Virus record (IMG/VR): IMGVR_UViG_3300035220_000380
Location: 1 to 27,431 of that record
Direction: 5' to 3' (one strand)
Source of the DNA: a virus
Length of the DNA stretch: 27,431 nucleotides
Shown piece after piece: positions 1 to 27,431 of the stretch. Each line of letters begins with the position of its first letter. Positions within the stretch are counted from its first letter, which is position 1. The notes beneath the pieces were generated by a model. It did not search any database. It was given only the letters and a program-made list of their open reading frames with translations, and was not told the origin of the DNA. The position numbers and the translations under genes were made by a program.

Positions 1-235
1 CAGCTCCAGTAGTAGCAGCAACACCTGTAGCAGGTCCTACTATTACTTTGTTAGCAAGTAAATCTAGTCCATCAGTAGACTGTATCGTAGTGTTTTGTAC
101 TATTTCAACAAATGGAGCAAGACCATTACCTGATCCTGTTTCAGCAGCACCTTCTGTGCCTTTAACATATACAATGTTATCAACTGGTATTAAATCAAAA
201 GCACCACCTGCTTTTTTTAGTTTTATATAACTCAT
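1..235 (-). CDS. Hypothetical structural protein downstream of the capsid gene (partial)
   Basis: The reading frame starts with ATG at 233-235 and stays open to the window edge, giving 78 residues without a stop. The start, MSYIKLKKAGGAFDLIPVDN, is basic and then turns into Thr/Ala/Gly-rich sequence that looks like beta structure. It lies 29 bases after the major capsid gene behind an A-rich leader (AAATAAGAAAAATG), so it is probably co-transcribed. A gene right after the capsid protein is often a head decoration, head-fibre or connector protein. I do not recognise this one and the C-terminus is missing, so the role is inferred from position only. Confidence 0.7.
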   Translation of the reverse strand, partial: MSYIKLKKAGGAFDLIPVDNIVYVKGTEGAAETGSGNGLAPFVEIVQNTTIQSTDGLDLLANKVIVGPATGVAATTGA

Positions 236-264
236 TTTTCTTATTTTTAAATGTTAATAATTAA

Positions 265-1725
265 TTAAGCTCCTTTGAACAACACGAAGTTATTAGCAGC
301 TTGAGTTACTAAACATCTTTCAGATAAGAAATGTACAGACATTGCATCTAAATCAGAAGTGTAAGCTCCTCCAACTGAACCAGTAATCCAGTTTTTAAAT
401 CTTCGATCTTCAGTTTCAGAAGCTCTATATCTTACGTGTAAGAAAGGACGTCTAATGTTAGATCCTAACATTTGATCGTATACTGTTGAAGTTCCAGCAG
501 GAACTAAAACACCATCAATCTCTTTGTCTAATCCTCTTGTAGAAGCATCGTTTAAGTATTTCCAGTCAGTCTTGTAGAAGTCATAAGAACCTCTTCTGAA
601 TCCTGAAAATCCAAAGTTTAATGCCATTTCTGATTCGTTATCAAATAAACCATAAGAAGCAGCTTGAGTAGAAGCATAACCTCCACCAGCCATAGCGCCG
701 ATCATATCATCAAAGTCAAGAGCCGTAGATCTTGATAAAAATAACATGTTTTCTTCAATAGCACCTTGCTTATCTAAGTTTTTAAGAATTTCATCAAAAT
801 CACCTAAAGCACCTGAACCAGGAGCAGCAGCACCAGAAAATCCAGAGTATATATTACCTCTTTTTTCAATAGCAGCAAACATACCTTCAGTACCTAGTAT
901 ATTGTCTCCAGATAAAGAAGAAGCATTACCATTAGCTAGTTTTGAATCAACACCTTCAACCATCATCATTTCAAGATAATCTTCAAAACGTAATCTAGTT
1001 TCAGACTCAGCTTTTAGATACCATAAGTATCCAGATGTTCCGTCTTCAGTAGCAACTTCAACCCACCCAATTTGAGCAGTATCAGAACCGTTGATTTCGT
1101 ACTTATCTTTGATAATTACAGGTCTATTAGCATACTGAGTAAAAGATGGCTCAATAGAACCGTCCATACCAGGTGTTCCTTTTTTAAATTCAGAACCGTA
1201 TACAAACATGTTAATACCTTTTGTATTTAATAAACCAGCAGGTAGTGTGTCAGCACCGTATACTTTAGCAGTAAATTTAGTGTTACTTGTAGTTAAACTA
1301 GTTACATAAACTTTAGCAGTTACTAAACCAGTAGCTTGATCAGATAAAAGAACAGTTTGACCTACTCTAATAGCTATTTCAGTTGTTTCTGTATCTGTTA
1401 AATCAGGCTCAATTGTATAAACAGCACTAGCTGGACCAGTAATATTAGCTTCTAGTCCTTTGTAGGCTACGTGTAATCTATTTTGTTCAGACCAAATTAC
1501 TTGATCAGAAGTCATAGGCATTTCAGCTCCTACCATTCTCAAGAAACCAGACAAAGTCCTGTTTCCGTATCTCTCCACTTCTTGCTCATAAAGCTCAGGA
1601 AGATATTGTTGTGCGAAAGTTCCACCACCACCTGACGAATTGAAATCTAAGAAGTTTCCAATTGTTGTCATTCTAGCTTGTGAAGGAACTATACTTGCGG
1701 GAAAACTCCCACCAGATAAACTCAT
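265..1725 (-). CDS. Major capsid protein (probable)
   Basis: A 486-aa protein that would form the icosahedral shell. The call rests on three things: its position directly after portal and scaffold-like genes, its length, which suits capsid proteins of large marine and crAss-like podoviruses, and a C-terminal half that reads like a capsid protein: RFEDYLEMMMVEGVDSK near residue 250, a long segment with LFLSRSTALDFDDMIGAM, and RPFLHVRYRASETEDRRFKN near the end. The N-terminus is Gly/Ser-rich (SSGGGG near residue 33). No signal peptide or membrane segment is seen. The start is supported by a 12-base gap from the upstream gene and an A-rich leader without Shine-Dalgarno sequence. An HK97-type fold is expected from the family but cannot be shown here. 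No separate prohead protease is visible in the window. Confidence 0.85.
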   Translation of the reverse strand: MSLSGGSFPASIVPSQARMTTIGNFLDFNSSGGGGTFAQQYLPELYEQEVERYGNRTLSGFLRMVGAEMPMTSDQVIWSEQNRLHVAYKGLEANITGPASAVYTIEPDLTDTETTEIAIRVGQTVLLSDQATGLVTAKVYVTSLTTSNTKFTAKVYGADTLPAGLLNTKGINMFVYGSEFKKGTPGMDGSIEPSFTQYANRPVIIKDKYEINGSDTAQIGWVEVATEDGTSGYLWYLKAESETRLRFEDYLEMMMVEGVDSKLANGNASSLSGDNILGTEGMFAAIEKRGNIYSGFSGAAAPGSGALGDFDEILKNLDKQGAIEENMLFLSRSTALDFDDMIGAMAGGGYASTQAASYGLFDNESEMALNFGFSGFRRGSYDFYKTDWKYLNDASTRGLDKEIDGVLVPAGTSTVYDQMLGSNIRRPFLHVRYRASETEDRRFKNWITGSVGGAYTSDLDAMSVHFLSERCLVTQAANNFVLFKGA

Positions 1726-1737
1726 AATTTTTAGTTT

Positions 1738-2913
1738 TTAGTTTTTATTTCTCTTTTGTATTTTTAATTTAGAACTATCAACACCTGATACTGACTTTAC
1801 TTTAAAACCACCTATAAAAATATCTCCGTTATTTTGAGGTCTAGAAGCTGTTTCTATATTTTTAGATTTATTTACAAGGTCTTTAATGCCATCGGCTTTA
1901 CCTTGTTCATAAAAATGCTGCGCTATCGTATCGGAGTTTTGTGCTGCATATATAGCTTTGTGGTAACCTTTATAGTCTTTTATACTCCCATCTTCACCCA
2001 TGAACTTCTGGATAAAATTGGCTATATCTGACTGTTGTTCAGCTACTTTTTTTACGTCATTTACACCATATCTAAAGTTTTTATCACCTAAGTTAAACTC
2101 AAAACCTTTGAAATCCTCAGATAAGTATTCTTTAGTAGTGTTTAAAAATGATTCGTGTAAAGTTTTCTCTTGTTGTACTTCTTTATTGTATCTATTGAAA
2201 AAGTCCATAGCTTTTTGTTGTTCCTGAGTAACGCCCGGTCTCAACTTGATCTCGTCGTAATATTTACTCTTGGTGTCTTCCAAAAAGTTTTTGGCCTTAG
2301 CAATTTCTTCTTTAAAAGCGAGTTTCTTTTTCTTTATATCTCGCTCTTCGTCCATTTCTTCATCATACGAAAAGTTGTCTTCCATAATGAAATTAACTTC
2401 CTCTTGATTTAGATGTGGTTTAGTATTTTTATAGTATTCTTTAAGTAGAGTATCTTCATCTATAGAAGAGTAATCTCTATTTAGTCTAACGTAGTCTTCG
2501 ACTGTACCACCAGTTTCTTTCATAAAACTAACTAGTTTTTCAACATTTTCTGGAAGTTCTATTTTAGGAGTATCTACTTTAGTTACTATCTCTTTTTTAG
2601 GTTCTTCAATATCTTCTTTTTTATCTATTACAGATATTGGGTTTGAAGTGTCTTTATTAGTTTTTATTACTTCTTCTTTAGTATCTTCTTTTACTTCTTC
2701 TTTAACCTCTTCTTTTACTTCTTTTAAATTAACTTTAGGAGTTTCTTTTAAATCAACTTTAGGTGTTTCTTTAATTTCTTCTTTTTCTTTAGTCTTACTT
2801 AAATCAACTTTTGAATCCTCTTGTTTTTTAGCAAGTTTTTTTGGTTTTTTCTTTACCTTAAATTCTCCTTGTGTTAATTCTCCTCCTTTTGTTTCTTTTA
2901 TTTCTTCTGACAT
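1738..2913 (-). CDS. Probable scaffolding protein
   Basis: A 391-aa highly charged protein between portal and capsid genes, the usual place of a scaffold. Residues 1-120 are Lys/Glu-rich and repetitive, with units such as KETPKVDL and KETPKVNL followed by KEEVKEEVKED, and are likely disordered. The middle (about 125-260) looks helical: LVSFMKETGGTVEDYVRLN, then an acidic stretch and a long helix beginning KKKKLAFKEEIAKAKNFLED. The C-terminus (GGFKVKSVSGVDSSKLKIQK) is basic, as in scaffolds that bind the capsid protein through a C-terminal helix-turn-helix. It would guide shell assembly and then leave. The function is inferred from position and composition. The alternative is a portal-associated internal head protein. 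Confidence 0.65.
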   Translation of the reverse strand: MSEEIKETKGGELTQGEFKVKKKPKKLAKKQEDSKVDLSKTKEKEEIKETPKVDLKETPKVNLKEVKEEVKEEVKEDTKEEVIKTNKDTSNPISVIDKKEDIEEPKKEIVTKVDTPKIELPENVEKLVSFMKETGGTVEDYVRLNRDYSSIDEDTLLKEYYKNTKPHLNQEEVNFIMEDNFSYDEEMDEERDIKKKKLAFKEEIAKAKNFLEDTKSKYYDEIKLRPGVTQEQQKAMDFFNRYNKEVQQEKTLHESFLNTTKEYLSEDFKGFEFNLGDKNFRYGVNDVKKVAEQQSDIANFIQKFMGEDGSIKDYKGYHKAIYAAQNSDTIAQHFYEQGKADGIKDLVNKSKNIETASRPQNNGDIFIGGFKVKSVSGVDSSKLKIQKRNKN

Positions 2914-2946
2914 AATATAATATAATAATTAATAATAATTGTTAAA

Positions 2947-5334
2947 TTACTCTAACAATGGGTCTACTTGATTTTTTTCAAAATTAGTTGGTAATAAATC
3001 ATTTTTTCGTTGATCTATCATTTGGCTTTGTTGTGTGGCTTGTATTCTTGTTCTTTCGTCTTTACGGTTTTCTATTTCAGCTTCTTTATTGCTTATAATA
3101 TCTAAATCCATTTGTTTTAGTTGCTGGTCATAACCAAACTGAATCTCCATTAACTGTCTTTTAATTTCAGCTTCTTGTTGTATTTTGTTTATACCAAACT
3201 CAGATTTACCTTGTTCTATTTGTAAAGTTGTTTCAGCTAAAGCTTGTTGTTTTTGCATTTCAGCTAAAGCTCCTCTTTCAGCTGCTTCTGCATTTGCATT
3301 AGCCTGTGCTTGAATATTTGCTTGTTGAGCTTTTTGATCAGCTTCTTGTTTTTGTTTTCTTTTTATTTTAAGAAGTTGATTAGCTAATTTAAGATTGTTA
3401 ATTTGTCTAATATCTATAGCGTCTTCTAGGTTTATTCCACCTTGTTTCATAGCAACTTGAATATTTTGCTCTAGTTGAGCTTTTTCTTCCTCGTCAGGTA
3501 CTAGCTCTAAATATATCCCAAAGTCAGCCATATTCAGCTTATGCATGTCTTCTAGTGTTCCAACATTATATGTGCTTAAACTAGAATTAAGAGCTGATTT
3601 AGTTAAAGGATATTCTAAAGCATCTGATATTCTTAAAGAAATATTTTCACATGTTTTAACTGTTAAATACAATAGTGATTGTAGTAGGTGCTTAGTTGCT
3701 ACGTTTGAACTAGCTGCAGCAAGTTTTTGTAAGCCTACTAGCGAATCTGAATTAGGCATAGTACCATCTCTAGCCTCGTTAAGCCCCGTAACATCTCTCA
3801 TCATTTGTAAATAATATTGATAAGTCTGTATTAAAGCTTGAGTTTTAGCACCACCTGAAGAAGTTTGAAGTTCTTGAATTGGTATTTTGCCTCTATTAAC
3901 GTCGCCATCTTGTGTTAAAGATCTACCTAATATACTACCAGTTTGGAAATACATATTAAGAGCTTCTGCAGGATTATAGTTTGTTCCGTTTCCTAAGTCA
4001 ACCTCTGCCAAACCATCTACATCTAAGAAAACACCATCAGGTACTATTCTTGATAATACTTGTTGTAGTTTTAAATGAGTTAGTTGTATCATGTCAGCAA
4101 AACCAGTCATTCTACTAACTAAAGATTCTATACGCCCTTTATACATTTTAGGAGCGCAAAGCGTATAATTCATATTAACCTTAACAACATTAGCTTCAGG
4201 CCTAACCATGTTTCTTGCAAGTTCCCATCTTAACATTTTATCATGTCCTAAGACTTTAGCGCCTTGATACAAAACCTCTATAGATCTATAAACTCTTTGA
4301 AAGTTATCATTTTCTGGAGGGTTAAACTCGTCATTTTTTTCAATAGCTTTTTCTAAACCAGTAGCTGTTTCTTTTATTTTAAAAACTTGGTTTTGATAAG
4401 TCTTATATTCAAAGTATAATACTGGAACATTGTTAGTATCGTTTCTACCGTTGAATTGATAAGCATAATTACTTCTGTTAGGATATTTTTCTATTTCTCT
4501 TAATTCTTCATCAGTTATATTAGGAAATTCCTTTTTTAATTCTCCTAAATTAATACTCTTTACTTCTCCTATATACCATAGATCTTGAAAATTAGGATCT
4601 TCTGTATAAGAATAAACTAAATCAGCTGGATCAACGTATTTTACTGTAACACCTTCTGATAGATTAAAATCTGTTTTAACAGCACTTATTCCTAAAACAA
4701 CTAAATCATTAGCCATTCTTCTTTTTACTAACTCATACTTATTAAAATCTAAAGTATTGTTAATTGCTTCTTCTTCTGCTATTTCAACCGATTGCTTATA
4801 ATCTAACTGCATATGTATATCTAACTCTTCACGATTCTGAGGTAATTCCTCAGGGTTTGAAGTAGAATACATATTTAATCCTGTAACTTGTTTTATTTGT
4901 TCAATAAGCTTTTTAGCTTGTATATCTCTTAACAAGTGCTCAGCATATTTAGTTCTAGCAGCTAAAGAAACAGGATCTTGAGCATAAGCTTTTATATCAT
5001 AAAGCTTAGTGTCTAATCCATTAACAACTATATCTACAAATTTAGGTATTATAGGAACAGGTTTCCAGTCTAAATTTAAATAAGATAAATCTCCATTTAT
5101 TGCTAGTTCGTCTTTGTATTTTTGAACAGACTGTTCTCCTCTTGCATATAGTCTTAAGTTTCTAAAGTTATTGTAGTTAGTATTAAACCTACCACTTACA
5201 CCAGTACGAGTACCAGCGAACCAATCACCTTCAATTGCTCGACCAACTTGTCTGCCGTAGTCTAAGCTGCTTTTGACTTCATCAGATACTACCTGATCAG
5301 GGAAAGAACTACCGTTTTGAGTACTTATTTGCAT
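2947..5334 (-). CDS. Portal protein
   Basis: A 795-aa protein that would form the dodecameric channel at the capsid vertex through which DNA enters. It starts one base after the TerL stop codon (TAAATG), so the two genes are tightly coupled. The conserved core contains LNEARDGTMPNSDSLVGLQK at about 518-537, a signature I associate with portals of crAss-like and related marine podoviruses, preceded by a long helical stretch with SRMTGFADMIQLTHLKLQQ. Residues about 655-760 form a Gln/Ala/Glu-rich coiled coil, as seen in C-terminal barrel or crown regions of long portals. The size fits the 700-850 aa type. The TerL-portal-scaffold-capsid order supports the call strongly. Confidence 0.9.
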   Translation of the reverse strand: MQISTQNGSSFPDQVVSDEVKSSLDYGRQVGRAIEGDWFAGTRTGVSGRFNTNYNNFRNLRLYARGEQSVQKYKDELAINGDLSYLNLDWKPVPIIPKFVDIVVNGLDTKLYDIKAYAQDPVSLAARTKYAEHLLRDIQAKKLIEQIKQVTGLNMYSTSNPEELPQNREELDIHMQLDYKQSVEIAEEEAINNTLDFNKYELVKRRMANDLVVLGISAVKTDFNLSEGVTVKYVDPADLVYSYTEDPNFQDLWYIGEVKSINLGELKKEFPNITDEELREIEKYPNRSNYAYQFNGRNDTNNVPVLYFEYKTYQNQVFKIKETATGLEKAIEKNDEFNPPENDNFQRVYRSIEVLYQGAKVLGHDKMLRWELARNMVRPEANVVKVNMNYTLCAPKMYKGRIESLVSRMTGFADMIQLTHLKLQQVLSRIVPDGVFLDVDGLAEVDLGNGTNYNPAEALNMYFQTGSILGRSLTQDGDVNRGKIPIQELQTSSGGAKTQALIQTYQYYLQMMRDVTGLNEARDGTMPNSDSLVGLQKLAAASSNVATKHLLQSLLYLTVKTCENISLRISDALEYPLTKSALNSSLSTYNVGTLEDMHKLNMADFGIYLELVPDEEEKAQLEQNIQVAMKQGGINLEDAIDIRQINNLKLANQLLKIKRKQKQEADQKAQQANIQAQANANAEAAERGALAEMQKQQALAETTLQIEQGKSEFGINKIQQEAEIKRQLMEIQFGYDQQLKQMDLDIISNKEAEIENRKDERTRIQATQQSQMIDQRKNDLLPTNFEKNQVDPLLE

Positions 5335-7560
5335 TTATTTTATTATTTTTGAAAAAACTCCGTCGTTATCATAACGTTTAATACCTAATTTAATGTGTTT
5401 AGTTAATCTTTCTGGAACAGGTTTATATTTATTTTTATTACAAGCCATAATAGCTAAGCCTGAACTTATAGTAGCATCATGCTTTGTTCTATTATTTATG
5501 TTAAATTTACCCCAGTCCTCTAAAGTTTTTTGGTGATACATATCGCCATAACCTTCACCTATTAAACCTACATATGTTTCTATATAAGATTCCACAGCCG
5601 CAGCGTGTGCTTGTTTAATGTCTTCACTTGAATTAGGTATTCCACCTATTTCTTTTTCTGTTGTAGAAAGCTTATTCCAAATTTTATCAGGACGATTCAT
5701 TGAAAAACCTCTATAACCTCTACGTTTAAAATAGTACAATAGTCTTGGTTTGTTATTTTCACAGAGTATTGGCATACTATAAAATACGCAAGCCATCAAC
5801 ACGTCTTCAAAAAATATTTCAGCAGTTTGAGGTCTAGCAATATATTCAAGAAAAAAATGATTAGGTGGTGCGTCTTCCATACTAAACTTGGTCAAGCCGT
5901 GCAATGCTCCATTAGAACCTTTACCATCTACTGTTCCACTTATATCGTAACTATCACAACCAAACGCGCCTATATGTTCATTACCAGGATATTTAGTTCC
6001 ATTTTTCATTATTACTTGATTTTGCAAGTTTACAGGTGGAACCCAAGATATCATAAATCTACCATCTTTGTTAGGATAAAATCTTACGCTAGTATCTTTT
6101 ACTCCACTAACCCACTGAAAACTACCTCTAGTAACTGAAGATATATTATTTATTTCAGCGTTGTAATCTATTTGTTGATATATTTTAGTTAAGTTAAACA
6201 AGCTGTCTTTAGCTTCATCTCTAAAAGCATGCTGTTCTGTTCTTGGAAATTGCCTGTAATATTCATTTAAACTATCAGGATCATCCTTTAATCCATCTAC
6301 TTCGTTCTGCCAGTGCTCAATAACTCCTGTTGAAATTTTTTGACCATCTGCTCCTTTAATGTTATTTCCTTCTCTAATGAAAACAGGTGATCCGTAAGTA
6401 TCCATGAATCCTTCGTAGTTCCATTCCATAGGGATGAAAAGAGAATAGAGTCCAGAAGAAGTTTGTCCGTTTTTATTTCTTTTTGTAACGTCTGAAGAGT
6501 AATAGAGTTTTTTGAAGTTGTTTCCACCTTTATCTAATGCGTTTGAAGTTGAGCCCATCATACACTTGCCTACGATTCTTGATCCTAGCCTTAGTGTTGT
6601 TTTTGTAACTCGCCAGTTGTTTAATATGTTGTCCGGTCTTTCCCATTTTCCGCTTTCGTCGTGTGCTAATAATTTTAATTTCTCACCATCGTAAGAGTTG
6701 TCGCCGGTATTTTTCCAGTCAATAGTTGTATCAAGCCCGTCAAGTTCTTTTAGTTGCTCATTACTCTCAAGCTTTCTTCTAGTAAGTTTTGAAGCCGGAA
6801 CCCTATACGCCAGTTCTGTCTTAGGACGATCCATACCGTCTTGGATTGGCTTGAAGAAAAACGGATAGTTAATGGATATTGGCACAACTTTATCTGTGAA
6901 CATTTTTTTAGCATCTGCTCCAGATTTAGATAATATACCGAATCTGGCGTCACTTGATATCGTCGCTTTATTAACAAGCTCTGCCGAGGACATAAATGAA
7001 AATCCAGACCTTCTGTTTTTAAGGTAGCACATCCCGTAACATCTGTTATCTGCTTTACATGCTTCCCAAAATATATAGAATAATCTATTTGCTTCTCTAT
7101 AATCTGGTGCCCCAACGTCGATCTTTGACCACTGTAAGTACATGTAATGAGTGCCAGTGATATATGTAGAAATACCTTTACTATAAAACCAATAACCCTC
7201 TTCTCTTCTTGTAAATTCTTTGTCAATATAATCATACCACCTTTCTTTAAAATCAGTGTCAAAATTTTCCCAGTCAAACCTGCTCTTGATTCTATTTAAT
7301 TCTTTTGGATATTCTGCTTTTTCCCAATATTGTTCAGCTTTTTTTTCGCTTCGTTTATGCGATTCATATTCTGCTGGTAAAGCAATCCTGAGATTCTGTA
7401 TTTCAATGATTTTTCCAATTTTCCCAGTTTTACTTATTACTATAAAGTCATACTCTTCATTATAACCATACTCCCATTTTTTATATCTATTTTGCTTAGA
7501 TAATATTTTAGGGTTTACAACATCTTTAATCTCTTTCCAAAGAGTTTGTTCATAACTCAT
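5335..7560 (-). CDS. Terminase large subunit (ATPase and nuclease)
   Basis: The 741-aa packaging motor. The N-terminal ATPase has a deviant Walker A at 181-188 (KNRRSGFS), where the lysine is at the front of the motif as in lambda gpA (KSARVGYS); Walker B at about 297-302 (LLAHDE); and a coupling motif GSTSN at 336-340. The C-terminal RNase H-like nuclease has candidate metal ligands D536 (FGCDSYD), E601 (ILCENNK) and D695 (HDATISSGLAIMA). It would translocate DNA through the portal and cut the concatemer. The gene overlaps the upstream 91-aa gene by four bases (ATGA) and abuts the portal gene. Length and sequence style match TerL of crAss-like and other marine Bacteroidota phages; the exact clade is uncertain. 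Confidence 0.95.
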   Translation of the reverse strand: MSYEQTLWKEIKDVVNPKILSKQNRYKKWEYGYNEEYDFIVISKTGKIGKIIEIQNLRIALPAEYESHKRSEKKAEQYWEKAEYPKELNRIKSRFDWENFDTDFKERWYDYIDKEFTRREEGYWFYSKGISTYITGTHYMYLQWSKIDVGAPDYREANRLFYIFWEACKADNRCYGMCYLKNRRSGFSFMSSAELVNKATISSDARFGILSKSGADAKKMFTDKVVPISINYPFFFKPIQDGMDRPKTELAYRVPASKLTRRKLESNEQLKELDGLDTTIDWKNTGDNSYDGEKLKLLAHDESGKWERPDNILNNWRVTKTTLRLGSRIVGKCMMGSTSNALDKGGNNFKKLYYSSDVTKRNKNGQTSSGLYSLFIPMEWNYEGFMDTYGSPVFIREGNNIKGADGQKISTGVIEHWQNEVDGLKDDPDSLNEYYRQFPRTEQHAFRDEAKDSLFNLTKIYQQIDYNAEINNISSVTRGSFQWVSGVKDTSVRFYPNKDGRFMISWVPPVNLQNQVIMKNGTKYPGNEHIGAFGCDSYDISGTVDGKGSNGALHGLTKFSMEDAPPNHFFLEYIARPQTAEIFFEDVLMACVFYSMPILCENNKPRLLYYFKRRGYRGFSMNRPDKIWNKLSTTEKEIGGIPNSSEDIKQAHAAAVESYIETYVGLIGEGYGDMYHQKTLEDWGKFNINNRTKHDATISSGLAIMACNKNKYKPVPERLTKHIKLGIKRYDNDGVFSKIIK

Positions 7561-7832
7561 TTGCTTCTACCTTCTGCAAAACCTTTAAAAGCTTTATTTT
7601 CTTTTACTTCTTTAGGTTTTTCATTTAAAATATCTTCTTCATCTTGTATGCGAGTTAAAATTTCAAATGCATCAAATATAGCTAATTTTTTTGTTGCAGC
7701 AGCATTTTTAAGTCTATCAGCTGAGATATCATCTCCTGAGTCAACGATCTTTTCTTGTGCTACTTTAATTAGTTCTTCAACTGCTTTTTGCCCAGCTTGG
7801 ATTATTTTCAATTTCGTTTCCTTCGTATTCAT
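7557..7832 (-). CDS. Small helical protein before TerL; candidate small terminase
   Basis: A 91-aa charged, mostly helical protein. The centre reads SADRLKNAAATKKLAIFDAF (about residues 37-56), followed by an acidic and then a basic tail (KGFAEGRSK). Its stop overlaps the TerL start (ATGA), implying translational coupling, and its start lies 56 bases inside the end of the upstream 197-aa gene. There is only one methionine, so no shorter start is available. A small helical protein directly before TerL is often the small terminase, which recognises viral DNA and forms a ring, but I see no clear helix-turn-helix. The functional call is therefore from context only. Confidence 0.5.
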   Translation of the reverse strand: MNTKETKLKIIQAGQKAVEELIKVAQEKIVDSGDDISADRLKNAAATKKLAIFDAFEILTRIQDEEDILNEKPKEVKENKAFKGFAEGRSK

Positions 7833-8370
7833 GGGTTAAAGCTATATCATTTGATTTCATACAATAAAGTCGTTCACCATCTATAATAAACTCAAATTCA
7901 GAGTTTGGGGTAAACGTAATAAGTGTTCCAGGTGTTATTCCTAGCGCTTCTAAGGTGTTGTTAGTATATTTTATTATACCAACATTAGGTTGTTCTTTTC
8001 TGTTCTCTAAAAAAGAACTATTTAAAATTGGTTTTACAAAGCAATAATTAAGATGAGAAGTCTTGTTGTACATATATATTTGATCTAAAGCACAAAAATA
8101 TAAATCATTTTTAAAGTAAGTACCACTATTTTTTTCTTCACCTTTCATATCATAATACCTGCGAAGAATATTATGATGTATATAAACTTCATCACCAACT
8201 TTTATTTCTGTAGCATAAGCAGCTGGAGTCGAAACTACAACTGCTTTTTTACTTACAAAAATATGGTTTTCTATACTAGAGTTAATAATTAATTCTTTAT
8301 TACCAACTTTTTTAATATTATCATACCTTTTATCTAAAGGTTTTATAATAAAGTGATATAGACTTTTCAC
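7777..8370 (-). CDS. Tandem GroES-like protein (two co-chaperonin-type domains)
   Basis: A 197-aa protein that reads as two GroES-like beta-barrels. Domain 1 (about 5-102) has an opening strand FIIKPLDKR, a possible loop, KVGDEVYIHHN at 57-67 and a closing strand DLYFCALDQIYMY at 89-101, like the KVGD and final strand of GroES. Domain 2 (about 108-182) repeats the plan: YCFVKPI, VGIIKYTNNTLEALGITPGT, then FIIDGERLYCMKSNDIALTH at 161-180, close in style to the GroES C-terminus. A canonical GGIVL-type mobile loop is not obvious, so GroEL binding is uncertain. The window also carries a normal GroES and GroEL. It lies between small proteins and the terminase and overlaps both neighbours (1 base and 56 bases). 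Alternative: a GroES-fold structural protein unrelated to folding. Confidence 0.6.
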   Translation of the reverse strand: MKSLYHFIIKPLDKRYDNIKKVGNKELIINSSIENHIFVSKKAVVVSTPAAYATEIKVGDEVYIHHNILRRYYDMKGEEKNSGTYFKNDLYFCALDQIYMYNKTSHLNYCFVKPILNSSFLENRKEQPNVGIIKYTNNTLEALGITPGTLITFTPNSEFEFIIDGERLYCMKSNDIALTHEYEGNEIENNPSWAKSS

Positions 8371-8594
8371 TAATATTTCAAGTCATATTCTAAAGACACC
8401 GCCATGTTTCTATTAAATTTTTTCCAAGGAAGAACTTCATTATCTTTAGTTATAAAGATATTATAAGACTGATCTTCTTTTTTAAATAAAATATCATTAA
8501 TTATGTGACCGCCATATACTTCTTGGCCAACAGCATAATGCATAGCTTCGTTTTTATAATCAGATCCTATACTAATCTTTCTTATCTTCGACAT
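8370..8594 (-). CDS. Small conserved-looking hypothetical protein
   Basis: A 74-aa soluble protein beginning MSKIRKISIGSDYKNEAMHY, with VGQEVYGGHIINDI near residue 22 and a beta-rich remainder (NIFITKDNEVLPWKKFNRN). No signal peptide, membrane segment or known motif. Its last base is shared with the start of the tandem GroES-like gene, and it overlaps the end of the previous gene by 23 bases, so all three are likely translated from one message. I do not recognise a function. Its place just upstream of packaging genes suggests a small virion or packaging accessory protein. Confidence 0.6.
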   Translation of the reverse strand: MSKIRKISIGSDYKNEAMHYAVGQEVYGGHIINDILFKKEDQSYNIFITKDNEVLPWKKFNRNMAVSLEYDLKY

Positions 8595-8844
8595 CTTCTG
8601 TTACTGCATCTTTAGCTTCTTCTTCAATTGAAGTATAAGATCCATCTAATAAGTTTATATTAATCTGACCATAGTCAGACTCTAAAATCTGCTTATAATC
8701 TTCTATTTGCTTATTAACCTCTGCTACCTCATGAAGCATAGCATGTTTTTGAGTTACAATTAGTCCAATATTTTGTGTTAATTCTCTTAAAGACTTTTGT
8801 TGTTCTTTAATTAATTCTAATTCTTCTTCTTTTATTTTATTCAT
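8572..8844 (-). CDS. Small coiled-coil protein, function unknown
   Basis: A 90-aa protein when started at the ATG at 8842-8844 (MNKIKEEELELIKEQQ). A longer frame from 8916 exists, but it would run through a tract of AAACA repeats and into the end of the upstream gene, so the internal start is preferred. Residues 1-60 are a charged coiled coil (LIKEQQKSLRELTQNIG), and the C-terminus is acidic (EEEAKDAVTEDVEDKKD). No membrane segment. It overlaps the next gene by 23 bases. The role is unknown; short coiled-coil proteins in this position could assist assembly or packaging. Confidence 0.6.
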   Translation of the reverse strand: MNKIKEEELELIKEQQKSLRELTQNIGLIVTQKHAMLHEVAEVNKQIEDYKQILESDYGQININLLDGSYTSIEEEAKDAVTEDVEDKKD

Positions 8845-8860
8845 TTGATTTGATTTTATT

Positions 8861-8890
8861 GTTTGTTTTGTTTTGTTTTGTTTTGTTTTA
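8861..8890. repeat. Pentanucleotide repeat (TTTTG on plus, CAAAA on minus) in a leader
   Basis: Four exact TTTTG copies with one imperfect copy at each end occupy 8861-8890, overlapping the stop codon of the upstream gene and lying 16 bases before the start codon at 8844. On the transcribed strand this is an A-rich, unstructured leader of the kind that helps translation in Bacteroidota. A shorter similar tract occurs at 27312-27326. Copy number might vary by slippage, but that is inference. Confidence 0.8.
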
Positions 8891-9193
8891 AAATATAGCC
8901 ACGCAGTCTGTTCCAACTTTTAATTTAGTAGCTAGCATAGGCGTTTTATCACCTACAACTGTTCCTGGTTGTACATTTTTAAATACAACGTCATTACCAG
9001 CTTCTGTTGTTATAGTAATAGATTGTGCTGATCCACCGTTATATATCACAGCACCTCTTTTACCTGTGTTTGCTATTGCGTCTGTTCCAGCCGTTAAAGC
9101 TACAGCGTCATGACCAAACACTCTTGGTTGAGCCATCATATTTCCTTCTAAACCATCTAATGTTGGTTCCCACCCTGGGTTAAATTCTGCCAT
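8888..9193 (-). CDS. Small beta-rich virion protein; possibly spike-base or decoration type
   Basis: A 101-aa protein with a Gly/Trp-containing start (MAEFNPGWEPTLDGLEG) and a compact beta-rich body: TGKRGAVIYNGGSAQSITIT at about 43-62, then VVFKNVQPGTVVGDK and a final strand KVGTDCVAIF. This order (ordinary aliphatic start, strand with a Gly turn, VxFxNVxxGTVx, closing GTxxxAI) resembles small phage proteins annotated as spike-base or decoration proteins in other phages. The match is by eye and weak. The gene follows the holin-like gene with a one-base gap. The leader is A-rich (AAAAATAAATAAAATG). No export signal is seen. Confidence 0.4.
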   Translation of the reverse strand: MAEFNPGWEPTLDGLEGNMMAQPRVFGHDAVALTAGTDAIANTGKRGAVIYNGGSAQSITITTEAGNDVVFKNVQPGTVVGDKTPMLATKLKVGTDCVAIF

Positions 9194-9194
9194 T

Positions 9195-9647
9195 TTATTT
9201 ATTTATTTTTGTTATTTTTTCAGCACCACGACTTCCGAAGTATGCTACGTAAACTGTTATTAATAGTGTTTTAAGTAATTCTACCCATGCTGTGTCTACT
9301 TCAAATTGTAAATGAAAAGAATCTATACACATTATAAGTGTAGAAGCAAAAGTTAAAAATATAAGAGCTAGCGGGCGTGTGTTTTTAGAAAGCCACGAAT
9401 CACTTTTCATATCGTTATTCCACCTGCTAGATACATTGTTCATTTCAATTATATCTTGTTCTAATAGTTTCATAGCCATTTCTTTATCTTTGGGCTTAAT
9501 ACTATTATCACTTGCTATAATATTTTTTACTATTCCTAATCCTCCTTGATCTGGTAAAAAGTTACCTACTGTTTGTAATAATTTAGGAGCTTTGTTTTTT
9601 AAAAACTCTCCTATTTTAGTTTCTTTAAATAATTTCTTCTTCGCCAT
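9195..9647 (-). CDS. Holin-like membrane protein
   Basis: A 150-aa protein with a basic, amphipathic N-terminal half, a conserved-looking segment SRWNNDMKSDSWLSKNTRP at 74-92, and two hydrophobic segments (about 92-110 and 119-138) ending GSRGAEKITKINK. This segment followed by membrane helices is the pattern of the three-transmembrane or GTA-type holin family. It would form the inner-membrane lesion that lets the endolysin reach the wall. It sits about 1.5 kb downstream of the amidase gene with small genes in between, and overlaps the upstream HExxH gene by 23 bases. Holin activity cannot be proved from sequence. The alternative is another small virion-associated membrane protein. Confidence 0.7.
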   Translation of the reverse strand: MAKKKLFKETKIGEFLKNKAPKLLQTVGNFLPDQGGLGIVKNIIASDNSIKPKDKEMAMKLLEQDIIEMNNVSSRWNNDMKSDSWLSKNTRPLALIFLTFASTLIMCIDSFHLQFEVDTAWVELLKTLLITVYVAYFGSRGAEKITKINK

Positions 9648-10023
9648 TGTAAGTTATTAATCCTTTTTTTTGAAAGTTTTGAGCCATTTTATTATTACCT
9701 CTATAACCTTGTAAAACTTTATCGCTAGCTGGGTAAGATTCTTGTTCCCATGGTAAAGATCTTTTTGATTCATCTAAATTAGGACCTCTTTTATAAGACT
9801 TATCTTTGTAATAAAAAAAATCTTTATCGTAATCTAAATCTTCATCTAGCTGGTGTACTGTTTCATGTTTTACTACAGCTTTCTCCATGACTGGATCTAA
9901 ATTCATATTAACAACTATACCTCCGTGGTTAGATTTACCAACAGAACCATCATCTAAATTCATGTGGTAAACAGGTATGTTCATGTCGTTTTTATTGTAG
10001 CTTGGCTTAAGTTTAAACCCCAT
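9625..10023 (-). CDS. HExxH metallopeptidase-like protein
   Basis: A 132-aa protein with HETVH at residues 53-57 on a predicted helix (EKAVVKHETVHQLDE), the zinc-binding signature of metallopeptidases: H53 and H57 would bind zinc and E54 would be the base. A possible third ligand is E93 or E95 in WEQESYPAS. The rest is polar, with a Lys/Tyr-rich middle (DFFYYKDKSYKRG). No signal peptide. It is short for a peptidase and lacks a recognisable family signature beyond HExxH, so it may be a minimal or degenerate enzyme. It lies in the lysis region and overlaps the holin-like gene by 23 bases, so processing of a wall, a virion or a host protein are all possible. Confidence 0.55.
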   Translation of the reverse strand: MGFKLKPSYNKNDMNIPVYHMNLDDGSVGKSNHGGIVVNMNLDPVMEKAVVKHETVHQLDEDLDYDKDFFYYKDKSYKRGPNLDESKRSLPWEQESYPASDKVLQGYRGNNKMAQNFQKKGLITYNGEEEII

Positions 10024-10028
10024 TTTAT

Positions 10029-10250
10029 TTATTTTTTTAATTGAGGAAATTTTTTATATACGCATCTTTTTATTTTTCTTGGATTTTTCGCGTTGTGCGC
10101 AAGCTTTAATGCTGATTTAGCTCTATTCAAACTATTAACTGGAAAAGTGCCTTTTGGCCCACAAAAATCACTTTTAGCTACATTCTTGTATTTACCAGAG
10201 TTAGACATACCGGGTTCTTCTCTTACTTCTGTAATTGTTTTTTTAGCCAT
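10029..10250 (-). CDS. Small basic protein with FCGPKGTFPVNS motif
   Basis: A 73-aa basic protein. The recognisable part is DFCGPKGTFPVNSLNRAKSA at about 28-47, followed by a helix (LKLAHNAKNPRKIKRC) and a Lys-rich end (KKFPQLKK). The FP-x-N followed by a helix rich in Ala and Arg/Lys occurs in many small phage proteins, often as an appended module; its function is not known to me. Two cysteines are present. It begins one base after the stop of the 48-aa gene and is separated by five bases from the HExxH gene. It is one of four tiny basic genes in a row. Nucleic-acid or virion binding is plausible from charge alone. Confidence 0.6.
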   Translation of the reverse strand: MAKKTITEVREEPGMSNSGKYKNVAKSDFCGPKGTFPVNSLNRAKSALKLAHNAKNPRKIKRCVYKKFPQLKK

Positions 10251-10251
10251 T

Positions 10252-10398
10252 TTATTTGTTTTTATATGGAAAGTAATCGTTTAATATGTTTTGTCTGTTT
10301 TTACAACCACAACCTCCAGGTATCATATCTGCCATTTTCTTTATACCTGTTGCTTCTGTAAATCTAGCTACTGTGTCACCAAATCCTCTATCTTTCAT
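10252..10398 (-). CDS. Tiny CGC-motif protein (48 aa)
   Basis: A 48-aa frame from ATG at 10396-10398 to TAA at 10252-10254, found by direct translation. It starts MKDRGFGDTVARFTEATGIK and contains GGCGCKNRQNILNDYFPYK at about residues 28-46. The arrangement of D-T-V near the start, a Cys-Gly-Cys with a following basic residue, then Leu-Asn and Phe-Pro-Tyr is a pattern I associate with tiny proteins in many marine phages. Its start overlaps the preceding gene's stop (ATGA), which supports that it is translated. The two cysteines two residues apart could bind a metal or form a disulphide. Function unknown. Confidence 0.75.
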   Translation of the reverse strand: MKDRGFGDTVARFTEATGIKKMADMIPGGCGCKNRQNILNDYFPYKNK

Positions 10399-10655
10399 TT
10401 TTCTTTATTTGAATTACAAAATTTTCTAGCGGCTGCAACACTTCCAAAACCCCATTTTTTTAAAGCAATAGCTTTTCTAGTTGGCTCGCCATTAGGTTTT
10501 TTCATAGGCCCTTTCATACCAGCAAATCTACAAGCAAAAGATACTCTACGTTTTCCTTTACCACTTGTCTGTCTTGAACCTAGTGTTTTACCTGTTTCTT
10601 TTTTATAATCAGAACGCATCTTACGATTTGATTTTTCATAACCCGCGTTTGTCAT
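10395..10655 (-). CDS. Small basic protein with SFACRFAGMKGPM motif
   Basis: An 86-aa very basic protein. After a Lys/Arg-rich start it has RRVSFACRFAGMKGPMKKPN at about 36-55, then GEPTRKAIALKKWGFGS, and ends in a short basic tail with a second cysteine. The central motif (S-F-x-x-R-x-x-G-M-K-G-P-M then P-T-R-K-A-x-A-L-x-x-W-G) is one I associate with small proteins of marine phages, of unknown function. The gene is coupled at both ends: TAATG with the 49-aa gene upstream and ATGA with the 48-aa gene downstream. The charge suggests binding to nucleic acid. Confidence 0.65.
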   Translation of the reverse strand: MTNAGYEKSNRKMRSDYKKETGKTLGSRQTSGKGKRRVSFACRFAGMKGPMKKPNGEPTRKAIALKKWGFGSVAAARKFCNSNKEK

Positions 10656-10804
10656 TATTTTTTCTTTTTACCAATCTTAACACAATTGTTAACCATTAAA
10701 GGTTTACCATTTTTATCTTTCTTACCACTAGGTGACGGTTTTTTGCCTTTAGCTACATAGCCTTTCCAACACGTACTACCTCTTTTTGTTTTCTTTTTAG
10801 CCAT
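10655..10804 (-). CDS. Tiny Lys-rich Cys protein (49 aa)
   Basis: A 49-aa frame from ATG at 10802-10804 to TAA at 10655-10657, found by direct translation. The N-terminus is Lys-rich; GSTCWKGYVAKGKKPSPSG at about 9-27 and VNNCVKIGKKKK near the end place two cysteines about 29 residues apart. The C-W-x-G-Y followed by V-N-N-C-V is a pattern I associate with tiny proteins of many marine phages. The start overlaps the upstream stop (TAATG), and the stop overlaps the next start the same way, so the three small genes are coupled. Function unknown; a disulphide or zinc site is possible. Confidence 0.7.
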   Translation of the reverse strand: MAKKKTKRGSTCWKGYVAKGKKPSPSGKKDKNGKPLMVNNCVKIGKKKK

Positions 10805-11160
10805 TATCTACGTTTTTTTGATTTCAATGCTAAAACTTGTTTAGCTAATTCATCTAGTTTCCCATCAGTCTTTGTACCATCTTTTACAAGTGTAGAAAGC
10901 ACTTTAATTTCTTCAGATAGTATATCATTCATCTGCTCCATCATATCAACTCTTTCTTTTAGATCTTCTATATTAGCATGGTTCCATTGCTCTTTTAAAT
11001 CATACTCTAATCTTTTAACCTCTGTTGGTGGCATTCTCTTTGCTAGATCAATATCGTCTTGTAATGTATAGTACATACCAACTAAAGTAGTTGTTAACAT
11101 AATTATACCTATTACTGTTTTTATATCAATTTTAAATTCTGTGTTTTCAGATATCTTCAT
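10804..11160 (-). CDS. Membrane-anchored coiled-coil protein, possible lysis accessory
   Basis: A 118-aa protein when started at the ATG at 11158-11160 (MKISENTEFKIDIK). A start at 11202 would overlap the amidase gene by 56 bases, so the later one, with 14 bases of overlap, is preferred. One hydrophobic segment (about 13-33, TVIGIIMLTTTLVGMYYTLQ) is followed by a charged coiled coil to about residue 105 and a basic end (LKSKKRR). The layout, a short N-terminal anchor with a coiled coil, resembles inner-membrane spanins (Rz-type) or holin partners, and it lies directly after the amidase. No lipoprotein partner (Rz1-like) is visible, so spanin function is only a suggestion. Confidence 0.55.
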   Translation of the reverse strand: MKISENTEFKIDIKTVIGIIMLTTTLVGMYYTLQDDIDLAKRMPPTEVKRLEYDLKEQWNHANIEDLKERVDMMEQMNDILSEEIKVLSTLVKDGTKTDGKLDELAKQVLALKSKKRR

Positions 11161-11557
11161 ACTCTCCTGTTGCATCAAATGACGGGCATGCTTTGTTAGC
11201 AAACTCGCTGTGTGAATAAATAACTGCCTCTGGGTACATTGCTTTAAGTGTTTTAAGCACGTTTAAGAGACTATCTTTCTGTTCTTGTGTTCTTGTGTCC
11301 TTAGGCGTTTTACCGTCAGTCTCAACACCACCGCAATAGCAAATTCCTATTGAGTTACGATTGTGACCTTTGCAATGAGCACCCATTTTATCAATATCAC
11401 GACCTTTATTTATTGTTCCGTCTAAATCAATATAAAAATGATAACCTATATCGTTCCAACCTTTAGCCAAATGCCAGTCTCTAATAGTATCTACCGTAAC
11501 CTGCTGTCCTTCTCTAGTTGCGGAGCAATGTACTATAATCTCGTTTACTAATCTCAT
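11147..11557 (-). CDS. N-acetylmuramoyl-L-alanine amidase endolysin (Amidase_2, T7-lysozyme type)
   Basis: A 136-aa single-domain enzyme that would cut the bond between N-acetylmuramic acid and the peptide in peptidoglycan at the end of infection. Zinc ligands H10 (IVHCSAT), H116 (YSHSEF) and C124 (KACPSF) and catalytic Y39 (GYHFYI) and K122 have the same spacing as H17, H122, C130, Y46 and K128 of T7 lysozyme. The length is normal for this family, without a cell-wall-binding domain. No signal peptide, so a holin would be needed for export; two candidate membrane proteins flank it. Its start overlaps the upstream 51-aa membrane gene (ATGA). A second role in regulating RNA polymerase, as in T7, cannot be judged. 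Confidence 0.95.
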   Translation of the reverse strand: MRLVNEIIVHCSATREGQQVTVDTIRDWHLAKGWNDIGYHFYIDLDGTINKGRDIDKMGAHCKGHNRNSIGICYCGGVETDGKTPKDTRTQEQKDSLLNVLKTLKAMYPEAVIYSHSEFANKACPSFDATGEYEDI

Positions 11558-11709
11558 TTTTTCTTATGTAATAATAACCACTTGTGTACAGTGTACCCTA
11601 TGGTTAAAGTTAGTAATAATATCTCTAACATTGGCTCTATCCAGTTTAAAGTGGCTAAAGCAAATGAAGATGCATTAAGTAAATACAACTTCACATCTTC
11701 CATATCCAT
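11554..11709 (-). CDS. Small membrane protein upstream of amidase (51 aa), candidate holin
   Basis: A 51-aa frame from ATG at 11707-11709 to TGA at 11554-11556, found by direct translation; a second ATG at 11701-11703 could also be used. It has an N-terminal amphipathic part (MDMEDVKLYLLNASSFALAT), a hydrophobic segment at about 22-46 (EPMLEILLLTLTIGYTVHKW) and a basic Lys tail. This is the form of small one-helix holins or lysis accessory proteins. Its stop overlaps the amidase start (ATGA), and its own start directly follows the stop of the upstream gene. Both support co-translation. A second candidate holin lies at 9195-9647, so which one opens the membrane is not decided. Confidence 0.7.
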   Translation of the reverse strand: MDMEDVKLYLLNASSFALATLNWIEPMLEILLLTLTIGYTVHKWLLLHKKK

Positions 11710-11877
11710 TTATCTATTTGCGTTTAATACTGCGTTCCCTTTGTATTCACAATTATCAATTGAAAGTGCTGAATTAATTGTGGAGTTTCTTGAAATCATT
11801 TTTCTTCCACCTAATATTGGTGGCGCTGTGTTTAATTCAACACCAGCTGGCGTTTGTTTTTTTCCGTAACTTGGCAT
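11710..11877 (-). CDS. Small hypothetical protein (55 aa)
   Basis: A 55-aa frame from ATG at 11875-11877 to TAA at 11710-11712, found by direct translation. It begins MPSYGKKQTPAGVELNTAPP and continues with ILGGRKMISRNSTINSALS. Polar and Asn/Ser-rich with one cysteine, no membrane segment and no motif I know. It lies between a disordered virion-like protein (six bases upstream) and the 51-aa membrane protein (no gap, TAAATG), and tight packing is the main reason to believe it. Function unknown. Confidence 0.6.
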   Translation of the reverse strand: MPSYGKKQTPAGVELNTAPPILGGRKMISRNSTINSALSIDNCEYKGNAVLNANR

Positions 11878-11883
11878 AATTGT

Positions 11884-12561
11884 TTATTTTTTGTTTTTTA
11901 ATATCTTTTTTTGTACTTCTAATGGTAATTTAACAAAACCAGCATTCATTGAAGAGCCATTGTAATTATCATACATAGATGATCCTGAATAACCACTACT
12001 TTTGGCTTTTTCATTACCACTCTCTTTATTATCAGGCGCAGCTGTTGTTGGTGTTAGTTGCGTTGATTTAGTTTCAGAATCATCTCTACCTCTTACAATC
12101 GCTTCTTGTGCTTTAGTTTTTATTACTTCTTTTGTTAGGGTTTTAGCAGCGCCTTTAGCAGCGGCTTTAGCAGCACCTTTAGCAGCGAATTTAGCAGCAA
12201 TTTTACCACCTACTTTAGCAACAAGAGGTTTAAGCAGTAGAGCTAGTGGACCTATTGAAGCACCTTGCTTTTTAAACATATGATCTCCCATTGAAACTCC
12301 TTGGTTCATACTATTAACACCATTTGAAAAATTAGGATCAAAAGTACTTCTACTAGGCGCTGTTCCATTAGATTGAACAGAAGTATCTATCGGTGCTACA
12401 GGAGGTGTAGTAGCCACTTGACCTGGTGCTGGAGCTGTTGGAGGTGTTATACTTGCTTGAACAGGAGCTACAGTTCCCGCAGGATTTGAAGTCTGTTCAG
12501 CTAATTGAGATTGTTTTGCTGCTAATTCAGCTTGCATTGCTTCTTGAGATGTAGTATTCAT
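11884..12561 (-). CDS. Low-complexity protein with Ala/Lys helix and GxSMYD tag
   Basis: A 225-aa protein of low complexity. Residues 1-75 are Ala/Gln/Pro/Thr-rich (PPTAPAPGQVATTPPVAP), probably disordered. Residues 100-145 contain a hydrophobic stretch and repeated Ala/Lys units (AAKGAAKAAAKGAAKTL), likely an amphipathic helix. The end has GYSGSSMYDNYNGSSM at 190-205, then a short helix FVKLPLEVQKKILKNKK. The GxSMYD element recurs in neighbouring proteins. No enzyme motif is seen. An Ala/Lys helix of this kind could associate with DNA or a membrane, as in internal head or ejected proteins, but that is inference. It follows the 582-aa gene with one base between. Confidence 0.6.
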   Translation of the reverse strand: MNTTSQEAMQAELAAKQSQLAEQTSNPAGTVAPVQASITPPTAPAPGQVATTPPVAPIDTSVQSNGTAPSRSTFDPNFSNGVNSMNQGVSMGDHMFKKQGASIGPLALLLKPLVAKVGGKIAAKFAAKGAAKAAAKGAAKTLTKEVIKTKAQEAIVRGRDDSETKSTQLTPTTAAPDNKESGNEKAKSSGYSGSSMYDNYNGSSMNAGFVKLPLEVQKKILKNKK

Positions 12562-12562
12562 T

Positions 12563-14311
12563 TTATAGTCCTTTTTTTGATGAAACAGATGCTAGTTCAT
12601 CTTCTAAATTAAATTTGTTATTTACAGTAGGGTTTACCTTCCTAGGTTTTACTTTTTTAGTGTTTTTATTTTTATTATTATTTACTGGAGTGTTTTTCAC
12701 TCTGCCGCCTGACATGCTAACTTTTGATCTAGTTTTTACACCTAATTTACTAGATTTATTACTTTCATTTACATCTTCAACTTTTCCGCTTGATTGTCTG
12801 CTTTTATAAGAATTAATTGAAGAGTTTTTAGTAGTTGATTCCTTATTTGGATTAATACCTGAGGTTAAATAATTTTTTCTACTTTGTTTTGAAACAGACA
12901 CAATCGATTGACCGCTAGCTTTATCTTCGCTACCACTAGGTTTTTCACCTATTTCTTGTTTTTTTGATGATTTAGTTCCTGGTAACATACCACCATTAAA
13001 TGCACCTTTAGTATTTGGTGTATTCTTTTTCTTGGCTGGTGTGTTATTTGTTATAGAACCAGCATTTGGATCTGCTCCAAAATTGTTGCCACTTCCTTTA
13101 CTCTCTCCAAATTGTCCATACTTATTTAACCGCGTATCTCTTTTATTAAGCTCATCATTTTCTTTTTTATTTTCTATAGCTGTTTTATATGCCTTTACTT
13201 GATCATTTAAGTTTTTTTGTTTGGTTTCTTTTTTAATTGCAGCATCAAGATTAAGGGCTCCAGATTCTCCAGATTCTTTATCGATCTTCGGGAATTGGCT
13301 CTTATTAAATTCATCATTTTTTTGACCGCTAAAATTGTTAGATATAGGAGTTAGATTTGAAGCTATTTCTTGCATTTTATTTTCTTGATTTTGCTGGTTG
13401 AGCGATGTTTTAATTGGCATATAACCTCGTGGTATTGGTTTTAAACCTTTCTGACCTTCCTTTGGATCATAATTTGCATCATCAATTGGTTTTAAACCAT
13501 CTAAATTTGTTCTATAATCATCGTTGCCAAACTCTTCGTTACTTTTAACTCCTTGCTTTATAAATCTTTTAGTTTGTCTTTTTAATTTACCAGGTTTAAA
13601 ATTAGAACTAAGAGGATCAACTTTACTTTTTTGATTAGCTTTTATATTTCTTACAAGAGCTTTTCCTTCCCTAAATGCATTACCTAAATCAATAGTAGCA
13701 GTAGCAAGGCTATTACCGTCTTCCGCATCTGCGTTTTGAATAATCCTAGTATCCTTTTGAGTATCTTTTTTTGTAATATTACCTAAAGCTTCATCAACAT
13801 TATTGCCTACATCTTCAACAAGAACTTGTTTTCCTTCTCCACTTTCCTTGGTAATATCTGGTCTTTTGGCTTCTCCCTCTTTTATCATTCTTTCAGTACG
13901 CACTGCATCATTGTCAGTAGCATCATTTCCACCAGCTCCTGGTAGAATTCCTTTTCCAGTATTAGTTTTAGTTTTATTATTTGTATCACCTCTTCCTTCA
14001 CCACTACCACGATCTCTACCTTGCCAAGATTTGCCGATATCTATACCACCATATGTCTTCATAGCGTTGTCTAATACATCACTTTGCCCACCTTGTTGTG
14101 GACTAAAACCACTATTTATAATAGATGTAGGATCGTCATAAAGACTAGCCCCGTTTTTAACATTACTATACATACTTCCGCCTCTACTGCCAGTAACTCC
14201 TTTTGTTCCAGATTTTGGTAGTTGGTAGTTGTGTTGACTTATCCCTTGTTTTAATTTATTAAATAAATTATTTTCGGCTTGGTCTAGTTTTCTTTTAGTT
14301 TTTAAACTCAT
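12563..14311 (-). CDS. Large disordered Lys/Asn/Gly-rich protein
   Basis: A 582-aa protein that is almost entirely polar and low in complexity: Lys, Asn, Gly, Ser, Glu and Asp dominate, with few hydrophobic residues. Near the start GSRGGSMYSNVKNGASLYDD (41-60) holds two copies of the G-x-S-[ML]-Y-[DS] element found in other proteins here. Around 110-145 there is a Gly-rich part, and the C-terminal third has many short KKNTPNTKG and KNKNTKK runs. No enzyme domain, signal or membrane segment is seen. It starts four bases inside the winged-helix gene's end (ATGA). Such proteins may be packaged inside the capsid, linkers in the virion, or fast-evolving accessory proteins; no choice can be made. 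Confidence 0.55.
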   Translation of the reverse strand: MSLKTKRKLDQAENNLFNKLKQGISQHNYQLPKSGTKGVTGSRGGSMYSNVKNGASLYDDPTSIINSGFSPQQGGQSDVLDNAMKTYGGIDIGKSWQGRDRGSGEGRGDTNNKTKTNTGKGILPGAGGNDATDNDAVRTERMIKEGEAKRPDITKESGEGKQVLVEDVGNNVDEALGNITKKDTQKDTRIIQNADAEDGNSLATATIDLGNAFREGKALVRNIKANQKSKVDPLSSNFKPGKLKRQTKRFIKQGVKSNEEFGNDDYRTNLDGLKPIDDANYDPKEGQKGLKPIPRGYMPIKTSLNQQNQENKMQEIASNLTPISNNFSGQKNDEFNKSQFPKIDKESGESGALNLDAAIKKETKQKNLNDQVKAYKTAIENKKENDELNKRDTRLNKYGQFGESKGSGNNFGADPNAGSITNNTPAKKKNTPNTKGAFNGGMLPGTKSSKKQEIGEKPSGSEDKASGQSIVSVSKQSRKNYLTSGINPNKESTTKNSSINSYKSRQSSGKVEDVNESNKSSKLGVKTRSKVSMSGGRVKNTPVNNNKNKNTKKVKPRKVNPTVNNKFNLEDELASVSSKKGL

Positions 14312-14745
14312 CTTGTTCTATCTTTATTAACGTATTCAACCGCTTTAGTTGTTACTTTATATGTGTATCTATTATTTTTTTCTAATTTTTTTGTAGGCAT
14401 ATCTTCTTCGCCTAGCATTATACGGTACATGCGACTTATCAGCTGTTTGCACTTATAGGAAACTTTATATATATGATATTTTTGAGTGGTGTGGTTTCTT
14501 TTCCGCCACACTATAATCCACCCTTGTTTCAATAGTTTGTTCCAGCGCCTGTTATCCCAGCTGAATGAGTACGTACCTTTTATAAAATCATCTTTAGTAA
14601 ACATATCTAAAGCATCTAGATATATTAGTAATTCTAATTCTGCATCATTTAATTCGTTTGTTTTACAAGCCCACTTTCGTATAATCCTGTAATGTTTTAG
14701 TAGATTTAATTCTTTCAAATCTGAAGAGTTTAATTTTCTTATCAA
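14308..14745 (-). CDS. Probable winged-helix (MarR-like) DNA-binding protein
   Basis: A 145-aa basic protein. After a short helix it has LKHYRIIRKWACKTNELNDA at 15-34, helices containing ELELLIYLDALDMFTKDDF at 37-55, SWDNRRWNKLLKQGWIIVWR near 82 and a beta-wing-like segment (HTTQKYHIYKVSYKC), with a last helix near RMYRIMLGEED. The helix pattern and wing, with hydrophobic spacing like MarR-family proteins, suggest a winged-helix DNA-binding protein. It lies between the pre-toxin-like gene and the disordered gene, overlapping both by four bases. In a late cluster it could control late genes or act as a virion-associated DNA binder. The fold is judged by eye only. Confidence 0.5.
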   Translation of the reverse strand: MIRKLNSSDLKELNLLKHYRIIRKWACKTNELNDAELELLIYLDALDMFTKDDFIKGTYSFSWDNRRWNKLLKQGWIIVWRKRNHTTQKYHIYKVSYKCKQLISRMYRIMLGEEDMPTKKLEKNNRYTYKVTTKAVEYVNKDRTR

Positions 14746-15905
14746 AATTTACTCATTTGTTCAAGAATATGAGACTTATTACCAATCGTAGTCGTAAAAC
14801 CATAACCACTTTTTTTAGATCTAATATTTTTCATCATCTCAGGTGGAATAACAAATTCATTAGCTTTGTTCCCAGACTTTTCATAAGCTTCTTTAGTGCT
14901 ATTGAATACAGAAAAACTTTCAGCTTCTTCAGGGTCAAAATACATGGAAATCAACCTTCTATTATCGTCTTTTCCTAAATTATAAGTTGAGAAGTTTTTT
15001 TCGCTTCCACCTAATCTTTTTGTATTATTTAAATAGTAATTAGCCGAACCCGCTGCATACTCTCCTTTAGTTTTGCCCGCCCAATTATAATCGTCATATC
15101 CAATTTTAGGATCTTTATAAACTTCATTTGTTATATTAGCATCTTCTATTCTATTTAAATGAAGAGCTTTACTTTTTTCCATTATCTTAGAAGAACCATC
15201 ATCTTGATAAACTCTTGTATAATTAGGATTTTTAAGTAATTTTGATTCCGCTCTGCCAGTTGATGAAAGCAATGAACCTTTGTAAATGTTTTTTGTTTTA
15301 TTGTAAAGTTTTCTTGTTTTATTTAAACTAGCAGAAGCTAAACCTAGCAATGGTATTGTATTTAGACCAAAAGCTGCCATATTCATAGAAGCGTCTAGTT
15401 GTCCTTGTTTATCATCAGCATATTTAGCGTACAAACCTCTAGCCGCAGATATTCCTACATTTGCAGCATCAGGTACTACTCCAGCTAAAGGAGTCATACC
15501 CGCTGTTTCTAATTTATCTTGAATATCATTTAAAGCTTTAGTGCCTTTTGCTTTTTTGTTAGTACTAATTATTTTATTTCTAACAATCTGTGATTTTTTC
15601 TTTTCAGCCTCAGTTTCAAACTCTGGCTCATTGTTCCAGCTATTAAAATTATTAGACCTAGAACTTCCTAAACCATAATCACTTTTGCTTACAGGGTTAG
15701 GTACAACCCCTGTAAATTTAGGATCTTTTTTTCCTGAAAAAGCTTTAGTATTAGCATTAACACTAGATTGAATGTTGCGTTGCTCAGGTTTTGGTAAAAA
15801 CCCTAATTTTAATGGTTCTCCAGGTTCATTATGACCCGCTAAGTGCATAGAAGCTCCTTTGTTACCCAAAGGGTTTTTATTAAAAAAACCTTTACTAAAA
15901 CCCAT
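14742..15905 (-). CDS. Protein with pre-toxin-like hydrophobic segment and unknown C-terminal domain
   Basis: A 387-aa protein in three parts. Residues 1-125 are disordered and polar, with KGASMHLAG at 16-24 resembling the recurring GxSM element. Residues 130-205 (containing PLAGVVPDAANVGISAARGL and AAFGLNTIPLLGLASASL) look like the small-residue hydrophobic helices before toxin domains in polymorphic and RHS-type toxins, which also occur in phage ejection proteins. Residues 215-387 are a distinct, aromatic-rich domain (TRVYQDDGSSKIMEKSKAL, then RRLISMYFDPEEAESFSVF and NEFVIPPEM), which I cannot identify. It may be an injected effector, an ejection protein or a virion enzyme. It starts three bases after the groES stop and is followed by the winged-helix gene (ATGA). 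Confidence 0.5.
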   Translation of the reverse strand: MGFSKGFFNKNPLGNKGASMHLAGHNEPGEPLKLGFLPKPEQRNIQSSVNANTKAFSGKKDPKFTGVVPNPVSKSDYGLGSSRSNNFNSWNNEPEFETEAEKKKSQIVRNKIISTNKKAKGTKALNDIQDKLETAGMTPLAGVVPDAANVGISAARGLYAKYADDKQGQLDASMNMAAFGLNTIPLLGLASASLNKTRKLYNKTKNIYKGSLLSSTGRAESKLLKNPNYTRVYQDDGSSKIMEKSKALHLNRIEDANITNEVYKDPKIGYDDYNWAGKTKGEYAAGSANYYLNNTKRLGGSEKNFSTYNLGKDDNRRLISMYFDPEEAESFSVFNSTKEAYEKSGNKANEFVIPPEMMKNIRSKKSGYGFTTTIGNKSHILEQMSKF

Positions 15906-15907
15906 AC

Positions 15908-16168
15908 TTATAATATTATTACAACATCAAACTCTTTTATTACTTTATATTCTTCTTTATTTATTTCAATATTAAATCCAGCTGCTTTGTCATAATAGAC
16001 TTCATCGCCTTTTTTTAATACCGATACATCAGAGCCAGGTTCTACAACCTTAGCTCTTCTATATCTAACATCTTCTCTTTGCTTCTCAGCTAAGATTAAA
16101 CCACCTTTTGTAGTTACATCAGTTTCCTTGACTGGATCTATAACTATAAATTTACCTACTGCTTTCAT
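15908..16168 (-). CDS. groES: GroES co-chaperonin
   Basis: An 86-aa co-chaperonin that would cap GroEL and help fold clients in the cytoplasm. The mobile loop is TTKGGLILAEK (19-29), with GGLIL corresponding to GGIVL of bacterial GroES. LKKGDEVYYD at 51-60 matches the conserved KVGD strand, and the last strand (YKVIKEFDVVIIL) closes the barrel. Slightly shorter than the 94-97 aa of bacteria, as in other phage proteins of this type. Its start overlaps the groEL stop (ATGA). The order groEL then groES is opposite to the usual bacterial order. Near-full-length motifs suggest function with the phage GroEL or that of the host. Confidence 0.93.
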   Translation of the reverse strand: MKAVGKFIVIDPVKETDVTTKGGLILAEKQREDVRYRRAKVVEPGSDVSVLKKGDEVYYDKAAGFNIEINKEEYKVIKEFDVVIIL

Positions 16169-17712
16169 GCTCTAATATTATTAATAACACAATCAGTAGA
16201 TAATATTGTTGTAGCTACTGAAGCTGCGTTTGTTAGTGCACTTTTAGTAACAAGCAAAGGATCTATAATTCCGGCTTTTACCATATCAACCGTATTTCCT
16301 GTAACCACATCTAATCCCATGCCTTTTACTTCTGGTGTTTTATAATCTTCAACGCCAGCGTTTTTAAGTATCAATTTATAAGGCTCTTTAATAGCACAGT
16401 AAAGTACCTCTTCGCCTATTGACATTGGTTTTAATTGCTGTGCGGCGTTTAATAAAGCTATACCGCCTCCTGGCACTATACCTTCTTTGATCGCAGCTTT
16501 TGTAGCACAAATAGCATCTTCTACTCTATCTCTTTTTTCTTTTAATTCCATTTCAGAGTTAGCACCCACTTTAACTGTAGCAACTTTAGCTTTTAATTTA
16601 GCTAATCGTCTTTCTAGTCTTATTATTACATTTGGGTTTTTAGTTTCTTTAATTTGATTTTCTAATAGTAAAACTATATCTTTAACAACAGAATTTACAG
16701 ATAAATCAACTTGCATTATAGTATCCTCATGGTTTGTAACAGCTTTTAAACAAGTTCCTAAGTATTCTGGATCTATAATATCCATATCATCACCTAAGTC
16801 TTCGTTAATAAGTGTAGCACCAGTAACCGCGCATAAATCATTTAGAGTATCCTTTTTACTGATACCATAAACCGGTGCATCTATAATGTTAACCTTTATG
16901 TTTCCTTTTACTTTGTTCATTGAAAGTGCTGAAACTACTTGAGGGTCAACATCTGCTATTATAAGCAAACTTTTACCTGTCTTTATCACATGTTCAAGAA
17001 CTGACTGAATCTTCCGCACGTTGGGTATTACTGATTCTACGATTAGAACCAACGGATTTTCAAGTTCAGCCGTGCCCTTTTCCTTGTTGGTGATAAAGTG
17101 GTTGTTTTTCAAGGGCTGATCATATTGCACGCCTTCTACTAACTCAACTACTGTTTCAGGTTGTTCATTTGTTTCCATCATAACAATGCCTGTTTCATCT
17201 ACTAGTCTAAACGCTTCTCCTATAACCTTCCCAAGATTTTTGTCATTATTGGCTGATATTGTAGCCACTTGGTCGATTTTTTTACCTTTTACTTTCTTTG
17301 CTGTTTTTTCTAAATAAGCTAATACTTTTTTAACACCTGAATCAATACCTTTTTTTAATTCTCTTGAAGTATCTAACTCACTGTGCTTGTAAGCTTCATC
17401 TAAAATAGCTTTTGCTAACACCGTAGCAGTTGTAGTGCCGTCGCCTGCATCTTTAACGGTTCTTTGTGCTGCTTGCTTTATTAACGTAGCTCCAATATTT
17501 TCTAAAGAATCTTGTAATGTAACTGAATTAGCTACTGTTACCCCATCTTTTGTTATTTGTGGCATGCCATTGGCATCTTCTAATATAACACATTTACCAC
17601 TTGCTCCTAAAGTAGAACCTACTGCATTAGTAAGTTTCTCTACCCCAGTTAATATCTGACTTCTGGCACCATCACCAAAAGCCAGATTTTTAACTAACTT
17701 TATTTCTTGCAT
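16165..17712 (-). CDS. groEL: GroEL chaperonin
   Basis: A 515-aa group I chaperonin, somewhat shorter than the about 545 aa of bacteria. ATP-binding and hydrolysis residues are present: ITKDGVTV (D56, D52 of E. coli), AGDGTTTATVLA at 89-100 (D91, D87), RVEDAICATKAA with D399 (D398) and PGGGIALLNA at 414-423, and GIIDPLLV with D484. The apical segment has VEGVQYDQP (193-200) and hydrophobic residues that contact clients. The C-terminal Gly-Gly-Met tail is absent: the protein ends TDCVINNIRA. It would fold phage virion proteins or replace host GroEL. The gene follows a 97-aa gene after 32 bases with an A-rich leader, and is coupled to groES. Confidence 0.98.
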   Translation of the reverse strand: MQEIKLVKNLAFGDGARSQILTGVEKLTNAVGSTLGASGKCVILEDANGMPQITKDGVTVANSVTLQDSLENIGATLIKQAAQRTVKDAGDGTTTATVLAKAILDEAYKHSELDTSRELKKGIDSGVKKVLAYLEKTAKKVKGKKIDQVATISANNDKNLGKVIGEAFRLVDETGIVMMETNEQPETVVELVEGVQYDQPLKNNHFITNKEKGTAELENPLVLIVESVIPNVRKIQSVLEHVIKTGKSLLIIADVDPQVVSALSMNKVKGNIKVNIIDAPVYGISKKDTLNDLCAVTGATLINEDLGDDMDIIDPEYLGTCLKAVTNHEDTIMQVDLSVNSVVKDIVLLLENQIKETKNPNVIIRLERRLAKLKAKVATVKVGANSEMELKEKRDRVEDAICATKAAIKEGIVPGGGIALLNAAQQLKPMSIGEEVLYCAIKEPYKLILKNAGVEDYKTPEVKGMGLDVVTGNTVDMVKAGIIDPLLVTKSALTNAASVATTILSTDCVINNIRA

Positions 17713-17744
17713 TTAATTTAATTTGATATAATTGATTTTGAATA

Positions 17745-18038
17745 TTACTCGAAGGTTTTAATTACTTTCGGTCCATTGGTAAACTCTAGCTTTTTAGCAT
17801 AATGTTCAATAGAACTATCTATTGCTTGTTCTGCTCCACCTATAGTTTCTCTTCTGGTAACATCAATCCATGTTTCAGGATCATTTATGTCTCTATATTC
17901 GGTTTGTAAAAATCCATTTGGCAATTGAACTATTCTCCAGTTTTTCTTCTGTGAAATATGTTTCCATGCTTTTATGGTTTCTTCTGTTGGTTGTGGTGCA
18001 CTAGACCACGTGTTTGTGCGGGTATATAAAAACGTCAT
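17745..18038 (-). CDS. Small conserved-looking hypothetical protein upstream of groEL
   Basis: A 97-aa soluble protein: MTFLYTRTNTWSSAPQPTEE, then WKHISQKKNWRIVQLPNGFL, QTEYRDINDPETWIDVTRRE and a C-terminal helix with AIDSSIEHYAKKLEFTNGPK. This Trp/Arg-rich layout resembles small hypothetical proteins I recall from other marine phages, of unknown function. No signal peptide. It is the first gene after a 67-base gap that contains an inverted repeat (18074-18089), and precedes groEL by 32 bases. Position suggests it shares the groEL message. Confidence 0.6.
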   Translation of the reverse strand: MTFLYTRTNTWSSAPQPTEETIKAWKHISQKKNWRIVQLPNGFLQTEYRDINDPETWIDVTRRETIGGAEQAIDSSIEHYAKKLEFTNGPKVIKTFE

Positions 18039-18073
18039 TGTATTTGGTTTTAAGTTAAACGTTGGTTATTTAT

Positions 18074-18089
18074 ATTATCACTTGATAAT
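18074..18089. promoter_or_regulatory. Inverted repeat in the gap before the groEL gene group
   Basis: ATTATCA and TGATAAT, perfect 7-bp arms with a CT between them (18074-18080 and 18083-18089), lie in the 67-base gap between the 291-aa fibre gene and the 97-aa gene. There is no GC-rich stem or T tract, so it fits an operator better than an intrinsic terminator. On the minus strand GATAATATAAAT next to it may include promoter elements. The function is inference. Confidence 0.3.
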
Positions 18090-18105
18090 TCGGTTATTTA
18101 ATATT

Positions 18106-18981
18106 TTATTCAGTTATGATTGTAACATCTATGGTATACCATGAATATTCCCCACTAGACGATGTAGTTTGTTTACATAGTTCAAAGTTTGCTGTTTGAG
18201 AGTTATATCTCATTAAACCTACATTAGTAGAGCTTGCGGTTGGCCTACGGTTTGTTGCTCCTACAGGTAACAATATTCCTGTTTCAACATCTCCTGACTC
18301 AGCAAAGTAATCACCATTACCTATTAATGTGTTATTTAGTGTTGCAGCAAGCGAAGCTCCAGTTCCACCATCTGACTCACTTAATGTTCCTGTTATTGCA
18401 CTTGCACTTAAATCTACGGCTAATTCTGTTGATTGTATAACTAAACCACCATTAGCTTTTAAATCCGTGCTAAATGTAGTTCCTGTCAAATCAAGTCCAT
18501 CGCCAGCTGAGTAAGTATCCCCTCCAGTTGCATCGCCCCAAGTTAGTTGATATGGAGAGCTTCCTATTGTTGAAGGTAGTTTTAATACTTGATTTGCAGT
18601 TCCTACTAAATTAGGTAGTTTAACTGTGTAATTAATTGAAGAGTTATCAGCTAAACCAACTGTACTAAACGATCCTGCAAAATCTGGCACATCCCAAGTG
18701 TTATCTTTACTTAAAAACCTTGTAGCAATAACGGCTGTTCCATCTACTGCTGACAAATCTAAAGAACCTATATTAACATTGCCTGTAGCACTCGCGTTAG
18801 TTGTTCCTGAAATATAAGTTCCAAAAGAACTAGTAAAAGTATCCACAACATCTATAACATCTTTAATAGAAGCTATTGAAGCATTAGCAGTAATATTTTC
18901 ATCATCGCTATTAGTTGTTGATAAAAGAACTAAATCACTTATTTTTGGAACTACAGAAGGATACGTGTATATTATTGGCAT
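18106..18981 (-). CDS. Tail fibre protein with YTYP anchor module
   Basis: A 291-aa protein rich in Thr/Ser/Gly. The N-terminus MPIIYTYPSVVPKISDLVLL resembles that of the 1213-aa fibre (MAIIYTYP) and the 112-aa protein (MPIINSYP), so it is probably a shared docking module. It is followed by repeats typical of tail fibres: DLSAVDGTAVIATRFLSKDN, GLADNSSINYTVKLPNLVG, GTANQVLKLPSTIGSSPYQL and GTLSESDGGTGASLAATLNN. The C-terminal part (GLMRYNSQTANFELCKQTTS) is a small beta domain that may touch the receptor. No S74 chaperone is present in this protein. It lies beside the large fibre and after it in transcription order. Confidence 0.8.
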   Translation of the reverse strand: MPIIYTYPSVVPKISDLVLLSTTNSDDENITANASIASIKDVIDVVDTFTSSFGTYISGTTNASATGNVNIGSLDLSAVDGTAVIATRFLSKDNTWDVPDFAGSFSTVGLADNSSINYTVKLPNLVGTANQVLKLPSTIGSSPYQLTWGDATGGDTYSAGDGLDLTGTTFSTDLKANGGLVIQSTELAVDLSASAITGTLSESDGGTGASLAATLNNTLIGNGDYFAESGDVETGILLPVGATNRRPTASSTNVGLMRYNSQTANFELCKQTTSSSGEYSWYTIDVTIITE

Positions 18982-19003
18982 ATTATTTTTTTAAACTTTT
19001 GAT

Positions 19004-22000
19004 TTATCCAGCACTTTGAAATGATGTTATTAAACCGTTTTGAATTACCATTGTCCAATTTTCTGCCGTATTATTTACTTTTACTTGAATATTAGGGATA
19101 CTTGTGGTCATACCACTAACATAACTTCTATTAGCATTTGCAGAAGGTAAACCAAGTGTAACAGTACCACCAGCGTTGCTTGTAGTAATAACAGGAAGAC
19201 TTGGATTACTACTAAGTACCTCGCTAGCTATAACTTTAACATTATATCCAGCAACTGGGTCTCTCCAGTCTGGATTAAAACTACCATCTCCTCCTGTGCC
19301 CCAAAACTTGTATGCTTGATTATTTGGAGCTGTAACATATCCAGCTTTTCCATTTGAATTTTGCTCCATACCTATAGTAACCGTAGCATTTCCACCTCCT
19401 CCAGTTATTGGAGCCGTAACATTAATTTGAGTTATACCACCAGAACTAGAAGTTGGAGTAGCCCATGATCCATCACCTCTCCAAAACGTAGATGAAGACG
19501 CATTAGAACCTCCAGCTAGATTATTAACAGGTACGTTACCAGTTAAATTAACAACTGGACTAACACTAGCGGTGCCTGTTATAGACAATGGAGAACTAGC
19601 ACCAACACTAACTACAGTTCCACTTCCGCCTCCGCCTGAAGCTGTTTGCCAAGTTGGAGCTGCTGTTCCGTTAGAAGTTAATACTTGCCCAGAAGTTCCA
19701 GAACCTGGAGTTGTAAAATTACCCGCTCCTGTTGAAGAACTTGTACCTGTTAATAATACTTGATTATTACCAAAACTTGTTGCTCCTGATCCTCCTTTAC
19801 TAATTGGTAGTGATGTACCTGTAAAATAAGAATCTACTAAACTATTTATAGATGTTTCTTGAACATCGTTATCATGTGCTGCGCCGCCTCTACTTGGACT
19901 ATAAGCAACTATATCAGTTTTAAGAGGGCTAGTTGTTGAGGCACCTGCTTTTATATAATTACTAGAAGTAGTTAATTTTATAGCAAACTCTGTGTTTGAT
20001 TCACCTCCTAAAACCAAGCCTGCTCCTGCAGTATAAGCTGTGCTTGTGGTTGAAAAAGTGATTGTATTTCCAGATTGAGTAACTGCTCCTGCGAAAGTAA
20101 TACCACCTGTTACAGTGTTTGAGCCAACTATAATACCAGTAACACCTCCGCCACTTTCTCCACCTGGAACACTCCAGTTACCAGTACCATCTAAATATAC
20201 TTGAGCATTAGTACCGCCAGAAGGAACATGTCCAACAGCGTTACCTCCATTGTATGAATTTGAAGTTATTGTTGTTTCGTTAGTTTCTGAATTAGTATTT
20301 ACAACTAAAGCTGTTGTTAAACCAGAAGAAGTACCAGAACTACCAGCTACTATAGTTGCTCCACTACCTGCTGTAGATGCATCTCCCCATATAGGCGGTG
20401 AATTATTGCCTTGAGCAATTAATACTTGACCTGTTGTTCCAAAAGTTGTTGAACCTACAGCATTACTATTGTTTCCGTATAAAATACCATAGCTATTGAA
20501 TGTTTGATTTCCAGTACCTCCATGTATAACAGGTAATATACTTCCTTCCGCACCATCAGTAGTATAGTTAATATTTGAATTAAGTAAAGTAGATATATTA
20601 GTTAAACCAGTTCCTCCATCCGCAGGTGTTATTGGTGTTGTTAAGCTAAATACATTACCAGTAAGTGTTAATCCATTGCCAGCTGTAAACGTACTGTTGT
20701 TAAACGGTAAGCTACCCACTGAAACAGCAACTACAGTATCAACTCCGCTAACAGATCTACTAACATTAAGTATATCGCTGTTAGCAGCCGCTTCTGCAGA
20801 GCTAGCTACTTTTATATAGTTAGGATTTGTTCCAGAAGTAGTGTAGTTAAGACCTATTGTACCACTTGTTATTATACCAGTTGAAGGTGATGTAAACATA
20901 CCAGCTGATGCTAATATTTGCGTTACACTACCTGAAGGACCATTTGACCAAATTGTACCTCCACCTGATCCTTTTGAAGTTAAATATTGTGAATTTGTTC
21001 CTGAGCTACCAGTTGAATCAATATAATCACCAGTTACACTTATAGATCCAGTTAATTCAAGTTTACCATCATCATTAAGACGCATTTTAGTTGTTGCGTC
21101 GTTACCTTGAGTTGCAGTTCCAAATATTAATTCACCATTCGGTGTTGCGCCAGAAGCAGAATTTACTGTTTTTATATAAGATAAAGTTTTAGTACCATCT
21201 TCAGTATAAGTATCTATAATACTTAAAACAGAATCGTTTTCTGTCCATTCTGTTTGTAAGCTTTGACTTAAAAATCTTAAAGAAGATTGCTGTACAGTCT
21301 CTGAACCACCAGTAGTATTAGATCTTCCAGAATTAATAGTTAATCTATTACCAAGATTGGTCCCAATTGTAACACCATTAGCATTTGTTGTATATACGTA
21401 AGGGGCAGCGCTAGTATAATAAGCGCCTAAGCTCATTGCTTCAAGATTAGCACCTTGTTCAAATCTAGGAGTAGAAGTGTCCCATCTAGTTATACCAAAA
21501 GAAAGTCCACTTACTGGATAATACTGATTAGCTAAAGTTATTTTACTTCTTATATATGAAACTGGCGATACGCCAGGAACACTACCATCAGTAGTGTAAA
21601 TCTCAAAAGAACCAACTACATCATCATTTTCCCAACCAAAACCAGGCGATGGTCCACTACTAAAAGGTCCACTTGCTTGAGTAGTATTTGTTAATCTAAA
21701 AGTAGGGTAATAAAGCCCAGCTGGCTCTGTAGGTGGGTAAGAAACACCACCAACTTGTTCTACAAAGCTAGTATTTTTTAATGTTACTATTAATGATTGA
21801 TTTGCACCTGTAAGAAAAGTGCTAGTACCTGTTATTGTATCACCAACTTTGTATCCATTTGCTGAAGTTGCACCTTGTATTGTTAAATCATCAACACTAC
21901 CTAAACTATTAGTAACTATAGATACAGTAGCTCCAGTTCCAGATCCACTAGTAGTTAAACCAGAGGTTACACCAACAGTACCTGTTATAGTGCCTGAATT

Positions 22001-22645
22001 TTCAACACCCGAAGTAGGTCTTTGTGTTACAAATTGAACTAAAGCAGTTTCTGAATTTATTTTTACTCTAACACCATTTAATTCAACTGCGTTTGCTAGT
22101 GTATAAGATACTAAACCTGTTTCAGCGCTAGTATTTATGGCTGTTACAACCGTTGAGGTTAATCCACTAGATGATAATGCTCCAGATAGTGTACTTCCTA
22201 CAACTATAGATCCACCAGGTTTTTCATCTTCTCCTAAAACTATTTCTGTTCCTGAAGTTCCAGGTGTTGGAGTATTACTAGCTAAAACCTCTACACCTCT
22301 ATCTTTTTGGTTTAAGTGTGAATTTCCTAAACTAACTACAGTTGGGTCATCAGGACTTCCTTGACCCGTAACTTTAAATACAACTATTTCTTCATTTGAA
22401 GCATCAGTACTTATAGAAACTTGTGATGGTACATTTATAGTAACAGCACCAGTTCCACCTGAAGGGCTTATTGTTATACCGCCAGTTCCAGCTATAATTT
22501 GACTTACACCAGCAGAACTACCACCAGGTAGTTGTGAGATAGAAATTTGTTTAGTTTTATTTTTATCTGCAGAGTCTGATATTACAATCAAATCGCTATC
22601 AGCGGCGATACCTGACTTTACTGGATATGTATATATTATAGCCAT
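19004..22645 (-). CDS. Large repetitive tail fibre (1213 aa)
   Basis: The largest gene, encoding a Gly/Ser/Thr/Asn-rich fibre. It starts with the anchor MAIIYTYPVKSGIAADSDLI and then has long runs of beta-repeat sequence. Units include GGTGLTNISTLLNSN, GGTGNQTFNSYGILYGNNSN and VGSTTFGTTGQVLIAQGNN, GTSGQVLTSNGTAAPTWQTA and STFWRGDGSWATPTSSSGG; this type of repeat is common in trimeric phage fibres. No chaperone domain ends it: the C-terminus (MTTSIPNIQVKVNNTAENWT) is a compact beta domain likely to be the receptor tip. An S74 protein is encoded nearby. The start is chosen for the shared N-terminal module and its A-rich leader. Repeats make recombination between fibres likely. Confidence 0.88.
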   Translation of the reverse strand: MAIIYTYPVKSGIAADSDLIVISDSADKNKTKQISISQLPGGSSAGVSQIIAGTGGITISPSGGTGAVTINVPSQVSISTDASNEEIVVFKVTGQGSPDDPTVVSLGNSHLNQKDRGVEVLASNTPTPGTSGTEIVLGEDEKPGGSIVVGSTLSGALSSSGLTSTVVTAINTSAETGLVSYTLANAVELNGVRVKINSETALVQFVTQRPTSGVENSGTITGTVGVTSGLTTSGSGTGATVSIVTNSLGSVDDLTIQGATSANGYKVGDTITGTSTFLTGANQSLIVTLKNTSFVEQVGGVSYPPTEPAGLYYPTFRLTNTTQASGPFSSGPSPGFGWENDDVVGSFEIYTTDGSVPGVSPVSYIRSKITLANQYYPVSGLSFGITRWDTSTPRFEQGANLEAMSLGAYYTSAAPYVYTTNANGVTIGTNLGNRLTINSGRSNTTGGSETVQQSSLRFLSQSLQTEWTENDSVLSIIDTYTEDGTKTLSYIKTVNSASGATPNGELIFGTATQGNDATTKMRLNDDGKLELTGSISVTGDYIDSTGSSGTNSQYLTSKGSGGGTIWSNGPSGSVTQILASAGMFTSPSTGIITSGTIGLNYTTSGTNPNYIKVASSAEAAANSDILNVSRSVSGVDTVVAVSVGSLPFNNSTFTAGNGLTLTGNVFSLTTPITPADGGTGLTNISTLLNSNINYTTDGAEGSILPVIHGGTGNQTFNSYGILYGNNSNAVGSTTFGTTGQVLIAQGNNSPPIWGDASTAGSGATIVAGSSGTSSGLTTALVVNTNSETNETTITSNSYNGGNAVGHVPSGGTNAQVYLDGTGNWSVPGGESGGGVTGIIVGSNTVTGGITFAGAVTQSGNTITFSTTSTAYTAGAGLVLGGESNTEFAIKLTTSSNYIKAGASTTSPLKTDIVAYSPSRGGAAHDNDVQETSINSLVDSYFTGTSLPISKGGSGATSFGNNQVLLTGTSSSTGAGNFTTPGSGTSGQVLTSNGTAAPTWQTASGGGGSGTVVSVGASSPLSITGTASVSPVVNLTGNVPVNNLAGGSNASSSTFWRGDGSWATPTSSSGGITQINVTAPITGGGGNATVTIGMEQNSNGKAGYVTAPNNQAYKFWGTGGDGSFNPDWRDPVAGYNVKVIASEVLSSNPSLPVITTSNAGGTVTLGLPSANANRSYVSGMTTSIPNIQVKVNNTAENWTMVIQNGLITSFQSAG

Positions 22646-22656
22646 TTATATATTTT

Positions 22657-23511
22657 TTATGTTAGATTACTTCTACTTGCAGAAATTCTATTTACAACAT
22701 GTTGCTTATCGTATTTTGCATCTTCTTTTAAAGCATGTGCATGGTTGAAGTCATTGTCTGCAGCGGCTGTATCTCCTTTTTCTAGTTTAAACCTACCGTC
22801 ATCACCTAATTTTTTTTCGTGAGAGTAATCATCCATTGTAGACTCTTTTTCTTTATAAGAATCCATATTTGCTCCTTGATATGTGCTTGTCGCCATTGAA
22901 GCTCCAGCTTTTGGCTTACTGTATTTTGAAGCCCCCATTTTATCATACATACTCCCACCAAGTAAATTTTTTGCTATTTGGTCTTGCATTTCCATTCCAT
23001 CCATGCTTGAACCAAGCTGTGTTGTTGGGATTTTACTGTGATCTTGACCTCGTTCTTTCATTTTCATAGCAAATTTACCTACTGGAGACTCTTTAAATTT
23101 ATCAATTCCAATCCCTATACCAGCCATTCCTGCTCCCATCTTATCATACATGCCTACACCGGTAGCTTGTTCCGATAGTGAAGGTGGGTTTGCCGCTTCT
23201 GCTGCTAAAACTTTTTTCGAGGTGCTGTTTCTTTCTTCTCTTCTTTCGTTTCTCTTAGCTCTTTTACTATCCTTAATTTCTTCACGAATTGACGAACTAG
23301 CACCCATTTTATCGTACATGCCTCCACCGGTGATCGCGCCAAATATAGCTTTCCCTGCTGCTTTAGCCATTTCTGGATTTTTTTGGGCAAAACCACCTAC
23401 TTGATCTATAACTTTACCTCTGTTTTCAGCTTGTGCTGCTTTTTCTTCTGGGGATTTTTTCTTAAGTACGTTGAACAGTGCAGAGGCACCATGATTTTTT
23501 GAATTTTTCAT
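22657..23511 (-). CDS. Protein with three MYDKMGA repeats, virion-associated candidate
   Basis: A 284-aa polar protein. It starts MKNSKNHGASALFNVLKKKS and contains three copies of MYDKMGA (residues 65-71, 121-127, 188-194; DNA 23299-23319, 23131-23151 and 22930-22950), each preceded by glycines, plus KAGASMATSTYQGANMDSYK at 201-220. Between them are Lys/Glu-rich helices (REEIKDSKRAKRNERREERN). No enzyme motif, signal or membrane segment except a short Gly/Ile-rich stretch near 130-137. The repeated tag recurs in other proteins of the cluster. It follows a 78-base gap with a possible promoter, and precedes the large fibre gene by 11 bases. Function unknown; a tail or baseplate accessory is a guess. 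Confidence 0.6.
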   Translation of the reverse strand: MKNSKNHGASALFNVLKKKSPEEKAAQAENRGKVIDQVGGFAQKNPEMAKAAGKAIFGAITGGGMYDKMGASSSIREEIKDSKRAKRNERREERNSTSKKVLAAEAANPPSLSEQATGVGMYDKMGAGMAGIGIGIDKFKESPVGKFAMKMKERGQDHSKIPTTQLGSSMDGMEMQDQIAKNLLGGSMYDKMGASKYSKPKAGASMATSTYQGANMDSYKEKESTMDDYSHEKKLGDDGRFKLEKGDTAAADNDFNHAHALKEDAKYDKQHVVNRISASRSNLT

Positions 23512-23531
23512 TTTATTTAGTTAGTTTGCCT

Positions 23532-23559
23532 ATTATAGTATTTACACATGGCAAGTGAA
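23532..23559 (-). promoter_or_regulatory. Possible sigma70-type promoter upstream of the MYDKMGA gene
   Basis: In the 78-base gap 23512-23589, the minus strand has TTCACT (23554-23559), 16 bases, then a perfect TATAAT (23532-23537), 20 bases before the start codon at 23511. The spacing is normal for a bacterial sigma70 promoter. Bacteroidota promoters usually have a different -7 element (TAnnTTTG), which is not seen here, so the call is weak and depends on the host. Confidence 0.3.
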
Positions 23560-23589
23560 TTTTACTTATTCTTATTTTTTTAATTTTTA

Positions 23590-23982
23590 CTAGCATGAGA
23601 AAGTTTCTGATACTTCTCCATCTTCACCAATTACCATTATTTTGTTATTAGCCATTTTATAAGAGCCTCCTTCAAGAGGTTCTTCGCAACTGCTATCGGT
23701 AAAAACATTATCTCCAGCTACTGGATAAGTACCAGAACCGTTATGAAAGTAAATAATTTCTGGATCTAGTTCACAAGCTTCTTTTGACTGCTGACTACCA
23801 GAAAAAGAAGTGCAACTACTAGCAGACTGACCGTAAAAGTCATTAGCTAGTTCTATATTACTAGTCACTGTAGGTGTTGGTAACGTAGAGCCAAAAGTAT
23901 ATAAAGACATATTAGAGCTTGCTTGACCAAACTCTGTAGCTATAGCACTCATGGATAACGGACCTGATGTTGGTAGAGCCAT
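23590..23982 (-). CDS. Cysteine-containing tail protein (130 aa)
   Basis: A 130-aa protein with MALPTSGPLSMSAIATEFGQ at the start, followed by SNMSLYTFGSTLPTP and a second part (about 57-130) with cysteines and beta strands: YFHNGSGTYPVAGDNVFTDS and KIMVIGEDGEVSETFSC. The N-terminal G-P-L-S-M-S-x-I-x-x-E-F-G pattern occurs in phage tail and adsorption proteins. Five cysteines suggest disulphides in an extracellular domain. Its start overlaps the S74 gene's stop (TAATG) and it ends with TAG. No chaperone or anchor module is seen. It is probably a receptor-contact or fibre-attachment protein, from context and composition. Confidence 0.65.
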   Translation of the reverse strand: MALPTSGPLSMSAIATEFGQASSNMSLYTFGSTLPTPTVTSNIELANDFYGQSASSCTSFSGSQQSKEACELDPEIIYFHNGSGTYPVAGDNVFTDSSCEEPLEGGSYKMANNKIMVIGEDGEVSETFSC

Positions 23983-24656
23983 TATTTATTTTTTAATTCG
24001 TTAACTTCGTTAGTTAATTCTTTTATAGCTTCTATTAGTAATGGTACAATTTTTTCATACTTAACAGCTTTATAACCGCTATCTCTAGTGGTAACTACGT
24101 CTGGTAGTATTTTCTCTATTTCTTGAGCTATAACGCCTATATCATGTCCACTATTGCCATGAATCTTTTCTTTCTCTATCCAATCAAACTCTATACCTTG
24201 TATACTATTTACTTTATCTAAAGCGTTATCAATAGTTTTGATATTGTCTTTTAATCTAATATCAGACGTAGAAAAAGCTACAACATCGTTTGAAGCATCT
24301 ATTCTGCCATCGGTAGCAGAATTACTTATATTACCTACAGCTATAGATCCAGTACTAACTTTTAAGTCACTGCTAAAAGTTTTAATACCAGCTACTGTTT
24401 GGTTGCCTGAAGTAAGAACTGCTCCTGAAAGTGAAGTTAAAAATCCAGAGTTATTAGTAAGTTGACTAGTGTTAGTAGGTATTGTAGTGCTAGTAAAAGC
24501 ATTAGGACCTAGGTTTTTTTTCTTAACAACTCCAGACTCTTGAAACAAGGCGCTTACTGTTTCTTCGCCTGCATCTGCAATACTAGACAGGGTTAGTGTG
24601 TTAGAAAAAGTACTAGCACCACTAACTGTTATACCATCTAAAAAATTTATTGCCAT
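23982..24656 (-). CDS. Short tail fibre with peptidase S74 intramolecular chaperone
   Basis: A 224-aa fibre. Residues 1-12 (MAINFLDGITVS) match the 465-aa fibre's start (MAINFLDNIQLN), a second type of anchor module. The middle is a fibre repeat region (GFLTSLSGAVLTSGNQTVAG). From about 129 there is a peptidase S74 domain: S131-D-I-R-L-K136-D-N, with the likely Ser/Lys dyad S131 and K136, then GVIAQEIEKILPDV at 174-187, and VKYEKIVPLLIEAIKEL at 198-214. S74 domains assist trimer assembly and then cut themselves off just before the serine. Its gene lies four bases after the 465-aa fibre. That the other fibres lack an S74 domain raises the idea that this one also helps them in trans, which is unproven. 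Confidence 0.9.
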   Translation of the reverse strand: MAINFLDGITVSGASTFSNTLTLSSIADAGEETVSALFQESGVVKKKNLGPNAFTSTTIPTNTSQLTNNSGFLTSLSGAVLTSGNQTVAGIKTFSSDLKVSTGSIAVGNISNSATDGRIDASNDVVAFSTSDIRLKDNIKTIDNALDKVNSIQGIEFDWIEKEKIHGNSGHDIGVIAQEIEKILPDVVTTRDSGYKAVKYEKIVPLLIEAIKELTNEVNELKNK

Positions 24657-24660
24657 TTGA

Positions 24661-26058
24661 TTAAGCTACATTAACTAATAAAACTCTGTAAGCACTATCT
24701 GCAATAGTACCTACAAAAGCTATAATTAAAGAAGCTTCCGATCTTGTTACTTTAGCGTATACTGTTTCTCCAGCAGCTGTTAGTACTTCTGTTTTTACGT
24801 TTATAGCTGTAACACCAGATCCAAAAGCATTGGTTGCATTAGTTACATCAATAGTAAAAGTAGTTATTCCACCAGATGTTGCTTTTGTAACACCATCTAG
24901 CGCAGAGTTTAAAAGTAAATTTATACCACTAGCCCCACTACTCATATAGGTTTTTAAATTACTAGCTGTTATGTTAACATTTTCCTTAGTAGCACTCGCG
25001 TCACTCAATATAAAAAGATCATCGTCAGCAACAGATGTAATTGCTGATAATTCATGGATTGAAAGTCCTACACTTGCTGTACCAGAAGTGTAACCTACTT
25101 CAATACCTTCATATCCGGAGGTAGTGTCCGAAATAACATTGCCAATACCAACATTAGTTGATGTTGCTAAGCCAACATTATTTTGAACAGTTACCCAGTC
25201 ATTCAATGCTGTTGGAGAATCGCTTTGAGCAAATAAGAAATCACCTACTTCAACAGTTTCAGTAAAGAAACTACCAGCAACTGTTACAACATATGCCCAA
25301 CCTTTTTCAATGTTTGACGATGGCTCTGAATCAAGATCTGGCTCATTGGTAGCGGCATTGTAACCACCTTGGAATACTAAGTTACCAACTACAGCATTAT
25401 CAACATAAGTTTTGTTAGCGGCATCTGTTCCAGCTGTAACCGTATCTACACCTTGGATACGACCTGTTCCACCCAGGGTTATATCACCACCAGTAACGGT
25501 TAAGTCTCCAACTAAAGTTACATCATCTGGTAAACCTATAGTTACAGTACCATTATTTTGTGCTGTTTCAGTTATAGCTATTTCATTAGTTGTTCCAGCA
25601 AAAGTAACAGTAGATTTTACTCCTGTGCTAGCGCCTGCAGCCGTTAGTTCTATTTTAGCACTATTACTATCACCTGCCGTGACTGGTAGAGTGTAGGTTT
25701 CTTGAGTATTATCATTTTGCCAAGGGACGTTAACAACCATTTGGTCGGAACTATTAAACTGTATACCGTATGTTCTTGATGCTGTGGCTGAAACTGTATT
25801 AGCTGCTACTGATTGATCTGTGTCAGAAAATAGTTTAACACCACCTAAAATACTCGCAGTAGCTGTTGGTAGTACAGTATCTTCTGTTAATGAAACCCAA
25901 GAAGAACCATTCCAATACTTTAAAATATTTGTACCTGAATTATATATAATATCTCCAGTTTGTTGACTTTCTGTTGGGTCTGAAGATACAAGACCTATTC
26001 TAGCACCTAAAAGTTGGTTCTGATTAAGCTGTATGTTGTCTAAAAAATTTATTGCCAT
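24661..26058 (-). CDS. Tail fibre with MAINFLD anchor module (465 aa)
   Basis: A 465-aa Thr/Ser/Gly-rich fibre. It begins MAINFLDNIQLNQNQLLGAR, then GDIIYNSGTNILKYWNGSSW (36-55), a form common in fibres. Repeats with VDTVTAGTDAANKTYVDNAV lie near the middle. Around 340-370 there is VADDDLFILSDASATKENVN, similar to the N-terminal element of the YTYP fibres. The C-terminus (TVYAKVTRSEASLIIAFVGT) is a short tip domain. No chaperone domain of its own, but the S74 protein is encoded four bases downstream. Its own start lies four bases after the 112-aa gene. A receptor-binding role is likely from architecture. Confidence 0.82.
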   Translation of the reverse strand: MAINFLDNIQLNQNQLLGARIGLVSSDPTESQQTGDIIYNSGTNILKYWNGSSWVSLTEDTVLPTATASILGGVKLFSDTDQSVAANTVSATASRTYGIQFNSSDQMVVNVPWQNDNTQETYTLPVTAGDSNSAKIELTAAGASTGVKSTVTFAGTTNEIAITETAQNNGTVTIGLPDDVTLVGDLTVTGGDITLGGTGRIQGVDTVTAGTDAANKTYVDNAVVGNLVFQGGYNAATNEPDLDSEPSSNIEKGWAYVVTVAGSFFTETVEVGDFLFAQSDSPTALNDWVTVQNNVGLATSTNVGIGNVISDTTSGYEGIEVGYTSGTASVGLSIHELSAITSVADDDLFILSDASATKENVNITASNLKTYMSSGASGINLLLNSALDGVTKATSGGITTFTIDVTNATNAFGSGVTAINVKTEVLTAAGETVYAKVTRSEASLIIAFVGTIADSAYRVLLVNVA

Positions 26059-26062
26059 TGTA

Positions 26063-26401
26063 TTAGTTTAAATATGCTTTTCCTGAGAAGGGTGCACTAA
26101 ATGTTACTATTATTTTATCTTTATTTATATATTCTATATTACCTATAACCACTTCATTTGACTCGTTTACAATGCTTACTGAAGGAAACTTATGTAAAGT
26201 GTGGTCAATTGTCCAAGTAGTGTTAGGAACTCCTTGAGAGAAATTAAAAGTCCCTGCAATTCGGTTAACAAATTTAGCTATATCCTCTATTGTAGCGTTT
26301 CTTGTCCTAAATCTTGGGTCTTGAGTTTCTGAATCTGATATTAATGCCTCATCTTCCGCTACAACCGGAGCTTTTAGTGGGTAAGAATTTATTATTGGCA
26401 T
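26063..26401 (-). CDS. Small tail protein with YP anchor and C-terminal tip domain
   Basis: A 112-aa protein made of a shared N-terminal module (MPIINSYPLKAPVVAEDEAL, related to MAIIYTYP of the two other fibres) and a C-terminal domain (about 58-112) reading NTTWTIDHTLHKFPSVSIVN, then NKDKIIVTFSAPFSGKAYLN. The W-x-I-x-H and final F-S-x-P-x-S-G-K-A-Y-L-N patterns are those of phage tail-tip or fibre C-terminal domains. It is the shortest of the group and lacks repeats, so it could be the hub to which longer fibres attach, or a separate short tip. The gene lies seven bases after the 246-aa gene. Confidence 0.75.
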   Translation of the reverse strand: MPIINSYPLKAPVVAEDEALISDSETQDPRFRTRNATIEDIAKFVNRIAGTFNFSQGVPNTTWTIDHTLHKFPSVSIVNESNEVVIGNIEYINKDKIIVTFSAPFSGKAYLN

Positions 26402-26408
26402 ATTTTAC

Positions 26409-27149
26409 CTATCTTTTTTTAGTAGGATTGTTTTTAACGCCAGTTACTGGGTCTGCTAGACATGTAGATTTTGTACAAATGCCATCACCTTTAACATCGC
26501 TCTTATATTGCGCATTATTTTTGTTTCTTTTTATAGCTTTTTTCTTACTACGTTTACTTTGTGGCTTTGTGTTTTTTCTAAGAGCTTTATTTGCTTTATT
26601 TTTTTCTCTTTCTTCTTTTTTAATTTCTCTTCTAGTTGGTCCTCCCTGACCTTCACGATCCATTCCTTTTCTGTATGTAGATGATGGGTCATCTGGTGTA
26701 TCGTCCACGCTCATGCTACCGCCTACGTGTCTATTCTGTAATGCAGATAAGACACCGCCACCTCCTCCAACAATTCCTGTAAGAAAACCAGCAGCTGTTT
26801 TCATAACTCTATCTTTATTTCTCTGTTTCTTAAAATCTTTAGCAGTTGGTTGTTGAGATGGAGATTTACCATAAGGAGCTGAAGTCCATTTTTGTATTGA
26901 TGTATCAAACAGCTTACTTTCATTTGAGTTCATTTCAGACTTAGGTACTTCTATAGTTACTTTACCTCTTTTATTAGTTTTAGTAATGTGATCTTTTGCA
27001 TAACTAGATAATTCACCACCACGTTTTATGTATTTATTAGGATTTATCCTAACTTTCATGTTATTGTTAGCCTTTTTCTTGAATATGTTAGCGGAAGGCC
27101 CGAACATTGATACTCCTGATAGGGGATTGTTGTCTTGATTATATGCCAT
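26409..27149 (-). CDS. Basic, disordered virion-like protein at the start of the gene cluster
   Basis: A 246-aa protein. It has an N-terminal part with NNPLSGVSMFGPSANIFKKK (7-26), a central segment with basic and Ser residues, a Gly-rich hydrophobic stretch (about 118-137, AAGFLTGIVGGGGGVLSALQ), then GGSMSVDDTPDDPSSTYRKG and a long Lys/Arg/Asn-rich tail (about 170-246) with two cysteines near the end. The element G-x-S-M recurs at 12-15 and 143-146, like the one found in other proteins of the cluster. No known domain. It is the first gene after a 282-base non-coding region and probably the first of the transcript. A role as DNA- or membrane-associated virion component is only a possibility. 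Confidence 0.55.
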   Translation of the reverse strand: MAYNQDNNPLSGVSMFGPSANIFKKKANNNMKVRINPNKYIKRGGELSSYAKDHITKTNKRGKVTIEVPKSEMNSNESKLFDTSIQKWTSAPYGKSPSQQPTAKDFKKQRNKDRVMKTAAGFLTGIVGGGGGVLSALQNRHVGGSMSVDDTPDDPSSTYRKGMDREGQGGPTRREIKKEEREKNKANKALRKNTKPQSKRSKKKAIKRNKNNAQYKSDVKGDGICTKSTCLADPVTGVKNNPTKKR

Positions 27150-27225
27150 AATTAGTTTTTTAGTCTTAATATAAGATATTACACGTGTTTACTCGTTTTT
27201 ACATGTACTATATAGAGTAAAAGGG

Positions 27226-27269
27226 TGACATTAGCCCCTTACTATTCTAGATCTAAGGGCCTATTGTCA
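27226..27269. promoter_or_regulatory. Hairpin with 16-bp near-perfect arms
   Basis: Arms TGACATTAGCCCCTTA (27226-27241) and TAAGGGCCTATTGTCA (27254-27269) pair at 14 of 16 positions with a 12-base loop that contains TCTAGA. On the plus strand it is followed by GGTTTTTAT, on the minus strand by CACCCTTTTAC, so it could act as a terminator in either direction, though both T tracts are short. It also lies about 77 bases before the first start codon and would be at the very 5' end of a transcript from the candidate promoter next to it, where stem-loops can stabilise mRNA. Confidence 0.5.
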
Positions 27270-27274
27270 TGGTT

Positions 27275-27303
27275 TTTATATGTAGAGAAGTGTAGTATTA
27301 CAA
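27275..27303 (-). promoter_or_regulatory. Possible promoter for the minus-strand cluster
   Basis: On the minus strand TTGTAA (27298-27303), a 17-base spacer and TATAAA (27275-27280) match a sigma70-type layout with ideal spacing. Transcription would start around 27268, at the outer edge of the hairpin at 27226-27269, about 118 bases before the first ATG at 27149. It does not match the Bacteroidota consensus (TTTG, then TAnnTTTG), and AT-rich DNA gives such matches by chance, so confidence is low. Confidence 0.3.
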
Positions 27304-27431
27304 TATCAAAATTTTGTTTTGTTTTATTTAGAAAAGTCAATTTTAAATTGCGGGGTTCCCCAACATTTCGATGTTATGTTTCGTATATATCCATATGGTC
27401 AGAACATTGTTGTGTCTTACTCAATACTAAT

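Follow-up and report, generated by a model that had tools for sequence, protein, structure and literature searches.

We report that a gene of a marine phage, located among the genes for head assembly, encodes what the predicted fold and sequence profiles identify as a tandem co-chaperonin, i.e. a protein of two GroES domains (D1 and D2) fused head to tail. The gene lies within a 27,431-nucleotide stretch of DNA (positions 1 to 27,431 of IMG/VR record IMGVR_UViG_3300035220_000380), referred to below as the window. We put at about even the chance that this double protein joins the single-domain GroES of the same phage in a mixed ring, which would lid the phage's own GroEL and provide a cage for head proteins. 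The gene itself is already known and widespread, and the part not found described is its tandem architecture in a phage: the titles, abstract beginnings and passages of the papers retrieved from an open-access library contained no description of a tandem co-chaperonin in a phage.

The tandem gene and its product

The features of the window are collected in Table 1. The stop codon of the tandem gene occupies positions 7777-7779 of the minus strand and the product has a molecular mass of 22.8 kDa. Since Met1 is kept in every row of the 62-sequence alignment of the family (61 of 183 closed ORFs, selected with an 82% identity filter, plus the window protein), the GTG start call is probably right.

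Table 1. Features of the window related to the tandem co-chaperonin, with coordinates, strand and basis of assignment
Feature	Position	Strand	Basis
Tandem co-chaperonin, two GroES-fold domains, 197 aa	7777..8370	-	GTG at 8370; PHROG 13932; AlphaFold2 model
D1, residues 1-104, GroES-fold with mobile-loop-like stretch	8059..8370	-	Profile; D1-only model; GroES chains Z 5.8-8.0
D2, residues 105-182, GroES-fold, shortened mobile loop	7825..8058	-	GroES chains Z 6.8-9.0; profile
Hydrophobic tripeptide L27-I28-I29 (+ N30) of D1, at the position of GroES I25-V26-L27	8281..8292	-	hhalign
H65-H66-N67 of D1	8170..8178	-	Near-invariant in 191 proteins
74-aa ORF directly 5' of the tandem gene	8370..8594	-	Its stop overlaps the start of the tandem gene (TAGTG)
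91-aa conserved ORF between the tandem gene and terL	7557..7832	-	Overlaps the 3' end of the tandem gene
Terminase large subunit (terL)	5335..7560	-	PHROG 6681, E 3.9e-159
Portal protein	2947..5334	-	PHROG 6547, E 1.9e-140
Capsid-position protein	265-1725	-	PHROG 13704, virion structural protein
Single-domain GroES, 86 aa, loop TTKGGLILAE, without roof hairpin; proposed ring partner	15908..16168	-	PF00166, E 5.3e-11
Phage GroEL, 515 aa, without GGM tail; proposed chaperonin	16165..17712	-	PF00118, E 1.8e-53

The initial annotation had recognized a double-length GroES-like protein from two similar segments, a proposal that the predicted fold, profile comparisons and the PHROG assignment have all borne out. 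The motifs on which it relied are present (FIIKP at residues 7-11, YCFVKP at 109-114, IKVGD at 56-60 and ITPGT at 145-149), and D2 ends, as had been noticed, with ERLYCMKSNDIAL, like E. coli GroES with EVLIMSESDILAI. However, the likeness of the halves to each other could not be detected directly (D1 against D2, hhalign E 0.023, probability 2.1), so that the repeat is visible in these sequences only via GroES and not by comparing D1 with D2.

Fold and profile evidence for two GroES domains

The window protein belongs to PHROG 13932, 'co-chaperonin GroES', with residues 1-176 matching positions 1-195 of 200 (E 2.8e-22). An AlphaFold2 model of the double (62 sequences; pLDDT 84.7, pTM 0.76) was compared with known structures as a whole chain. 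VIA-align gave the top rank to 7ekq_R with a Z of 10.0, aligning 151 residues at 3.5 A within model residues 1-181, and Foldseek matched the same chain with E 1.5e-5 and a TM-score of 0.53. The molecule name of this chain in the PDB is 'Cpn20 co-chaperonin subunit', i.e. the tandem co-chaperonin of the Chlamydomonas plastid.

As the initial annotation anticipated, both halves of the 197-aa protein are GroES-like in the predicted models, and each of them, compared separately, matches GroES by fold and by profile. With VIA-align, D2 was matched to GroES chains over about residues 101-182. In the case of a model of D1 alone (pLDDT 86.7), the top 16 rows were of GroES type and were followed by dehydrogenases at Z 5.3 and below; with this program a Z under 8 may reflect merely a common arrangement, and the best D1 value of 8.0 is close to this limit. 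The best Foldseek match of D1 was a GroES (E 2.1e-3), and the first 33 rows were GroES-type chains. The VIA-align rows ranked under the GroES entries were mostly dehydrogenases, which we read as fold-level matches only, their GroES-like domain having the same barrel. AlphaFold2 may also have been swayed by the known GroES and Cpn20 structures.

Profile comparison used the D1 alignment (with L164, which has an N-terminal extension, left out), the D2 profile and an alignment of 19 of the 21 single GroES proteins of these phages (two identical copies dropped) plus that of the window. Against the single GroES, D1 scored 30.0 (E 4.9e-5, hhalign probability 67.7) and D2 31.9 (E 2.1e-5, probability 76.9), while the maximum among 200 column-shuffled copies of each was 17.7 and 18.4, respectively, and the reversed versions reached 9.1 and 11.8.

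The window protein reached 13.7 bits against Pfam Cpn10 (PF00166), under the cut-off of 21.1, which is exceeded by the D2 of its relatives phi19:3 (33.0 bits), L187 (27.1) and phi38:1 (25.2); at E up to 1 this model matches 31 of the 62 family members (best 2.2e-6). No GroES chain was returned when the PDB was searched with the sequence of the window protein. The D2 profile gave a weak match there (E 0.0082), and the whole-chain profile found two GroES chains at E 0.035, with unrelated chains from E 0.29 and no Cpn20.

Some of these results would suit the view that the GroES reading of the N-terminal half is due to chance or over-reading: Pfam Cpn10 matched none of the four D1 halves examined, the D1 profile found no GroES chain in the PDB, and Foldseek placed nothing at E 0.001 or better for D1. 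This view is hard to reconcile with the D1 profile score, which lies far over all 200 shuffles, with the separation of the GroES-type rows from the dehydrogenases for the D1-only model, and with the Elemovirus double, which matches the single GroES family PHROG 3188 (whole-protein E 3e-4) best through its D1 stretch 14-64, a stretch that by itself misses 0.01 in this search. We therefore consider it extremely unlikely that D1 lacks a real GroES relationship.

A separate feature of D1 is the H65-H66-N67 motif. In a set of 191 proteins (near-identical copies included, one ORF truncated at the edge of its contig omitted), the two His are kept in 188 and the Asn in all; the phi19:3 type has Asp-Val-Asn instead. 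The motif is a possible metal site or partner site.

Distribution of the family

Among 50,697 records of annotated phages, 77 match the window protein at E up to 10, and 85 records match the L187 protein at E up to 1. The matching phages are Flavobacterium Elemovirus, the Cellulophaga phages phi38:1/phi40:1/Calle and phi13:2/phi18:3/phi19:3/phi46:3, Maribacter phage Panino and one uncultured phage. The label chaperonin cpn10 or co-chaperonin GroES is already attached to many of these records, and a few are called 'hypothetical protein'; a passage of PMC8776804 likewise names 'chaperonin cpn10' as one core gene of the Pervagoviridae. Relatives are encoded by at least 599 stretches of IMG/VR. 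A scan with the MW202828 protein gave 540, and a separate scan based on the Panino double brought up no relatives.

A scan of a species-representative genome collection yielded 23 loci (L218-L240), all titled MAG and assigned to mixed taxa, including an archaeal bin. We take these as phage contigs in bins rather than as cellular tandem GroES genes. Related terL genes were also observed in Tenacibaculum phage records.

Gene neighbourhood and head genes

The position of the double is strongly conserved. In 185 of 187 loci terL lies downstream on the same strand, at a distance of 0 to 1,853 bases (median 229), and the remaining two are situated within 700 bases of the end of their contig; the suggested link with the head genes is thus upheld. 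In the window the double is followed by the 91-aa ORF, terL, the portal gene, a gene for a 391-aa protein and the gene of the capsid-position protein, and it precedes terL and portal in other PHROG 13932 phages too. The capsid-position protein also showed a weak match to a crAss-like phage capsid model (E 0.056).

The 91-aa protein has a conserved counterpart in MW202828 and a more distant one in phi19:3. It had no convincing family match in Pfam or PHROG, and its position suggests a small terminase subunit. On the other side of the double, an upstream gene for 71-80 aa, starting near IRKIS/FRKIT, is kept in the five lineages compared (phi19:3 not among them); the corresponding 74-aa ORF of the window gave E 1.7e-4 (22.5 bits, under the threshold of 27) with the Pfam model of the archaeal Argonaute N-terminal domain.

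The initial annotation also considered a GroES-fold virion protein. This is disfavoured, if weakly, by the phi38:1 and phi19:3 records, in which portal and further virion genes, but not the double, carry the label structural. The marks in these records were assigned by similarity to phi18:1 or phi8:3 and reportedly rest on virion proteomics by Holmfeldt and co-workers in 2013.

The single GroES and GroEL of the phage

The ordinary GroES/GroEL pair mentioned in the initial annotation is present (Table 1), though, with respect to transcription, it lies upstream of the double by about 7.5 kb and not quite 8. The single GroES of the window has a mass of 9.7 kDa. Single GroES proteins of these phages keep their mobile loop (Gly23 is invariant among 20, near-identical ones included); compared with E. 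coli GroES, nine residues of the roof region are absent from all five phage singles aligned. In Elemovirus and phi38:1, groEL is located on the strand opposite to the double.

The window GroEL was compared with E. coli GroEL at the residues of the groove and of the ATPase site. The ATPase aspartates D52, D87 and D398 are kept, whereas the apical groove carries the changes Y199L, Y203H, L234Q, L259V, V263S and V264M, with F204, L237 and N265 retained. By sequence, the protein has probably kept its ATPase activity and acquired a retuned groove, and E. coli rules therefore cannot predict binding for this phage. The GroEL alignment is gappy at the inter-ring contacts, and in a tree of 13 GroELs, which has long branches, 4 of 10 inner branches are well supported.

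Mobile loops of D1 and D2

The mobile loop of GroES binds GroEL, according to a passage of PMC4242682. In D1 the corresponding stretch, between P11 and A43, comprises 31-32 residues in 168 of the 191 proteins and 28-30 in the other 23. All three residues at positions 27-29 are hydrophobic in 171 proteins, and two or more of them in 190; hhalign pairs the LII of D1 with LIL in the single GroES. D1 thus appears to keep a GroES-type mobile loop with a putative GroEL-binding tripeptide.

The loop of D2 is different. In the window it consists of 16 residues between P114 and G131, and in the whole set its length is bimodal, i.e. 16-18 residues in 183 of 191 proteins and 25-27 in eight. The eight, duplicates included, are those of phi19:3, phi46:3, phi13:2, L187, L188 and phi38:1/Calle (L084, L185, L186). 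Apart from one fragment, the phages with long loops either have no GroEL or are of the phi38:1 type. The long loops of L187 (IGSIIVPNSGETHKG) and phi19:3 (PSLIYIPEDNKEK) look canonical, that of phi38:1 (NGLRVIEEEYKG) less so. In a tree of 18 terminases each of the two halves mixes long- and short-loop types, which makes two or more losses of the D2 loop probable; this tree is rooted at its midpoint and has long branches, and false joins are possible according to a warning of the program.

Co-occurrence of the double with single GroES and GroEL

The presence of the partner genes was tested in 20 IMG/VR records, picked by size (41.8 kb or more), and in seven annotated phages; with phi38:1 occurring in both sets, these make 26 distinct records, some of them near-identical. 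A single GroES accompanies the double in 25, four of which are without GroEL, and the sole record lacking it, G012 (41.8 kb), is by its size a fragment. GroEL is encoded in 21 records and was not detected in G012, in G020 (72.8 kb) and in the complete genomes of phi19:3, phi46:3 and phi13:2.

GroEL was found in 20 of the 21 records with a short D2 loop, the exception being the fragment G012, and in one of the five with a long loop (phi38:1). A further 20 records, mostly fragments, were scanned for GroEL, and nine were positive; the long-loop types among them were Calle (73.0 kb; L186, scanned for GroEL alone), which was positive, and phi18:3 (71.4 kb), which was negative. Phi38:1 and Calle, having both GroEL and a long D2 loop, are thus exceptions to the pattern. 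The link between loss of the D2 loop and possession of an own GroEL is suggestive, the independent events being few. Two co-chaperonin genes without a detected GroEL were observed at L206/L207 (record G020) and in NC_021789 (L210).

Given that a single GroES is found in 25 of 26 records and that just one domain of the window-type double bears a loop, these data point to a mixed lid and not to a stand-alone double-length cap. The retention of both co-chaperonins where GroEL was not found would fit a shared ring on host GroEL.

The same data bear on the idea that the double is a GroES-fold factor of packaging or head assembly which does not bind GroEL and contacts the terminase, the portal or the procapsid via the H65-H66-N67 patch. 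The gene adjoins terL, the D2 loop is short in nearly the whole family, and both His of the patch are almost invariant. There is, moreover, a precedent for a ring of tandem GroES proteins on a non-chaperonin machine: entry 7ekq contains two chains of Cpn20 and one each of Cpn23 and Cpn11 (seven GroES domains by count), and this heterotetramer sits on ClpP and not on a chaperonin, as a passage of PMC8889267 describes, so that a non-chaperonin partner of the phage double is possible in principle. On the other hand, a D1 loop of 28-32 residues occurs in all 191 proteins, at least two residues of the tripeptide are hydrophobic in all but one, the single GroES is a nearly constant companion, and the double is not marked as structural in the phi38:1 and phi19:3 records. 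Taking these points together, we regard such a factor as quite unlikely.

The existence of lineages without a detected GroEL (the phi19:3 type and G020) that keep the double with full D2 loops, and for which host GroEL is the only evident target, could also be explained if the double regulated the host chaperonin or acted as its decoy, joining or displacing host GroES during infection and so retuning or blocking host GroEL. This role is improbable in our opinion: 21 of the 26 records encode their own GroEL, and a place beside terL and portal would be odd for a host-takeover factor.

A mixed lid as the proposed mechanism

We propose the following scheme for the mixed lid. The double would be made together with the head genes, and three doubles and one single GroES would assemble into a ring. 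With one loop in each double and one in the single, such a ring would have seven domains and four loops, which equals the minimum reported for GroES, where no fewer than four of the seven loops must be functional (according to a passage of PMC4242682). Mixed rings of seven GroES domains are formed by plastid Cpn20 and single Cpn10, as stated in a passage of PMC5780408. The ring would lid the phage GroEL, or host GroEL in relatives without their own, and the resulting cage may suit head proteins, e.g. the capsid protein. A client of this kind is suggested by the head-gene position and by the precedent of T4 gp31 in capsid folding (mentioned in a passage of PMC3012670); by this analogy, the big client assumed in the initial annotation, such as capsid or portal, is plausible.

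Against the mixed lid speak the distance of 7.5 kb between the double and groES/groEL, the opposite strand of groEL in Elemovirus and phi38:1, and the altered groove of the window GroEL. Its main rival is a lid composed of doubles only, i.e. a homotetramer of eight GroES domains, one of them outside the ring, as with plastid Cpn20 in vitro, while the single GroES would serve as a separate, ordinary lid for other clients. The number of loops suits this homotetramer, also four, equally well, and the location of the double and the single in different gene blocks would agree with separate tasks. It is at odds, however, with their joint occurrence in 25 of 26 records, including four that lack GroEL, and a passage of the review PMC5780408 favours hetero-oligomers of seven domains as the native plastid form. 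We judge the homotetramer unlikely.

A more specific version of the mixed lid, possible but doubtful, would be a convergent one: a lid of three tandems and one GroES, with exactly four loops, evolved in phages independently of plastids, the D2 loop having mostly been given up where the phage has its own GroEL, and this in at least two lineages if the root of the terL tree is right. If this were true, the lid would be asymmetric and probably roofless, and its loop-free positions could open or tune the cage for the head-protein client. The compact phage set (one double, one single GroES and one GroEL), together with natural variants with or without the second loop and with or without GroEL, makes it testable how many loops, and in which order, a lid requires. 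It also provides widespread phages of Bacteroidota with a candidate dedicated machine for folding head proteins.

Comparison with known systems

According to passages of the literature, tandem co-chaperonins are known from plastids and apicoplasts, where the relation of an even-numbered protein to a seven-fold machine has been discussed. Among phages, the closest systems are the other PHROG 13932 members of flavobacterial podophages (Callevirus phi38:1, Elemovirus, Baltivirus phi19:3 and Maribacter phage Panino), which share both the family and the neighbourhood of the window gene. Within this family, members of the phi19:3, G020 and phi38:1 types keep a D2 loop of full length, in contrast to the window type.

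T4 gp31 and RB49 CocO are phage-encoded co-chaperonins of the GroES fold as well (CocO is likewise called a GroES ortholog in a passage of PMC9598537), and gp31 (1g31_A) matches the models of D1 and D2 with Z 7.0 and 6.4, respectively. However, gp31 is a single-domain heptamer working with host GroEL, whereas here a tandem is accompanied by a single GroES, and 21 of 26 records also encode an own GroEL. Phages EL, OBP and AR9 encode GroEL as well; that these chaperonins act without a co-chaperonin, as a passage of PMC9598537 states, counts against the mixed lid, whereas in the present phages GroEL has two co-chaperonin genes alongside.

The plastid proteins Cpn20, Cpn21 and Cpn23 of chloroplast and apicoplast are similar in having two head-to-tail GroES domains within about 200 aa and a single-domain Cpn10 alongside, and Cpn20 is the best whole-chain fold match of the predicted phage model. 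They differ in that no specific sequence kinship was found (D2 profile to 7ekq_R, E 1.3), that the mobile loop of D2 is lost in the window lineage, and that the phage gene adjoins terL. The likeness looks like convergence. The window double may work like Cpn20, yet is not classed as Cpn20 on account of its shortened D2 loop; it is a phage analogue of the plastid protein, of whose two loops one was lost in the window lineage.

Follow-up and report, generated by a model that had tools for sequence, protein, structure and literature searches.

The window analysed here is a whole IMG/VR virus record of 27,431 bases from a marine virus of bacteria, and it carries a groEL gene followed, on the minus strand, by a gene for the co-chaperonin GroES. 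Bacterial operons run the other way, which raises two questions: whether the pair is a captured host operon or a unit that evolved in phages, and what it folds. The reading favoured here, with a probability of about 0.7, is that the two genes encode a working group I chaperonin of a phage lineage, inherited in phages and likely folding head proteins.

The chaperonin pair and its genomic setting

Both genes are assigned to their families by several profiles (Table 1). GroEL matches Pfam Cpn60_TCP1 (PF00118) at 182.4 bits (cut-off 34.3), PHROG 5725 groEL at E=9.8e-131 and NCBIfam PRK00013 at 456 bits, above the cut-off of 397; its 448 bits against the equivalog TIGR02348 are below the cut-off of 582. 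GroES matches Pfam Cpn10 (PF00166) at 42.8 bits (cut-off 21.1) and PHROG 3188 at E=3.7e-13. The initial annotation had described groEL as the first gene, with its stop codon overlapping the groES start, complete ATPase residues, a GGLIL mobile loop in GroES and no Gly-Gly-Met tail on GroEL, and each of these holds: the genes share the four bases ATGA, all core ATPase positions are kept, and GGLIL occupies GroES residues 22–26. In the window's family, defined as 147 IMG/VR loci with GroEL 55–96% identical to the window's, the Gly-Gly-Met tail is found in 0 of 146 rows, versus 69 of 80 bacterial GroELs (the best 80 listed).

Within this family both genes are under purifying selection, since dN/dS is ~0.09 for groEL and ~0.14 for groES. 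GroEL and GroES distances are strongly correlated (Mantel r = 0.886, a value that none of 999 permutations reached), and this correlation, together with purifying selection, indicates a co-inherited unit that is used. Promoter-like sites for the pair number 12 against 17 expected, fewer than chance; a scan for its terminator found no terminator-like site on the minus strand, and no tRNA was found in the window.

Table 1. Features of the window discussed in the text
Feature	Position	Strand	Basis
virion structural protein, probably major capsid protein, 486 aa	265..1725	-	PHROG 13704, E=3.1e-92
portal protein	2947..5334	-	PHROG 6547, E=1.9e-140
terminase large subunit	5335..7560	-	PHROG 6681, E=3.9e-159
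tandem two-domain GroES (Cpn20-like), 197 aa	7777..8370	-	PHROG 13932, GroES profile, model
conserved neighbour, 145 aa, PHROG 17028, no function assigned	14308..14745	-	locus survey
groES, co-chaperonin, 86 aa, mobile loop GGLIL	15908..16168	-	Pfam Cpn10, AlphaFold model
site of absent GroES roof hairpin, residues 46-53	16010..16033	-	GroES alignment; model
GroES mobile loop, residues 16-34	16067..16123	-	alignment to E. coli GroES; model
ATGA overlap, groEL stop / groES start	16165..16168	-	sequence; relatives' loci
groEL, group I chaperonin, 515 aa	16165..17712	-	Pfam Cpn60_TCP1, PHROG 5725, ATPase residues
shortened GroEL segment, equivalent to E. coli E461/S463/V464 inter-ring contact, residues 451-466	16315..16362	-	segment lengths
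GroEL deletion at E. coli E434 inter-ring loop, residues 427-431	16420..16434	-	segment lengths

Genes for structural and lysis proteins surround the pair on the same strand. Judged by sequence similarity, the terminase, portal and capsid genes group the phage with Elemovirus, Maribacter phage Panino and Cellulophaga phages: identities for the three proteins are 64/52/52% to Podoviridae sp. ctfjg026, 46/41/43% to Elemovirus and 42/43/48% to Panino, and Cellulophaga phages also match. A marine flavobacterial host is likely, because the isolated relatives infect Flavobacteriia (Flavobacterium, Cellulophaga, Maribacter and Tenacibaculum). From its position after the portal gene, the 486-residue virion protein is probably the major capsid protein and thus a candidate client. 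The PHROG 17028 gene is found near groEL-groES on the same strand in all 137 loci with enough flanking sequence. Between it and groES lies a variable insertion, a 387-aa frame (14742–15905, minus strand) directly after groES that has no match in the 138 family loci reaching there. Elsewhere on the minus strand, 10395–10655 encodes an 86-aa protein with Pfam DUF6321.

Gene order in phages and bacteria

Besides the window's family, the survey of gene order covered 14 Elemovirus-type loci, 80 relatives of Podoviridae sp. ctfjg026 (the Manatee Spring group), reference phages, and a bacterial sample made up of the best 80 groEL loci among the matches listed. Two family loci, L155 and L156, are repeat contigs of L004 and L043, and two others end before the groES position. 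First, groEL precedes groES in 146 of 146 informative family rows, the window counted (143 distinct other IMG/VR loci). The 4-base overlap is present in 65/65 close relatives having groES and in 81/142 family rows, and spacing across the family ranges from -65 to +1 bases. Second, groEL is first in all 14 informative Elemovirus-type loci and in 79 of 81 loci of the Manatee Spring group, groES not being found in the other two; the spacer in this group reaches about 2 kb with the order kept. Panino also has groEL first and groES downstream. Third, the earlier statement that bacterial operons nearly always begin with groES is borne out by 70 of the 70 bacterial loci with detectable groES among the best 80 listed, and no sampled host is groEL-first. 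Chance gene order is ruled out by these opposite orders (146/146 family versus 70/70 bacterial). In Panino, PANI_CDS0109 (PP540027.1; locus L430, 40129–40395, minus strand), annotated as hypothetical, is a GroES of 88 aa, and a 44-aa frame separates it from groEL.

Not all phages share this arrangement. Pervagoviridae phi40:1 and phi38:1, Immutovirus, Bacteroides phage SJC03 and one faecal phage contig are groES-first. No groES was found within about 2.5 kb of groEL in several Vibrio phages, a 735-kb phage, JM-2012 and phi14:2, and in the crAss-like cr111_1 a weak groES match lies 1.3 kb downstream of the GroEL gene.

The reversed order is already known and is not new. Elemovirus public records show groEL-groES, marine Bacteroidetes phage GroELs were published in 2017 (PMC5332604), and a link between viral GroEL phylogeny and gene order is attributed to Marine et al. 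2017 as cited in PMC9611531. The virioplankton GroELs of that study (doi 10.1038/ismej.2017.102) are marine viral group I chaperonins like the window's; according to PMC9611531 their genomes are likely >70 kb, compared with ~58–68 kb for the longest relatives here.

Among the groEL-first phages, Elemovirus (Flavobacterium phages vB_FspP_elemo, e.g. NC_062741) resembles the window in having groEL then groES (with a 1-base overlap), a tandem GroES gene beside the terminase, and related terminase, portal and capsid genes. However, its GroEL is only about 37% identical to the window's and its chaperonin genes are oriented against those next to them. Podoviridae sp. ctfjg026 (MW202828, Manatee Spring) is likewise groEL-first and has the closest virion genes among phage records, but its GroEL and GroES are 33% and about 41% identical to those of the window, and spacing is variable among its relatives.

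Origin of the pair

The gene order maps to one change on the GroEL tree. In the maximum-likelihood tree, a branch with support 100/99.8 separates the three large groEL-first groups (the window's family, Elemovirus and the Manatee Spring group) from the other sequences, and the window's family forms a separate clade (100/100) outside all sampled bacteria. The tree has long branches and no outgroup, so that deep placement is uncertain, and the careful version left out the long-branch GroELs of cr111_1, JM-2012, phi14:2, GR28A, VAP7, Va1 and the groES-first phi40:1. A single origin of the groEL-first order is therefore favoured, not proven, given the long branches, the lack of an outgroup and the omission of phi40:1.

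One explanation of the locus is that this one phage or its genus recently captured a host groESL operon and rearranged it locally. Such capture occurs in other phages: in the tree SJC03 GroEL lies within Bacteroidota, and those of Vibrio phages 2.275.O and phiKT1024 group with E. coli GroEL. It does not occur in the window's family, where it would have to account for a separate clade with full support, for rejection by the AU test (p = 0.016) of nesting with the single Flavobacteriaceae row included, for the absence of any host homologue above 44% identity in the 395 Bacteroidota genomes searched, and for loci down to 55% identity with the same order. Recent capture is thus very improbable and, with identity of 44% at best and the tree as it stands, is refuted by the present data. 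Provirus sequences in bacterial genomes were also considered as a source; none is closer than 43% among the genome contigs listed.

The pair is an old phage unit, not a recent capture. This agrees with the initial annotation, which had proposed evolution as a phage unit: the correlated GroEL and GroES distances, the family's own clade, the one change of order and the distance to hosts (44% or less) all support it, and phylogeny against Bacteroidota and phage chaperonins places the family outside the sampled bacteria, with no host genus holding the two genes. The further claim that simple capture of a host operon is unlikely stands for recent capture. A sister relation to all Bacteroidota is compatible with the AU test (p = 0.204), so a stem Bacteroidota host may have supplied the pair, whose order would have been inverted once soon after and which would then have evolved for long in phages. 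The best PDB sequence match of GroEL, an ancestral Fibrobacteres-Chlorobi-Bacteroidetes chaperonin, points the same way, as do the nearest bacterial GroELs, many of which are Bacteroidota among the matches listed. Against this, the best tree has the groEL-first phages outside all sampled bacteria, on long branches and with no outgroup. Ancient capture is possible, at odds clearly below even, and it differs from the favoured reading of an old phage unit only by naming the source.

Whether the order itself matters is a separate question. It may be a functionless founder accident that became frozen, for a single change accounts for all cases and the order is kept even where the Manatee Spring spacer reaches such length; the overlap or near-contact of the genes throughout the window's family argues otherwise, and we give the accident slightly less than an even chance. 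The reversed order serves as a marker of an old and widespread phage chaperonin lineage.

The GroEL ring and its lid

Residue checks on 22 family representatives aligned to E. coli GroEL show that the core ATPase residues are kept and that contact residues differ. Equivalents of E. coli K51, D52, D87, T89-T91, N153, D398, G415 and D495 are unchanged in 22/22; P33 is replaced by Ala and A480/A481 mostly by Val, which are mild changes. By alignment, the residues that join the two rings are lost or changed. The segment holding the E434 loop is 14 aa in 22/22 representatives versus 20–31 in bacteria, the loop itself being deleted; A109 is missing; and the region of R452, E461, S463 and V464 carries substitutions and is shorter, the E461/S463/V464 segment being 14–20 aa in the family (15 in most) versus 20–23 in bacteria. 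The second segment of Elemovirus GroEL (457–478) is full length in 3/4 representatives, unlike that of the window. In the apical domain, L234 is replaced by Q in 21/22, Y203 by H in 17/22 and V263 by A in 19/22. In E. coli these three positions make contact with GroES and substrate; the phage residues there are smaller or more polar, and affinity or the cycle may therefore differ.

These changes suggest that the phage GroEL may resemble mitochondrial Hsp60 in working chiefly as a single ring that binds its lid weakly. Mutation of R452/E461/S463/V464 yields a single-ring E. coli GroEL, mitochondrial Hsp60 is without two inter-ring salt bridges, and weaker lid binding is required for a working single ring (PMC5575113); the more polar apical contacts of the phage protein also favour this reading. 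However, the window GroEL has K446 and E455 at the R452 and E461 positions, which could pair and leave one salt bridge, other residues could form a different interface, and the GroEL of phage EL makes double rings that split with ATP (PMC7185714). The single ring is accordingly a tentative reading, one that falls just short of even odds. The EL chaperonin, gp146 of this Pseudomonas phage, is likewise a phage-encoded GroEL homologue, but a distant one that did not interact with E. coli GroES (PMC7185714), whereas the window protein has greater similarity to bacterial GroEL and is accompanied by a groES gene.

The GroES lid is altered at its roof. At the hairpin site, 8 aa lie between the flanking glycines in the alignment, versus 17 in E. 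coli and 12 in most Bacteroidota, and the short site is found in all groEL-first phage families. Bacteroidota lids are thus already short at the roof, so that the phage change amounts to about four further residues. The AlphaFold model (pLDDT 88) has a plain loop with no strands at residues 46–55, and the mobile loop is a low-confidence, flexible stretch. It matches PDB GroES chains at Z 10–11 (VIA Z 11.1, rmsd 2.0, 84 aligned to 8wuw_a) and gp31 at Z 8.6. The predicted structure thereby confirms a GroES fold with a mobile loop and without the roof hairpin. T4 gp31, whose client is the capsid protein gp23, likewise has a GroES fold without roof loops; it is believed that a wider opening and an enlarged chamber let it accommodate this 56-kDa protein (PMC6318259). 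Unlike gp31, which works with host GroEL, the short window lid (86 aa) comes with a GroEL encoded by the phage.

A second, tandem GroES near the terminase gene

One small gene separates the terminase gene from a second GroES-like gene. Its product matches PHROG 13932 co-chaperonin GroES over its length (E=2.8e-22), and its two halves score 25 and 29 bits against the GroES profile. The predicted structure (pLDDT 83) is a double barrel, and an ordinary GroES is ruled out for this protein by its two barrels. A hydrophobic loop, ELIIN, is present in domain 1, with none clear in domain 2. The best PDB match of the model is 7ekq_Q (Z 9.9, rmsd 5.5, 154 aligned), from a Chlamydomonas ClpP complex whose matching chains we take to be the capping co-chaperonins CPN20/CPN23.

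All 25 long IMG/VR records searched that carry window-type groEL also have the tandem gene. Of 10 records chosen by the tandem gene, 9 have groEL and the tenth is a 32-kb fragment. The window, Elemovirus, Panino, phi38:1 and phi13:2 each encode a single as well as a tandem GroES, and the public records of the latter four label the tandem protein "co-chaperonin GroES". Cellulophaga phage phi13:2 has both forms and no GroEL; its single-domain GroES match lies in NC_021803.1 (locus L455) at 30087–30311 on the plus strand (E=6e-12). The protein cpn10 is listed among the core proteins of Pervagoviridae (PMC8776804). A literature search covering few subscription journals found no papers on Cpn20 in phages or on the tandem form.

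Chloroplast Cpn20 consists of two tandem Cpn10 domains and forms seven-domain rings with Cpn10, an architecture described as chloroplast-specific (PMC5780408). The 197-aa window protein resembles chloroplast Cpn20 and Chlamydomonas CPN20/CPN23 in its tandem GroES-like domains, but it is phage-encoded near the terminase and shares only 9–15% identity over the structural match. It probably serves the phage machine or host GroEL. A two-component lid of GroES and the tandem protein on a single-ring phage GroEL, as in the chloroplasts of green algae and plants, is unlikely, and the chloroplast-like mixed lid in phages is offered strictly as a testable idea.

Proposed mechanism and clients

It is plausible that a single message encodes GroEL and then its lid, and that the ATGA overlap ties translation of the lid to that of GroEL. 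By homology, the GroEL ring would bind unfolded phage proteins, ATP binding would let the phage's roofless GroES cap the ring, and the client would fold in a cage suited to it. The likeliest clients would be abundant head proteins such as the major capsid protein, and the tandem GroES probably serves the same machine or host GroEL. Gene order, phylogeny and selection show that the unit has descended within a short-tailed phage lineage of Flavobacteriia and relatives, and is not recently host-derived. The initial annotation had suggested long fibre or capsid proteins as possible clients; head proteins are the better guess, the fibre being a weaker candidate because the fibre-type protein at 23982–24656 (minus strand) has its own C-terminal intramolecular chaperone domain, Peptidase_S74.

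As far as the literature was searched, the roofless lid, changed ring interface and tandem second lid form a new combination. What could matter here is a GroEL without the usual ring-ring contacts, served by a roofless lid and accompanied by a double-barrelled second lid gene near the packaging genes. Does this represent a single-ring cage evolved in phages, can a chloroplast-like mixed lid form on it, and which virion proteins need the cage? Because Elemovirus, Panino, phi38:1 and phi13:2 have been isolated and their bacterial hosts are named, these ideas are directly testable.

The phage proteins might instead act mainly with host GroEL or GroES, in mixed complexes or through a replacement lid like gp31. 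The lids of phi13:2, if they are lids at all, must use host GroEL, as this phage has no GroEL gene. In the window's family, however, groEL and groES are always paired and are co-evolving, which makes a mainly host-partnered role rather improbable. Against the favoured reading, phi13:2 has related virion genes and no GroEL, so this type of virion can do without a GroEL of the phage's own.
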